Assembly: GCF_024970185.1 (NCBI RefSeq)
Contig: NZ_CP103965.1
Location: forward strand, 5,165,001 to 5,229,000
Direction: 5' to 3'
Source of the DNA: Pseudomonas sp. N3-W
Lineage (GTDB): Bacteria; Pseudomonadota; Gammaproteobacteria; Pseudomonadales; Pseudomonadaceae
Length of the DNA: 64,000 bases
A program made the position numbers and the translations under genes. Below, piece by piece: positions 1-64,000 of the stretch. The notes under the pieces were generated by a model. The model was given only the letters and a program-made list of their open reading frames with translations. It made no database searches and was not told the origin of the DNA. Each line of letters starts with the position of its first letter. Within the stretch, counting starts at the first letter, position 1.

Positions 1-205
1 GGATTTTCCCGGCGGACACCGGCGCGACGACGATGGCGTACGGGTTCTGGTCGCCGTTGTCCGGCACCGTGGACGTCAGGGTCAGGTGCTTGTGAATATT
101 CTGCAGAAAACCTTGCGGCTCATCGGCCTGTGCCGAACCAAAGACGCACAGCGTGGCCAGCACCGCGATGCCTTTGCCAAGGCGCGGAAAGTTCAAATGT
201 GTCAT
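1..205 (-). CDS. Secreted protein, 3' part outside window
   Basis: The reading frame starts at the ATG at 205 and runs off the left edge, so only about 68 residues are seen. It has a good AGGAG ribosome site 7 bases upstream. The N-terminus is a typical Sec signal peptide: a basic start, a hydrophobic stretch ending in GSAQA, then the mature part beginning DEPQG. The visible mature part has no motif I can assign with confidence. It lies downstream of the OprB-type porin on the same strand with an 83-bp gap and may share its transcript. Proteins with this type of start downstream of porins are often periplasmic beta-propeller proteins, but that is only a guess here. Confidence 0.75.
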   Translation of the reverse strand, partial: MTHLNFPRLGKGIAVLATLCVFGSAQADEPQGFLQNIHKHLTLTSTVPDNGDQNPYAIVVAPVSAGKI

Positions 206-288
206 GCAATACTCCTGATATCTCGAACTCGGCAGGACCCGTGGGTCAGGGGCCGATTCATTTGTTCCCGGCTTAAGCGTTCACACCG

Positions 289-1794
289 CTACAGCGTGAT
301 GTTGGTGCGCAAGCCCCAGACAAAGGTGTTGCCGAGTCGCTGAGTCGGGTCGTTCGGGTTCTGCCCCGCGCCTGGATTGAGCGTGTATTGAATGTCCGGT
401 TGCAGTTGCCACCATGGGGTCAACTGGTACTGGTAGGTCGCTTCGACGTAGGTCTCGCCGTGACGCTGGCGGTTGCCGGCATCGGCATCCAGCCCGCTGG
501 CATAATTGCTGACCCTGGCGTAACCCATGCCCAGGTTGACCGTATCGGTATCACGTCCGGCAAAAGGCGCCGTCAGGCTGACGCCGGCGTTGGCACTGAA
601 ACCGATCAGGTTGCGATCACCCGGTGCGCCCATGACACGGGCAAACACGCCCAGCGCTTGCGGGCTGTCGTCGGCCTTGCGCCAGACCATCTGGTCCGCC
701 ACGGCGTAGACGCTGTAGTCACCCTTGTGCTCGGCCGGATTGCCGCTGCTGGCCGGATCGGCAAGCGAAAGCCCGTCGGCGTCGTAACGCTGATCGGCGA
801 ACTTCTCATTGTTGTACCAGGCGCCAAGCTTGTAGGTGCCCGGCAGACCGTTTTTGCCACCGGTATCCAGTTGCCCGACCGAAGGCTGATTGACGCCGTA
901 CTGCAACTCGCCGATGAACATCGCACCGTCGTGGGTGTTGAAGTTGGTGCCGTGGGCGTTCGCCCGTTGTGGATCGCCCACGTTCGTACCGGCCGGGTTA
1001 CCGTCGTATACGCCACCGAGAACGGTCAGTTCATCGGTCAGGTGAGCGCGCAGACGCACACCCAATGCGGACAGCGGGTAGGCAGGGCCGCCGGCTGGCA
1101 TGTCGTAGGAAGGCACGGCCGGCCAGCCGAACATGGTGTTGACGAAGGTACCGGCGTACTGACTGACCATGAACTCCTGGTCGATACTTTGCTGGCCGGC
1201 GCGGATATCCAGCGCGTCATCGAGGAATTTCTGCTGGTACCACGCCTCCCACAGACGGGTGCCGGTGTCCGCTTCGATGCCGCTGGCGGTTTGAATGCTG
1301 CCGAGGTTGTTCTGGCTCAGGTTGCGGCCGTGCACATTCACCGCGCTGACGTTGAGGGAGCCGCCCGCCAGGCCGAAGGCCTTCAGGGTGTCGAGTTTCA
1401 GCGTCATGGTCGTCAGGCCGTCATAGGCCCCGCCGCGCTTCAAACCACCGTTGGCGTTGTTCAGGTATTCGCTGGTTTCCGTCAGACCGAGGGTCACACC
1501 GTAGCCTGCCAGGACGGAACGCAAACCGCCGATATCACCGAGCATGTTTTGACGGGTCCAGAACCCGGTCCACTGATCGGCGGGCGCGGCCTTGATGGTC
1601 AGATCCGCTTCAGGCAGATCAGCCGGGTTGACGTCATCGGCCGCTGCGGATTGCGCTGCAAACGTCGGGCTGATCCAGGCGCAGGCGAACGCACAGGCGA
1701 TGGCCGTCGCGAGGCCTGTCTTGCGGGCTGAAAATGAATTGGACCGGGTTATTGTTCGGTATTGTTTTGATCGGTGGAAAGACATCGCCCGCAT
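289..1794 (-). CDS. Carbohydrate-selective porin, OprB family
   Basis: A 501-residue outer membrane beta-barrel protein of the OprB family, which passes glucose and other sugars through the outer membrane. The N-terminal extension is long and basic and is followed by a hydrophobic segment ending in SPTFA, so cleavage is likely near residue 46. The mature part has family features such as the WTGFWTRQNMLGD stretch, many amphipathic beta strands, and a C-terminal strand ending in a hydrophobic residue (TNITL). The ATG at 1794 is preferred because GGAG lies 6 bases upstream; an in-frame ATG at 1785 has poorer spacing. A Fur-box-like site lies about 85 bp upstream. The substrate cannot be told from sequence. 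Confidence 0.9.
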   Translation of the reverse strand: MRAMSFHRSKQYRTITRSNSFSARKTGLATAIACAFACAWISPTFAAQSAAADDVNPADLPEADLTIKAAPADQWTGFWTRQNMLGDIGGLRSVLAGYGVTLGLTETSEYLNNANGGLKRGGAYDGLTTMTLKLDTLKAFGLAGGSLNVSAVNVHGRNLSQNNLGSIQTASGIEADTGTRLWEAWYQQKFLDDALDIRAGQQSIDQEFMVSQYAGTFVNTMFGWPAVPSYDMPAGGPAYPLSALGVRLRAHLTDELTVLGGVYDGNPAGTNVGDPQRANAHGTNFNTHDGAMFIGELQYGVNQPSVGQLDTGGKNGLPGTYKLGAWYNNEKFADQRYDADGLSLADPASSGNPAEHKGDYSVYAVADQMVWRKADDSPQALGVFARVMGAPGDRNLIGFSANAGVSLTAPFAGRDTDTVNLGMGYARVSNYASGLDADAGNRQRHGETYVEATYQYQLTPWWQLQPDIQYTLNPGAGQNPNDPTQRLGNTFVWGLRTNITL

Positions 1795-1877
1795 CTATAG
1801 CTCCGTATCCCCTGGCCTGCCTGCGCCCTGCACCACCTCTTGGCGGGTGGTAGTCAAAGCGAGGCATGCATGAGAAT

Positions 1878-1896
1878 AATAATGAGAATGACTATC
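1878..1896 (-). promoter_or_regulatory. Candidate Fur box upstream of the OprB-type porin
   Basis: The plus-strand sequence AATAATGAGAATGACTATC matches the 19-bp Fur consensus GATAATGATAATCATTATC at 15 of 19 positions by my count. It lies 84 bp upstream of the porin start, a suitable place for an operator. I see no convincing -35/-10 pair close by. The link to iron control is inferred from the match alone. Confidence 0.55.
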
Positions 1897-2153
1897 GAAA
1901 ACGCGCGAATATTAGGCACCGGCCCTTTTAAATACAATTTGTTTCAGATGACACTTTTTTCATGTTGGAGAGGCGGGATTTTTGCGCGTTCTCAGCAGGC
2001 TTGGAGACTGTCGGCCGAGCAGGCGACAGGTCTCAATGCTGTCGCATCAGACCTGCACAGACGTTGCGCTGGGGCGGGTTTTGTATTTTGGGGGGAGATA
2101 CAGGACGAGGCACGTTGACGTACACCGCCACTTGCGCGCTCTGATTTTTAGGC
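1897..2153. other. Intergenic stretch, no gene seen
   Basis: Together with the Fur-like site and the tRNA terminator this makes up the 420-bp gap between the porin and tRNA-Lys. Short open frames occur but none has a ribosome site or a recognisable product. The part around 1900-1965 is AT-rich and probably holds the distal porin promoter region. Confidence 0.5.
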
Positions 2154-2200
2154 AAAAAAAAACCCGGAAATCCTCACTTTCGTGGGCCTTCCGGATTTTC
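2154..2200 (-). terminator. Terminator of tRNA-Lys
   Basis: Read on the minus strand, CCGGAA pairs with TTCCGG around an inner CCCAC/GTGAGG stem with a GAAA loop, followed by eight T residues. It lies 17 bp past the tRNA 3' end. Confidence 0.85.
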
Positions 2201-2216
2201 TAAACTGCTATAAAAA

Positions 2217-2292
2217 TGGTGGGTCGTGTGGGATTCGAACCTACGACCAATTGGTTAAAAGCCAACTGCTCTACCAACTGAGCTAACGACCC
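2217..2292 (-). tRNA. tRNA-Lys (anticodon TTT)
   Basis: A 76-base cloverleaf read on the minus strand. The acceptor stem GGGTCGT pairs with ACGACCC, the D-arm holds AGCTCAGTTGGTAGAGC, the anticodon loop is CTTTTAA, and the T-arm holds GGTTCGAATCC. The 3' CCA is encoded (2217-2219). It sits just downstream of queC. The lysine TTT anticodon is not a queuosine target, so the neighbourhood with queC is positional only. Confidence 0.98.
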
Positions 2293-2309
2293 GCTGTGTG
2301 GTGGCGCGT

Positions 2310-2337
2310 ATAATACTGATTTTTAAGGACTATTCAA
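2310..2337 (-). promoter_or_regulatory. Sigma-70 promoter of tRNA-Lys
   Basis: On the minus strand TTGAAT (2332-2337) and TATTAT (2310-2315) are separated by 16 bp. The bases between the -10 and the tRNA are GC-rich (CGCGCC), as in stringently controlled stable-RNA promoters. This lets the tRNA be made independently of queC. Confidence 0.65.
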
Positions 2338-2355
2338 CACTTAATTTGAAATAAA

Positions 2356-3048
2356 TCAAAAATAAGGTGTTGGGTCACTCACACCGGCTGCCGCAAAGCC
2401 TTCTGCACGCAGTCTGCAGCTGTCACATTTGCCGCACGCATGGCCATTATCGTCGGCCTGATAGCAGGAAACAGTCAGCCCATAATCAACGCCCAGCTTC
2501 ACACCAGCCTGGACGATCTGTGCCTTGCTCATGTTTTGCAGCGGCGCCTGGATACGGAAACCATTGCCCTCGACACCGGCCTTGGTCGCCAGATTGGCCA
2601 TGCGCTCGAAGGCTTCGACGAATTCTGGACGGCAATCCGGGTAACCGGAGTAATCCACCGCATTCACACCAATGAAGATGTCACGGGCGCCGAGCACTTC
2701 GGCCCAGCCCAATGCCAGGGACAGAAACACGGTGTTGCGTGCGGGCACATAAGTCACCGGGATGCCTTCGCTCGGAGCCTCTGGCACGTCAATGGAGCTG
2801 TCAGTCAATGCCGAGCCACCGATGCCGTCGAGGTTCAGGCCGATCACCTTGTGCTCGATCACACCCAAGTCACGAGCCACACGCTCGGCAGCATGCAGTT
2901 CGGCGCGATGGCGCTGACCGTAGTCGAAGCTCATGGTGTAGCAGCGATAGCCTTCAGCGCGAGCCATGGCCACCACTGTCGCCGAGTCCAGGCCACCGGA
3001 CAGCAGGATCACTGCACGTTTTTCAGTGGTATTCAGTTGTTCAGTCAT
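2356..3048 (-). CDS. queC: 7-cyano-7-deazaguanine synthase QueC
   Basis: QueC turns 7-carboxy-7-deazaguanine into preQ0, using ATP and ammonia, in the queuosine tRNA modification pathway. The 230-residue product has the PP-loop motif SGGLDSAT near residue 16 and the C-terminal zinc-binding cysteines in [17 protein letters not shown]. The start at 3048 (MTEQLN) fits the family length; the open frame extends further upstream but into queE. The queE stop lies 1 bp upstream, so the two genes are surely co-transcribed. Confidence 0.96.
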
Positions 3049-3049
3049 C

Positions 3050-3697
3050 TCAGCGCCCCGGCTCGTCATTCCAAAGATATTTATGCAACTGCAATTGCAG
3101 GCGTACTGGCAGGTTGTCCGCCACCACCCAGTCAGCCAGGTCCCGTGCATTCAGGTCGTGGTGACTCGGCGAAAACAGCACTTCGCCGGCACGTCGCTCA
3201 AGACCGTACTGGATCAGCTTGGACACGGCCCAGTCATAGTCTTCCCGGGAGCAGATGACGAATTTCACCTGATCATTCGGCGTCAGCAGTTCGATATTCT
3301 CGTAGCGATTACGGTGTGCTTCTTTTGAACCCGGGGTTTTCAAGTCGACAACGCGACTGACCCGCGAATCGACGGCCGAGATGTCCAGAGCCCCACTGGT
3401 TTCCAGTGACACTTCGTAACCGGCGTCGCACAACTGCTTTAGCAATGGGATGGCGTTGGGTTGGGCCAGCGGCTCGCCGCCGGTCACACAGACGTAACGC
3501 GGGCGAAAACCGGCCACTTGCTCGAGTATGTCGTCGAGTGAGCGCACCGTGCCGCCACTGAAGGCGTAGGCACTGTCGCAGTATTGGCAACGCAATGGGC
3601 AACCGGTCAGGCGCACAAAAACAGTGGGCAGCCCGGCAGTCCGCGTTTCCCCCTGCAAAGAGTAGAAAACTTCGGTGATTCTCAATGTGTCTTGCAT
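3050..3697 (-). CDS. queE: 7-carboxy-7-deazaguanine synthase QueE
   Basis: A radical SAM enzyme that contracts the ring of 6-carboxytetrahydropterin to 7-carboxy-7-deazaguanine, the step before QueC. The 215-residue protein has the CPLRCQYC motif (CxxxCxxC) for the 4Fe-4S cluster and the VTGGEPL motif of radical SAM enzymes. The ATG at 3697 (MQDTLRITE) is chosen; a GTG three codons upstream is possible, and neither has a strong ribosome site. It heads the queE-queC pair, with a bidirectional terminator separating it from cpoB. Confidence 0.95.
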
Positions 3698-3818
3698 AGT
3701 CGCCACGGGCGTAACAGCTAAACAGGCTGTCCGCCTCCGTCAGGCACTTCAAGGAACCTCGCCAACGCGCAGATCCCAAAAAGCGGTGTTTCAGAAAAAG
3801 GGCGTGAATTCTAACGAA

Positions 3819-3843
3819 AAAACCCGCGACAAGCGCGGGTTTC
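3819..3843. terminator. Bidirectional terminator between cpoB and queE
   Basis: The arms AACCCGCG and CGCGGGTT flank a 5-base loop and have A-rich and T-rich flanks on both sides. It terminates the tol-pal-cpoB operon on the minus strand, since cpoB ends 22 bp before it. Confidence 0.85.
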
Positions 3844-3864
3844 TTCAAAACGGGTCAAACAGGC

Positions 3865-4698
3865 TTACATGCGCTGCAAATCGCGCTGGGCCAGCTGCGC
3901 GGCGGAAGTGCCCGGATATTGGGACACTACCTGTTGCAGAATACCTTTTACCTTGTCGGTATGACCAAGGCGGCGTTCTACGTCAGCCAGCTTGTACAGC
4001 GAATCAGGCACTTTGGCGTGCTTGGGGTACAGCTGCGAAACCTTGGCAAACGCCTGACCTGCACCTTGCAGATCGCCTTTGGCCAAGTTGACTTCGCCCA
4101 ACCAGTACTGGGCGTTGCCCGCGTATTGGCTGTTCGGGTATTTGCGCAGGAAAGCGGCGAAGGCCTGGCTGGCCTTGTCGAAGTCCTTGGCTTTGATCAG
4201 GTCGAAGGCAGCATCGTAATAGAGCTTTTCCTTCGCCGGATCACCCGGTTCGCTGCTCGCGGCCGGGGCTTGGGCGGCTACCGCTCCTGCACCTGCTGCT
4301 GCACTGGGGGCATTGAGGTTGCCACCAGTGGAAGAATTATCAGGAGTCGCGGCTGGTGCAACGCCGGTTCCTATGCGCCGATCAAGATCCTGGTATCGCT
4401 CCAGGTTTTCCTGCTTCATGCGCGCTACATCATTTTGCAGAACTTCGATCACACCCTGTTGACGCGAGATCTGCTCCTGCATTTGTTGCAGTTGGTTGAA
4501 CAGCTCGCCCTGTGCCGAGACAGGGGCCGAAACCCCTCCCCCGGCATAGGCGCCGTTCGTACCGTAACCCGCAGGCGGATAACTGCTCCCGCTATTGTTA
4601 TAACCGGAGTTGTCATCGACCACAGGAACCGCAGCCCACACCGCAAGCGGTGCGAGACTGAGAGCCAGAACAGTTACAGCACGACGGCACGTTCGCAT
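3865..4698 (-). CDS. cpoB: Cell division coordinator CpoB (YbgF)
   Basis: A periplasmic protein that links peptidoglycan synthesis with Tol-Pal driven outer membrane constriction. The 277-residue protein has a signal peptide ending in VWA, a Gly/Tyr/Ser-rich linker, a coiled-coil segment (about residues 64-112: LFNQLQQMQEQISRQQ), an Ala/Pro linker, and a C-terminal TPR region with three repeats starting near KLYYDAAFDLI. It is the last gene of the Tol-Pal operon and starts 6 bp after pal. Confidence 0.94.
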   Translation of the reverse strand: MRTCRRAVTVLALSLAPLAVWAAVPVVDDNSGYNNSGSSYPPAGYGTNGAYAGGGVSAPVSAQGELFNQLQQMQEQISRQQGVIEVLQNDVARMKQENLERYQDLDRRIGTGVAPAATPDNSSTGGNLNAPSAAAGAGAVAAQAPAASSEPGDPAKEKLYYDAAFDLIKAKDFDKASQAFAAFLRKYPNSQYAGNAQYWLGEVNLAKGDLQGAGQAFAKVSQLYPKHAKVPDSLYKLADVERRLGHTDKVKGILQQVVSQYPGTSAAQLAQRDLQRM

Positions 4699-4704
4699 GA
4701 CGAA

Positions 4705-5202
4705 TTACTTACGCAGTTCGACGCGACGGTTTTGAGCCCAGGACTGCTCGTCGTTGCCGGTAGCAACTGGACGCTCTTCGCCGTAGGAAACCAGTTCCAG
4801 CTGAGCTGGGGAAACACCTTGCAGTACCAGGTAGCGCTGAACGGCTTTCGCACGACGCTCGCCCAGTGCCATGTTGTACTCACGAGTACCACGTTCGTCG
4901 GTGTTGCCTTCCAGAACAACGCGAGCGCCGTTTGCTTTCAGGTCTTTGGCGTGAACGTCCAGAGCGCGCATGGCTTCTGGCTTCAGGTCCGAGCTGTCGT
5001 ATTCGAAGTAGAAGGTGGTGATTGCGCGCAGAGCAGCTTCTTCGCTCAGGGAACCGTCAACGGCACCAGTGTTTGCGCCGTAACCAGCGTTTGGATCAAC
5101 AGCGCCTTGACCGGCGTTGTCGCCGCCTTTGGACGAGCAACCTACAGCTACAGCCATGGCCAGAGCCAGCGCAGCAAATTTACCAAACTTCAGCATTTCC
5201 AT
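4705..5202 (-). CDS. pal: Peptidoglycan-associated lipoprotein Pal (OprL)
   Basis: An outer membrane lipoprotein that holds the envelope layers together by binding peptidoglycan and TolB. The 165-residue protein has a lipobox AVGC near residue 22, a flexible Gly/Asn-rich linker, and an OmpA-like domain with the [10 protein letters not shown] stretch that binds diaminopimelate. A purine-rich region ahead of the ATG (AGGAGTTTCACG) gives a good ribosome site. It is separated by 52 bp from tolB. Confidence 0.97.
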
Positions 5203-5254
5203 CGTGAAACTCCTAATGAACCCCAGTGTGTTAAGTAAAACGTGTAGCGCCGCG

Positions 5255-6556
5255 TCAGTTCAGGTAAGGGGACCAGGAAGGTTCTCTGACTTCGCCTTGA
5301 GCGGTAGGAAGCGGGAGCCTTACGCGTCCATTAATGGACACGAGCATCAAGACTCCCCGGCCCTGCTGGCGGGTGGCGTAGATTACCATGGTGCCGTTGG
5401 GCGCAACAGTAGGCGACTCGTCCAGAGTGCTATCAGTTAGGATTTTTACGCTGCCGCGCTGCAAATCCTGGGCTGCCACCTTGAAATTAGTGAAGCCGTC
5501 CTGGCGGTGAATCATCACCAGGGTCTTTTCGTCAGCCGAAAGCTTGGGGTTGGCGTTGTAGTTACCAATAAAGGTCACACGTTCCGCACCGCCGCCACCG
5601 ACGCTGGTTTTGTAGATTTGCGGCTTGCCGCCACGGTCGGAGGTGAAGTAGATGGTCGAACCATCCTTGCCCCAGAACGGTTCGGTGTTGATGCCGGGAC
5701 CGGCAGTCACACGAGTGATCTGACGCGAACCCAGGTTCATCACATAAATGTCCGGGTTACCGTCTTTGGACAATACGAATGCCAGGCGATTGCCATCCGG
5801 CGACCAGGCTGGCGCGCCATTGAGGCCTTCGAAGTTGGTGATCTGCTCACGGCGACCGGTGTCGATGTTCTGCATGAAGATCCGTGGACGCTTCTGCTCG
5901 AACGAAACATAGGCGATGCGTTTGCCATCGGGGGCGAAACGCGGCGACAGGATCGGCTCGCGCGATTGCAGCAGGGTCACGGCGCGGGCACCGTCGTAGT
6001 CCGAACGTTGCAGCGTGTAACGAGTGTTTTTCTCGGAGAAGCGCTCGGCGGTCACATACAGCAGACGCGTCGAGAATGCACCTTTGATACCGGTGAGTTT
6101 TTCAAACGACTGGTCCGCGATGAAGTGCGCCATGTCACGCAGTTGCTCGACACTACCCGACACGCTACCGGCCAGCACTTGCTGCTCGGTCGCGACGTTG
6201 AACAGAGCGTATTGCACCTGCAGGCGACCGCCCGCCGGAACAATGCTGCCGACCATGACGTACTGGGCACTCAGTGCCTTCCAGTCACGGAAGATGATTT
6301 CGCTGGCCTGGGTCGGCTGGCTGATCATGTTCTGCTTTGGAATCGGCGAGTAGTAACCCGAGTTGCGCAGGTCATTGCCGATGATTTCAGCCATGTCGTC
6401 CGGCAGCACGGTGCCGCCCTGGAAACCGAACGGTACGACGGCGATCGGGGTCGCCCGATCACTGCCGCTGGTAACCAGAATGTTTTTTTCATCCGCCGCC
6501 GCTATCCCTGCCAGGCAGCAAATAACGACAAGCATTCCTCGAAGAAGGTTTCTCAC
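5255..6556 (-). CDS. tolB: Tol-Pal translocation protein TolB
   Basis: A periplasmic protein that relays between TolA and Pal. The 433-residue protein has a signal peptide (cleavage likely after AAA near residue 21), an N-terminal alpha/beta domain, and a six-bladed beta-propeller with repeated [14 protein letters not shown] motifs. Its ATG overlaps the tolA stop by 4 bp, so translation is coupled. Confidence 0.97.
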
Positions 6557-7632
6557 AAGGCTAGATCCTCAGGTGTGAATGTCATCTTGAATGAACGATA
6601 CGGAGCAAAATCGCTCGGCTTCATTCCCTGCATTTCTGTCAAACGTCCAATATTCTTGACCGCAGCCACGGCTGACGCGTCAAACGGACCGTCGCCACTG
6701 GACTTGAGCACGCTGACAGAAGTCACCGTACCGTCCGGCAACATGCCGATTTGCAACACGACCGACATACCCTTGCGTGCCGAAGGTGGACGAGCCCAAC
6801 CCTCTGCTGCACGAGAACGAATCAGGTCATCGAAACTACCCGCGACTTCGTCACCCTGCTCATCGGCCAAGGCCTGCTGGCGCTGCGGCGTGTCGGAAAG
6901 CAAATCTGCCAGGGCCTGAGCCTTTTTGTCCTCGGCGGATTTACGTGCCGCGTCCTGCGATTTTTTCTTCGCAGCATCGGCAGCAGCTTTCTTCTTCGCG
7001 TCTTCGGCGACTTTCTTCTTCGCCTCTTCAGCTTCAGCTTTCTTCTTGGCGTCTTCAGCGGCTTTCTTCTTCGCGTCTTCGACGATCTTTTTCTTCGCTT
7101 CGTCAGCGGCCGCTTTCTTGGCCTCTTCTTGCGCGGCTTCCTTGGCTTCTTCTTCAGCTTTCTTCTTGGCTATATCAGCCAATTGTTTCTGTTCTGCCTT
7201 TTTGGCTTCGGCGGTCTTCTTCGCGTCGTCGGCTTTCTTGGCTTCATCAGCCTTTTTCGCCTCGTCCGCTTTCTTCGACTCGTCGGCCTTCTTGGCTTCC
7301 TCGGCCTTTTGAGCCGCTTCTTCTTTCTTTTGTTCCGCAGCCTTCACCGCTTCCTGCTCGACCTTCTTCTGTTCCATCTGTTCGACTTCGGTTTGACGCG
7401 CAGCAGATTTCTGCGCTTCACCCGCAATCTTCTGATTGGTCTGGGTGGTCGCCCGACTTTTCGATTTCAGCTGGTACAGGGTCGCCTGGACAATCGGCTT
7501 GGCCGGCGGCAACTCAGGCGTCAGGGCAAAACTGACGAACAGCATGCCGAAAACCAGCACATGCAAGCCAATTGCCCAAACGCTAGGCCAGAAGTAGCTT
7601 TCCGAGGCTGTTGGCTCTCGTTGTTGCTGCAT
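6553..7632 (-). CDS. tolA: Tol-Pal system protein TolA
   Basis: An inner membrane protein that couples the TolQR motor to TolB and Pal. The 359-residue protein has one transmembrane helix near residues 18-37 and a long Ala/Lys/Glu-rich helical domain (about residues 65-245), made of degenerate repeats such as [13 protein letters not shown] globular C-terminal domain follows. The low-complexity domain produces Phe/Ser-rich open frames on the other strand, which are not genes. It overlaps tolR by 1 bp and tolB by 4 bp. Confidence 0.96.
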
Positions 7633-8093
7633 CAGGGCGCCTCGGTAATCAAGCCAACATTCCCGACCCCGGCTTTCTGCAACCCGCCCATGGCACCCAT
7701 GACAGAGCCGTAATCAACGGACTTGTCGCCACGAATGAAGACCTGGGTGTGCTTGCCGCCTTCGTTGCCGACGCGAATGATCTTGGTCACCGCATCAGTC
7801 ATCTGCGGCAAGGTCATGGCCTTGTCCTGCTGCTTTTCGGTGTCGACTTCGCTGCCAAGGTTCCAGTAGTAGGTCTTGTCAGCCTTGATCGAAATGGTCA
7901 GGACCTGGGTGTTGTTGTCCTGCGGCAAGGCTTCGCTGGAAACCTTGGGCAGATCAACTTTCACGCCCTGATTGAGCATCGGCGCGGTCACCATGAAGAT
8001 GACCAGCAGTACCAGCATCACGTCGATGTAAGGCACCACGTTCATCTCGGCAACCGGCTTGCGCTTTTTGCGAGCTCGAGCGATTAAAGCCAT
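7632..8093 (-). CDS. tolR: Tol-Pal system protein TolR
   Basis: An ExbD-family inner membrane protein that forms the proton channel of the Tol motor together with TolQ. The 153-residue protein has one transmembrane helix near residues 22-42 with the conserved Asp in YIDVMLVLLVIFM, and a periplasmic domain after it. It starts 14 bp after tolQ. Confidence 0.96.
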   Translation of the reverse strand: MALIARARKKRKPVAEMNVVPYIDVMLVLLVIFMVTAPMLNQGVKVDLPKVSSEALPQDNNTQVLTISIKADKTYYWNLGSEVDTEKQQDKAMTLPQMTDAVTKIIRVGNEGGKHTQVFIRGDKSVDYGSVMGAMGGLQKAGVGNVGLITEAP

Positions 8094-8107
8094 TGGAAAA
8101 TACCTGC

Positions 8108-8803
8108 TTATTCTTCGCTGGTGTGCACTTTGCGGTGCAGGATCGCCTGGAATTCGTCGGCGAAGGTGTAGTAACGGCTCAGCAGGGTTTCACTGCGGGC
8201 AGAAAAACGGTTGTAAGCGATAACCGCAGGGATTGCCGCGAACAGGCCGATGGCGGTAGCCACCAGTGCTTCGGCGATACCCGGGGCCACAGTAGCCAGG
8301 GTCGCTTGCTGAGCAGTCGCCAGACCACGGAAGGAGTTCATGATGCCCCAGACCGTACCGAACAGACCGATGTACGGGCTGACGGAACCGACGGTGGCAA
8401 GGAACGGCAAGCTCTGCTCGAGCTTTTCTTCTTCGCGGGAGATGGCCACGCGCATGGCACGGGCCACGCCTTCCATGACCGCTTCCGGGTCAACGCCTGG
8501 CTGCTGACGCAGACGGGAGAACTCCTTGAAGCCGGCGCGGAAGATTTGTTCGACGCCCGAATCCGGATCAGGGTTGCTACCGGCCTGACGGTAGAGTTTG
8601 GACAGGTCGATACCGGACCAGAAGCGCTCTTCAAAGCTCTCCAGGGCACGTCGACCGGCACGTATCAGATTGCTACGCTGAAAAATCATGATCCATGAGG
8701 TCACCGATGCGGCTACCAGAATCAGCATTACCAACTGCACCACGACGCTGGCATTGCTGACCAGGCTCCACATGGAGGAATGGTCGACGACGTTAGCTTC
8801 CAC
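8108..8803 (-). CDS. tolQ: Tol-Pal system protein TolQ
   Basis: An ExbB/MotA-family inner membrane protein with three transmembrane helices. The 231-residue product shows the family stretch [20 protein letters not shown] and a third helix [23 protein letters not shown]. With TolR it converts proton flow into movement of TolA. Its start overlaps the ybgC stop by 11 bp. Confidence 0.97.
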
Positions 8804-9260
8804 GCTTTATCTCCTGCTTTGAGTGTGTACCCGCGCCGCTCACGTCGGCAAAGGCCGCACGTAGAGCTTCGGGAATGGCCCGGGGTTTCAAACTGTTAGT
8901 GCGCACACAGGCCACCAAAAACTGCCCTTCACAGAGCAGCACATTATCCGTAGCCCGCCTGACCTGCTGTTTAAAGCGCAGGCTGACACGGTTCAATTCG
9001 ATTACTTCAGCGCTTACCAGCAACTCGTCGTCCAGTCGCGCCGGCGCGTGGTAACGCGCTTCGCTGGAGTGCACGACGAACAACAGGTCCTCCCCTGCAA
9101 GCTGGGATTGGGCAAAGCCCAGGTTCCGTAGCCGCTCGGTTCGAGCCCGTTCCATAAACTTGAGGTAATTAACGTAATACACGATGCCGCCGGCATCGGT
9201 GTCCTCGTAATAAACGCGACAACGATGTGCGAACGGCCCAAGCCCGTTTTGCGCGCGCAT
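8793..9260 (-). CDS. ybgC: Acyl-CoA thioesterase YbgC
   Basis: A cytoplasmic hot-dog fold thioesterase; it is the usual first gene of the tol-pal operon. The 155-residue protein carries the active-site motif [22 protein letters not shown] near residues 17-38 with the catalytic Asp. The 137 bp upstream to ruvB are likely to hold the operon promoter. Confidence 0.94.
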
Positions 9261-9397
9261 ACTCTAGTGCTTACTCCTCAGGTTGCCAATCCGGCCAGGC
9301 AACTGTTTTTCATTGTTCTGCGGCTTTCGAGTGAAAGATTCGTCATATGAGCCACTAGGACCACACATCCTGCGAATAAATCACCACGCAACGCTCA

Positions 9398-10459
9398 TTA
9401 ATCGTCCACTGCATCGAGAAACTCGTCTACCACTGGCATTTCGCCCATTCGTGACGGAATGTTTAATCCAAAATGCAGGTACGCATGCCGGGTCACCACC
9501 CGACCACGCGGGGTGCGCATGATGTAGCCCTGCTGGATCAGGTACGGCTCCAGCACGTCTTCAATCGTGTGCCGCTCTTCGCTGATGGCCGCTGCGAGGC
9601 TGTCCACGCCCACTGGACCACCGTCGAACTTTTCGATCATGGTCAACAGCAAGCGCCGATCCTGGTGGTCGAAGCCACGTTCGTCGACATCCAGCAGGTT
9701 CAGCGCCAGATCGGCGATGGGTTTGGTGATATGGCCCTTGGCACGGACTTCGGCGAAATCCCGAACCCGGCGCAACAGACGGTTGGCAATACGCGGTGTG
9801 CCACGGGCCCGACGAGCGATTTCAAACGCGCCTTCCGGGTCCAGTGGCAAACCAAGGATGCTTGCCGAACGACTGACAATCGTCGCCAGGTCGGCCGTGC
9901 TGTAGAACTCCAGACGCTGGACGATCCCGAAGCGGTCACGCAACGGGTTGGTCAGCATGCCGGCACGAGTGGTCGCGCCAACCAGGGTAAACGGCGGCAG
10001 ATCAAGCTTGATGGAACGGGCGGCAGGGCCTTCGCCGATCATGATGTCGAGCTGGAAGTCCTCCATCGCCGGGTACAGCACTTCCTCGACTATCGGCGAT
10101 AGCCGATGGATTTCGTCGATGAACAGCACATCATGAGGCTCAAGGTTGGTCAGCAGCGCCGCCAGATCACCCGGCCGTTCCAGCACCGGACCCGAGGTGC
10201 TTTTGATCGACACGCCCATTTCCTGGGCAATGATGTTGGCCAAGGTGGTTTTACCCAGTCCCGGCGGACCAAAGATCAGGGTGTGGTCCAGGGATTCGTT
10301 GCGCCCGCGAGCTGCCTGGATGAACAACTCCATTTGCTCGCGAACGGTCGGCTGACCAATGTATTCGGCCAGGCTGACGGGACGAATTGCCCGGTCCTGG
10401 ACTTCTTCGCGGTCACGAGGGCCGGGGGCGGCGGCGATCAGACGATCAGCTTCAATCAC
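9398..10459 (-). CDS. ruvB: Holliday junction helicase RuvB
   Basis: An AAA+ ATPase that drives branch migration of Holliday junctions with RuvA. The 353-residue protein has Walker [10 protein letters not shown] near residue 64, Walker B LFIDEIHR, and the C-terminal winged helix ([16 protein letters not shown]). It directly abuts ruvA (stop at 10460), so the two are co-translated. Confidence 0.97.
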
Positions 10460-11077
10460 TTAAATCATTCCCTTCAGGGCACGGCGAATCAGGTCTTCAC
10501 TGCTCAAGCCTTTCTCCTTGATAGAAGAGATGGCCTTGCTGGCCTCCTGCGGCTTGTAGCCCAGGGAGATCAACGCGCTGACAGCGTCATTTTCGGCGCT
10601 GGCCACCGAGGCAGGCGCGTCTGGCCCACCCGGCTGGTTTGGCACCAGCGCGAACATCGCCGGCACGGTTTCCCAGGCCTTGAAGCGGTCCTTGAGTTCC
10701 ACCAGCAAACGCTCGGCGGTCTTCTTGCCGACTCCGGGCACCTTGGTCAGCGCCGAGGTGTCCTGAGACTGCACGCAACGCACCAGTTCGTCGACTTCCA
10801 GGCTCGACATCAAGGCCAGCGCCAGTTTCGGTCCGACACCGTTGAGACGAATCAGCTCACGGAAAAAGTCTCGCTCACGCTTGCTGGCAAAGCCATAGAG
10901 TAACTGCGCGTCCTCGCGTACGACCAAATGGGTGTGCAAGGTCAGCGGTTCACCGACCGACGGCAAGCGATAAAGGGTGGTCATGGGCACTTCCAGCTCA
11001 TAACCCAGACCGTTTACATCCAGAATCAGGTGCGGCGGCTGTTTCTCAGCCAGGGTGCCGCGCAAGCGTCCAATCAC
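10460..11077 (-). CDS. ruvA: Holliday junction binding protein RuvA
   Basis: The junction-binding partner of RuvB. The 205-residue protein has the N-terminal OB domain ([12 protein letters not shown]), two helix-hairpin-helix motifs ([15 protein letters not shown] and [15 protein letters not shown]), and a C-terminal RuvB-contacting domain after a Pro/Gly-rich linker. It lies 115 bp downstream of ruvC. Confidence 0.97.
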
Positions 11078-11192
11078 GTTTCAGATCCTTGAGCGTTGGC
11101 CAGCCCGAGGCCAGCGACAGACAGAACAAGGGATATGCGCCGACAGGACAGGCGCAAAACCCCTCATTCGCTAAAAATGATTGCTGATGCTA

Positions 11193-11717
11193 TCAGAGAC
11201 GCAGGCGCCCGCCACGACTACGTGCCGTGCCCAAGCCGTGCGGTAGCAGGCTGGAGCGGGTGTGAGCATGACAAATGGCAATGGCCAGGGCGTCGGACGC
11301 ATCGATTTGCGGTTTGCTGGTCAATTTCAACATGTGCATGACCATCATCTGCACCTGCTCTTTATTCGCAGCGCCTGTACCGGTGACCGCCTGTTTGACC
11401 TGTGTCGCGGTGTATTCGGCAATTTCCAGGCTTTCTTCAGCACCGGCAACTATGGCCGCACCACGCGCCTGACCCAGCTTTAGTGCCGAATCGGCGTTGC
11501 GCGCCATGAAGACTTTTTCGATGCCCATGGTGACCGGACCATAGGTCTGAATCACTTCGCGCACGCCGCGATAAACGATTTGCAGACGTTCGTGCAACTC
11601 GCCGGAGCCGGTACGAATGCACCCCGATGCCACGTACACACAGCCACGCCCGGTATCGCGTACCACGCCATAACCGGTGATGCGCGAACCGGGGTCGATA
11701 CCAAGAATTAAAGTCAT
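11193..11717 (-). CDS. ruvC: Holliday junction resolvase RuvC
   Basis: An endonuclease that cuts Holliday junctions. The 174-residue protein has the first catalytic Asp in [11 protein letters not shown] (residue 8), the second acidic residue in MGIEKVF, and the final pair in [14 protein letters not shown]. It heads the ruvCAB cluster. A REP pair separates it from yebC. Confidence 0.97.
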
Positions 11718-11768
11718 AACGCCTGCGGGTTAGGTAAGAGCACTACATTCAATACAGCGAATAACAAA

Positions 11769-11858
11769 TGTGGGAGCTGGCTTGCCTGCGATAACGCAGG
11801 CACATCAAACAATGATGTAGCCTGACACGCCATCATCGCAGGCAAGCCAGCTCCCACA
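11769..11858. repeat. REPIN (inverted REP pair)
   Basis: Two REP copies in opposite orientation, TGTGGGAGCTGGCTTGCC at the left and its mirror GGCAAGCCAGCTCCCACA at the right, enclose about 50 bp. It sits between ruvC and yebC. Confidence 0.9.
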
Positions 11859-11875
11859 TTGAATCTTAGTCGCCC

Positions 11876-12622
11876 TTAACCGAGCTGTGCGGCCACCGAC
11901 TCCGGAATATCCGCGTTGGAGTAGACGTTTTGCACGTCATCCAGGTCTTCCAGCATGTCGATCAGCTTCAACACCTTCTCGGCGCCTTCCAGGTCCAGTT
12001 CGGCACTGGTGGTCGGCAGCATCACGATTTGCGCATCATCCCCCTTGAAACCGGCCTCTTCCAGCGCGTTACGCACGGAATAGAAACCGGCAAACGAGGT
12101 AAATACGTCAATGGAACCGTCTTCGTGTGTGACCACGTCGTCGGCGTCGGCTTCCATGGCGGCTTCCATCAGCGCGTCTTCGTCCACGCCTGGCGCGAAG
12201 GAAATCTGCCCCTTGCGCTCGAACAGATACGCCACCGAACCATCCGTACCGAGGTTGCCGCCGCACTTGCTGAACGCATGGCGCACAGCCGCGGCCGTGC
12301 GGTTGCGGTTATCGGTCATGCATTCGACCATCACCGCCACGCCACCCGGGCCATAGCCTTCGTAGCTCAGTTCGACCATGTCATCGGTGTCGGCAGCACC
12401 GGCACCGCGAGCGACCGCGCGATCAATGATGTCGCGGCTCATGTTCGCGCCAAGGGCCTTGTCCAGCGCCAGACGCAGGCGCGGGTTGGAGCCGGGATCA
12501 CCGCCTCCCTGACGAGCCGCAACGGTCAGCTCACGAATCCACTTGGTGAAAATCTTGCCCTTCTTGGCATCCTGACGTTCTTTGCGGTGCTTGATGTTCG
12601 CCCACTTGGAATGACCCGCCAT
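11876..12622 (-). CDS. YebC/PmpR family transcriptional regulator
   Basis: A 248-residue DUF28 protein with the family start [14 protein letters not shown] and the conserved three-domain length. In P. aeruginosa the homologue in the same position (PmpR) is a regulator of quinolone signalling; other YebC proteins have been reported to help translation of proline-rich stretches. The start at 12622 is set by that motif; the open frame upstream is not conserved. It lies between aspS and ruvC on the same strand, with the aspS terminator ahead of it. Confidence 0.94.
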
Positions 12623-12709
12623 AACTCGCTCCGAATTCTCTTTGAAACATTGCCCGCTGCGCCATGACGCGCCGGCCGGCAAACAAAAAATATCGACCAG
12701 CCAATGAAA

Positions 12710-12733
12710 AAGGCGCATCCGAAGATGCGCCTG
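12710..12733 (-). terminator. Terminator of aspS
   Basis: On the minus strand AGGCGCATC and GATGCGCCT enclose a 4-base loop and are followed by TTTTTCATT. It starts 12 bp past the aspS stop. Confidence 0.85.
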
Positions 12734-12744
12734 CAAGGACTGAT

Positions 12745-14520
<1,776 letters not shown>

Positions 14521-14641
14521 GGTAGTGGTTCGCTTCTCGTAATTCGAAATTCGGTTGGAGGCCTTGCGTACAGCCTGACCTTTATAAAGGTGCAAGATGA
14601 TGCAAGAACTCGCGCGTATCGTTCAACTCAGGTTCCAGACC

Positions 14642-14863
14642 TTAGTCAGCCTTGTCGCCACCGGCCAGATTCTTCTTGGAACCGGTCTTGAAGTCGGTTT
14701 CATACCAGCCGGTGCCGCTGAGGCGGAAACCCGGCATGGACAGCATCTTTTTAAGCTCTGGCGCCTGACAGGCGGGGCAGTCGACCAGCGGTGCTGCGCT
14801 GATCTTTTGAATGGCTTCCAACTGATGACCACAGGAAGCACATTGATAGTCGTACATCGGCAT
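14642..14863 (-). CDS. FmdB-type zinc ribbon protein
   Basis: A 73-residue protein starting MPMYDYQCASCGH, with two CxxC pairs (CASC and CPAC) that form a putative zinc ribbon of the FmdB/CxxC_CXXC_SSSS family. The tail is basic and polar (TGSKKNLAGGDKAD). The family is of unknown function; it is commonly found upstream of aspS, as here. Confidence 0.9.
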   Translation of the reverse strand: MPMYDYQCASCGHQLEAIQKISAAPLVDCPACQAPELKKMLSMPGFRLSGTGWYETDFKTGSKKNLAGGDKAD

Positions 14864-14923
14864 GGGGTTGTCTCGGCGATCAGATTGCTACCGCACACGC
14901 TGGGTTTTGCGGCAAAGAGCGGG

Positions 14924-14951
14924 ATTATATCCATTAAATGCGGCCTGTGCA
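14924..14951 (-). promoter_or_regulatory. Promoter of the fmdB-aspS unit
   Basis: On the minus strand a perfect -10 TATAAT (14924-14929) lies 16 bp from a -35 TGCACA (14946-14951). The -35 is inside the right-hand hairpin (14941-14972). Confidence 0.6.
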
Positions 14952-14972
14952 GCCGTAAGACTGCACAGGCCG
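14941..14972 (-). terminator. Strong hairpin, possible terminator of the RHH gene
   Basis: CGGCCTGTGCAG and CTGCACAGGCCG form a perfect 12-bp stem with an 8-base loop, 53 bp past the ribbon-helix-helix gene. The T-run after it is weak (CATTTAATGG). It overlaps the -35 of the fmdB promoter, so it could instead be an operator-like palindrome. Confidence 0.5.
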
Positions 14973-15024
14973 GTGCCGCACTCGATCCGCGGCCCCGCTC
15001 ATGCGTCATGGCGACGGTCGCGCG

Positions 15025-15339
15025 CTATTTCTGGCTGTGCACAACGCACACAACCCGCACCAACCCGCTGAAATTCTTCACCCCGCCGTGACGCAGGTGC
15101 ACCTCTCGGTCCACATGGGACAACAGGGCGCTGACTGAACAGCAGTTTTCCCGCGCCATGTCGGTCAGGATGTTCCAGTAGACCTGTTCAAGCCGCAGAC
15201 AGGTCGCATAGCCGTTCAAGCGCACCGACCGCGACAAAGGCTGCGCCAGCCCCATGTCGAACTCGCTGACAAACGGATCAATTCTTACATCATGATGCGA
15301 GCCGGACGTCCACTCGCTTCTCCTTTCTCCATACTCCAT
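15025..15339 (-). CDS. Ribbon-helix-helix domain protein
   Basis: A 104-residue protein with a short polar N-terminus and a single domain like the RHH_4 family (SVRLNGYATCLRLEQVYWNIL, then SVSALLSHVDREVHLRHGG and a final FSGLVRVV segment). Such proteins are probable DNA-binding regulators whose targets are not known. A ribosome site AAGGAG lies about 10 bases upstream. It is monocistronic between a hairpin and the dps-like gene. The 264 bp upstream contain AT-rich stretches but no clear promoter or gene. Confidence 0.8.
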   Translation of the reverse strand: MEYGERRSEWTSGSHHDVRIDPFVSEFDMGLAQPLSRSVRLNGYATCLRLEQVYWNILTDMARENCCSVSALLSHVDREVHLRHGGVKNFSGLVRVVCVVHSQK

Positions 15340-15555
15340 ACGCTCGACACTCCTTTGCCGTCTTTGCTTTTTATAAAGAGCAACCTCCTGTTTCCTTATA
15401 AAAGCGCAGACACAAAGTTATATCCAGACGACTTTATGACCGTCTGCGTAGGATAAGCCAACAGCACCAAGAGGAACCTGGACAGCGTCCTAGGACGGAG
15501 CATTTCCTACATCAGCGAGAACTTTTTCGTGGCTTGAAAGTAACGCGACACACAC

Positions 15556-15594
15556 AAAAATGCGCGAAGGCTGCCACAGGCGCCATTCGCGCAT
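15556..15594 (-). terminator. Terminator of the dps-like gene
   Basis: On the minus strand ATGCGCGAA and TTCGCGCAT form a stem with an inner GGCGCC/GGCAGCC pairing, followed by TTTTTGTGTG. Confidence 0.8.
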
Positions 15595-15603
15595 CTACTT
15601 GGG

Positions 15604-16074
15604 TTAGTGGTCCAGCAGCGAACGCAGCATCCACGCGGTTTTTTCATGGACTTGCATACGCTGGGTCAGCAGATCGGCGGTCGGTTCGTCACTGACCTTG
15701 TCCAGCAGCGGGAAGATCCCGCGTGCGGTGCGGGTAACCGCCTCCTGACCCTCAACCAGTTGCCGGATCATGTCTTCGGCAACGGGCACCCCCGACTCTT
15801 CCTTGATAGAAGAAAGCCGCGCGTAAACGGAATAGGCGCCGGGCGCCGGAAAACCCAGCGCACGGATACGCTCAGCTATTGAATCGACCGCCAGGGCCAG
15901 CTCGTTGTATTGCTCCTCGAACATCAGGTGGAGCGTGCGAAACATCGGCCCCGTGACGTTCCAGTGAAAGTTATGGGTTTTCAGATAAAGCACATAGGTG
16001 TCCGACAGCAGACGCGACAGCCCGTCAACGATGGACTTGCGATCCTCTTCACTGATACCGATATCGATTGCCAT
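15604..16074 (-). CDS. Dps-like ferritin family protein
   Basis: A 156-residue four-helix protein of the Dps/mini-ferritin family, which stores iron and protects DNA in stationary phase or under oxidative stress. The inter-subunit ferroxidase residues are visible in [10 protein letters not shown] and, after it, [19 protein letters not shown]. There is no long Lys-rich N-terminal tail, so direct DNA binding is not assured. It has its own terminator. The homologue lies in the same place in P. aeruginosa (PA0962, from memory). Confidence 0.93.
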
Positions 16075-16385
16075 GTTTACCCCCTAAAGGCGATGAAATT
16101 CATCCAACAGGTGCAGGACCACTGTAGCAAGGCTCCCCTCGCCCTGCAGCCCTGATTACCCCGTGCACCTGCGACAAATCGACCATATCGCCACCACCGG
16201 ACGCCCTGATTTGAGTAGCTGCCGGCTTTACTGTTAAATAGGCAGTGTGTCGCTACGCCCCTGGTTTTCGGGACATCGCGCATAGGCTGATAGCGGGTAC
16301 GTGTCCAACGCCTCTTATTTGTTCCGAAGCGAACCGCACTCAATCAGCTCTTCCTTGTGATCCGTCTTAACGTGAGTCAATCAAA
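16075..16385. other. Divergent intergenic region dps-like / cold-shock gene
   Basis: A 311-bp region that must carry the promoters of both divergent genes. I see no gene in it and no sure -35/-10 pair. A short open frame on the minus strand (16077-16343) has no ribosome site and no recognisable product. Confidence 0.5.
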
Positions 16386-16988
16386 ATGTTGAAAATCGTC
16401 CACCTGCTAATGGGCGCAGCAGCCTTGCTGTTGTCCTTCATCCCTAGCTTGCGATCCGAAGCTGTTCCTTACCTGCAACAACCCGATGCACTTTACCTGG
16501 CCTTTTTCGGCCTGCTCAACCTCACCCTCGCTCCGGTTATTCCGTACTGGAACAAAGGCCCACGCCACCAGCTGCAAAACCTGGTCAGCGCCCTGCTGGT
16601 CCTGGCAGTGGTACTGCAAACCCTGACACTGCTCGCACCGATGCCGGTTATCGCCGGTCAACCTGCGGTGCTGTTCAGCCTGATGGTGACCCTGGTTGCC
16701 GTTCTGCTGCACCTGGCTGTCAGCTTCTACAAATCTTCACCGGCCGCCGCGTCGCCAAGCTACGACATGACCAACCGCGATACCGGCACCGTCAAGTGGT
16801 TCAACACCTCCAAAGGCTTCGGCTTCATTTCCCGCGATTCCGGTGACGATATTTTCGTGCACTTCCGGGCCATCCGCGGCGAAGGTCATCGTGTTCTGGT
16901 CGAAGGCCAGCGCGTTGAGTTCTCTGTCATGAATCGTGACAAAGGCCTGCAAGCCGAAGATGTGATCGCAGCACTGCCCCGCCGCTGA
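16386..16988 (+). CDS. Membrane-anchored cold-shock domain protein
   Basis: A 200-residue protein with four hydrophobic segments in the first 120 residues and a complete cold-shock domain at about residues 132-200. The RNA-binding motifs RNP1 (KGFGFIS) and RNP2 (DIFVHF) are intact. Ordinary CspA proteins are about 70 residues and soluble; here the domain is tethered to the inner membrane and should face the cytoplasm. A homologue exists at the same locus in P. aeruginosa (PA0961, from memory), so the fusion is old. Function is unproven; local RNA binding at the membrane is an inference. Confidence 0.92.
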
Positions 16989-17000
16989 TTCCAGCGACAA

Positions 17001-17036
17001 AAAAAACCGCGAGCAGCCAGGCTGTTCGCGGTTTTT
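17001..17036. terminator. Bidirectional terminator after cold-shock gene and slyX
   Basis: CCGCGAGCAG and CTGTTCGCGG form a 10-bp stem (one G-T pair) with A-run and T-run flanks of 6 or more bases. It serves both convergent genes. Confidence 0.9.
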
Positions 17037-17063
17037 TATGGCCTGTATTTGCCGAGGCCGATT

Positions 17064-17270
17064 TCAGTAATGCGGTGGTGGAGCCTCTTCTTCCGAGGAT
17101 TCGAACTGGCCGACCATCTCCTCCTGGCGCCGCAACAGGGCAGCCATTTGTAACTGCAGACGCTCGACGACCCGCTGCTGAACCACCAGTACATCGTTCA
17201 GCGACTGGATGGTGTCGTCCTGGAACGCCAGCCGGCTTTCCAGATCGTTAACCCGCTCTTCCAGGCTCAT
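17064..17270 (-). CDS. slyX: SlyX family protein
   Basis: A 68-residue coiled-coil protein ([21 protein letters not shown]) ending in an acidic and Pro/His/Tyr tail, typical of SlyX. The function is unknown. It starts 2 bp after the HIT gene stop, so the two form an operon. Confidence 0.92.
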
Positions 17271-17272
17271 GA

Positions 17273-17698
17273 TCAGCCCTCCAGAAACGTGAATTCATCG
17301 GTCAGGACCCGCCGCAAGCGCTCGCGAATCACCGCGACCTGCTCGACACTGTACGGCTTGGCCGGGTGTTTGCCCCAGACTGGCGCAGGCCAGGCGGCGT
17401 CGTCGCGCCTGCGCACGATCACATGCATGTGTAACTGGCTCACCACATTGCCCAAGGTCGCGACATTCAACTTGTCGGCATCGAATGAATCCTTGAGCAA
17501 CTCCGCGAGCGCGGTCGTCTCCTGCCACAACTGCTGTTGATCGGCGACATCCAACTGAAACAACTCGCTGATATCGTCGCGGCGCGGCACCAGGATGAAC
17601 CAGGGGTAATTTGAATCGTTGGACAACAGCAACCGACAGAGAGGGAAGTCCCCGATCGGTAACGTGTCTTGTTGAAGTCGTGGATCTAAAGCGAACAC
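17273..17698 (-). CDS. HIT domain protein with QxHxH active-site variant
   Basis: A histidine-triad superfamily protein, likely a nucleotide hydrolase or transferase. The motif reads QLHMHVIVR, so the first His of the HxHxH triad is Gln while the middle (catalytic) and third His remain. The start is taken as GTG at 17698 (141 residues) because GGGAG lies 8 bases upstream and the protein then begins at the conserved [11 protein letters not shown] segment. Upstream ATGs at 17719 and 17722 are possible. It is the first gene of a pair with slyX. Confidence 0.85.
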
Positions 17699-18573
17699 TG
17701 TGTGCACTCCCGCCTGTTTCATCATTTTCAGCTTGGCGCCCCTCAACCGAGGCCGCGCCAGCGACAGGCCTGCAGCATACCTGCGAATGCCAACGGCTTC
17801 ACGGCGAACCGACGCGCCAACATGAGACATTTCAATGACGATCGCACCAATACGGCACCGTAACACTGACCCGAATCACTGAGATGTGCTCAGAACTGGC
17901 TATCGTTCGATGCAGGTGATCCGCCGCACTGTATGAATTCAGTACAGCAAATGAAATTTTTTGCACCAAAACCGCACAGCGCGTCTACGCTCTGTCGGTC
18001 AGGTATCCGCCAATTACTCACTTTTTGGGGTGAACCGGTAACGTTTTGGGTTGTCACGCTTTTGACTCAGGACCGCAACACAATGTAAATCATGGCGTCA
18101 AGCGTCATCAGAACTCGCTTGTAAGCCCCGGTTTTATGAGGTTTTTACGGCAACCAGCAGGCTCTCGGAAAAAATAGGCAACAATTTTCTGATTTGTGCA
18201 CGCTTGTTGCATTCACACTCACATCGCTTTTAAGGGCGCCACCGGATGTGGCTACCGTAGAGGCAATAAAAACAGCGGCAGGGTTGCCCGATGGAGATTC
18301 AAACGTTTCACCAGGGACTCTTTTTACCGACGCTCAAGCCTTGAAAAACAACGTCAAAAGTTGTCAATTCGGTTGCGTCGGGGCAGTCAATTTGCGACCT
18401 CTACCCAGTCATTCACGACACCGTCGTAAAGAAGCTGAAAGGTTAGAAGCGCAAGTATCGCCAACATTGTCTGCGTGATATAACTTTGCGCCGACACAAA
18501 AAGAAAGAGCCGCCCAGATAATAAAACAGGTGGGACGGCAGTACTCTTCTAAAAACCAAAGGAGCAAATCACG
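17699..18573. other. Long intergenic region upstream of OprD-type porin
   Basis: About 870 bp between the divergent HIT gene and the porin. It is lower in GC than its neighbours. Short frames (for example 18194-18478) lack ribosome sites and homology. The last 100 bp hold the porin ribosome site and an imperfect GCCGCCC/GGGACGGC hairpin near 18508-18538. The space suggests distant regulation or a long leader, as is known for oprD genes, but I cannot point to a specific site. Confidence 0.5.
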
Positions 18574-19905
18574 ATGCGCGTGATGAAGTGGAGCATGATC
18601 GCACTGGCCGTTTCAGCGGCAGCCAGTACTCAGTTAGCTACGGCCGCACCTTTTGTAAGCGACCAGTCCGAAGCCAAGGGTTTTGTTGAAGACAGCACGG
18701 CAAACCTGCTGCTTCGCAACTACTACTTCAACCGTAACAAAAGAGACGGCGCCAACGACCAGAAAGACTGGACTCAAGGCTTCCTGGGCAACTTCAACTC
18801 CGGTTTCACCCAAGGTACGGTCGGCGTTGGTATTGATGCCTTCGGTTACCTGGCAGTCAAACTGGACGGCGAAGACAAGTACGCAGGTTCGGGCAACCTG
18901 AGTGTGGGTGCTGACGGCAAAAACAACGACAGCCAGGGTAAAGCCGGCGCCGCTGTTAAATTCCGCATCTCCAAAACCGAACTGAAAATCGGCGACATGC
19001 AGCCAACTACCGCTCCGGTATTTGCTGTAGGCGGCTCCCGTCTGTTGCCTCAGACTGCCAGCGGTTTCCAACTGCAGAGCAGCGAAGTCAAAGACCTTGA
19101 CCTCGAAGCGGGCCACTTCACCTCGTCGACCAGCCAGAACAGCAACGCCCGTGACGGCGGCCTGTGGGCGACCTATGCAAACGTGGAAGCCAAGAGCATC
19201 GACTTCGTCGGTGGCAAATACGCCATCAACGAAAACCTGACCGCATCGCTGTATGGCGCAAAACTGGAAGACATCTGGAACCAGTACTACGCCAACGTGA
19301 ACTACACCCTGCCAATGGGTGGCGATCAGTCGTTGAACACTGACTTCAACATCTATCGCACTACCGATACCGGTAGCGCGCTGGCTGGTGACATCAGCAA
19401 CACCGCGTTCTCCCTGGCTACCGCTTTCTCGTTCCTGAAAGCACACACCGTTACCCTGGCTTTCCAGAAGGTTAATGGTGATACACCGTTCGACTACATC
19501 GGTGTAGGCAAGAACAACAAGGGTGGCGACTCGATCTTCCTCGCCAACTCCATCCAGTATTCCGACTTCAACGGTCCTGGCGAGAAATCCGTACAAGCTC
19601 GTTATGACTTGAAAATGGCCGAATACGGCGTACCAGGCCTGAGCTTCATGGCTCGTTATGCTTATGGTTGGGACATCGACGGCACCAAAATGGCCGCCGA
19701 CAGCCCATACCGTGCATACGGCTACGGCGAAGATGGCAGACACCGCGAAACCAACCTGGAAGCCAAGTACGTTGTTCAGTCCGGCCCAGCCAAAGATCTG
19801 TCCTTCCGTATCCGTCAAGCATGGCACAGAGGCAACACCGACCAGGCTGAAGGCAACATCGACGAGTTCCGTCTGATCACCGAGTACCCACTGAACATCC
19901 TCTAA
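18574..19905 (+). CDS. OprD family outer membrane porin
   Basis: A 443-residue outer membrane porin of the OprD family; members carry basic amino acids, peptides or small carboxylates. The signal peptide ends at ATAAP (about residue 25), and the mature protein begins with the family stretch GFVEDSTANLLLRNYYFNR. The conserved GWDIDGT/YGYGEDGRHRETNLEAKYV region and the C-terminal strand RLITEYPLNIL are present. The ribosome site is AAGGAG, 10 bases before the ATG. The gene sits where oprD (PA0958) lies in P. aeruginosa, from memory, but substrate and carbapenem passage cannot be read from sequence. Confidence 0.93.
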   Translation: MRVMKWSMIALAVSAAASTQLATAAPFVSDQSEAKGFVEDSTANLLLRNYYFNRNKRDGANDQKDWTQGFLGNFNSGFTQGTVGVGIDAFGYLAVKLDGEDKYAGSGNLSVGADGKNNDSQGKAGAAVKFRISKTELKIGDMQPTTAPVFAVGGSRLLPQTASGFQLQSSEVKDLDLEAGHFTSSTSQNSNARDGGLWATYANVEAKSIDFVGGKYAINENLTASLYGAKLEDIWNQYYANVNYTLPMGGDQSLNTDFNIYRTTDTGSALAGDISNTAFSLATAFSFLKAHTVTLAFQKVNGDTPFDYIGVGKNNKGGDSIFLANSIQYSDFNGPGEKSVQARYDLKMAEYGVPGLSFMARYAYGWDIDGTKMAADSPYRAYGYGEDGRHRETNLEAKYVVQSGPAKDLSFRIRQAWHRGNTDQAEGNIDEFRLITEYPLNIL

Positions 19906-19932
19906 TCGTCACTGGTTAAAGTTTGTCAGCAT

Positions 19933-19966
19933 AAAAAAAGGCCCATCTTCGGATGGGCCTTTTTTA
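19933..19966. terminator. Bidirectional terminator between oprD-type and mscS-type genes
   Basis: AGGCCCATC and GATGGGCCT enclose a TTCG tetraloop, with seven A before and six T after. It serves both convergent genes. Confidence 0.95.
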
Positions 19967-20047
19967 TTGTCTGCGATAATGCGCCTAGATAATTAGCTTG
20001 CTATCAAACATGACTGACCCAAAGAGTCAGCCATGCCAATCAAGCCA

Positions 20048-20890
20048 TCACTTTACCGCCGCATCCTGAACCATACGAACGACCCGCTGTGGAAACGGAA
20101 TTTCAATACCCGCGGTCTTCAAACGATTACGAGACTGTTCGTTGAACAGGAACATTACATCCCAATAGTCCGCCGTCTTGACCCATACCCGCAGGGAAAC
20201 AGTAATCGAACTGTCGCCCAGGGTCGAAATAACAGCCTGTGGCGCAGGCTCGGTCATGATGCGCGAGTCCTTGGCCAGCTCCAGCAATACTTCACGGGCC
20301 TTCTGCAAGTCCGCCTCGTAATCCACACCCACATCAAACACGACTTTACGAGTCGGCTGACGGTTGGTGTTGGTGATGATGCCGTTGGACAACACACCGT
20401 TAGGCACGATGACTGTCTTGTTGTCGCCTGTGCGCAGGATTGTGTGAAAGATCTGAATGCTGTCGACAGTGCCGGCCGTGCCCTGAGCTTCGATCCAGTC
20501 ACCGATACGGAACGGGCGGAACAGCAGAATCAACACGCCGCCAGCGAAATTCGCCAGGCTGCCCTGCAAAGCCAGGCCAATGGCCAGACCGGCAGCACCG
20601 ATAGCGGCCACGAACGAGGTGGTTTCCACACCAATCATCGAGGCCACGCTGACAATCAGCAGCACCTTGAGAATGATGTTCGCCAGGCTGCTGATAAAAC
20701 CTTGAAGCGCCAGGTCGGCATTGCGCAGCGCCAACAGGCCACCGAGCTTTTGCGTGAGCTTGTTGATCAACCACCAGCCGATGGCCAGGGTGATGACCGC
20801 CAGCAACACGCGGCTGCCATATTCCATGATCATCGGAATCCAGGCTTGAGACGCCTTGACCAGACTATCCACTTCAGCATTCAAATCCAT
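20048..20890 (-). CDS. Small-conductance mechanosensitive channel, MscS family
   Basis: A 280-residue inner membrane channel that opens under hypo-osmotic tension. Three transmembrane helices precede the pore helix (AAIGAAGLAIGLALQGSLANFAGGVLILLFRPF, about residues 92-125), which has the Gly/Ala packing pattern of MscS TM3. The beta domain (VDSIQIFHTIL) and the cytoplasmic alpha/beta vestibule follow. The length is close to E. coli MscS (286). Confidence 0.93.
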   Translation of the reverse strand: MDLNAEVDSLVKASQAWIPMIMEYGSRVLLAVITLAIGWWLINKLTQKLGGLLALRNADLALQGFISSLANIILKVLLIVSVASMIGVETTSFVAAIGAAGLAIGLALQGSLANFAGGVLILLFRPFRIGDWIEAQGTAGTVDSIQIFHTILRTGDNKTVIVPNGVLSNGIITNTNRQPTRKVVFDVGVDYEADLQKAREVLLELAKDSRIMTEPAPQAVISTLGDSSITVSLRVWVKTADYWDVMFLFNEQSRNRLKTAGIEIPFPQRVVRMVQDAAVK

Positions 20891-21029
20891 CTACGTTCTC
20901 CTGATTTCCGGCTACCCGGCACGCGAAAAATGAGCGGCAGAAAAGACCGTCCTCCATGAGGCTCAATCGTTTCTGCCATTGCTTGGGCCTCGGACGCCGA
21001 AAACGCCAGGAGGTTCCCGCTTTAAGTGG

Positions 21030-22573
<1,544 letters not shown>

Positions 22574-22618
22574 GCAGCGGCTACGCTGGCCACTTGTTCC
22601 TTTTCAGCGACGAACCTG

Positions 22619-24661
22619 ATGCCATTGCGCCAGCGCCTTGAAAACCTGCCAGTCGGCCAGAAACTGCTGGCCGCCCTGCTGGTGCTACTGACCACCGTCC
22701 TGCTAGTCGCCAACCTGACTTTTATCAGCGCGGCGTACTACATCTCCCAGGAAGCCATGGCGCCCCAGGCCCTGCAAACCATCGGCCGGCTGGTGTCCAA
22801 TCCGAGCCTGATCGGTGATGCCCTGCAATCGCCACAAAACGCCGACCGTCTGCTCAACGAAATCAGCAGCTATTCACCGCTGCGTGCGGCTGCACTGTAT
22901 GACGGCAATGGCCAGCGCATGGCGCAGTTGCAACACGGTGACAAACTGAAACTGCCCGACCACTTCCGGCACCTCGATGCCTGGCAGGCCACCGAATTTC
23001 GCAGCAATCAGGTGATCACCCTGCCCCGCCCCGGCACTCAGCCGGGCCACCTGCTGCTGGTGGCCAGCAGCGAACTGCCGATGGCGTTCTACACCGGCAC
23101 CCTGACCGCAAGCCTGGGGATCCTGATTTTCAGCGTGCTGTTATGGCTGGTGATTGCCCGGCAGATCAAACGCCTGATCACCCGGCCGATCCATGAACTC
23201 GAAGAGTTGTCACGCCAGGTTACCCGCGAAGAGAACTATGCCCTGCGCGCCTCGAAGGGCAACCATGACGAAATCGGCAGCCTCGCCGAAGCCTTCAACA
23301 CCATGCTCTCGCGCATCGAGGCCCGGGAGCAGCAGCTCAAACGCGCCCGCGATGACTCCGAGGCCGCCTACGACCAGGCTCAGGGGCTGGCCGAAGAAAC
23401 CCGCCACACCAACCGCAAGCTGGAACTGGAAGTCCAGGTGCGCAGCAAGATCGAGAAAAAACTCACCGGCTTCCAGAACTACCTCAACAGCATCATCGAC
23501 TCCATGCCCTCGGCGCTGATCGCCCTCGACGAACAGCTCTACGTGACGCAGTGGAATCAGGAAGCCAGTGCACTGTCCGGCACGCGTCTGGATGAAGCCC
23601 TGAACCAGCCGATATTCCTCGCGTTCGAGCCGCTCAAGCCATTTTTGCCGCAGCTCAAGCAAACCGTCGAAGAACACACGGTGGCCAAGATCGAACGGGT
23701 GACCTGGTTCAAGGATGACGAGCCCAAGCATTACGCCCTGACCTTCTACCCACTGATGGGCGGCGCCGGACGCGGCGTGGTGATCCGTATCGACGACATC
23801 ACCCAGCGTCTGTCCCTGGAAGAAATGATGGTGCAGTCGGAAAAGATGCTCTCGGTCGGTGGCCTCGCCGCCGGCATGGCCCATGAGATCAACAACCCGC
23901 TGGGGGCGATCCTGCACAACGTGCAGAACATCCGTCGCCGGCTATCCCCGGACCTGCCGAAAAACCTCGAAACCGCTGAGCAGCTGGGGATCGAACTGGA
24001 TGTAGTCAATCGCTACCTGAAAGGTCGCGAGGTGCCGCAATTGCTCGATGGCATCCAGCAGGCCGGTGCGCGTGCGGCGAAGATTGTCACCCACATGCTC
24101 AGTTTCAGCCGTCGCAGCACCCGGCAAATGGCGCCATGCGACCTTCCGGCACTGATTGATCAAGCAGTGGATATCGCCGGTAATGACTTCGATCTGGCCA
24201 TCGGTTTCGACTTCAAGGGGCAGGCGATCATTCGACAGTTTGACCCGGCGTTGGGGCCGGTGCCCGGTACAGCCAACGAACTTGAACAAGTGCTGCTCAA
24301 CTTGCTGAAAAACGCCGCCCAGGCCATTCACCAGCGTGAGGATGACAGTGAACCGGGACGGATCATCCTGCGCACCAAACTCAATCCACCGTGGGCGGAG
24401 ATCCAGGTCGAAGACAACGGCATCGGCATGAGCGAAAACGTGCGCAAGCGCACTTTCGAGCCGTTCTTCACCACCAAGGAAATCGGCCAGGGCACCGGCC
24501 TTGGGCTGTCAGTGTCGTATTTCATCATCACCAACAATCACAAGGGCCAGATGGAAGTGCAATCGACTCAGGGACTGGGCACCTGCTTCACCCTGCGCCT
24601 GCCCCTGACCAGCACACCGACGCCGCTCGTCTCTCAAGAACTCAATCAGCTACCGAGGTAA
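22619..24661 (+). CDS. Hybrid-free membrane sensor histidine kinase (HAMP-PAS-HisKA)
   Basis: A 680-residue sensor kinase. A first transmembrane helix at about residues 17-39, a periplasmic domain of about 130 residues, a second helix near 165-185 (LGILIFSVLLWLVIA), a HAMP domain, a coiled coil (residues 235-285), a PAS domain (about 290-400), then the phosphoacceptor H box AAGMAHEINNPLGAI and the ATPase N, G1 and G2 boxes (NLLKNAAQAI, VEDNGIGM, GTGLGLSV). No response regulator gene is adjacent, so it is an orphan here. The signal is unknown. It starts 45 bp after panE and ends 2 bp before the cobalamin adenosyltransferase gene. Confidence 0.92.
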   Translation: MPLRQRLENLPVGQKLLAALLVLLTTVLLVANLTFISAAYYISQEAMAPQALQTIGRLVSNPSLIGDALQSPQNADRLLNEISSYSPLRAAALYDGNGQRMAQLQHGDKLKLPDHFRHLDAWQATEFRSNQVITLPRPGTQPGHLLLVASSELPMAFYTGTLTASLGILIFSVLLWLVIARQIKRLITRPIHELEELSRQVTREENYALRASKGNHDEIGSLAEAFNTMLSRIEAREQQLKRARDDSEAAYDQAQGLAEETRHTNRKLELEVQVRSKIEKKLTGFQNYLNSIIDSMPSALIALDEQLYVTQWNQEASALSGTRLDEALNQPIFLAFEPLKPFLPQLKQTVEEHTVAKIERVTWFKDDEPKHYALTFYPLMGGAGRGVVIRIDDITQRLSLEEMMVQSEKMLSVGGLAAGMAHEINNPLGAILHNVQNIRRRLSPDLPKNLETAEQLGIELDVVNRYLKGREVPQLLDGIQQAGARAAKIVTHMLSFSRRSTRQMAPCDLPALIDQAVDIAGNDFDLAIGFDFKGQAIIRQFDPALGPVPGTANELEQVLLNLLKNAAQAIHQREDDSEPGRIILRTKLNPPWAEIQVEDNGIGMSENVRKRTFEPFFTTKEIGQGTGLGLSVSYFIITNNHKGQMEVQSTQGLGTCFTLRLPLTSTPTPLVSQELNQLPR

Positions 24662-24663
24662 TC

Positions 24664-25245
24664 ATGGGCTTTCGCTTGTCGAAGATTTACACCCGCACCG
24701 GCGACAAAGGCGAAACCGGCCTCGGCGATGGCCGCCGCGTACCGAAGGACCATCCGCGCATCGAGGCGATTGGCGAGGTGGATACGCTCAACAGTCAGGT
24801 GGGCGTGTTGTTGGCCGGGCTGGCCGCGGAAGCTGACCGGTGCGCTGGTTTGAATGAACTGATAGACGTACTGGCGCCGTGTCAGCATCGGTTGTTCGAC
24901 CTCGGCGGTGAACTGGCGATGCCGGTGTATCAGGCACTGACGGCAGCGGAAATAGAACGGCTGGAAGCGGCCATTGATAGGTGGAACGAAGAGCTGGGGC
25001 CCCTGGAGAATTTTATCTTGCCGGGTGGCTCGGCGCTGATCGCTCAGGCCCACGTCTGCCGTAGCCTGGCCCGCAGTGCCGAGCGGCGATGTCAGCATTT
25101 GAACGCGGTTGAACCGTTGGCCGGGGTTGGCCTGGCGTATATCAATCGGTTGTCGGATTTGCTGTTTGTGGCGGCGAGGCTGATTGCCAAGCGGCAGGGA
25201 GTTGCTGAAATTCTTTGGCAGGCGGCGGTGAAACCTCAGGTTTAG
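24664..25245 (+). CDS. Cob(I)alamin adenosyltransferase, PduO type
   Basis: It transfers adenosine from ATP to cob(I)alamin to make adenosylcobalamin. The 193-residue protein has the PduO-type N-terminus SKIYTRTGDKGETGLGDGRRV (ATP-binding) and the conserved RSAERRC and NRLSDLLFVAAR segments. A ribosome site GAGG lies inside the end of the kinase gene, 6 bases before the ATG, so translation is coupled. A wider open frame upstream is an artefact of the kinase gene. Confidence 0.93.
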   Translation: MGFRLSKIYTRTGDKGETGLGDGRRVPKDHPRIEAIGEVDTLNSQVGVLLAGLAAEADRCAGLNELIDVLAPCQHRLFDLGGELAMPVYQALTAAEIERLEAAIDRWNEELGPLENFILPGGSALIAQAHVCRSLARSAERRCQHLNAVEPLAGVGLAYINRLSDLLFVAARLIAKRQGVAEILWQAAVKPQV

Positions 25246-25260
25246 TCGGCGTCTGTCAGG

Positions 25261-25350
25261 CCTTATCGCGGGCAAGCCCGCTCCCACAGTGACCGGATTC
25301 TTCCAGTAGAAACGCGATCAACTGTGGGAGCGGGCTTGCCCGCGATAAGG
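25261..25350. repeat. REPIN (inverted REP pair)
   Basis: CGCGGGCAAGCCCGCTCCC and its exact inverse flank about 30 bp between the convergent cobalamin adenosyltransferase and mutT-type genes. The outer CCTTATCG/CGATAAGG bases extend the pairing. Confidence 0.93.
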
Positions 25351-25357
25351 CCAGTCG

Positions 25358-26308
25358 CTACACCAAAGAATCAGGCCAAAACGCCCGAATCCCCGCCACA
25401 CCCTGGGCCCCTGCCGTCCAGGCCTTCTCAAGTTCAGCCGGCCCGACACCACCGAGCAGGAACACCGGTTTGCTGAAGCCCTCGATCAAGCTCGAAGCCT
25501 GCTCCCAGCCCAATGGCTGTGCATCCGGGTGAGTCTGGGTCGGCTGCACCGGCGACAACGTGACGAAATCCACGCCCATCTGTTCGGCCAGCGCCAGCTC
25601 TTCAGCGTTATGACAAGACGCCGCCAACCAGCGCGAGACTGGCAGCGGTCGGCCCGCCGCCGCGTATTTACGCAATTGCGCAGCGGTGATGTGCCAGCCC
25701 GCGGACGGGAAATCCCCGAGCCACTCGAACGGTCCCTTGATCATCAACTGCGCTTTACCGGCGCACAGCCCCGCTGCATCCACCGCCAGATCGCGGTACT
25801 TCGGGTCGTAGCCGTTGGGTGCCCGCAGCTGGATCAGCTTGATACCACCGGCGATGGCTTTCTGAATACCCCGTAGCAAGGCCGGGGTTTCCAGGTCTTG
25901 CGGAGTAATCAGGTACTGCGCCGGCAAACGTGCAGCCGCGACAATCGGCTGGTTGGCCGCAGGAAATTCATAATCCGTCAGGTCACGGGGCGCCACCCAC
26001 GCCAGGGGCTGGCCCTCGGCCCCGTGAGGTTCACCACTGAATGCCGACACTTCCCAGACATCCAGCAACACCTGCTTGTCCGGGTAATCGTGTTGAACCT
26101 TGATCAGCGGTCGCGCTGCATTGACGACAATGCCCAGCTCTTCGTGAAGCTCGCGAGCCAGTGCTGTTTCTACGGACTCGTCGGCCTCGACCTTGCCACC
26201 GGGAAATTCCCATAGACCCCCCTGGTGCTGGGTGTCGGCGCGGCGGGCGATCAGTATCTTGCCGGCGCCGTCACGGATGACCGCTGCGGCTACATGGACT
26301 CGTTTCAC
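25358..26308 (-). CDS. mutT: MutT-type Nudix hydrolase fused to ThiE-like domain
   Basis: A 316-residue two-domain protein. Residues 1-130 form a Nudix hydrolase with a full Nudix box (GX5EX7REUXEEXGU, starting GKVEADE and ending EELGI), as in MutT, which removes 8-oxo-dGTP from the nucleotide pool. Residues 150-316 resemble thiamine-phosphate synthase (KLIQLRAPN, ACHNAEELALAEQMGVDFVTLSPVQPT, GGVGPAE). The fusion is known in gammaproteobacteria. The C-terminal activity is unproven. It overlaps the upstream GST gene by 4 bp. Confidence 0.92.
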   Translation of the reverse strand: MKRVHVAAAVIRDGAGKILIARRADTQHQGGLWEFPGGKVEADESVETALARELHEELGIVVNAARPLIKVQHDYPDKQVLLDVWEVSAFSGEPHGAEGQPLAWVAPRDLTDYEFPAANQPIVAAARLPAQYLITPQDLETPALLRGIQKAIAGGIKLIQLRAPNGYDPKYRDLAVDAAGLCAGKAQLMIKGPFEWLGDFPSAGWHITAAQLRKYAAAGRPLPVSRWLAASCHNAEELALAEQMGVDFVTLSPVQPTQTHPDAQPLGWEQASSLIEGFSKPVFLLGGVGPAELEKAWTAGAQGVAGIRAFWPDSLV

Positions 26309-26937
26309 TGTCCGACCTCCTCAAGACCCGCCGTGTGCCAGGCCTTGAAGGCCGGCCACTGGTAAATGGTTTCGACATAAGCGGCGGCATCAGCCGGCAA
26401 CTTCACCTGATAGGTGCGCAGGCGCACGGCAATCGGCGCGAAGAACGCGTCAGCCAACGTCGCAGCGCCGAACAGGAACGGACCGGTTTCGGTGGCGACC
26501 GCCCGGCACTCTGCCCACAGCGCCAGCATGCGTTCGATTTCAGCCTGAACATCTGGCGGCGTCGAGGCCAGCGGCGCATTGCGGGTCAGGTCGAAGGGCA
26601 TGTTGCCGCGCAAGGCGAAGAAGCCGCTGTGCATCTGGGCACAGGCAGAACGGGCCTGGGCACGGGCAGCAACGTCCTTGGGCCAGAGACCGGCATCGGG
26701 AAATTGCTCGGCCAGATACTCCCCGATTGCCAATGAATCGGCGATGGTGCCGTGTTCGGTTTTCAGCAGCGGGACCTTGCCGGTCGGCGAATGCTTGAGC
26801 AGGCGTTCACGGGTGTCCGGCTGACCCAGCTTGATCAGTTCTTCAGTGTAGGCAGCGCCGCTCAGCTCGAGTGCCAGGGCGCCGCGAAGGGACCAGGAGG
26901 AATAGAGTTTGTCGCCGATGATCAGGTGCAGGCTCAT
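26305..26937 (-). CDS. Glutathione S-transferase family protein
   Basis: A 210-residue cytosolic GST. The N-terminal thioredoxin-like domain has the catalytic Ser region LYSSWSLRGALAL and the glutathione-binding segment TGKVPLLKTEHGTIADSLAIGEYL. The C-terminal all-helical domain follows. The substrate is not predictable. It is coupled by a 4-bp overlap to mutT. Confidence 0.88.
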   Translation of the reverse strand: MSLHLIIGDKLYSSWSLRGALALELSGAAYTEELIKLGQPDTRERLLKHSPTGKVPLLKTEHGTIADSLAIGEYLAEQFPDAGLWPKDVAARAQARSACAQMHSGFFALRGNMPFDLTRNAPLASTPPDVQAEIERMLALWAECRAVATETGPFLFGAATLADAFFAPIAVRLRTYQVKLPADAAAYVETIYQWPAFKAWHTAGLEEVGQ

Positions 26938-26980
26938 GGTTTGGCGCCTTTTCTTTAATCGTTGGAGTCTGGCAGGCCGT

Positions 26981-27074
26981 CATCGCGAGCAAGCCCGCTC
27001 CCACAGTGAATCTCCAGTGAACACAGATGTTGTGTAAGGCGGAAAACCTGTGGGAGCGAGCTTGCTCGCGATTG
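26981..27074. repeat. REPIN (inverted REP pair)
   Basis: ATCGCGAGCAAGCCCGCTCC at the left and GGGAGCGAGCTTGCTCGCGA at the right flank about 50 bp, between the argJ stop and the GST start. Confidence 0.9.
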
Positions 27075-27094
27075 CAGCAACTCGGTCCTGACTT

Positions 27095-28312
27095 TTAAGT
27101 ACGGTACTCGGCGTTGATCTTCACGTATTCGTGGGACAGGTCGGTGGTCCAGATGGTTTCGCTGCAATCGCCGCGACCCAGCTCGATACGGATGGTGATT
27201 TCTTCCTGCTGCATCACCGCCGCGCCCTGGGCTTCGGTGTAGGTCGCCGCACGCGCGCCACGACTGGCGATGCATACGTCGCCAAGGAACACGTCGATCT
27301 TGCTCACGTCCAGATTCGGCACGCCGGCACGGCCCACGGCAGCCAGGATACGGCCCCAGTTCGGGTCGGAGGCGAACAGCGCGGTCTTGATCAGTGGCGA
27401 GTGCGCCACGGTATAACCGACGTCCAGGCATTCCTGGTGATTACCGCCGCCATTGACTTCAACGGTCACGAATTTGGTCGCGCCTTCGCCGTCGCGCACG
27501 ATGGCCTGAGCCACGTCCATGCAGACTTCGAACACCGCCTGTTTGAGCTTGCCGAACAGCTCACCGCTGGCGGAGGTAATTTCCGGTAGCGTGGCCTGAC
27601 CGGTTGCGATCAGCATGCAGCAGTCATTGGTCGACGTATCGCCGTCGATGGTGATGCGGTTGAACGACTTGTTGGCGCCGTCCAGCAACAGGTTTTGCAG
27701 TACATCGCGCGACACTTTGGCGTCGGTGGCGATGTAGCCGAGCATGGTTGCCATGTTCGGGCGGATCATGCCGGCGCCTTTGCTGATACCGGTCACAGTG
27801 ATGGTCACGCCATCATGTACGAACTGGCGACTGGCACCTTTTGGCAAGGTGTCGGTGGTCATGATGCCGGTCGCAGCGGCTTCCCAGTTGTTGACCGACA
27901 GATCGTCCAGCGCCGCTTGCAGCGCGCCTTCGATTTTCTCTACCGGCAGCGGCTCACCGATGACGCCTGTGGAATACGGCAACACCAGGCTTGCATCAAC
28001 GCCAGTCAATTCAGCCAGTTTGGCGCAGGTGCGCTCCGCGGCGGCCAGGCCAGGTTCGCCGGTGCCGGCGTTGGCGTTACCGGTGTTGGTCAGCAGGTAG
28101 CGCACCGGGCCTTGCACGCGTTGCTTGGCCAGAATCACCGGAGCTGCGCAAAAAGCGTTCAGGGTGAACACGCCAGCGACGGTCGAGCCTTCGGCACAGC
28201 GCATGACCACGACATCCTTGCGCCCCGGGCGCTTGATGCCCGCCGAGGCGATACCGAGTTCAAAACCGGCAACCGGGTGCAACGTTGGCAAAGGACCAAG
28301 ACCAACAGCCAT
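27095..28312 (-). CDS. argJ: Bifunctional ornithine acetyltransferase / N-acetylglutamate synthase
   Basis: It recycles the acetyl group from acetylornithine to glutamate in arginine synthesis. The 405-residue precursor has the self-cleavage site in [11 protein letters not shown], between Ala188 and Thr189, with Thr189 as nucleophile. The start at 28312 (MAVGLGPLP) matches the family. It lies 136 bp downstream of secA behind the secA terminator. Confidence 0.96.
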
Positions 28313-28388
28313 GAATGCGCTCCTTATCGATGATGTCTGCACCGTCGCCGTTCGTATCGTTGAAAGGCAGGACGGTGGTTTAAATGGC

Positions 28389-28422
28389 AAAACGCCGCGA
28401 CGGCTGATGCCGGTCGCGGCGC
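28389..28422 (-). terminator. Terminator of secA
   Basis: On the minus strand CGCCGCGAC and GTCGCGGCG enclose an 11-base loop and are followed by TTTT. It lies 27 bp past the secA stop. Confidence 0.85.
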
Positions 28423-28448
28423 GGGTATATCAGCGTATGAAACGGGTT

Positions 28449-31184
28449 TTACTGGATCTGCCCGTGGCAATGCTTGAATTTCTTGCCCGAACCGCAGTAG
28501 CACAGTTCGTTGCGGCCCAACTTCTGCTCGGCGCGTACCGGTGCGTTGGCGAGGGCAACATCGACCTCTTCACCCAACAGTTCCGGCTGGTCGAGACCAG
28601 GCGCCTCGTCGTGCTGGAACTGCATGCGGGCGGCCAGAGCTTCGGCTTCCTGACGCAGGCGTTGTTCTTCTTCGATCGGGTCTTCGCGGCGAACCTGAAC
28701 GTGGGACAACACACGGATCGAGTCGCGCTTGATCGAATCCAGCAGCTCGGAGAACAGCGTGTACGACTCGCGCTTGTACTCTTGCTTCGGGTTCTTCTGC
28801 GCATAGCCACGCAGGTGGATGCCGTGACGCAGGTGGTCCATGGTCGACAGGTGGTCTTTCCACAAGTCGTCCAGAACGCGCAGTACGATTTGCTTCTCGA
28901 AGGTGCGCAGGGCTTCGATACCCGCCTGATCTTCTTTCTCGTGGTACGCGGCCATCAGTTCGTGCATCAGTTTTTCGCGCAGGGTTTCTTCGTACAGGTG
29001 GTCGTCTTCGTCGAGCCATTGCTGGATCGGCAAGGCTACACTGAAGTCGCTCTGCAACGCGGCTTCCAGACCGGCCACGTCCCATTGCTCAGGCAACGAT
29101 TGCGGCGGAATGTGAGCACTGACGGTCGCATTGAGTACGTCCTGACGGAAATCGGCGATGGTCTCGCCAATGTTGTCGGCGGCCAGCAACGTGTTACGCA
29201 TGTGATAAATCACTTTACGCTGTTCGTTGTTGACGTCATCGAACTCAAGCAGTTGCTTGCGAATGTCGAAGTTACGGCCTTCAACCTTGCGCTGGGCTTT
29301 CTCGATGGCGTTGGTCACCATGCGGTGCTCGATCGCTTCACCGGACTGCATGCCCAGGGCCTTCATGAAGTTCTTGACCCGGTCAGAGGCGAAGATGCGC
29401 ATCAAGCTGTCTTCCAGCGACAGGTAGAAGCGGCTGGAACCGGCGTCACCCTGACGACCGGCACGACCACGCAGCTGGTTGTCGATACGGCGCGACTCGT
29501 GACGCTCGGACGCGATCACCTGCAAACCACCGGACTCCAGCACTTGCTGGTGACGCTTCTGCCAGTCGGCCTTGATCTGGGCAATCTGCTCAGGGGTCGG
29601 GTCTTCCAGGGAGGCAACTTCGACTTCCCAGTTACCGCCCAGCAGAATGTCAGTACCACGACCGGCCATGTTGGTGGCAATGGTCAGGGCGCCAGGACGA
29701 CCGGCCTGGGCGATGATTTCAGCTTCTTTTTCGTGGAACTTGGCGTTCAGGACCTTGTGTTCGATGCCTTCCTTGTTGAGCAGATTGGACATGTGCTCGG
29801 AAGTTTCGATCGTCGCAGTACCCACCAGCACCGGACGGCCGTGGGTCATGCACTCCTTGATGTCGTTGATGATCGCCGCGTATTTCTCGTCGGCGGTCAG
29901 GAACACCAGGTCGTTGTAGTCTTTACGCGCCAGTGGCTTGTTCGGCGGAATCACCATGACCTGCAGGCCGTAGATCTGGTGGAACTCGAACGCTTCGGTG
30001 TCGGCCGTACCGGTCATGCCGGACAGTTTGTTGTACAGACGGAAGTAGTTCTGGAACGTGGTCGAAGCCAGGGTCTGGCTTTCAGCCTGGATGTTCAGGT
30101 TTTCCTTGGCCTCGATGGCCTGGTGCAGGCCTTCGGACAAACGGCGACCCGGCATGGTACGGCCGGTGTGTTCGTCGACCAGTACAACCTGACCGTCCTG
30201 CACGATGTATTCGATGTTGCGATGGAACAGCTTGTGCGCACGCAGACCGGCATAAACGTGGGTCAGCAGGCCCAGGTTATGCGATGAGTACAGGCTCTCG
30301 CCTTCAGCCAGCAGGCCGATACGGGTCAGCGTTTCTTCGACGTACTGGTGACCGGCTTCGTTGAGTTCGACCTGACGGGTCTTCTCGTCCACGGTGTAGT
30401 GGCCAGCCTTGGTAACTTCGCCTTCAACTTCTTCGACGTGCAGTTCCAGCTGCGGGATCAGTTTATTGACCTCGATGTACAGCTTGGAGCTGTCCTCGGC
30501 CTGACCGGAAATGATCAGCGGCGTACGGGCTTCGTCGATGAGGATGGAGTCGACTTCGTCGATCACGGCAAAATTGAGTTCGCGCTGGAATTTTTCTTCC
30601 ATGCTGAACGCCATGTTGTCGCGCAGGTAGTCGAACCCGAATTCGTTGTTGGTGCCGTAGGTGATGTCGGCAGCGTAAGCCAGACGCTTCTCTTCCGGCG
30701 GCTGGAATGGCGTGACCACACCGACCGTCAGGCCGAGGAATTCGTACAGCGGGCGCATCCAGTTGGCGTCACGACGAGCCAGGTAATCGTTCACGGTAAC
30801 AACGTGCACGCCCTTGCCGGACAGCGCATTGAGGTAAACACCCAGTGTTGCCACCAGGGTCTTGCCTTCGCCGGTGCGCATTTCCGCGATCATGCCTTCA
30901 TGCAAGGTCATGCCGCCGATCAGCTGGACGTCGAAGTGACGCATACCCATGACGCGCTTGCCGGCTTCGCGGGCGACCGCAAAGGCTTCTGGCAGCAGCT
31001 TGTCGAGGGTTTCCCCTTTGGCGATGCGGGCCTTGAACTCGTCTGTCTTGGCACGCAATTGATCGTCCGAAAGGGCTACCATTTGCTCTTCGAAGGCATT
31101 GACGAATTGCACCGTCTTGAGCATGCGTTTGACTTCACGCTCGTTCTTGCTTCCAAAAAGTTTCTTTAACAAAGGCGCAAACAT
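28449..31184 (-). CDS. secA: Preprotein translocase ATPase SecA
   Basis: The motor that pushes unfolded proteins through SecYEG. The 911-residue protein starts [17 protein letters not shown], contains Walker [10 protein letters not shown] near residue 105 and the DEAD-like [13 protein letters not shown], the second NBD ([10 protein letters not shown]), and the C-terminal zinc and SecB-binding tail [13 protein letters not shown]. An upstream in-frame extension of 22 codons is not conserved. It is transcribed divergently from dciA. Confidence 0.98.
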
Positions 31185-31491
31185 ATCGGCAGGATCTTCC
31201 ACACTAAAGGGATGGAGGGCGGCCCCGTGAGTCGCCCGTGCAGCCCTCATGGCCGCATGCGAACGAGCATTCTACCCGGAAACGATGGTGAGGAAAGTGG
31301 CGTTATTCCACGATGCATGCACTGCGCTGTGACGGGGCTCACTTAAAATAAGGGCTTTTTGCGTAACTTCAACCCGCAGAAGGAAGAAGTTACCTGTTGA
31401 TTTAATGGGTAAAGCGCTCGCAAAGCAATGGGGCGGGCGTACAGAGTGCTTTCTGCTACCATGGCGATTCTGTTACTTCAGGTGTTCGATC
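31185..31491. other. secA-dciA divergent intergenic region
   Basis: It must hold both promoters. An upstream codon for the dciA frame lies at 31405 but has no conserved sequence. Nothing else is seen. Confidence 0.5.
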
Positions 31492-31947
31492 ATGGCATTT
31501 CGCCCTCTCACGGCCAGAGCACCCGCCGTTCTGCTTCGCGAAGCCAAACCGCTGAAAGCCATCTTCGGCCACGCACAACGCCTGGGTCATTTACAGCGCC
31601 TGGTGGAAAGCCAGTTGCAGCCCGCCGCTCGCGAGCATTGCCACGTGGCGTCCTGGCGCGAAGGCAGCTTGTTGCTGATTGTCACCGACGGCCATTGGGC
31701 CACTCGCCTGCGTTACCAGCAAAAGCGCCTGCAACGCCAGTTGCAGCTGTTCGACGAGTTCGCCAGCCTGACCCGCATTCTGTTCAAGGTACAGCCACCG
31801 ACGGTCCAGCAAGGGGCCGTCGGGCACACCATGGATTTGTCCACCGATGCAGCGGCGACCATTCAGGCTACGGCCGATGGCATTACTGATCCGAATTTGC
31901 GCGCGGCGCTGGAGCGACTGGCGGCACATGCGAAACCCAAGGACTGA
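31492..31947 (+). CDS. dciA: DciA (DUF721), DnaB helicase loader family
   Basis: A 151-residue DUF721 protein; DciA loads the replicative helicase DnaB in bacteria lacking DnaC. The N-terminal domain has the family start FRPLTARAP...LLREAKPLKAIFGHAQRL and a KH-like fold with LLLIVTDGHWATRLRYQQ. The start at 31492 (MAFRPL) is chosen over upstream codons. It is divergent from secA with a 307-bp intergenic region in which I see no gene. Confidence 0.88.
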   Translation: MAFRPLTARAPAVLLREAKPLKAIFGHAQRLGHLQRLVESQLQPAAREHCHVASWREGSLLLIVTDGHWATRLRYQQKRLQRQLQLFDEFASLTRILFKVQPPTVQQGAVGHTMDLSTDAAATIQATADGITDPNLRAALERLAAHAKPKD

Positions 31948-31960
31948 CAACTATCTAATT

Positions 31961-32052
31961 TTGTGGGAGCGGGCTTGCTCGCGATGACGGCGTCACATTC
32001 AACATCAATGTCGAATGATCTAGCGCTATCGCGAGCAAGCTCGCTCCCACAA
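31961..32052. repeat. REPIN (inverted REP pair)
   Basis: TGTGGGAGCGGGCTTGCTCG at the left and GCGAGCAAGCTCGCTCCCAC at the right enclose about 45 bp between the convergent dciA and DUF853 ATPase genes. Confidence 0.9.
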
Positions 32053-32072
32053 TGACCGTCAACCATCAGGAT

Positions 32073-33560
32073 TTATTTACGTTTGTTGCCGCCGAGCAAC
32101 GACCCCATCAAACCCCGCACCAACTGTCGCCCGAGTTGATTGGCCGCCTGTCGCATCGCTGATTTGAGGGCCTGGCCCGCCGCCGTGCCCAGAAACTCGC
32201 CAGCCTTGTCGGTGAGACTCGGCTCTTGCGGCACCGGTTTGCCCGGCGCTGTTTCGGTCTCAGGTTCCAGTTCCTTGCGCGCCATCAACACTTCATAAGC
32301 AGACTCGCGATCAATCGGCTTGTCATAGCGGCCCTTGAACGGTGAACCGGCGATCAGCATCGTGCGTTCGGTCTCGGTCAACGGCCCGATGCGTGACTGT
32401 GGTGGTGCGACCAGCACGCGCTGGACCATCTGCGGCGTGCCCTTGTCCTGCAACGTGCCCACCAGCGCCTCGCCGATCCCAAGCTCGGTCAGCACCGACA
32501 AGGCATCGAACGCCGGGTTGGGCCGGAAGCCCTCGGCTACCGCTCGCAAGGATTTTTGCTCCTTGGCGGTGAAGGCACGCAAACCGTGCTGAACCCGCAA
32601 ACCCAACTGAGCCAGCACGTTGTCCGGCAGATCCCCCGGCGACTGGGTGACGAAATACACGCCCACACCCTTGGATCGAATCAGCCGAACCACCTGTTCC
32701 AGACGATCCTGCAACGCTTTCGGCGTACCGGCGAACAACAGGTGCGCCTCGTCGAAAAACAGTGCCAGCAGCGGCTTGTCGGCATCGCCGCGTTCCGGCA
32801 ATTGCTCGAACAGTTCGGCCAGCAACCACAACAGGAAAGTCGCGTAGACCTTGGGGGCCTCGTGTACCAGACGACTGGCGTCGAGCAAATGAATGCGCCC
32901 GCGGCCATCCGCCGCCGGTTGCAGGATGTCTTGCAGTTGCAGCGCGGGCTCACCGAACAGCGCTTCGGCGCCCTGCTGTTCCAGGGTCGCCAGCCGCCGC
33001 AACAGGGCCTGGCTGGAACCGGTTGTCATCAGCGCCGCATCGTCGCCGAGCATTTGCGGGTTATCACGCAGATGATTGAGCAGCGCCTTCAAATCCTTGA
33101 GGTCGAGCAATAACAGGCCTTCACGGTCTGCCACCTTGAACGCGGCATACAACGCCGACTGCTGACTGTCGGTCAATTCCAGCAGGCTGCCTATCAGCAA
33201 CGGTCCCATTTCACTCAGGGTGGTTCGCAATGGATGACCGGACTGACCGTGGATATCCCACAAGGTCACCGGATAAGCCTGAGGCTTGTAGTTGAGCCAC
33301 GGCATCCCGGCAATCCGCTCGGCGACCTTGCCCTGAGGGTTGCCGGCAGCGCCCAGACCGCACAGGTCACCCTTGATATCCGCCGCGAACACCGCCACGC
33401 CTGCATCACTGAAGGCTTCGGCCAGACGCTGCAATGTGACGGTCTTGCCGGTACCGGTGGCGCCGGCGATCAGCCCGTGGCGGTTCGTCAGGCGCATGGC
33501 CTGGGCGATCGGCTGCCCCGCAAGATCGGCGCCGATAACCAATTGCGATGAGTCAGTCAT
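32073..33560 (-). CDS. HerA-like ATPase, DUF853 family
   Basis: A 495-residue P-loop ATPase with Walker A GATGTGKT (residues 33-40), a Walker B in LLALFFDEAHLLF, and a C-terminal Ala/Lys-rich tail that may bind membranes or nucleic acid. It belongs to the HerA/FtsK-like superfamily (YjgR type); the function is not established. It is divergent from the chemoreceptor gene, with the intergenic region carrying the chemoreceptor's FliA promoter. Confidence 0.88.
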   Translation of the reverse strand: MTDSSQLVIGADLAGQPIAQAMRLTNRHGLIAGATGTGKTVTLQRLAEAFSDAGVAVFAADIKGDLCGLGAAGNPQGKVAERIAGMPWLNYKPQAYPVTLWDIHGQSGHPLRTTLSEMGPLLIGSLLELTDSQQSALYAAFKVADREGLLLLDLKDLKALLNHLRDNPQMLGDDAALMTTGSSQALLRRLATLEQQGAEALFGEPALQLQDILQPAADGRGRIHLLDASRLVHEAPKVYATFLLWLLAELFEQLPERGDADKPLLALFFDEAHLLFAGTPKALQDRLEQVVRLIRSKGVGVYFVTQSPGDLPDNVLAQLGLRVQHGLRAFTAKEQKSLRAVAEGFRPNPAFDALSVLTELGIGEALVGTLQDKGTPQMVQRVLVAPPQSRIGPLTETERTMLIAGSPFKGRYDKPIDRESAYEVLMARKELEPETETAPGKPVPQEPSLTDKAGEFLGTAAGQALKSAMRQAANQLGRQLVRGLMGSLLGGNKRK

Positions 33561-33575
33561 TTTGTCACCAAATAT

Positions 33576-33602
33576 TAATCTTTAAGCCGGCACGGCCGAT
33601 AA
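33576..33602 (+). promoter_or_regulatory. Sigma-28 (FliA) promoter of the chemoreceptor
   Basis: TAATCTTT (33576-33583), an 11-bp spacer, and GCCGATAA (33595-33602). The -10 is a perfect match to the FliA consensus and the -35 matches 6 of 8 positions of TAAAGTTT. It puts the receptor in the late flagellar class, with a leader of about 135 bases. Confidence 0.85.
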
Positions 33603-33744
33603 ATAGAACGATAGATCTGACAGAAAACCAGGCAGGACATTTCCCAAGGAGACGGAAATATCAGCTTATTTTTCACACCGCCCGTTTCCCGTGCCTTTAT
33701 AAAAGCACGCCCTGGACATCAAGACCTTAGCGGAACCCCAAGCC

Positions 33745-35634
33745 ATGAATAAAAATCTGCGCTTCAGCCATAAAATCCTGCTTGCCGCCGCCCTCATCGT
33801 CATTGCCGCTTTCGCCTCGTTTACACTGTACAACGACTATTTGCAGCGTAACGCCATCCGCAAAGACCTGGACAACTACCTCAATGAAATGGGAGAAGTC
33901 ACCGCCGCCAACATTCAAACCTGGCTGAGCGGCCGTATCCTGCTGATCGACAACCTGGCGCAAAACATCGCCATCAACCCGGACCCGGCCGCCGTCGCCA
34001 GCCTGCTGGAACAGAAAGCCCTGACATCGACGTTCATGGCGTCCTACCTGGGTGATGCCACCGGGCACTTCTCCATTCGTCCGGACGCGAAAATGCCGGA
34101 CGGCTTCGATCCACGGGTTCGCCCTTGGTACAAAGGCGCCGAAAGCAGCAGCACCGCCACCCTGACCGAACCCTATATTGATGCGGCCACCGGCCAGACC
34201 ATCATTTCCATCGCCACCGCCTCGAAGAAGAACGGCCAAAGCGTAGGCGTTGTCGGTGGCGACCTGAGCCTGCAAACCCTGATCGACACCCTCAGCGCCC
34301 GTGACATCAGCGGCATGGGTTATGCCTTTCTGGTCAGCGCCGACGGCAAGATCCTGGTACACCCGGACAAGTCGATGGTGATGAAATCCCTGAGCGAGGC
34401 GTACCCGAAAGACACCCCACGTATCGGCAAGGGCTTCAGTGAAGTGGAAGTCGACGGCAAGACCCGCATTGTCAGCTTCACGCCGATCAAAGGCCTGCCG
34501 ACGGTGAACTGGTACATCGGTCTGTCGGTGGATAAAGAAAAATCCTTCGCCATGCTCAGCGAATTCCGCACCTCGGCGGTCATTGCGACCATCATTGCCG
34601 TGGCCATCATCATGGCCCTGCTGGGCATGCTGATCCGCATCCTGATCCAGCCGCTGCACGTCATGACCCGCGCCATGGAAGACATTGCCGACGGTGAAGG
34701 CGACCTGACCAAGCGCCTGACGATTCAGAATCAGGACGAGTTCGGCATGCTTGGCACTGCGTTCAACCGTTTTGTGGAGCGCATTCACACCTCGATCCGC
34801 GAAGTGTCCTCAGCCACCGGGCAGGTGAATGAAGTGGCATTGCGCGTCGTTGCCGCCTCGAACTCGTCGATGTTCAACTCCGATCAACAGGCCTCGCGCA
34901 CCAGCAGCGTCGCCGCAGCGATCAACGAACTCGGCGCCGCGGCGCAGGAAATTGCCCGCAATGCCGCGCAAGCGTCGAACCAGGCCAGCGATGCCCGCAG
35001 CCTCGCCGAAGACGGCCAACAAGTGGTGGATCGCAGCATCAAGGCGATGAATCAGCTATCGAGCATGCTCAGCGCATCGAGCAGCAACATTGAGTCGCTC
35101 AATAGCAAGACTGTGAACATCGGGCAGATTCTTGAGGTAATCACCAGCATCTCCCAGCAAACCAACCTGCTGGCGCTCAACGCCGCCATCGAAGCGGCAC
35201 GGGCCGGTGAAGCCGGACGTGGTTTTGCGGTAGTGGCCGACGAAGTGCGTAACCTGGCGCATCGCACCCAGGAATCGGCGCAACAGGTGCAGACCATGAT
35301 CGAGGAGCTGCAAGTCGGCGCCCGGGAGTCCGTCAGCACCATGAGCGACAGTCAGCGTCACAGTCAGGACAGCGTGGAAATCGCCAACCTGGCCGGCGAG
35401 CGCCTGAACAGCGTGACGTTGCGCATCGGCGAAATCGACGGCATGAACCAGTCAGTGGCCACTGCGACCGAGGAGCAAACGGCGGTGGTGGAATCAATCA
35501 ACGTCGACATCACCGAGATCAACACGCTGAACCAGGAGGGCGTGGAAAACCTGCAATCCACCCTGCGCGCGTGTGCGGACCTTGAGCAACAGGCGGCGCG
35601 TTTGCAGCAGTTGGTGGGCAGTTTCCGGATCTAG
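33745..35634 (+). CDS. Methyl-accepting chemotaxis receptor, PctA/B/C type (dCache)
   Basis: A 629-residue receptor, the same length as PctA and PctB of P. aeruginosa, the amino acid chemoreceptors. Transmembrane helix 1 is about residues 11-29, a dCache ligand domain spans 30-275, helix 2 is near 275-300, then HAMP and a signalling domain with the hairpin tip [26 protein letters not shown]. Amino acid motif residues R126, W128, Y129, Y144, D146 and D173 are in place by PctA numbering, but position 121 is Phe, not Tyr. A FliA promoter precedes it. Confidence 0.93.
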
Positions 35635-35655
35635 TGTCTGAATGACCACCGACCC

Positions 35656-35745
35656 CTTGTGGGAGCGAGCCTGCTCGCGAAAGCGGTCTGCCCGTCAGTA
35701 TTGATGCTGAATGTGCAGCCCTTCGCCAGAAGGCTGGCTCCCACA
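35656..35745. repeat. Degenerate REPIN
   Basis: TTGTGGGAGCGAGCCTGCTC at the left and the diverged copy CTTCGCCAGAAGGCTGGCTC ending at CCCAC at the right. It lies between the chemoreceptor and the glycosyltransferase operon. Confidence 0.75.
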
Positions 35746-35858
35746 TGGATCGCGGCTGACTGACAGCATCAGGACAAGCCGCTCCCTCGCTGCCCATCAA
35801 CCCAAACGAACATCTATCCTTCATAAAGGTCAATCAAGGAGAGACAAGGACCGGAGGG

Positions 35859-36980
35859 ATGTTCATCGTGCATATCGCCGACATAACCATGTTCTACGCC
35901 CCTGCCAGCGGCGGCGTGCGCACTTATCTGGATGCCAAACACCGTCGCCTGGGCGTCAAGCCGGGCATTCGCCACAGCCTGCTGATCCCCGGCCCGCACC
36001 CAAGCGAACAGGACGGCGTGTACGAGGTGCCGGCCCCCGCCCTGCCCTTCGGCAAGGGCTATCGCTTCCCTCTGCGCCTGGCCCCTTGGCGAAACGTCCT
36101 GCACGATTTGCAGCCCGATCTGATCGAAGTCGGCGATCCTTACCTCACGGCCTGGGCGGCGCTGGATGCACGACGGCAACTGGATGTGCCTGTGATCGGC
36201 TTTTATCACTCGGATTTACCGCTGTTGGCCGGTAACCGCATGGGCCATTGGGTAACGCCGAATGTCGAAGCGTATGTCAGCAGGCTCTACGGCAACTTCG
36301 ACCGGGTTCTGGCCCCAAGCCAGGTGATGGCCGACAAACTGATCGGGCTCGGGGTTCGTAACGTCTACGTGCAACCTTTAGGTGTGGACCTGCAAACCTT
36401 CAACCCCGATGCCCGTGATCCGGGTCTGCGGGCCGAACTGGGCATCAATGATGACACTCGCCTGCTGATCTTTGCAGGGCGCGGGTCCAAGGAAAAGAAC
36501 TTGCCTGTACTGCTCAGTTGCATGAAACGTCTGGGGCATCGTTATCACTTGTTGCTCGTGGGCTCTTCGATGCCGAACCAGGTGCCACGCAATGTCACTG
36601 TTATTGATGAGTTTTGCCCGGCGACGCAGGTCGCACGCTTGATGGCCAGTGCCGACGCACTGCTGCACGCCGGCGATCAGGAAACGTTCGGGCTGGTGAT
36701 TCTTGAGGCCATGGCCAGCGGCATTCCGGTCGTAGCCGTGGCGGCCGGGGCGTTTACCGAAATTGTCACCGATCAATGTGGCCTACTCTGCACACCGGAC
36801 AATCCCCTGGCCATGGCCAACGCTGTGCGCGAACTATTCAGCCAGGGCAGTATGCACCGGGGTCAGCAAGCGCGGCGCCATGTCGAGCAGCATTATTCCT
36901 GGGATACGGTGGTCAACAGCCTGTTGGGGCACTATCACGCCGTGCTCGGCAGCCAGTTGCCGCTGACCGCCAATGGCTGA
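35859..36980 (+). CDS. GT4-type glycosyltransferase
   Basis: A 373-residue GT-B fold glycosyltransferase of family 4. The N-terminal domain begins HIADITMFYAPASGGVRTYL (acceptor side), and the C-terminal donor domain contains AGRGSKEKNLPVLL and the EX7E motif in QETFGLVILEAMASG. It is a cytoplasmic or membrane-bound enzyme. It starts a three-gene operon: its end overlaps the next start by 8 bp. The start could be 35859 (MFIVHIAD); a ribosome site GGAGG lies just upstream (GACCGGAGGG). The product is not predictable; glycolipid or exopolysaccharide is likely. Confidence 0.88.
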   Translation: MFIVHIADITMFYAPASGGVRTYLDAKHRRLGVKPGIRHSLLIPGPHPSEQDGVYEVPAPALPFGKGYRFPLRLAPWRNVLHDLQPDLIEVGDPYLTAWAALDARRQLDVPVIGFYHSDLPLLAGNRMGHWVTPNVEAYVSRLYGNFDRVLAPSQVMADKLIGLGVRNVYVQPLGVDLQTFNPDARDPGLRAELGINDDTRLLIFAGRGSKEKNLPVLLSCMKRLGHRYHLLLVGSSMPNQVPRNVTVIDEFCPATQVARLMASADALLHAGDQETFGLVILEAMASGIPVVAVAAGAFTEIVTDQCGLLCTPDNPLAMANAVRELFSQGSMHRGQQARRHVEQHYSWDTVVNSLLGHYHAVLGSQLPLTANG

Positions 36981-37749
36981 TCCCGCGAACCCGCCTACCC
37001 TGTTGCTGGTGCTGCACGACGTGGCGCCTGCTACCTGGGCCGATTACCAGCCATTCGTCGAAGCGGTTGATGCCCTCGGCGACATACCGATGACCTGGCT
37101 GGTGGTGCCAGACTTTCACAAGCACAACGCCCTTGAGGCACACCCGGGTTTTCGTCGCCTGTTGAGCAGCCGCGTCCAGCAGGGTGACGAACTGGCGTTG
37201 CACGGCTACTTTCATTGTGACGACGGCCCGGCGGCGGCAACTCCACGAGACTGGTTCATGCGACGGATCTACACCCACGAAGGCGAGTTCTACGCACTGG
37301 CCGAAGACGCGGCCCTTGCCCGCCTGCGCGCCGGCATCGAGGTCTTTGTGCGCTACAACTGGCCACTGCACGGATTTGTCGCCCCGGCCTGGCTAATGAG
37401 CGATGGCACCCGCCAGGCCTTGCGCCAACTGCCGCTGACGTACACCAGCGATGCACAGCATCTTTATCGTCTGCCGGATTTCACCGCCCTCGATGCGCCC
37501 GGACTGGTCTGGAGCGCCCGCAGTGCCTGGCGGCGTGGATTGTCAAAAATACTCAGCGACCAGCGCCAACAGCGTTGGCGGCACGCAGCGGTAATTCGCC
37601 TGGGGCTGCACCCGGTGGACATGCGCCATGAATTCTCACGCAACTATTGGCTGCAAACCCTCAAGCATTTGCTCGAAGAAGGCCGAGTGCCGATGACCAA
37701 AGCCGCCTGGCTCGCCTTGCAAGCCGCCCGCCCTGGTCGCGCCGCATGA
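36973..37749 (+). CDS. DUF2334 polysaccharide deacetylase-like protein
   Basis: A 258-residue protein of the polysaccharide deacetylase superfamily (NodB-like fold). It shows an N-terminal HDVAPATWADY motif, the metal-site motif ALHGYFH, and a C-terminal RLGLHPVDM segment. Such proteins remove acetyl groups from sugars; this subfamily's substrate is unknown. No signal peptide is seen, so it may work in the cytoplasm on the product of the glycosyltransferase next to it. It overlaps genes on both sides. Confidence 0.85.
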   Translation: MADPANPPTLLLVLHDVAPATWADYQPFVEAVDALGDIPMTWLVVPDFHKHNALEAHPGFRRLLSSRVQQGDELALHGYFHCDDGPAAATPRDWFMRRIYTHEGEFYALAEDAALARLRAGIEVFVRYNWPLHGFVAPAWLMSDGTRQALRQLPLTYTSDAQHLYRLPDFTALDAPGLVWSARSAWRRGLSKILSDQRQQRWRHAAVIRLGLHPVDMRHEFSRNYWLQTLKHLLEEGRVPMTKAAWLALQAARPGRAA

Positions 37750-38741
37750 GTCGCGCCATTGTGTTGATCGTCGCCTTGCTGGCGGCGGTACTGATTCCGG
37801 CACTGTTGGGCGGTGGCGAAACCTGGTCGCGACTGGGGCACTTTCCGCTGACGTGGCTGCTGGTGATGTTCGGCATGATCCTGTTGTGCTGGTTGATCAA
37901 CACCCTGCGCCTGCGTTTGTTGCTGGGCGATCAGCGCGACCGGGTCAGCCCGGTCAAAAGCCTGGGCGTGGTGATGGCCGCCGAATTCGCCTACTGCGCC
38001 ACGCCGGGCGGCAGCGGCGGGCCGCTGACGATCATGGCCCTGCTGGCGCGCAATGGCGTACGTCCGGCCAGAGGCAGCGCCGTATTCGCCATGGACCAAT
38101 TGAGCGATCTGCTGTTTTTTCTGTGTGCCCTGAGCGGGATTTTCATTTATGCACTGTTTCAACACCTCAGCCAGCGCATGGAATGGATGCTGACGGTCAG
38201 CGCCGTTTCGATGTTCGCCGGGCTGTTCACTTGCGTGCTGGTTGCTCGCTATCATCGATTGCTGATTCGCCTCAGTGGCCGACTGCTCATTCGCCTCAAT
38301 ATCAAGCCGGCCACACGGCTGCGCTGGGCGCGCAAACTGCTGCACTTTCTGGCGGCTTTCACGGACACGCTGAAGTTGCCCTGGCAAACCCTGATCACGG
38401 TATTTGCCCTGACCTGCCTGCATTGGGCGCTACGTTACAGCGTGCTGTATCTGGCGTTGCGCGGGTTGGGCGCGGACGTGCAATGGGCCTGGAGTTTTCT
38501 GATCCAGATGCTCTCACTCAGTGCCGGGCAGTTCAGCCTGCTGCCGGGGGGTGCCGGGGCAGCGGAATTGACGTCGGCAGCACTGCTGGCGCCGATGGTG
38601 GGCAAATCCACTGCAGCGGCAGCGATTCTGATCTGGCGGGCGGTGACGTATTACTTCTATTTGATTGTCGGCGGGCCGGTGTTTTTGCTGATGCTTGGGC
38701 GCCCGCTCCTGAAAAAGCTGCTGAGGTTCAGACAGGCTTAG
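37746..38741 (+). CDS. Flippase-like/LPG synthase transmembrane protein (UPF0104)
   Basis: A 331-residue integral membrane protein with 8 or so hydrophobic segments. It belongs to the lysylphosphatidylglycerol synthase transmembrane (UPF0104) family, which includes flippase-like proteins. The conserved GGSGGPL and LLPGGAGAAELTSAALL segments are present. The ATG at 37746 overlaps the previous stop by 4 bp. In context it may move the lipid-linked product of the two genes upstream across the inner membrane. Confidence 0.85.
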   Translation: MSRAIVLIVALLAAVLIPALLGGGETWSRLGHFPLTWLLVMFGMILLCWLINTLRLRLLLGDQRDRVSPVKSLGVVMAAEFAYCATPGGSGGPLTIMALLARNGVRPARGSAVFAMDQLSDLLFFLCALSGIFIYALFQHLSQRMEWMLTVSAVSMFAGLFTCVLVARYHRLLIRLSGRLLIRLNIKPATRLRWARKLLHFLAAFTDTLKLPWQTLITVFALTCLHWALRYSVLYLALRGLGADVQWAWSFLIQMLSLSAGQFSLLPGGAGAAELTSAALLAPMVGKSTAAAAILIWRAVTYYFYLIVGGPVFLLMLGRPLLKKLLRFRQA

Positions 38742-38910
38742 GTTCATCGTCAGGCTGTTCCTGCAATTGCTCCCACAACTCGGCAGCTCCCGGAAAATCC
38801 GTCCCGTCTTCCGGGCCCATATCCTGAGGGTCATAGCGACTCAAACAGCCCTCTCCCAATGTGGCGGGCGCGCGGGAAGTGGCTTTGTCCAGTGGATCGG
38901 CCATGGTCAT
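38728..38910 (-). CDS. Small hypothetical protein (60 residues)
   Basis: A 60-residue acidic, Pro/Asp-rich protein (starts MTMADPLDK, ends DDEPKPV) with no recognised domain. Its 3' end overlaps the convergent membrane protein gene by 14 bp. It is probably translated from M1 or M3. It lies 80 bp downstream of purU on the same strand. The reasonable codon use and the lack of another explanation make it plausible, but no homologue can be confirmed from sequence alone. Confidence 0.55.
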   Translation of the reverse strand: MTMADPLDKATSRAPATLGEGCLSRYDPQDMGPEDGTDFPGAAELWEQLQEQPDDEPKPV

Positions 38911-38929
38911 GTCCTCAGTGCAGAAACGG

Positions 38930-38968
38930 CGAAGGGCCTGAAGCGATTGAACGCCCAGGCCCTTCGAA
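38930..38968. terminator. Perfect palindrome downstream of purU, weak terminator
   Basis: CGAAGGGCCTG and CAGGCCCTTCG form an 11-bp stem with a 17-base loop. The T-run is short on both strands. It probably ends purU transcription with help from factor Rho or is a weak terminator. Confidence 0.5.
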
Positions 38969-38990
38969 TTTCAACCGTGTCGTGCGCTGA

Positions 38991-39839
<849 letters not shown>

Positions 39840-40102
39840 GAGGGGGAAACTCCAGAACTTCGCAAAGGCCGCCATTCTAGCGATTGCGCAGCAAAACTGC
39901 AGTATTGATGACGCCCCGCCTTGAATCCTGCGAATCAAAGCACCTGGCAGCGCCGTTGCTGCACCGTCAGGAGGCCGCTTGCCCGGCATGTTCAGGCGCA
40001 CAAATGTGAATATGTGTGTTGACTGCATCACACTATTTAACTGCACAACGAGTTTATGTCCCTGTTGAGGGTAACTAATTTAAATAAAACTCGGGTTAAA
40101 TG
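39840..40102. other. purU-mvaT intergenic region, AT-rich
   Basis: An AT-rich stretch (especially 40005-40100) between divergent purU and mvaT. No gene is seen. AT-rich DNA is the preferred target of MvaT, so autoregulation is possible. Confidence 0.5.
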
Positions 40103-40131
40103 TTTACTTGATGAAACACCCTGACTATTAT
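40103..40131 (+). promoter_or_regulatory. Sigma-70 promoter of mvaT
   Basis: TTTACT (40103-40108) and TATTAT (40126-40131) with a 17-bp spacer, about 48 bp before the mvaT ATG. Confidence 0.65.
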
Positions 40132-40178
40132 TGCCCCACTGTTCCCTGCCATCCAACATCCCGCATAAGGTAATCCTC

Positions 40179-40556
40179 ATGTCCTTGATCAACGAATACC
40201 GCGCCACCGAAGAAGCTATCAAAGAGCTGCAAGCCCGTTTGAAGAACCTGTCCCAAGACGACAAACTGCAAACCGAGCTGGAATTCGAAGGTAAACTGCG
40301 CACCCTGATGGGCGAATACTCCAAATCCCTGCGTGACATCATCGCGCTGCTGGATCCAGAGTCCAAAACCAAAGCGCCACGTGGCGGCGCAGTCAAAACT
40401 ACCGGCACCAAGCGCGCTCGCAAAGTTAAACAATACAAAAACCCGCACAATGGCGAAGTCATCGAAACCAAAGGTGGCAACCACAAAACTCTGAAAGAGT
40501 GGAAAGCCAAGTGGGGCGGTGACGTGGTTGAAGGCTGGGCTACCCTGCTGGGCTAA
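40179..40556 (+). CDS. mvaT: H-NS-like silencer MvaT
   Basis: A 125-residue xenogeneic silencer that binds AT-rich DNA and replaces H-NS in pseudomonads. The N-terminal coiled-coil oligomerisation domain is MSLINEYRATEEAIKEL and following; the C-terminal DNA-binding domain has the conserved RKVKQYKNPHNGEVIETKGG and HKTLKEWKAKWG with the AT-pincer residues. The ATG at 40179 has an AAGG ribosome site. The strong similarity to MvaT of P. aeruginosa supports the name over MvaU. Confidence 0.97.
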   Translation: MSLINEYRATEEAIKELQARLKNLSQDDKLQTELEFEGKLRTLMGEYSKSLRDIIALLDPESKTKAPRGGAVKTTGTKRARKVKQYKNPHNGEVIETKGGNHKTLKEWKAKWGGDVVEGWATLLG

Positions 40557-40590
40557 GCCGTACGGCCTGTCGCAGACGTATGCGCGACAA

Positions 40591-40622
40591 AAAAAACGCC
40601 AGCTTGTGCTGGCGTTTTTTTA
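40591..40622. terminator. Terminator of mvaT
   Basis: AACGCCAGC and GCTGGCGTT enclose a TTGT loop, with six A before and seven T after. It may also stop sbcB from the other side. Confidence 0.93.
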
Positions 40623-40654
40623 TGCCCTGAATTCAGGCATCAATATGCAGCCAT

Positions 40655-42085
40655 TCAAAGACCCAGACGTTTGCGTAATCCCTGAACATGATCCTGCCAT
40701 TCATTCAGCACCTCCTGCTGAATCGTTGAAGCACTAATCGCCAATTGAGCGGCGGCCTGCGCAAAAGAATCCAGCGTATTGGGCGCGCCCCACTCAGGTG
40801 CAGTCAAACGTTGCTGACAGAATAATCGCCAGCGTTCCTGCTCTTCAAAATTCAACGTGTCGGGGAAGTTACGTGCGCGATATCGAAACAATAATTCGGG
40901 CAAACGTTCATCATCGAAAGGCCATTGTTCTTGCGCCAATTGTGCCGGGTCCGCGCTTCTGACTTGCTCACAAAGACGCCGATCACGGTCGCCAATAAAA
41001 CCGTCGTATAACTGCTGTTCCGGGTCCTGGCTGCTGGCGAAATCTTCGCTCGCATAAATCGCCCGGACTTTATCCTGCCAAACTTGTTGTGCGTCACTTA
41101 GTCGCAGCGAACGCTCCTGATAAAGCGCCATGTCCAGCCCCAGGCGTTGTTGATCTTCAGGACGAAGTACCGACAGCGGCGCCACCACCGGGCATTTGTT
41201 GATATGAATAAGCTTGAGTGGCACCGGCAACTCACCTTCAGCCAGATCATCATGTCGGGTATAAAGACGCTTGCGCAGGGACTCGGCATCCAGATCGAGC
41301 AAGCCCTGGGGATCGAGGTGCAGATCGCAGACAATCAGCGCGTTCTTGTTACGCGGGTGCCAGGCCAGGGGCAGCACCACGCCCACATAACTGCGAGCGG
41401 CCGAAAAGCGCCCGGATATATGCACCATCGGCTGCAATAGCCGAACCTGATCCATGACCTTCTGTTTGCTGCGTAGCTGAAACAGCCAGTCGTACAACTT
41501 TGGCTGCTTTTGCCGAATCAGTCGTGCCAGGGCAATGGTGGCGCGAACGTCAGACAACGCCTCGTGGGCGTTACCGTGATCGATATCATTGGCCACCGTC
41601 AGACGGTCAAGCTTGAGCGTCACGCGCCCCTCGTCGTCCGTGGGCCAGACGATGCCATCCGGACGCAAGGCATAAGCCGCACGCACCACATCGATCAGAT
41701 CCCATCGACTGTTACCGCCCTGCCACTCACGGGCATAGGGGTCGAAAAAATTCCGGTACAGACTGTAACGGGTCATCTCATCGTCAAAACGCAAGGTGTT
41801 GTAACCGGCGCCACAGGTACCGGGCGCCGCGAGCTGAGCATGCACCCGCGTCATGAAATCGGCTTCGCTCAAGCCTTGCCTGGCCAGGTGGCTCGGCGTA
41901 ATACCGGTAATTGCGCAGGCCGCCGGATGCGGCAGGATGTCATCGCTGGGCTGGCAATAAAGATTGACCGGCTCGTCTATTTCGTTGAGATCGAAATCGG
42001 TACGAATCCCTGCCACCTGCAACGGGCGGTCGCAACGGGGATTGATGCCAGTGGTTTCATAGTCGTACCAGAAGATGGAGGTCAC
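40655..42085 (-). CDS. sbcB: Exodeoxyribonuclease I SbcB
   Basis: A 3'-5' single-strand exonuclease used in mismatch repair and recombination. The 476-residue protein (E. coli: 475) has the DEDDh exonuclease motif YDYETTGINP near residues 7-16, GNAHEALSDVRATIAL, and the C-terminal ExoI domain. GTG at 42085 is preferred: AGGA lies 8 bases upstream and the active site then sits at the N-terminus as usual. Confidence 0.95.
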   Translation of the reverse strand: MTSIFWYDYETTGINPRCDRPLQVAGIRTDFDLNEIDEPVNLYCQPSDDILPHPAACAITGITPSHLARQGLSEADFMTRVHAQLAAPGTCGAGYNTLRFDDEMTRYSLYRNFFDPYAREWQGGNSRWDLIDVVRAAYALRPDGIVWPTDDEGRVTLKLDRLTVANDIDHGNAHEALSDVRATIALARLIRQKQPKLYDWLFQLRSKQKVMDQVRLLQPMVHISGRFSAARSYVGVVLPLAWHPRNKNALIVCDLHLDPQGLLDLDAESLRKRLYTRHDDLAEGELPVPLKLIHINKCPVVAPLSVLRPEDQQRLGLDMALYQERSLRLSDAQQVWQDKVRAIYASEDFASSQDPEQQLYDGFIGDRDRRLCEQVRSADPAQLAQEQWPFDDERLPELLFRYRARNFPDTLNFEEQERWRLFCQQRLTAPEWGAPNTLDSFAQAAAQLAISASTIQQEVLNEWQDHVQGLRKRLGL

Positions 42086-42270
42086 GGGCTGTTCCTGAAC
42101 TGAAGACCGGCGAAGTCTAGGCGCAGACATACCGCTGCGGCCAGTCATCTTGCCATTCAATCACCTCCCGTCACTCACCATGCAATACATAGTTATGTCG
42201 TTTTCCCCCAAGAGGCTGCTAGCATCGGACGGACATTGAATCCCGATCCGGCCACACTTTCAGGTTGCCC

Positions 42271-42996
42271 ATGCTCGAGACCACAGCACTGCCACGGACT
42301 GCAACGCTGTCCCCGCCACTGGACACGCGGTATCACGTCGAAACGCCTGAAGGCGTCGACCTGCCGCTGCGCCCGGCCGGGTTGATGGTCCGTAGCCTGG
42401 CGTTCGCCATCGATCTCGGGATGCGCGGGCTGATCCTGAGCCTGCTGTTTATCATCCTGGCATTTCTCGGCAAGCTGGGGGTCGGGCTGGGCTCGATGCT
42501 GTTGTTCGTGGTGAGCTGGTGGTACATGGTGCTGTTCGAGGTGCTCAACCAGGGTCGCTCGCCCGGCAAGCAGTGGATGGGTCTGCGGGTGGTGCAGGAT
42601 GATGGCACCCCGGTTGGCTGGTCGGCCTCGCTGTTGCGCAACCTGCTGCGGGTGGTCGATTGGCTGCCGTTCGGCTACTTTCTCGGGGCAATCAGTTGCC
42701 TGCAACACCCCACCTTCAAACGCCTCGGCGACCTGGCCGCCGGCACGCTGGTGATCTACCGCGAGCGCCCGCTTGCCCGCCCCGACCTGCCCGATGCCGA
42801 ACCGCGACGCTCGCCTGTCGCCCTGACACTGACCGAGCAGCGCGCCATCCTTGGTTTTGCCGAGCGCCAGGGTCAACTCTCGCCAGCGCGGATCAACGAG
42901 CTGGCGTCCATTGTCGCACAACCTTTACACATCTCGGCGCCAAGGGCCGTGGCCGAACTCAATGGCATCGCCCGCGGCTTGCTGGGTCCCACATGA
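42271..42996 (+). CDS. RDD family membrane protein
   Basis: A 241-residue protein with an RDD domain (ARG in AGLMVRSLAFAIDLGMRG region, then several transmembrane helices and QGRSPGKQWMGLRVV). RDD proteins are small membrane proteins of mostly unknown function, sometimes transporters. The ATG at 42271 is used; a TTG two codons earlier is possible. It is the first gene of the six-gene operon with SpoIIM-like, DUF4129, DUF4350, MoxR and DUF58 genes, and ends 4 bp inside the next gene. Confidence 0.9.
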   Translation: MLETTALPRTATLSPPLDTRYHVETPEGVDLPLRPAGLMVRSLAFAIDLGMRGLILSLLFIILAFLGKLGVGLGSMLLFVVSWWYMVLFEVLNQGRSPGKQWMGLRVVQDDGTPVGWSASLLRNLLRVVDWLPFGYFLGAISCLQHPTFKRLGDLAAGTLVIYRERPLARPDLPDAEPRRSPVALTLTEQRAILGFAERQGQLSPARINELASIVAQPLHISAPRAVAELNGIARGLLGPT

Positions 42997-43970
42997 AGCA
43001 GAGTCTTTTCGAAAGTCGCCACAAAGCCGGATGGGAGCAATTCGCCCTGACTCTGGACCGTCTGGAACGTGGCAAAAATGCCTCTCGCGTCGCTACCTTT
43101 GCCAAAGACTATCGCCGACTCTGCCAACACCTGGCCCTCGCCCGGGAGCGTGGCTACAGCAGTTTCCTGGTGGATTCGCTGCAACAAATGGCGCTGCGCG
43201 GGCACCAACAGCTTTACCGGCATCGCAGCCGTTTGGGCGCTAACGCGCTGGCGTTCATCCTCGCCGGTTTCCCGCGACTGGTGCGTGAACAATGGCGCTT
43301 TGTGCTTGCCGCCGCCCTGCTGTTTTTCGGCAGTCTGATCGGTTTCGGCCTGCTGGTGTACCTGTTCCCGGACCTGATCTACAACCTCATCCCGGTCGAA
43401 CAGGTCAACGAGATGCAAAGCATGTACGACCCGGTCGCCGGTCATCTGGGGCGCACCGCCGAACGGGCAGCCAGTGAAAACTGGTTGATGTTCGGTTACT
43501 ACATCATGCATAACATCGGCATCGCCTTTCAGACCTTCGCCAGCGGTTTGCTGCTCGGTGTGGGCAGCGTGTTTTTCCTGCTGTACAACGGCCTGATGAT
43601 CGGTGCCGTGGCAGGGCACCTGACCCAGATTGGCTACGGGCAGACCTTCTGGTCTTTCGTGATCGGCCATGGCGCGTTCGAACTGAGCGCCATTGCCCTG
43701 TCCGGTGCGGCCGGCCTGCAACTGGGCTGGGCATTGATCGCGCCGGGGCGTCTGCCCAGAGGCGAGGCGTTGCTGCTGGCAGCACGAAAGAGCGTGCTGA
43801 TGATCTGCGGCGTCATGTTGTTTCTGCTGATGGCTGCGTTCATCGAAGCCTACTGGTCGTCCCTGACGACACCGGCTCCGATGACCAAGTACCTGGTCGG
43901 CGGCGCGCTCTGGTTGCTGGTAGCGGCCTATCTGATATTCGCCGGACGGGCCCGCCATGCGCGTGAGTGA
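42993..43970 (+). CDS. Stage II sporulation protein M family membrane protein (DUF95)
   Basis: A 325-residue protein with an N-terminal cytoplasmic region of about 95 residues and five or six transmembrane helices, with the conserved FGYYIMHNIGIAFQTFASG and IGHGAFELSAIALSGAAGLQLG segments of the SpoIIM/DUF95 family. The organism does not sporulate, so the role must be different. It overlaps RDD by 4 bp and the next gene by 14 bp. Confidence 0.88.
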   Translation: MKQSLFESRHKAGWEQFALTLDRLERGKNASRVATFAKDYRRLCQHLALARERGYSSFLVDSLQQMALRGHQQLYRHRSRLGANALAFILAGFPRLVREQWRFVLAAALLFFGSLIGFGLLVYLFPDLIYNLIPVEQVNEMQSMYDPVAGHLGRTAERAASENWLMFGYYIMHNIGIAFQTFASGLLLGVGSVFFLLYNGLMIGAVAGHLTQIGYGQTFWSFVIGHGAFELSAIALSGAAGLQLGWALIAPGRLPRGEALLLAARKSVLMICGVMLFLLMAAFIEAYWSSLTTPAPMTKYLVGGALWLLVAAYLIFAGRARHARE

Positions 43971-45501
43971 TGCCAGCGTGGTGATTCGCCCGCGCACAAC
44001 CTGGGAAGCCATGGACCTGGGGGTGCTGCTGAGCCAACGGCACCGTCGCCTGCTGATGACCAGTTGGGCCGTCGTGACCTTGCCGGTTTTCGCCCTGCTC
44101 AGCCTGATCCTTTGGGATTCGCCCTCCCTCGCCGTGTTCATTTTCTGGTGGCTGAAACCGGCATTCGAGCGACTGCCGCTATACATACTGTCCAAAACCC
44201 TGTTCGGTGAAACGCCCACCCTGAGACAAGCGCTGCGCCAATGGCCACAGCTGCTCAAGCCGCAACTGCTGGCCAGCCTGACCTGGCGGCGCCTGAGCCT
44301 GAGGCGCAGTTTCCTGATGCCGGTGGTGCAACTTGAAGGTCTTGACGGTCAACCGCGACAACAACGCTTGCACGCGTTGCTGCAACGCAATGCTGGCGCC
44401 GCGCAATGGCTGACGATCATCGGCGTGCATCTGGAGGCCGCGTTGTGGATCGGCTTGATGGTGCTGTTCTATATGCTCCTGCCGCAACAGATCGAAATCG
44501 ACTGGAGCTGGCAAACCCTGATTGCCGCCGCCGACCACGACTGGCGTTGGCTGGAACACTTGACCAACGCCCTCTACGCACTGGTGCTGGTGGTCTGGGA
44601 GCCGATCTACGTCGCCTGCGGTTTCAGCCTTTATCTGAACCGACGCACCGAACTTGAAGCCTGGGATATCGAACTGGTGTTCCGCCGCCTGCGCCAGCGC
44701 CTGAATGCCAGCGTCATTGCCCTGTTGCTGGCGGTGATCCTGTGGGTGCCCGCCACGCAAACGGTCTGGGCCAGCGAGTCGATCATTTCGCCGGACAGCC
44801 CGCGCCTGTTGGATCAACCGCTGACCAGCCAGGCTTCCCGGGACAGCATCAAGGCAATCCTCGATCAACCGCCGTTCAAGAACAAGGAGTCTGTCACCCG
44901 CTATCGTTTTGGTGACGAGGCGCCAGGCAGCAAATCCGCTGACGACAGCAAGGCACCTGGCTGGTTGACGGCCCTGCTCAGGCTGCTCGATAGCCAGCGT
45001 TTTGGCGCACTGGCCACGCTGCTGGAAGTACTGTTGTGGGGCGCGCTGATTGCAGGCGCCGGCTTGCTGATCTGGCGCTACCGGGACTGGTTGCAGGCGT
45101 TTGTCAGCCGTCGGCCGGCACTGCGGCGCAAGGCTGATCGCTCGATGCCAACGCAATTGTTCGGCCTGGATATCCATCATGAAAGCCTGCCTGCCGATGT
45201 CGCGGCGAGTGCTGAAATGCTCTGGCAGACCAACCCTCGCGAGGCCCTCGGGCTGCTGTATCGAGCCCTGCTAAGCCGTTTGCTGCATGATTTCAACCTG
45301 CCCTTGAAAGACGCTGACACCGAAGGCCAGGTACTGCAACGCATCGGCCAACTGCAACAACCTGCGTTGCTGGCGTTCAGTCAGAACCTGACTCGCCACT
45401 GGCAGAACATGGCCTACGGGCACCGCCTGCCGCCGGCACAATTGCAGCAGGAGTTGTGCGATGGCTGGCGAGCCCTGTTCAACCCGCAGGCTGCCCATTG
45501 A
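43957..45501 (+). CDS. DUF4129 domain membrane protein
   Basis: A 514-residue integral membrane protein with about six helices (residues 34-60, 150-170, 205-230, 260-280, 360-385), a periplasmic loop after ESIISPDS, and a C-terminal cytoplasmic DUF4129-like region (AEMLWQTNPREALGLLYRALLSRLLHDF, about residues 415-510). In other bacteria DUF4129 domains are linked to transglutaminase-like and MoxR-DUF58 systems. It is coupled to both neighbours, the next gene starting on its own stop (TTGA). Confidence 0.85.
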   Translation: MRVSDASVVIRPRTTWEAMDLGVLLSQRHRRLLMTSWAVVTLPVFALLSLILWDSPSLAVFIFWWLKPAFERLPLYILSKTLFGETPTLRQALRQWPQLLKPQLLASLTWRRLSLRRSFLMPVVQLEGLDGQPRQQRLHALLQRNAGAAQWLTIIGVHLEAALWIGLMVLFYMLLPQQIEIDWSWQTLIAAADHDWRWLEHLTNALYALVLVVWEPIYVACGFSLYLNRRTELEAWDIELVFRRLRQRLNASVIALLLAVILWVPATQTVWASESIISPDSPRLLDQPLTSQASRDSIKAILDQPPFKNKESVTRYRFGDEAPGSKSADDSKAPGWLTALLRLLDSQRFGALATLLEVLLWGALIAGAGLLIWRYRDWLQAFVSRRPALRRKADRSMPTQLFGLDIHHESLPADVAASAEMLWQTNPREALGLLYRALLSRLLHDFNLPLKDADTEGQVLQRIGQLQQPALLAFSQNLTRHWQNMAYGHRLPPAQLQQELCDGWRALFNPQAAH

Positions 45502-46661
45502 GCCGCCGTGGATGGCAGGCGCTCGGCGCGCTCTGTGCGGTGTTGTGCACTGCACTGTGTCTTTATCTGTATGTGAAAGCCACGCCTTATCAGGAAGTCA
45601 TTGATCACGGTGCCTCGCCCGAAGCCAGGGCCAACCCGTATCTGGCCGCAGAGCAGTTCTTGCGTAAACAGGGCCTGAGCGTGAACCATGCCAACAGCCT
45701 CGACGTGCTGCCCGGCATCGATCCACGCCAACACAGCCTCTTGTTGCTCGGGGATCGCTCAACCATGACGCCACGTCAGGTTGATCAGGTCCTGAACTGG
45801 ACCCGGGCCGGTGGCCGCCTGTTGTTCATTGCCGAAGCGCTGTGGGATGAAAAGACCGGCCAGAGTCAGGACCTGCTACTCGACCGCGTACAGCTGCATC
45901 AGGTTCTCAGCAAAAACCTCAAGGAGCCCCCGCCCGGCCTTGACGAAGACCCGTATCCAAAGCTGACCAAACTCTATCTGGAAGACGAAGACGCGCCGGC
46001 GTATATCGGCTTCGATACCGCCTTCCACCTCGAAGACCCGAAAAATCTCGCCCAGGCCTGGGCCAACAGCGCCAAGGCCACGCACATGATGCAACTGAAC
46101 CACGGCCTCGGTTCGATCACCGTGGTCACCGACGCCGACCTGTGGAAAGCACCGGCGATCGAACAATACGACAACGCCTGGCTGCTCTGGTATTTGAGCG
46201 CGGATACCAGCGTGACGCTCCTGTACAACACCCATCACGACTCACTGCTGACCTTGCTGGCGCGCTATTTCCCACAAGCGCTGCTGGCATTGATTGCGCT
46301 GATCGGCCTCGCTGGCTGGCATTTCGCAGTGCGCCACGGCCCAGTGCTGGCACCGGCGCCTGGCGCACGCCGAGAGCTGCGGGAACATCTGCGCGCCACT
46401 GCCGATTTCATGCTGCGCCACACCGGGCACAGCAGCCTGTTGCAGGCCTTGCAGCAAGACGTCCTGCGTCGTGCACGACACCGTCACCCCGGTTTCGAAC
46501 AACTGCCGGTTGCCGAACAATGGCTGGTGCTCGCGCGCCTGACCCGGCAACCCACCCGCGCCATCAGCCAGGCCCTGAGCCCGCGTACGAAACAGCGGCT
46601 CTCCAGCGCTGAATTCAGCCGCCAGGTCGCCCGTCTGCAAACCTTGAGGAACGCCTTATGA
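45498..46661 (+). CDS. DUF4350 domain protein
   Basis: A 387-residue protein with one transmembrane helix at about residues 8-24, a DUF4350-like domain facing the periplasm (NPYLAAEQFLRKQGLSVNHA, HSLLLLGDRSTMTPRQVDQVLNWTRAGGRLLFIAEAL), a second helix near 260-280, and a cytoplasmic C-terminus. The start is probably TTG at 45498 overlapping the DUF4129 stop as TTGA, which gives one-base re-initiation. It overlaps moxR by 4 bp. Confidence 0.82.
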   Translation: MSRRGWQALGALCAVLCTALCLYLYVKATPYQEVIDHGASPEARANPYLAAEQFLRKQGLSVNHANSLDVLPGIDPRQHSLLLLGDRSTMTPRQVDQVLNWTRAGGRLLFIAEALWDEKTGQSQDLLLDRVQLHQVLSKNLKEPPPGLDEDPYPKLTKLYLEDEDAPAYIGFDTAFHLEDPKNLAQAWANSAKATHMMQLNHGLGSITVVTDADLWKAPAIEQYDNAWLLWYLSADTSVTLLYNTHHDSLLTLLARYFPQALLALIALIGLAGWHFAVRHGPVLAPAPGARRELREHLRATADFMLRHTGHSSLLQALQQDVLRRARHRHPGFEQLPVAEQWLVLARLTRQPTRAISQALSPRTKQRLSSAEFSRQVARLQTLRNAL

Positions 46662-47656
46662 CCGAGATCGAGCCCGGCACCCCGAGCCACGTCGCCCAGC
46701 AACGTCAGCGTGCCAGCCAGTTGGCACAAGCGGTGCGAAGCGAATTGCAAAAAGCTGTCATCGGCCAGGACATCGTGATCGATGACGTACTCACCGCGTT
46801 GATTGCCGGTGGTCATGTGCTGCTCGAAGGCGTACCGGGGCTGGGTAAAACCCTGCTGGTACGCGCCCTCGCCCGGTGCTTTGGTGGCGAGTTCGCACGC
46901 ATCCAGTTCACCCCGGACCTGATGCCCAGCGATGTCACCGGGCACGCGGTGTACGACCTGCAAACCGAGCAGTTCAAGTTGCGCAAAGGCCCGCTGTTCA
47001 CCAACCTGCTGCTGGCCGATGAAATCAACCGCGCCCCGGCAAAAACCCAGGCCGCGCTGCTTGAAGCCATGCAGGAGCGGCAAGTCACCCTCGAAGGCCG
47101 CGCCCTGCCGATTGCGCAACCGTTCATGGTACTCGCCACGCAAAACCCCATCGAACAGGAAGGCACCTATCCCCTGCCGGAAGCCGAACTCGACCGGTTC
47201 ATGCTCAAGGTGCGCATGGACTATCCGGACGCTGAGCAAGAGCGGGACATGGTCCGTCAGGTCACCCGCTCGACCCGCGCCGACATGCTCGATGTGCAGC
47301 CACTGCGCACGGTATTGCAGGCCAAGGACGTACTTGCGCTACAGCGTATAGCCAGTGACTTGCCGCTGGACGAACAGGTGCTCGACTACGCCATCCGCCT
47401 GGCCCGTGCTACCCGCAGCTGGCCTGGTTTGACCCTTGGCGCCGGGCCTCGCGCCTCCATTGCGCTGGTGCGCTGCGCCCGGGCGCGGGCACTGTTGCGT
47501 GGTGGCGAGTTCGTGGTCCCGGATGACATCAAGGGCTGCGCCCTGGCGGTGCTGCGCCACCGGGTACGCATCGCCCCGCAGCTGGATATTGAAGGGCTGG
47601 AGGTGGATCAGGTGCTTGGCCAAATGCTTGATCAAGTCCTGGCGCCGCGAATTTGA
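46658..47656 (+). CDS. MoxR family AAA+ ATPase
   Basis: A 332-residue AAA+ ATPase of the MoxR family, which act as chaperones in assembling or activating partners. Walker A is GVPGLGKT, Walker B is LLLADEINRAPAKTQ, and sensor 1 lies in VLATQNPIEQEGTYPLPEAELDRF. It overlaps DUF4350 by 4 bp and the DUF58 gene by 4 bp (TTGA). Confidence 0.93.
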   Translation: MTEIEPGTPSHVAQQRQRASQLAQAVRSELQKAVIGQDIVIDDVLTALIAGGHVLLEGVPGLGKTLLVRALARCFGGEFARIQFTPDLMPSDVTGHAVYDLQTEQFKLRKGPLFTNLLLADEINRAPAKTQAALLEAMQERQVTLEGRALPIAQPFMVLATQNPIEQEGTYPLPEAELDRFMLKVRMDYPDAEQERDMVRQVTRSTRADMLDVQPLRTVLQAKDVLALQRIASDLPLDEQVLDYAIRLARATRSWPGLTLGAGPRASIALVRCARARALLRGGEFVVPDDIKGCALAVLRHRVRIAPQLDIEGLEVDQVLGQMLDQVLAPRI

Positions 47657-48984
47657 GACCCTCTCGCCTGCTGCTGATCTGGCTCGCAGTGCTGCTGGGC
47701 CTGGACATTCTATTGGGCGCTACGCGCGCGCTCGGGTTCGAGGTGCCGCAAAACCTGCAATCCATCAGTTGGGGATTGCTGCTGGCGCTGCTGGTGTTGA
47801 GCCTGCTTGACGCCGTGCGCCTCAAGCGCCTGCCTTCGCCGCGCCTGAAACGGCAGATGCCCGGCAGCCTCGCGCTCGGGCGCTGGAGCGAAATACGACT
47901 GGAGATCGAACACGACTTCACGCAACCGCTGGAGGTGCGGCTGTTCGATCATCTACCTGGTGGCCTGAGCTTCGAACATCAACCCATCTCGGTCGAGCTG
48001 ACACCTGGACGACACAGCCAGATCAGCTACCGACTGCGCCCGCTCAAACGTGGCCACTTCAGTTTTGAACGCAGTGAAATCAACCTGCCGAGCCCGTTGG
48101 GCCTGTGGTCCGACAAACGCTTGCTGAACGTGCCGGACCATACCCGCGTCTACCCGGACTTTGCCCGCCTCTACGACAGCCAGTTGCTGGCGGTGGATAA
48201 CTGGCTCAGCCAACTTGGCGTCCGCCAGCACCAAAGGCGCGGCCAGGGACTGGAGTTTCATCAGCTACGCGAATTTCGCGAAGGCGACAGCCTGCGTCAG
48301 ATCGACTGGAAAGCCACCGCCCGCCAACGCACGCCAATTGCCCGGGAGTATCAGGACGAGCGCGACCAGCAGATCATTTTCATGCTCGATTGCGGCCGAC
48401 GAATGCGCAGCCAGGACGATGAACTCAGCCATTTCGACCACGCGCTCAACGCCTGCCTGCTGCTCAGCCATGTCGCCCTGCGCCAGGGTGATGCGGTGGG
48501 CCTGAGCACTTTCGCCACGGATCAACCGCGCTACCTGGCACCGGTCAAAGGTGCAAACCAGCTCAAGGTATTACTCAATAGCGTCTACGACCTGGACAGC
48601 AGTCATCACCCCGCCGATTACCAGGCCGCTGCCAACCACCTATTGGTTCGGCAAAAGCGTCGCAGCCTGGTGGTACTGGTCACCAACCTGCGCGATGAAG
48701 ACGATGAAGAACTGCTCGACGCGGTCAATCGCATGAGCCGCCAACACCGGGTACTGGTCGCCAGCCTGCGCGAAGACGTACTCGACAGCCTGCGCCAGGC
48801 CCCGGTGCAAACCTTGTCTGAGGCACTGGACTACTGCGGGACCGTGGACTACCTGAACGTACGCAACGAACTCCATGAACGGATGAGTGCTCATGGCGTG
48901 GCAGTGTTGGATGCCCGTCCTGATGAATTAGGGGCAAAGCTGGTGACGCAGTATTTGAGCTGGAAGAAGGCCGGTGAGCTTTAA
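47653..48984 (+). CDS. DUF58 domain protein
   Basis: A 443-residue protein with two N-terminal transmembrane helices (about residues 4-20 and 34-50), an Ig-like beta region, and a DUF58 domain containing the LEFHQLREFREGDSLRQIDWKATARQ stretch and a von Willebrand A-like part (IIFMLDCGRRM, with DxGxx). DUF58 proteins pair with MoxR ATPases. The start is TTG at 47653, overlapping the MoxR stop. It ends the operon, 9 bp before a convergent small gene. Confidence 0.9.
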   Translation: MRPSRLLLIWLAVLLGLDILLGATRALGFEVPQNLQSISWGLLLALLVLSLLDAVRLKRLPSPRLKRQMPGSLALGRWSEIRLEIEHDFTQPLEVRLFDHLPGGLSFEHQPISVELTPGRHSQISYRLRPLKRGHFSFERSEINLPSPLGLWSDKRLLNVPDHTRVYPDFARLYDSQLLAVDNWLSQLGVRQHQRRGQGLEFHQLREFREGDSLRQIDWKATARQRTPIAREYQDERDQQIIFMLDCGRRMRSQDDELSHFDHALNACLLLSHVALRQGDAVGLSTFATDQPRYLAPVKGANQLKVLLNSVYDLDSSHHPADYQAAANHLLVRQKRRSLVVLVTNLRDEDDEELLDAVNRMSRQHRVLVASLREDVLDSLRQAPVQTLSEALDYCGTVDYLNVRNELHERMSAHGVAVLDARPDELGAKLVTQYLSWKKAGEL

Positions 48985-48993
48985 CTGCTGAGA

Positions 48994-49305
48994 TTAGTAC
49001 GGGAAGACCAAAAAGTTGCGAGGCGCAGAAAGCTCTGACCGGCTGTCGTCGTTGGTCTGACGAGCCACCAAAAAGTGAGGCCCCTGAGTCAGCCCCCCGA
49101 AAACCACCTCCCAATGGTTCTGGTCATTTACATTCAATACCTTCACCTCTTCAAAGCTTTCGTCATCCGTCTTCCTGAGAATCACTTCGACGTGGGTGGC
49201 GTCTTTTTTACAACTACCCTTGACGAGAGTTTCACGGTCTCTGATTACTTTATTCTCCGGCGGGATAGTGATGGCAGGTGGCGGCAGTTGTTGTTCGCTA
49301 GTCAT
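48994..49305 (-). CDS. Stand-alone bacterial Ig-like domain protein
   Basis: A 103-residue protein that looks like a single Ig-like repeat (ENKVIRDRETLVKGSC..., HWEVVFGGLTQGPHFLVARQTNDDSRSEL). Such repeats usually come in long arrays in adhesins. No signal peptide is seen. The ATG at 49305 has GGGAG 8 bases upstream; an ATG at 49326 is less well placed. The role is unknown. Confidence 0.7.
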   Translation of the reverse strand: MTSEQQLPPPAITIPPENKVIRDRETLVKGSCKKDATHVEVILRKTDDESFEEVKVLNVNDQNHWEVVFGGLTQGPHFLVARQTNDDSRSELSAPRNFLVFPY

Positions 49306-49635
49306 GGATTGATCTCCCTTACTCATCGGAGTCGATGAGGTTCCTGCACATTCAATCCGGCTCAGCGCCCCGTGCCTACCTGTGATAAATGACAGTCCAG
49401 ACGAACGGTAACCTGCCATTCAAACTGGCGATGGTGCTCTATCCGTTGAGTGAGTTGGGTCTGCTGCGGGCGGATAAGACGCTTGAGCGCGAACTGGCGA
49501 TGGACGCAGGTTTGCGTTCAAACCCGATCAGGTTTTGCTCGCATCAAGGCCTTCGCGAGCAGGCTCGCTCCCACATTGAAAGGCGTTTCTTTGTGAGAGC
49601 CCGGTGGCGATGGTGGCATCAAACACAAGTTTCCT
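49306..49635. other. Intergenic stretch with one REP, no gene seen
   Basis: Open frames at 49389-49667 run through a REP and into a gene, and lack homology. The REP copy is given separately. Confidence 0.45.
49550..49576 (+). repeat. Single REP copy
   Basis: CCTTCGCGAGCAGGCTCGCT followed by CCCACATT. No mirror copy lies nearby. Confidence 0.8.
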
Positions 49636-49995
49636 TCAGGCCGAAGCAGGCAACGACTGAAAGCTGAAGTACTGCCGCAACGCCGCCACCAGCTGCCCAT
49701 ACTCCGGCGATGCCCGTTGCAGGCTGAATCCGGCGTCATAGTGCTTGGGGGTGGCGTCTTCATGGCACCACAGACAGCTCGCCCGCAAATCAATGACCTG
49801 AAAACAGCCGTCGCTGGCCGGGATTTTCAGACGCAAGTCAAAGTCAGCACCTACCATCATCGGCAACTGGCTGATGAGCATCAGCCCGTCTTCGGACAGG
49901 TTGCCCAGGAAGCCGATGGGTTTGTCGGTGATGCTGTTGAACACTTTCAGAAAATACGGCAGTTGATGCCGCTCGATCCGGCGGTCAGTAAACAT
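49636..49995 (-). CDS. PilZ domain protein
   Basis: A 119-residue cyclic di-GMP receptor-type protein. It keeps both ligand motifs: RRIER (RxxxR) near residue 4 and NLSEDG ([D/N]xSxxG) near residue 30. The ATG at 49995 (MFTDRRIERH) puts the RxxxR at the N-terminus as in related proteins; a longer frame upstream to 50160 is possible but does not look coding. Confidence 0.82.
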   Translation of the reverse strand: MFTDRRIERHQLPYFLKVFNSITDKPIGFLGNLSEDGLMLISQLPMMVGADFDLRLKIPASDGCFQVIDLRASCLWCHEDATPKHYDAGFSLQRASPEYGQLVAALRQYFSFQSLPASA

Positions 49996-50220
49996 GCTGA
50001 ATTCGCTACGCAAGGTCCTTAAGCAGGACCGCACTAATGCTTCGGAACGCGCCTCTGCGGACACGCTCTCCCCGTTCCCGGTGCGACATTCGATCAATCG
50101 CTGCCGCTTATCGCCGCCAGTCACAGGTGTCACGCCAGTGTAGAGGGGAGGCTCCAACACCGGATCATTCGACTATAGCTCACCGCCAACGCTCGGCCAG
50201 GCTTTAAATGATAACTGCCA

Positions 50221-50595
50221 TCAGAATTGCGTCGGACGGGCCACCGCAGTCGCGCGCGGCGGGTAATGCCCCAGGCTCTGCAGGGTTTCCAGGCGGGCAC
50301 GAGCGCGGTAGGCGTATTCGCTTTGCGGGTAGGACGCGATGATGAATTGGTAGGTCTGGGCAGCGTCGATATACAGCTTCTGTCGTTCCAGACACTGGCC
50401 GCGCATCATTGACACCTCCGGCCATACATAAGGCCTTGCACGGCTGTCGCGCTCGACCTTGGACAGCTCGAGCATCACCTGCTCGCAATTGCCACGGTCA
50501 TAGGCACTGTAGGCGTTATTCAAATGATGGTTCATCGACCAACGGGTGCAGCCCACAACACTGAGGGCAAGGACGGCAATGAGCGCGAATCGCAT
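50221..50595 (-). CDS. Tetratricopeptide-like lipoprotein
   Basis: A 124-residue lipoprotein with a signal peptide and lipobox VVGC (Cys16). The mature part is a short TPR-like helical repeat (NNAYSAYDRGNCEQVMLELSKVE and AQTYQFIIASYPQSEYAYRARARLE). It is likely to be in the outer membrane. The partner is unknown. The ribosome site is AGGAG, 8 bases upstream. Confidence 0.82.
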   Translation of the reverse strand: MRFALIAVLALSVVGCTRWSMNHHLNNAYSAYDRGNCEQVMLELSKVERDSRARPYVWPEVSMMRGQCLERQKLYIDAAQTYQFIIASYPQSEYAYRARARLETLQSLGHYPPRATAVARPTQF

Positions 50596-50665
50596 GGGGG
50601 TTCTCCTGTCTTGAGCTCTGTATCGACCCGTTGCGCAAAATCTTCAGGCTGGCGGTCAGCAAAAA

Positions 50666-50702
50666 TGTTCGTTTAAAGATATAAAAGTAGTGCAAACGAA
50701 CA
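50666..50702 (+). promoter_or_regulatory. Inverted repeat around a -10 upstream of pyruvate kinase
   Basis: TGTTCGTTT (50666-50674) and AAACGAACA (50694-50702) are perfect 9-bp inverse copies, separated by 19 bp that contain a TATAAA (50680-50685). This arrangement looks like an operator that overlaps the pyruvate kinase core promoter. The -35 is weak. I do not recognise the regulator. Confidence 0.5.
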
Positions 50703-50761
50703 ATGACTACAGACACGGAGCATAGTAGCCTCACTCAGCGCTTGAACTCAGGAGTCTTTGC

Positions 50762-52213
<1,452 letters not shown>

Positions 52214-52233
52214 ATGACCGGCGGCTGAAAAAC

Positions 52234-52266
52234 AAAAGCCCCGCCATGTGAATGGCGGGGCTTTTT
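52234..52266 (+). terminator. Terminator of pyruvate kinase gene
   Basis: AAAGCCCCGCCAT and ATGGCGGGGCTTT enclose a 4-base loop and are followed by TTGC. The stem is 13 bp. Confidence 0.93.
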
Positions 52267-52304
52267 GCTTTCTGATCCTGAAGCTGTGTTGTCAGGGCTG
52301 GCGC

Positions 52305-52397
52305 CATCGCGAGCAAGCTCGCTCCCACAGGTTATGTGGTGAATACATAATCTGAGCACAGCCCAGATCAACCGTGGGAGCGAGCCTGCTCGTGAAG
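52305..52397. repeat. REPIN (inverted REP pair)
   Basis: ATCGCGAGCAAGCTCGCTCC at the left and GTGGGAGCGAGCCTGCTCGT at the right enclose about 45 bp between the pyruvate kinase terminator and the enoyl-CoA hydratase gene. Confidence 0.88.
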
Positions 52398-52421
52398 AAG
52401 CCCGCCTAATCACCACAAAGC

Positions 52422-53171
52422 TCAGTGCCTGTTGATAAACCCCGACAACGCCGCCACCGCCTCCGGTGAACGCAATCGCTGGGTAAACAACACGCCCTCC
52501 TCTTCGATCACCTGGCGAATCAACGCCCGATCCGGCGCCTTCATCAAGTGCTTGCTGACCCGCACCGCTTCCAATGGCAGCGACTCAAACCGCAACGCCA
52601 TCTCCCGCGCCTTGGCCAGTGCCGTTTCGCCACTGCCCAACGCTTCGGTGGCAATGCCCCACGCCGCAGCCTGTTCACCACTGAAGCCTTCACCGAGCAA
52701 GAGTAATTCGGCGGCTTTTGCGTGGCCAAGCAATCGCGGCAGGATGAGGCTGGAACCGAACTCCGGGCATAGCCCCAGGTTGACGAACGGCATACGCAGC
52801 CGCGCATCACTGCTGACATATACCAGATCGCAATGCAGCAGCATGGTCGTGCCGATGCCTACCGCGGCCCCGGCCACGGCGGCGATCACCGGTTTGCGGC
52901 ATTCGAGCAGATTGAGCATGAAATGGAACACCGGACTGTCGAGATTGCCCGGCGGTTGTTGGAGGAAATCGGCGATGTCGTTGCCGGCGGTGAAGCACTC
53001 GGCAGAGCCTGTGATCAGCACGGCGTTGATTTCAGGATCAACGTCAGCCTGTTTCAATGCCTCGGCCAAGTGGCTGTACATGGCACGGGTCAGGGCGTTT
53101 TTCTTGTCGGGACGGTTGAGGCGCAGGGTCAACAGACCGCGTTCACGCTCAAGTTGGATGGCATCGGTCAT
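52422..53171 (-). CDS. Enoyl-CoA hydratase/isomerase family protein
   Basis: A 249-residue crotonase-fold protein. It shows the oxyanion hole segments SAECFTAGNDIADF and VAGAAVGIGTTMLLHCDLVYVS. The second catalytic Glu of hydratases aligns with FVNLGLCPEFGSS; a single acidic residue (Glu in PEFG) suggests isomerase activity. The start at 53171 follows the conserved N-terminus MTDAIQLERERG. It is co-directional with the ferredoxin reductase and sadC genes upstream. Confidence 0.9.
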   Translation of the reverse strand: MTDAIQLERERGLLTLRLNRPDKKNALTRAMYSHLAEALKQADVDPEINAVLITGSAECFTAGNDIADFLQQPPGNLDSPVFHFMLNLLECRKPVIAAVAGAAVGIGTTMLLHCDLVYVSSDARLRMPFVNLGLCPEFGSSLILPRLLGHAKAAELLLLGEGFSGEQAAAWGIATEALGSGETALAKAREMALRFESLPLEAVRVSKHLMKAPDRALIRQVIEEEGVLFTQRLRSPEAVAALSGFINRH

Positions 53172-53202
53172 GGCGAGTCTCGCGTCGTTAAACGATCCGC
53201 GC

Positions 53203-54138
53203 TCAACCACGGGGCAAGAACACATCGGCCAGCAGTTGATTGCGCGGCAGTCCCGCCAGGTACAGACGCCTGGCAAAGGCGTCGACGCTGTCGGGTGAAC
53301 CGCAGAGTAAGGCCAGGGTTTGCCGGGAAACAAGCCGCAGTTGTGCCAAAGCCGCGGGCAACATGGCCGGGGTCCACAGCTCGACACTCAGGTTGGCACG
53401 CCCCTCGGCCATGGCCTGCAGGGGTTTGACCAGATAGTGTTCATCCGCATCATGGGCCAGGTGAATGACCCGGATGGCGCCCTGATGATCCTGGCGCAGC
53501 GCTTCACGCAATACGCCGAACAACGGCGCCAGACCTGTACCGGCAGCCAACAGCCACAGTGGACGGCTGTGCCAGTCGGGGTCGTATTGCAAAGCGCCGC
53601 CACGCAGTTCACCGAGGCGGACCGGATCGCCGATCTTCAACAGGCGCGCCGCATCGCTGAACTCGCCGGGTTGGCGGCAATCGAGGTGAAACTCCAGATA
53701 ACGGTCTTCTTCCGGCAAGCTGGCCAACGAGTATGGCCGGGCCACGTTGCCCGCCCACAACACCAGATGCTGGCCGGCGCTGTAGCGCAACGGCCGTTGC
53801 GGGGTCAGGCGCAAACGCAGCACGCTGGCGCTCAACCAGTCAACGGCGGCCACTTCAGCCGGGCGACCATCGCGCTGCGGATCGAAGGTCTGCACCTGCA
53901 AGTCTTCGATCACCTGACACTGGCACGCCAGACGCCAGCCTTGCTGACGCTGTTCAGCGCTCAAGGCATCGGGCCGACTGTCAGCAGGCAGGCCCTGGAC
54001 GCACTGCACCAGACACGCGTGGCAACTGCCGGCGCGGCAACTGTAGGGCACCGCCGCACCGTGCTGATTCAAGGCATCGAGCAGGTTGCTGCCCGCCGCC
54101 ACCGTCCATCGATTTTCGCCGATACGCAACTCAGGCAT
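53203..54138 (-). CDS. Ferredoxin-NAD(P)H oxidoreductase (2Fe-2S, FAD)
   Basis: A 311-residue electron transfer protein: an N-terminal plant-type 2Fe-2S ferredoxin domain with CRAGSCHACLVQC...C (cysteines near residues 34, 39, 42 and 72), an FAD-binding domain with RPYSLAS, and a NAD(P)H domain with LLAAGTGLAPLFG. It resembles reductase components of aromatic oxygenases or CDP-6-deoxy-type reductases, but no oxygenase gene is near. The ATG at 54138 overlaps the sadC stop by 8 bp. Confidence 0.9.
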   Translation of the reverse strand: MPELRIGENRWTVAAGSNLLDALNQHGAAVPYSCRAGSCHACLVQCVQGLPADSRPDALSAEQRQQGWRLACQCQVIEDLQVQTFDPQRDGRPAEVAAVDWLSASVLRLRLTPQRPLRYSAGQHLVLWAGNVARPYSLASLPEEDRYLEFHLDCRQPGEFSDAARLLKIGDPVRLGELRGGALQYDPDWHSRPLWLLAAGTGLAPLFGVLREALRQDHQGAIRVIHLAHDADEHYLVKPLQAMAEGRANLSVELWTPAMLPAALAQLRLVSRQTLALLCGSPDSVDAFARRLYLAGLPRNQLLADVFLPRG

Positions 54139-55249
54139 CGAGATTCTCCCACGCCGCCGCGCAACGATTGCGCCCGTCAGCTTTGGCGCGGTACAGCGCC
54201 TGATCCGCACGTTGCAAGGCGTCATCGAGATCATCACCCAGCTCCAGCAGAGTCATGCCCGCCGACAGGCTGAGGTTGCGCACATTCAAGCCAACCAACT
54301 CGACGTCGGTGAAAGCGATGCGCAGCCGCTCGCAACACGCGGTCAAACGCTCGGCATCGCAGTCCGGCAACAGCACCACGAACTCTTCGCCACCATACCG
54401 GGCCAAGACATCGCCATCGCGCAGACAGGCACCAGCGACGCCGGCGAAGGCTTGCAGCACCTGATCGCCAGCGGCATGGCCGTGAATGTCGTTGATGCGT
54501 TTGAAGTGGTCGAGATCAATCAGCGCCAGGCCATGCACCACGTCGGCGTCCATGGCATTCAACTCACGGGAGGCCAGGCGCAGAAAATGGCGACGGTTGA
54601 ACAGACCGGTCAACTCATCGGTGGCCACCAGGTCTTCAAGCTGGCGCATCATCCCGCGCAGGGTGTCCTGGTGCGCCTGCAAGGCGAAGCGCCGTTGACG
54701 CATGCGCTGGCGCGAGACCTGAACGTAACGGGCGTAGAGCACCAGCCACACCAGCACGATCAGCAGCACGCACACCTGCAACAGCGCCAGGGCCGGATTG
54801 GGTAGCTGGAAATGATAGCCCTCCCACAGCGTGATGGTGCTGAAACTGAAGAACACCAGCACGGCGCAGCGAATAAAGGCACGGCGTGACAGGTGGAACA
54901 GGCCGAATAGCAGAATCAACACGTAAAAAACCAGGAACGCGCCACGAGCATCGCCCAGATGGGCGATCAGCCAGGTTTGCCAACCCAGGCCCAGCAGCAC
55001 TTGAGCTTCGGTCAGGCTGGGGTCGGAAAAACGCAGGTTGCAGCCGCTGTAAAACAACGCAAACAACGCCGCCTGACTGATGACCACCAGCGCACTGCCG
55101 ATGGCCACGCTGTTGAGCGGCGCATCGTAGTGACCGGTGAAAAACGCCAGCCACAGCAGCAGCAATGCCAGGGCATAGGTGCCGGCCGCGAGGGCAAAAC
55201 GTTTAAGTAACAGGCGCTGGATGGCGTTATGGGTCAATCGTTGACTCAC
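54131..55249 (-). CDS. sadC: Membrane diguanylate cyclase SadC
   Basis: It makes cyclic di-GMP and promotes surface attachment. About 372 residues: six transmembrane helices (residues 15-200), then a GGDEF domain with active site YGGEEF and an intact inhibitory I-site RDGD five residues upstream. The start is unsure: GTG at 55249 (MSQRLTHN) sits right before the first helix, whereas an ATG at 55384 would add 45 residues of poor coding quality. Neither has a clear ribosome site. Position between a ferredoxin reductase and fumarase matches sadC (PA4332) of P. aeruginosa, from memory. Confidence 0.88.
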   Translation of the reverse strand: MSQRLTHNAIQRLLLKRFALAAGTYALALLLLWLAFFTGHYDAPLNSVAIGSALVVISQAALFALFYSGCNLRFSDPSLTEAQVLLGLGWQTWLIAHLGDARGAFLVFYVLILLFGLFHLSRRAFIRCAVLVFFSFSTITLWEGYHFQLPNPALALLQVCVLLIVLVWLVLYARYVQVSRQRMRQRRFALQAHQDTLRGMMRQLEDLVATDELTGLFNRRHFLRLASRELNAMDADVVHGLALIDLDHFKRINDIHGHAAGDQVLQAFAGVAGACLRDGDVLARYGGEEFVVLLPDCDAERLTACCERLRIAFTDVELVGLNVRNLSLSAGMTLLELGDDLDDALQRADQALYRAKADGRNRCAAAWENLDA

Positions 55250-55418
55250 CGGAAAAAGGAGGCTGTCGGAGTGTCCTACTCTACAGGCCGAATGCCACTT
55301 TAGTGACGTGCCTGATAAATAACCATTCAATTTTAGGCGCGAAAAAATGGCGTCAGAAGCCTGACCCTTTTGCTCCGTATTCATGGACTTTTGATACCTG
55401 CGTGGCAGCCGGATTACC

Positions 55419-55543
55419 TGTGGCGAGGGGGCTTGCCCCCGTTCGACTGCGCAGCAGTCGTCAAATCTACCGATGCGGTATATATGAAGGAATGCTAGGG
55501 GAGCGCTTCGCACTCCAACGGGGGCAAGCCCCCTCGCCACAGT
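55419..55543. repeat. REPIN of a second REP family
   Basis: TGTGGCGAGGGGGCTTGCC with a following CCCGTT at the left and AACGGGGGCAAGCCCCCTCG with CCACA at the right, with about 75 bp between. The core differs from the GCGGGCAAGCCCGC family elsewhere in the window. It lies between sadC and fumarase. Confidence 0.88.
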
Positions 55544-55767
55544 AGCCTCTGCCACAGCAATTACCTCACCACAGCAAGCACGTCACCACAGGTCGTCTCC
55601 AACCAAAAGCCAATGTGTACCCGCCACCGAGGCGCGGTATACTGCCGCGCCTTTTTAGCGTCGCGCCAGCTGCCCCGGCGTGCCTTGAAAGGTGCTTGCA
55701 ACCGACCGATACATCCAAGCTGCAAGCACCTTATTGAATGTTCCCGTCTTTTAGAGGAGCGCGACTC

Positions 55768-57291
55768 ATGACCGTGATCAAGCAAGACGACCTGATTCAG
55801 AGCGTTGCCGACGCCCTGCAGTTCATTTCCTATTACCACCCCGTGGATTTCATCCAGGCGATGCACGAAGCCTACCTGCGCGAAGAATCGCCAGCGGCCC
55901 GTGACTCCATGGCGCAGATCCTGATCAACTCGCGCATGTGCGCCACCGGCCATCGTCCGATCTGCCAGGACACCGGCATCGTGACCGTGTTCGTGCGTGT
56001 GGGCATGGACGTGCGTTGGGATGGTGCCACCATGGGCCTGGACGACATGATCAACGAAGGCGTGCGCCGGGCTTACAACCTGCCGGAAAACGTCCTGCGT
56101 GCCTCGATCCTCGCCGACCCGGCGGGCGCTCGCAAGAACACCAAGGACAACACCCCGGCCGTGATTCACTATTCCATCGTTCCGGGTAACACCGTGGAAG
56201 TGGACGTGGCTGCCAAGGGCGGCGGCTCCGAGAACAAGTCGAAAATGGCCATGCTCAACCCGTCCGACTCGATCGTCGACTGGGTTCTGAAGACCGTGCC
56301 GACCATGGGCGCCGGCTGGTGCCCACCGGGCATGCTCGGTATCGGCATCGGCGGCACCGCCGAGAAAGCCGCGGTCATGGCCAAGGAAGTGTTGATGGAA
56401 TCCATCGACATTCACGAGCTGAAAAAGCGTGGCCCGTCCAACCGTATCGAGGAGATGCGTCTGGAGCTGTTCGAGAAGGTCAACCAACTGGGTATCGGCG
56501 CCCAGGGCCTGGGTGGCCTGACCACCGTGCTCGACGTGAAAATCATGGACTACCCGACCCACGCAGCCTCGCTGCCGGTGTGCATGATCCCCAACTGCGC
56601 CGCCACCCGTCACGCCCACTTCGTGCTCGACGGCTCCGGCCCGGCGTCGCTGGAAGCGCCACCGCTGGACGCCTACCCGCAAATCGTCTGGGAAGCCGGC
56701 CCGTCGGCCCGTCGCGTCAACCTCGACACCCTGACCCCGGAAGACGTGCAGAGCTGGAAGCCGGGCGAAACCGTGCTGCTCAACGGCAAGATGCTCACCG
56801 GTCGCGACGCTGCGCACAAGCGCATGGTCGAGATGCTGAACAAAGGTGAAACCCTGCCGGTGGACCTCAAGGGTCGCTTCATCTATTACGTCGGCCCGGT
56901 TGATCCGGTGCGCGAAGAAGTGGTTGGCCCTGCCGGTCCGACAACTGCTACGCGGATGGACAAGTTCACCCGTCAGATCCTCGAGCAAACCGGCCTGCTG
57001 GGCATGATCGGCAAATCCGAGCGCGGCCCGACCGCGATCGAAGCGATCAAGGACCACAAAGCCGTGTACCTGATGGCCGTCGGCGGCGCGGCTTACCTGG
57101 TGGCGCAAGCCATCAAGAAATCCCGCGTTGTCGCGTTCGCCGAACTGGGGATGGAAGCCATCTACGAGTTCGACGTCAAGGACATGCCGGTCACCGTTGC
57201 GGTGGACAGCAAGGGTGAGTCGGTACACATCACCGGTCCTGCGATCTGGCAAAAGAAGATCAGTGAAAGCCTGGCGGTGGAAGTGCAGTAA
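55768..57291 (+). CDS. Class I fumarate hydratase (4Fe-4S)
   Basis: It interconverts fumarate and malate in the TCA cycle, with an oxygen-sensitive 4Fe-4S cluster. The 507-residue protein shows the cluster and active-site cysteines in TGHRPICQDTGIVTV and CMIPNCAATRH, and the family GGGSENKSKMAML. The start at 55768 is supported by GAGGAG 9 bases upstream. It has a strong terminator 17 bp after the stop. Confidence 0.95.
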   Translation: MTVIKQDDLIQSVADALQFISYYHPVDFIQAMHEAYLREESPAARDSMAQILINSRMCATGHRPICQDTGIVTVFVRVGMDVRWDGATMGLDDMINEGVRRAYNLPENVLRASILADPAGARKNTKDNTPAVIHYSIVPGNTVEVDVAAKGGGSENKSKMAMLNPSDSIVDWVLKTVPTMGAGWCPPGMLGIGIGGTAEKAAVMAKEVLMESIDIHELKKRGPSNRIEEMRLELFEKVNQLGIGAQGLGGLTTVLDVKIMDYPTHAASLPVCMIPNCAATRHAHFVLDGSGPASLEAPPLDAYPQIVWEAGPSARRVNLDTLTPEDVQSWKPGETVLLNGKMLTGRDAAHKRMVEMLNKGETLPVDLKGRFIYYVGPVDPVREEVVGPAGPTTATRMDKFTRQILEQTGLLGMIGKSERGPTAIEAIKDHKAVYLMAVGGAAYLVAQAIKKSRVVAFAELGMEAIYEFDVKDMPVTVAVDSKGESVHITGPAIWQKKISESLAVEVQ

Positions 57292-57307
57292 GCACTTTCC
57301 CTTCCTT

Positions 57308-57346
57308 AAAAAACCGGCCTGTCGGCAACGACAGGCCGGTTTTTTC
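57308..57346 (+). terminator. Terminator of fumarase gene
   Basis: AACCGGCCTGTCG and CGACAGGCCGGTT form a 13-bp stem with a GCAA loop and six T after it. Confidence 0.95.
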
Positions 57347-57443
57347 ATGTCTGACAAAAAGCGCTTGAACGGTCGCCGTTATCTCCCCCGACAGGTTCGC
57401 CATGCTATGGTGCCCGCCCGACTTTCTACCTGTTTGCGCCAGC

Positions 57444-59216
57444 ATGCTGCCGACTTCCCGTACCGTACGTTTGTCGTTGTATATCCTGTTGATTCTCGCC
57501 GGCACCGCCCTTGCCGCCGGCATCGCCATGCGTCACGCCGAGCATCAGGCGATGGAAGAGGATGCCGACCGCGCCAATCAGCAACTGGCGCTGTATGCCA
57601 ACTCCCTGCACTCGCTGATCGACCGCTACCGCGCCCTGCCCGCCGTACTGGCCCTGGACCCGCAACTGCGCAGCTCGCTCAGCGGCCCGATCAGCGCCGA
57701 GCAGCAAGACCTGCTGAACCGCAAACTGGAAAAGATCAACGGCGCCGCTAAATCCTCGACCCTGGAACTGCTCGACCGCACCGGCCTGGCCGTGGCCGCC
57801 AGCAACTGGCGCTTGCCCAGCAGTTACGTCGGTCACAACTATGGCTTTCGCCCCTACTTCAGCCAGACCAAAACCCAGGGCACCGGGCGCTTTTATGCGG
57901 TCGGCGTGACCAGCGGTATTCCGGGCTATTTCCTGTCCAGTGCGGTGACGGGCGATAACGACGAGTTCCTCGGCGCCATGGTGGTCAAACTGGAGTTCCC
58001 CGAACTCGAACACGAATGGAGCCTGGGCAGCGACACCCTGCTGGTCAGCGATGCCCGTGGCATCATCTTCATCGCCAACCAGCCGGGCTGGCGTTATCGC
58101 CATTTGCAGCCGCTGAACGCCGGCGATCACGCCGAGATCAAGGCCACTCGCCAATACGACAAACAACCGCTGACACCACTGGACTACCAGTCGCTGCGGC
58201 GCTTCGACGAGAACAGCGAATTGGCGCGGGTCGATGGCCCCGAAGGTTCGGCGCAGTACCTGTGGGAGTCCCTGCCGCTGACAGCCGAGGGCTGGACCCT
58301 GCACCTGCTGCGCCGCCCGCAGGTCGCCTTCGAAGACAGCCGCAACGCCGGGCTTGCTGCCGCGGGCGCGTGGCTGACACTGGTGTTCCTGGTGCTGTTC
58401 CTCAATCAGCGCTGGCGCCTGGCGAAGATGCGCCAACGCAGCCGCGAAGAGCTGGAGCAACTGGTGGAAGAACGCACTCGCGACCTGCGCACGGCGCAGG
58501 ACGGCCTGGTGCAATCGGCCAAACTTGCGGCGCTGGGGCAGATGTCGGCGGCGCTGGCCCATGAAATCAATCAACCACTGACCGCGCAGCGCATGCAGCT
58601 GGCGACCTTGCGTCTACTGCTTGATCACGGTCGTGTGGATGATGCATATAAAGCACTGAAACCGGTGGATGACATGCTGACCCGCATGGCCGCCCTCACC
58701 GGTCACCTGAAAACCTTCGCCCGCAAAAGCCCCAGCGGCCTGCGTGAGCGGCTGGACCTGGCGGCAGTGGTCGACCAATCCCTGCAACTGCTGGACGCGC
58801 GCCTGCGCGACGAAAACGTCAGCATCGTGTTGCACCTGACGCGCCCGGCCTGGGTGCGCGGCGATGCAATTCGCCTGGAACAGGTACTGATCAACCTGCT
58901 TCGCAACGCCTTGGATGCCATGCAGGACAAACCCTGCAAGCGCCTGCAAATCCGCCTCGAAGCCGATGAACAACTGTGGCTCCTGAGCGTCGCCGACAAC
59001 GGTGGCGGCATCGCCGAGGAACACCTGGCGAATGTGTTCGACCCGTTCTTCACCACCAAGCCGGTGGGCGATGGCCTGGGCCTTGGGCTGGCAGTATCGT
59101 TCGCCATTGCCCATGAATCCGGTGGCCGCTTGAGCGCCGCCAATCAACTGCAGGGCAGCGGTGCGGTGTTCACCCTGACCTTGCCGATTGATCTGGAGGC
59201 GCATCTGTCATGCTGA
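57444..59216 (+). CDS. Sensor histidine kinase, DctB/MifS type
   Basis: A 590-residue membrane kinase likely to sense a dicarboxylate (alpha-ketoglutarate in the MifS case). Two transmembrane helices (about residues 10-27 and 303-325) enclose a periplasmic double-Cache domain with YGFRPYFSQTKTQGTGRFYAVGVTSG. A coiled coil (EELEQLVEERTRDL) leads to the H box LAHEINQPLTAQ, then the N box NLLRNALDAM and the G boxes. It uses a start at 57444; an in-frame ATG at 57402 is also possible. Its stop overlaps the response regulator start by 7 bp. Confidence 0.92.
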   Translation: MLPTSRTVRLSLYILLILAGTALAAGIAMRHAEHQAMEEDADRANQQLALYANSLHSLIDRYRALPAVLALDPQLRSSLSGPISAEQQDLLNRKLEKINGAAKSSTLELLDRTGLAVAASNWRLPSSYVGHNYGFRPYFSQTKTQGTGRFYAVGVTSGIPGYFLSSAVTGDNDEFLGAMVVKLEFPELEHEWSLGSDTLLVSDARGIIFIANQPGWRYRHLQPLNAGDHAEIKATRQYDKQPLTPLDYQSLRRFDENSELARVDGPEGSAQYLWESLPLTAEGWTLHLLRRPQVAFEDSRNAGLAAAGAWLTLVFLVLFLNQRWRLAKMRQRSREELEQLVEERTRDLRTAQDGLVQSAKLAALGQMSAALAHEINQPLTAQRMQLATLRLLLDHGRVDDAYKALKPVDDMLTRMAALTGHLKTFARKSPSGLRERLDLAAVVDQSLQLLDARLRDENVSIVLHLTRPAWVRGDAIRLEQVLINLLRNALDAMQDKPCKRLQIRLEADEQLWLLSVADNGGGIAEEHLANVFDPFFTTKPVGDGLGLGLAVSFAIAHESGGRLSAANQLQGSGAVFTLTLPIDLEAHLSC

Positions 59217-60544
59217 ATTCGGTGATCGTGGTCGATGATGAAAGCAGCATCCGTAGCGCCGTCGAACAATGGCTGAGCCTGTCCGGGTTTGAGGTGCAGC
59301 TATTCAGCCGGGCCGATGAGTGCCTGGCGCAACTACCGGCGCATTTTCCCGGGGTGATTCTCAGCGACGTGCGCATGCCCGGCATGACCGGCCTTGAGCT
59401 GCTGGCCGAAGTGCAGCGCCGCGACCCCGACCTGCCGGTAATTCTGCTGACCGGTCACGGCGATGTGCCAATGGCGGTCGAAGCCATGCGCGATGGCGCC
59501 TATGACTTTCTGGAAAAACCCTTCAGCCCGGAAACGCTGCTGGGCAGCCTGCGTCGCGCGTTGGAAAAGCGCCGGCTGGTGCTGGAAAACCGCGCCCTGC
59601 ACGAACAGGCGGACAACCGCAGCAAACTCGACGCGACCCTGCTGGGGGTGTCCCGTGGTTTGCAGACGTTGCGCCGGCAAGTGCTGGACCTGGCAGCGCT
59701 GCCGGTCAACGTGCTGATTCGTGGCGAAACCGGCAGCGGCAAGGAACTGGTCGCCCGCTGCCTGCACGACTTCGGGCCTCGGGCCGACAAGCCGTTCGTG
59801 GCGCTGAACTGCGCGGCGATTCCCGAACAACTGTTCGAAGCCGAGTTGTTCGGTCACGAGAGCGGCGCATTCACCGGCGCCGCGGGTCGGCGCATCGGCA
59901 AGCTCGAATACGCCGACGGCGGCACGTTGTTTCTCGATGAAATCGAAAGCATGCCTTTGGCGCAGCAGGTCAAATTGTTGCGGGTATTGCAGGAACAGAA
60001 GCTGGAGCGACTGGGTTCCAATCAGAGTATTGCCGTGGACTTGCGCATTATTGCCGCGACCAAACCCGACTTGCTGGACGAAGCCCGCGCCGGGCGTTTT
60101 CGCGAGGACCTGGCGTATCGCCTGAACGTCGCGCAACTGCGTCTGCCCCCGCTACGCGAGCGTCGGGAAGACATTCCGCTGCTGTTCGACTCATTTGCAC
60201 ACAAAGCTGCCGAGCGCCTGGGCCGGACGTTCCCGCCGTTGAGCGGGCCGCAATTGAGCCATTTGTTGAGCCACGACTGGCCAGGCAACGTACGCGAACT
60301 GGCGAACGTCGCCGAGCGTCAAGTGCTGGGGCTCGACGAGCCGGAGCCTGCGGGCGTCGAACCGGGGCAATCCCTGGCCGCGCAGCAAGAAGCGTTTGAA
60401 GCCAATTGCCTGCGAGCGGCGCTGACCCGCCACAAGGGCGATGTGAAAGCGGTGCTGGAAGAGCTGCAACTGCCGCGCCGCACCTTCAATGAAAAGATGC
60501 AGCGCCATGGGTTGGCGCGCGAGATGTTCCTGCCTCATAGCTGA
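59210..60544 (+). CDS. Sigma-54-dependent response regulator, DctD/MifR type
   Basis: A 444-residue NtrC-family activator. Residues 1-125 form a receiver domain (phosphoacceptor Asp in ILSDVRMPG), then an AAA+ domain with Walker A GETGSGKEL and the RpoN-contacting loop GAFTGA, and a C-terminal Fis-type helix-turn-helix (KGDVKAVLEELQLPRRTFNEKM). It must act at a sigma-54 promoter with sites upstream; one such promoter lies in front of the permease gene 2.2 kb away. Confidence 0.95.
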   Translation: MLNSVIVVDDESSIRSAVEQWLSLSGFEVQLFSRADECLAQLPAHFPGVILSDVRMPGMTGLELLAEVQRRDPDLPVILLTGHGDVPMAVEAMRDGAYDFLEKPFSPETLLGSLRRALEKRRLVLENRALHEQADNRSKLDATLLGVSRGLQTLRRQVLDLAALPVNVLIRGETGSGKELVARCLHDFGPRADKPFVALNCAAIPEQLFEAELFGHESGAFTGAAGRRIGKLEYADGGTLFLDEIESMPLAQQVKLLRVLQEQKLERLGSNQSIAVDLRIIAATKPDLLDEARAGRFREDLAYRLNVAQLRLPPLRERREDIPLLFDSFAHKAAERLGRTFPPLSGPQLSHLLSHDWPGNVRELANVAERQVLGLDEPEPAGVEPGQSLAAQQEAFEANCLRAALTRHKGDVKAVLEELQLPRRTFNEKMQRHGLAREMFLPHS

Positions 60545-60722
60545 GTTTTGTGCTGCTTGTTCCGGCCTCATCGCGAGCAAGCTCGCTCCCACAGTGGGTC
60601 TGTGTACACCTGATCATTGTGGGAGATGTTCCTGCCTGGGAGCTGAGTTTTGTGCTGTTTTGACTGGCCTCTTCGCGGGCAAGCTGAACTGGTCAAGTAA
60701 TTCTGGACACCAGTTAAGGTTT

Positions 60723-61457
60723 TCACGCCGCCAGTTTCTCCATAGCTACCGGCGAACGGTAGTCGTTGTAGCTATGGAGTCTGACGTTGTTGTATCGCAT
60801 CACATAACGCTGCACATCCACTCGGGCTTCATACTCCGAGCTGTAGCCATCGTCTGGCACCCACTCTGACTTCAAGCTCCCAAAGAAACGCTCCATCGGG
60901 GCGTTGTCCCAGCACTCACCTTTACGACTCATGCTTTGCAGGAGTCCATGCTTGCGCATCTCATTCCTGAATTTATGGCTGGTGTATTGGCAACCTTGAT
61001 CGGAATGAAACAGCACCTCTTTTGGACGGCCTCGCAATTGGACCGCCATTCGCAGCGCCTCGCAGGTCAACGAGGCATCGGAAATCATTGAAAACGACCA
61101 CCCCACGATCCGGCGAGCGAACAGATCCAGAACCGCCGCGAAATACATCCAGCGCTTGCCGACCTTTATGTACGTTACATCGCCACACCACACCTGGTTG
61201 ATCGCCGTGACATCAAACTTGCGCTTGAGCACATGCGGCGCCACCAGCGCTTCTACGCCGGAAGATTTGTACTTGTGCCGCCGTCGCTGATGACTGGCAA
61301 CACCGGCTTCGCGCATCAAACTGCGAGCCATATGCCGCCCCACACGATGCCCTTTTGCCTGCAGCTCTTTGGAAAGGGTGCGAGACCCTGCGGACGCTCT
61401 GGATTCCTTATGATGCTCGACCAGCACGGCTTTAAGTTTCTCCCGCTCAGGTTTCAC
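60723..61457 (-). CDS. IS3 family transposase OrfB (DDE integrase domain)
   Basis: A DDE transposase. The frame is open from about 61600 and can be joined to orfA by a -1 frameshift; the coordinates given start at a GTG (61457). Catalytic Asp, Asp and Glu are in WCGDVTYI, VLFHSDQGCQYTS and NAPMERFFGSLKSE. The upstream part in the same frame, before the GTG, includes an HTH-21-like CRAFGVNRSSFYAW segment. Confidence 0.93.
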   Translation of the reverse strand: MKPEREKLKAVLVEHHKESRASAGSRTLSKELQAKGHRVGRHMARSLMREAGVASHQRRRHKYKSSGVEALVAPHVLKRKFDVTAINQVWCGDVTYIKVGKRWMYFAAVLDLFARRIVGWSFSMISDASLTCEALRMAVQLRGRPKEVLFHSDQGCQYTSHKFRNEMRKHGLLQSMSRKGECWDNAPMERFFGSLKSEWVPDDGYSSEYEARVDVQRYVMRYNNVRLHSYNDYRSPVAMEKLAA

Positions 61458-61555
61458 CTTGCCTTGGCGCTGACGCCAGGCGTAAAAGCTGCTGCGGTTG
61501 ACTCCAAACGCCCGACAGCAATTGTTGACGCCGTACTGCTCGTCCAGCTCATCGA

Positions 61556-61864
61556 TCAGCGAGAATGATCTTTGGAGTCCAAAAGCAGGAGAGCACTGGC
61601 CTTTTTTAGGATTTCAATGTCCAGGTCTTTTTGCCTGAGCAACGCTTTGAGCTGCTGAATCTCTCGCTGATCGGCGGTAATCGCCTTGGCCCCCACCGGG
61701 GTCGAGCCCAAGCGCTCTTTGCGAACCTGATCGACCCAACGGCGCAAGGCGGTAGGGCCAATATCCAGACTGGCACAGACTTCTGGAACTGACTGGCCTT
61801 CGTCCAGCACCATGCTGGCAGCCTTGAGCTTGAACTCACTGGAATAAGATTTACGCATATCCAA
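61556..61864 (-). CDS. IS3 family transposase OrfA
   Basis: A 102-residue DNA-binding protein of the IS3 orfA type: an HTH (KAASMVLDEGQSVPEVCASLDIG) and a leucine-zipper-like tail (IQQLKALLRQKDLDIEILKKA). The frame overlaps the orfB frame in the -1 phase. A slippery heptamer A AAA AAG lies at 61601-61607. Initiation may be at ATG 61864 or 61858. Confidence 0.9.
   Translation of the reverse strand: MDMRKSYSSEFKLKAASMVLDEGQSVPEVCASLDIGPTALRRWVDQVRKERLGSTPVGAKAITADQREIQQLKALLRQKDLDIEILKKASALLLLDSKDHSR
61601..61607 (-). other. Programmed -1 frameshift site of the IS (A6G)
   Basis: On the minus strand the heptamer AAAAAAG is in the right phase (CTA AAA AAG) for tandem slippage. The -1 frame is open from here through the orfB catalytic region, so an OrfAB fusion transposase can be made. 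Confidence 0.8.
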
Positions 61865-62633
61865 ACACCTCAGATTTGGGCGCCATCATAGCGCCCGATT
61901 GAAGTGTCCAAAATCATTAGGCCAGTTCAAGCCCGCTCCCACATTTTGGCTCTTCGGGGTTTTCGAGTTTTCTGGTTCCGACACAAATCTACTGTGGGAG
62001 CGAGCTTGCTCGCGATAGCGTCCTGCCAGTCAATATCTACATCAGTTGACAAACCGCTTTCGCGAGCAGGCTCGCTCCCACATTTGATCTGTGTACACCT
62101 GATCATTGTGGGAGATGTTCCTGCCTGGGAGCTGAGTTTTGTGCTGTTTTGACTGGCCTCTTCGCGGGCAAGCTCGCTCCCACATTTTGGCTCTTCGGGA
62201 TTTTCGAGTTTTCTGGTTCCGACACAAACCTACTGTGGGAGCGAGCTTGCTCGCGATAGCGTCCTGCCAGTCAACCTCTACATCAGCTGACAAACTGCTT
62301 TCGCGAGCAAGCTCGCTCCCACATTTGGTCTGTGTACACCTGATCATTGTGGGAGATGTTCCTGCCTGGGAGCTGAGTTTAGTGCTGTTTTGACTGGCCT
62401 CTTCGCGGGCAAGCCCGCTCCCACATTTTGGCTCTTCGGGATTTTCGAGTTTTCTGGTTCCGACACAAACCTACTGTGGGAGCGAGCTTGCTCGCGATAG
62501 CGTCCTGCCAGTCAATATCTACATCAGTTGATAAACCGCATTCGCGGGCAAGCCCGCTTCCACAGTGGTCCGGTGTACACGGATCAAATGTGGGAGCGGG
62601 CTTGCCCGCGAAGAGGCCGGTACAAACAACACA

Positions 62634-62649
62634 TATCCACAGGTGGATA
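62634..62649 (+). promoter_or_regulatory. Perfect 16-bp palindrome upstream of the UAS pair
   Basis: TATCCAC AG GTGGATA. It directly abuts the first candidate activator site. It could be a site for another regulator or a remnant. Confidence 0.4.
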
Positions 62650-62696
62650 AGCGACTTTCCGCCCACTACCCCGCCACAACAAGCGGATTTCCGCTC
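62649..62696 (+). promoter_or_regulatory. Two candidate activator sites (UAS) upstream of kgtP
   Basis: AAGCGACTTTCCGCCC (62649-62664) and AAGCGGATTTCCGCTC (62681-62696) match at 13 of 16 positions and start 32 bp apart, about three helical turns. The second is a perfect inverted repeat (AGCGGA TT TCCGCT). From memory DctD-type activators bind GCGGAAATCCGC-like sites, which this contains on the other strand. The sites are 40-90 bp upstream of the -24 element. Confidence 0.6.
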
Positions 62697-62735
62697 ACCC
62701 ACCGCGTCTACCCCCTCTAAACCGGCCCTTCCCCC

Positions 62736-62754
62736 GTTGGCACAGCTCCTGCTA
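62736..62754 (+). promoter_or_regulatory. Sigma-54 promoter of kgtP
   Basis: TTGGCACAGCTCCTGCTA carries GG (62739-62740) and GC (62751-62752) with exactly 10 bases between, and fits the consensus TGGCAC-N5-TTGC. The start of transcription should be near 62764, giving a leader of about 50 bases. Confidence 0.85.
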
Positions 62755-62815
62755 TAGCCCCCGCAGGCTGCGTTTTAACGCGCTCCACAAAAACAATTAA
62801 ACGAAGGATCCTTCA

Positions 62816-64000
62816 ATGGATAACTCCAATACCCTGCCTCTTGGGGCAGCTGCCGTGCTGGCCAAGCCAAGAACCACCACCAGCCGTATCAAATCGATTT
62901 TCAGCGGTTCGGTCGGCAACATGGTCGAGTGGTACGACTGGTACGTTTACGCCGCGTTCTCCCTGTACTTTGCCAAAACCTTTTTCCCTGCTGGTTCCAC
63001 CACCGCGCAATTGATGAACACCGCGGCGATCTTCGCCGTGGGCTTCCTGATGCGTCCGATCGGGGGCTGGCTGATGGGGCTTTATGCCGATCGCGTCGGC
63101 CGTAAAGCCGCGTTGATGGCCTCGGTCTACCTGATGTGCTTCGGCTCGCTGCTGATCGCGCTGAGCCCCGGTTATGAAACCATCGGCATTGGCGCGCCGA
63201 TCCTGCTGATCTTCGCCCGTTTGCTGCAAGGCCTGTCGGTCGGTGGCGAATACGGCACCTCGGCCACTTACCTGAGCGAAATGGCGACCAAGGAACGTCG
63301 CGGCTTCTACTCCAGCTTCCAGTACGTGACCCTGATTTCCGGCCAGCTCATCGCGTTGGCAGTATTGATCGTGCTGCAACAGGTACTGACCACCGAACAA
63401 CTGTACGCCTGGGGCTGGCGCATCCCGTTCGCCATCGGCGCGCTGTGTGCCGTGGTGGCGCTTTACCTGCGTCGTGGCATGGAAGAAACCGAGTCGTTCA
63501 CCAAGAAAGAGAAAGCCAAGGAAAGCGCCATGCGCACCTTGATGCGTCATCCCAAGGAACTGCTGACCGTCGTCGGCCTGACCATGGGTGGCACGCTGGC
63601 GTTCTACACCTACACCACCTACATGCAGAAATACCTGGTGAACACAGTCGGCATGAGCATCACCGACTCCACCAGCATTTCCGCCGCCACGTTGTTCCTG
63701 TTCATGTGCATACAGCCGCTGGTCGGCGCGCTGTCGGATAAAATCGGTCGCCGGCCGATCCTGATTGCCTTTGGCGTACTTGGTACGCTGTTCACCGTAC
63801 CGATCCTCATGACCTTGCATACCGTCCAGACCTGGTGGGGCGCGTTCTTCCTGATCATGGCGGCGCTGATCATCGTCAGCGGCTACACCTCGATCAACGC
63901 GGTGGTCAAAGCCGAACTGTTCCCGACTGAAATCCGTGCCCTGGGCGTCGGTTTGCCGTATGCACTGACCGTGTCGATTTTCGGCGGTACGGCCGAATAC
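62816..64000 (+). CDS. kgtP: Alpha-ketoglutarate permease KgtP (MHS family), 3' end outside window
   Basis: A proton symporter of the MFS metabolite:H+ symporter family. 395 codons are seen, with no stop. It has the family N-terminal segment IFSGSVGNMVEWYDWYVYAAFSLYF, the DRVGRK loop, RLLQGLSVGGEYGTSATYLSE, and the second DKIGRRP loop. The ATG at 62816 follows AAGGA 8 bases upstream. Its sigma-54 promoter and UAS sites fit control by the response regulator at 59210. A shadow frame on the minus strand is not a gene. Confidence 0.9.
   Translation, partial: MDNSNTLPLGAAAVLAKPRTTTSRIKSIFSGSVGNMVEWYDWYVYAAFSLYFAKTFFPAGSTTAQLMNTAAIFAVGFLMRPIGGWLMGLYADRVGRKAALMASVYLMCFGSLLIALSPGYETIGIGAPILLIFARLLQGLSVGGEYGTSATYLSEMATKERRGFYSSFQYVTLISGQLIALAVLIVLQQVLTTEQLYAWGWRIPFAIGALCAVVALYLRRGMEETESFTKKEKAKESAMRTLMRHPKELLTVVGLTMGGTLAFYTYTTYMQKYLVNTVGMSITDSTSISAATLFLFMCIQPLVGALSDKIGRRPILIAFGVLGTLFTVPILMTLHTVQTWWGAFFLIMAALIIVSGYTSINAVVKAELFPTEIRALGVGLPYALTVSIFGGTAEY

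What the first reader, a model, noticed from the sequence alone, without database searches (positions are those of the whole stretch)
60566..62620. A 241-bp tandem REP array with an IS3 element exactly excisable to restore the period
The anchor GTGTACAC recurs at 60602, 62091, 62332 and 62573. Two intervals are 241 bp. The first is 1489, and subtracting the 1245-bp IS plus one 3-bp target copy leaves 241 exactly. So the order of events is clear: REPINs were amplified as a 241-bp unit first, and the IS inserted later. Eleven REPs in 2 kb is unusual; REPINs are normally scattered singly. The array may change supercoiling or distance between the activator gene and kgtP.
Basis: seen in the sequence. 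Interest (0 to 1): 0.75.

Follow-up and report, generated by a model that had tools for sequence, protein, structure and literature searches.

The report
Tandem REPIN array with captured gene tail
Between two genes of a Pseudomonas lies a small stack of repeated hairpin DNA, each repeat also carrying a scrap of the neighbouring gene's end, later split by a mobile element that favours such hairpins; the ingredients are of known kinds and the neighbouring promoter looks undisturbed.

Summary
Three 241-bp units differ by 2.9-4.6%. The fourth anchor lies in the diverged terminal REPIN, not in a fourth unit.

'Unusual' fails: in 800 kb sampled from the same genome, 68 of 96 REP clusters are doublets and six have five or more REPs, up to 18; tandem REPIN clusters with flanks are published for SBW25 (PMC3116915). 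The IS belongs to a REP-preferring IS3 lineage (31 of 45 full-length copies inside a REP on a strict test), as published for ISPsy8 (PMC1525189).

Among 151 such spacers, only the window and G005 (322 bp x 4, with 202 nt of that gene) carry one. The kgtP control motifs lie downstream of the array at conserved distances, so an effect on kgtP is unlikely. Best reading: illegitimate duplication anchored at a REPIN, expansion, then IS insertion.

The parts
59210..60544 (+). NtrC-family response regulator gene (MifR/DctD-like), source of the captured tail
   Evidence: Response_reg + Sigma54_activat + HTH_8; ORF
60521..60569 (+). native gene tail (last codons and stop, 24 nt, plus 25 nt after it) copied in every unit
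60521..60622 (+). short first unit, 102 bp: native tail, one REP, REPIN loop up to GTGG
   Evidence: tail-to-tail spacing 102
60571..60592 (-). REP of the short first unit
60623..60671 (+). captured gene tail, copy 1 (41/49)
60671..60684 (-). left half of the REP split by the IS
60682..60684 (+). target copy AGC, left
60685..61929 (-). IS3-family insertion sequence, 1245 bp
   Evidence: IS3 transposase model; ends match at 21 of 30 bases; four full copies in the genome
60723..61457 (-). OrfB (DDE transposase); its frame is open back to 61613
   Evidence: rve
61556..61864 (-). OrfA (HTH_Tnp_1); A6G run at 61607 in the overlap with the OrfB frame
61930..61932 (+). target copy AGC, right
61993..62081 (.). 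REPIN of unit 1 (REP + at 61993, REP - at 62060, 67 bp apart)
62060..62300 (+). 241-bp unit 2, counted from its REP
62112..62160 (+). captured gene tail, copy 2 (41/49)
62162..62183 (-). REP A of unit 2 (its unit-1 counterpart holds the IS)
62234..62322 (.). REPIN of unit 2 (62234 +, 62301 -)
   Evidence: folds as one long hairpin
62301..62541 (+). 241-bp unit 3
62353..62401 (+). captured gene tail, copy 3 (40/49)
62541..62612 (.). terminal, undivided REPIN (62542 -, 62589 +, 47 bp apart) holding the fourth anchor
   Evidence: DNA fold -37.3 kcal/mol, z -11.78
62650..62663 (+). inverted repeat, putative activator site, -166 from kgtP
62682..62695 (+). inverted repeat, putative activator site, -134 from kgtP
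62738..62753 (+). sigma-54 type -24/-12 motif, -78 from kgtP
62816..64000 (+). kgtP-like MFS transporter gene (runs off the window)
   Evidence: best models PRK10406 and TIGR00883, both just under their cut-offs for the part in the window

Best explanation
A passive repeat array in the spacer between a response regulator gene and kgtP. SHOWN: three 241-bp units; each holds a REP, a REPIN and a copy of the gene's 3' end; a short 102-bp unit before them and an undivided REPIN after them; an IS3 element with open frames inside the first REP of unit 1, with a 3-bp target copy; kgtP control motifs untouched. INFERRED: the ancestor had one REPIN between stop codon and control region, as relatives such as L205 do. 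An illegitimate duplication joined the 5' edge of the REPIN's second REP (GTGGGAG) back to the gene's end (GCGCGAG) through the shared GAG, most simply by slippage or template switching at the hairpin; its unit would be the 102 bp still seen in front. A block of one REPIN length (139 bp = 241 - 102) was then gained in the copy, less likely lost from the first unit. Unequal recombination made three units. Last, a REP-preferring IS3 element copied itself into the loop of one REP. The array's own effect, if any, would be hairpins at the 3' end of the regulator's transcript and a recombination hot spot, not control of kgtP.
For: Units and divergence. Gene tail in each unit and junction CATTGTGGGAG|ATGTTCC. 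A single REPIN at the same place in relatives, e.g. L073, L009, L016; in L205 (G253) its loop CACAGTGGGTCTGTGTAC agrees with the window's short first unit. Apparently independent array in G005 (L067): 322 bp x 4, 202 nt of the same gene plus a REPIN, units differing by 2-5 of 322, junction just past the REPIN with no shared bases. Tail test: last 24 nt of the gene plus 25 following, sought in the rest of each of 151 spacers: 48/49 in L067, 41/49 in the window, next best 27/49. REPINs fold as long hairpins (z -11.78; z -6.65). IS target: 31 of 45 strict, 37 of 45 on at least one side; 3-bp copy in 40 of 45; AGC or GCT in 25 of 45. Sigma-54 motif at -72 to -86 in 148 of 150 relatives; both inverted repeats at the window's places in 117 and at least one in 139 of 150.
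Against: No close strain was available and no intermediate state was seen; the best regulator-gene matches were 85.7% over the gene among 70 loci and 88% over 319 nt among 398 genomes. Gene loss from the first unit instead of a 139-bp gain is not excluded. No gene end was recognised in the eight REP-bearing arrays of the 800-kb sample or in three further arrays (by eye, frames not checked by homology), so capture is not a general rule of REPIN arrays. 67 of 150 spacers show no REP match at all. No expression data.
Confidence: 0.72

Rival explanations
1. The array is a regulatory element: its hairpins or bound proteins change supercoiling or spacing and so tune kgtP.
For: It lies between the activator gene and its presumed target; the RNA fold of a unit is far stronger than shuffles.
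Against: Sigma-54 motif and paired inverted repeats are downstream of the array at conserved distances; the spacer ranges from 166 to 3698 bp in 150 relatives and 67 of them show no REP match; units differ by 3-5%.
Confidence: 0.1
2. The IS caused the amplification (insertion first, then IS-assisted duplication).
For: IS elements are tied to rearrangements in print (PMC11708052, passages); another copy in this genome (L002) has REP halves on both sides but no target copy, as after a deletion.
Against: Only unit 1 has the IS, with an intact AGC pair; the other three full IS copies differ by 1-3 of 1245 bases from the window copy while units differ by 7-11 of 241.
Confidence: 0.07
3. The units arose by repeated REPIN transposition (RAYT-driven) into the site and not by tandem duplication.
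For: Two Y1-transposase genes, the domain RAYTs have, lie elsewhere in the genome; 139 bp is about one REPIN period (133-136 in other arrays), so one REPIN gain is possible.
Against: Units match over their whole 241 bp including the non-REP gene tail.
Confidence: 0.12
4. Assembly artefact.
For: No reads could be examined.
Against: Genome is one contig of 6.67 Mb, 100% complete; units differ from each other at specific bases; a comparable array occurs at the same place in G005, also one contig.
Confidence: 0.03

Closest known systems
Tandem REPIN clusters of Pseudomonas fluorescens SBW25 (Bertels and Rainey 2011, PMC3116915; passages, section 12)
   Same: Near-identical REPINs repeated in tandem together with flanking sequence (16 such clusters), and other tandem REP arrays with up to 12 REPs.
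   Different: Here the repeated flank includes the end of the neighbouring gene, and an IS splits one REP. Whether any SBW25 cluster holds a gene end was not checked (figures and supplements not seen).
ISPsy8, IS3 family, P. syringae DC3000 (Tobes and Pareja 2006, PMC1525189; passages)
   Same: IS3 family, OrfA/OrfB, 3-bp target copy, insertion at the axis of a REP hairpin, four of five copies within REP clusters.
   Different: ISPsy8 is in a REP in 5 of 5 copies; this lineage in 31 of 45 on a strict test, and one of four copies in the own genome is outside a REP. Sequences were not compared.
IS481-type element in a tandem REP cluster of SBW25 (PMC11708052; passages)
   Same: An IS entering a REP inside a tandem REP array.
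   Different: IS481, only distantly related to IS3; no target copy in that event.
MifS-MifR / PA5530 alpha-ketoglutarate system of P. aeruginosa (PMC4482717; passages)
   Same: Two-component regulator, RpoN, KgtP-like transporter with -24/-12 promoter and repeats upstream.
   Different: By their locus numbers (PA5511/5512 and PA5530) the genes are not adjacent there; orthology not tested by sequence.

Membership tests
REPIN | two REPs in opposite orientation that fold into one hairpin | tested here: met
   pairs 67 bp apart at 61993/62060, 62234/62301 and 62475/62542, and a 47-bp pair 62542/62589 that shares a REP with the third; folds
REPIN | many dispersed copies in the genome, doublets dominant | tested here: met
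   68 of 96 clusters are doublets in an 800-kb sample
REPIN | mobilised by a RAYT | tested here: inconclusive
   two Y1_Tnp genes in the genome; none shown to act on this REP
tandem REPIN cluster | head-to-tail units including flanking sequence | tested here: met
IS3 family | OrfA with HTH, OrfB with DDE core, overlapping frames with a slippery run | tested here: met
   NF033516: OrfB 267.8 bits against a cut-off of 160, OrfA 56.7 (below it, covering the model's first part); A6G at 61607; that such a run is typical of IS3 is recalled
IS3 family | terminal inverted repeats and short target copy (3-5 bp, recalled) | tested here: met
   21 of 30 matching end bases; AGC
[quoted passage not shown]
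   31 of 45 strict, 37 of 45 on at least one side; own copy L003 outside a REP. A strong preference, not 100%
ISPsy8 | sequence identity with ISPsy8 | not tested
   reference sequence not fetched

The most novel reading that the evidence does not exclude
REPINs placed right behind a gene act as anchors for illegitimate tandem duplications that carry off the end of that gene, so that gene 3' ends are copied into intergenic arrays again and again. At this one spacer it happened, it seems independently, in two species with different units (241 bp with 49 nt around the stop codon; 322 bp with 202 nt of coding sequence), which would make REPINs a source of gene-tail copies able to recombine back into the gene.
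Probability: 0.3. Interest if true: 0.45.

Novelty: new member of a known kind. Interest (0 to 1): 0.27.

Why it matters
It is a readable record of how a REPIN cluster grows: junction, short first unit, diverged terminal REPIN and later IS are all preserved. The recurrence at one spacer in two species offers a small natural test of whether REPIN hairpins provoke duplications that spill into genes. It also adds genus-wide evidence that one IS3 lineage prefers the loop of REPs. It does not change any view of kgtP control.

Tried and rejected
Hot spot claim: tandem arrays in the regulator-kgtP spacer against other gaps of the same 43 loci. TRF gave 3 of 43 here and 9 arrays elsewhere against 203 gaps (p = 0.44); six of the nine overlap coding repeats by eye, leaving 3 of 203 (p = 0.068). 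Not shown; dropped as a claim.

Array as an exceptional object: rejected by the own-genome sample and by three further arrays.

Fourth anchor as a fourth unit: rejected, 19 differences in 60.

Gene-tail capture as a general property of REPIN arrays: no gene end was recognised in the arrays, by eye. The frames that one search prints as overlapping were not checked by homology; several lie inside the repeats, and the L303 array overlaps the start of a 354-nt frame by 22 nt.

First tail test looked at the wrong part of the last 40 nt and is not used; one search replaces it.

Terminator scan: five terminator-like matches against a mean of 2.3 in shuffles; two lie on captured tails; no sigma-70-like promoter. 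Not informative.

Full report
OBSERVATION. GTGTACAC is at 60602, 62091, 62332 and 62573. The inserted element is 60685-61929, 1245 bp, with AGC on both sides; leaving out the element and one AGC gives spacings 241, 241 and 241. The units compared over 241 positions differ by 11 (units 1-2), 7 (1-3) and 10 (2-3). The terminal stretch holding the anchor at 62573 differs from unit 3 at 19 of its first 60 bases: it is the undivided REPIN that closes the array, not a fourth copy. Ten intact REPs and one split by the IS give the eleven reported.

ANATOMY. In order: native gene end and a short unit of 102 bp (60521-60622); units 1 to 3; terminal REPIN (62541-62612); putative activator sites; sigma-54 motif; kgtP. 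REP orientations are minus, plus, minus in each unit, spaced 72, 67 and 102 bp; the 67-bp pair is the REPIN (four of the five other REP pairs of the window are 66-67 bp apart, one 57). The 102-bp step is where regular alternation breaks, and there lies a copy of the 3' end of the upstream gene: 49 nt including the last codons and the stop, 41, 41 and 40 matches of 49, against a best of 29 in 200 two-base block shuffles. The junction reads CATTGTGGGAG|ATGTTCC: the 5' edge of a REP joined to the gene end, with GAG common to both sources.

RELATIVES. I collected 166 loci (29, 48 of the 80, 89): 10 had no kgtP downstream in the stretch held, 156 gave a spacer, 150 were distinct. Spacers run from 166 to 3698 bp, median 297.5; REP matches per spacer are 0 in 67, 1 in 13, 2 in 65, and 3, 3, 5, 6, 8 in the other five. 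Two very long spacers were not scanned for periods; of the other 148, eight reached the repeat score of 40 (L067, L096, L095, L286, L102 at the limit, L231, L012, L077), built from different repeats by eye. A direct test for the gene tail (last 24 nt of the gene plus 25 after it, sought in the rest of each spacer) over the 150 and the window gives 48 of 49 in L067, 41 of 49 in the window and at most 27 in the others. L067 (G005) has units of 322 bp in four copies, 202 nt of the regulator's coding end plus a REPIN; copies differ by 2-5 of 322; the junction lies just past the REPIN and shows no shared bases. Different unit, different breakpoints and different REPIN make independence likely; it is an inference.

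HISTORY. Single REPINs sit at this place in relatives. In L205 (G253) the loop CACAGTGGGTCTGTGTAC agrees with the window's short first unit, and tail-to-REP distance is about the same (by eye), so the 102-bp unit probably keeps the form first duplicated. The difference 241 - 102 = 139 is about one REPIN period of three other arrays of this genome (133-136), so a REPIN-length block was most likely gained in the copy; loss from the first unit is not excluded.

HOW UNUSUAL. In 40 stretches of 20 kb of the same genome, 218 REPs make 96 clusters: 17 of one, 68 of two, 4 of three, 1 of four, 3 of five, 1 of six, 1 of ten, 1 of 18. Arrays of 9.1 x 136, 5.7 x 134 and 4.2 x 133 bp lie elsewhere. Bertels and Rainey report 16 tandem REPIN clusters including flanking sequence in SBW25 (PMC3116915, passages, section 12). 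The array is of a known kind. No gene tail was recognised in the other arrays (by eye).

THE IS. OrfA and OrfB match the IS3 transposase model; frames overlap with an A6G run at 61607; nothing suggests decay. Four full-length copies are in the genome, with 0, 1, 3 and 3 mismatches to the window copy. Three are bounded by REP halves (window and L004 with a 3-bp copy; L002 without one, in another tandem REPIN pair); L003 has a 3-bp copy but no REP. Across the genus (398 genomes, two candidates scored in each) I examined 53 loci including the four own copies; three full-length rows at 65% identity (G153 second copy, two of G235) were not fetched. Six of the 53 lacked a full-length pair of ends and two ended at contig ends; of the remaining 45, 31 have REP on both sides by a strict pattern, 37 on at least one, 40 have a 3-bp copy, and the copied bases are AGC or GCT in 25. 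The copies are related by descent and are not independent samples. The preference resembles ISPsy8 (PMC1525189, passages), of which 5 of 5 copies lie at the axis of a REP hairpin with 3-bp repeats.

EFFECT ON kgtP. The -24/-12 motif lies at -78, and two inverted repeats at -166 and -134. In the 150 relatives the motif is at -72 to -86 in 148 (L032 and L035 differ); both repeats are at the window's places in 117 and at least one in 139. The arrays seen lie upstream of them. A two-component regulator, RpoN and a KgtP-like transporter are linked in P. aeruginosa (PMC4482717, passages); that the inverted repeats are this regulator's sites is inference. The simplest view is that the spacer behind the stop codon tolerates growth because nothing of the promoter lies in it.

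ORDER OF EVENTS. IS last is supported by its presence in one unit only, by an intact target pair, and by the contrast of divergences (IS copies up to 3 of 1245; units 7-11 of 241). The last point is not a clock: a donor copy can be older than its offspring, and conversion among units is possible.

VERDICT. Observation confirmed; interpretation partly supported; a new member of a known kind, with the twice-seen gene-tail capture as its one point of interest.

Noticed in passing
L067 (G005), spacer after the regulator gene: Apparently independent 322-bp x 4 array whose units carry 202 nt of the regulator's coding end plus a different REPIN.
   Followed up: yes
L095, L077, L012: Same spacer filled by 114-138 bp tandem units of another palindromic repeat (CCCTCTCCC / GGGAGAGGG type), not REPINs.
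   Followed up: partly
L102: Same spacer holds a run of short GCGGTGTNC-type repeats between two copies of a CCGGCTTTAGCCGG-like palindrome.
   Followed up: no
L068 and L070: The same spacer holds whole genes in two species: a long RHS-like frame (L068) and an Hsp70-like plus J-domain-like pair (L070); names by eye, recalled.
   Followed up: no
L002:1340-2770: Another copy of the IS sits in a tandem REPIN pair with facing REP halves on its two sides and no target copy, as if the REPIN loop had been lost with or after insertion.
   Followed up: partly
L326:10313-11490 and L314:1645-2450 (own genome): An 18-REP array of period 136, and an array of period 86 with nine same-strand REPs and one opposite.
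   Followed up: partly
window 6961-7329: Overlapping short-period repeats (12-75 bp) read by TRF.
   Followed up: no
window 55738-57291, 57402-60544 and 62816-64000: Sensor kinase, NtrC-type regulator and KgtP-like transporter in a row, with a fumarase-like frame upstream (by eye, recalled); resembles a MifSR-like alpha-ketoglutarate unit (PMC4482717, passages); orthology not tested.
   Followed up: partly
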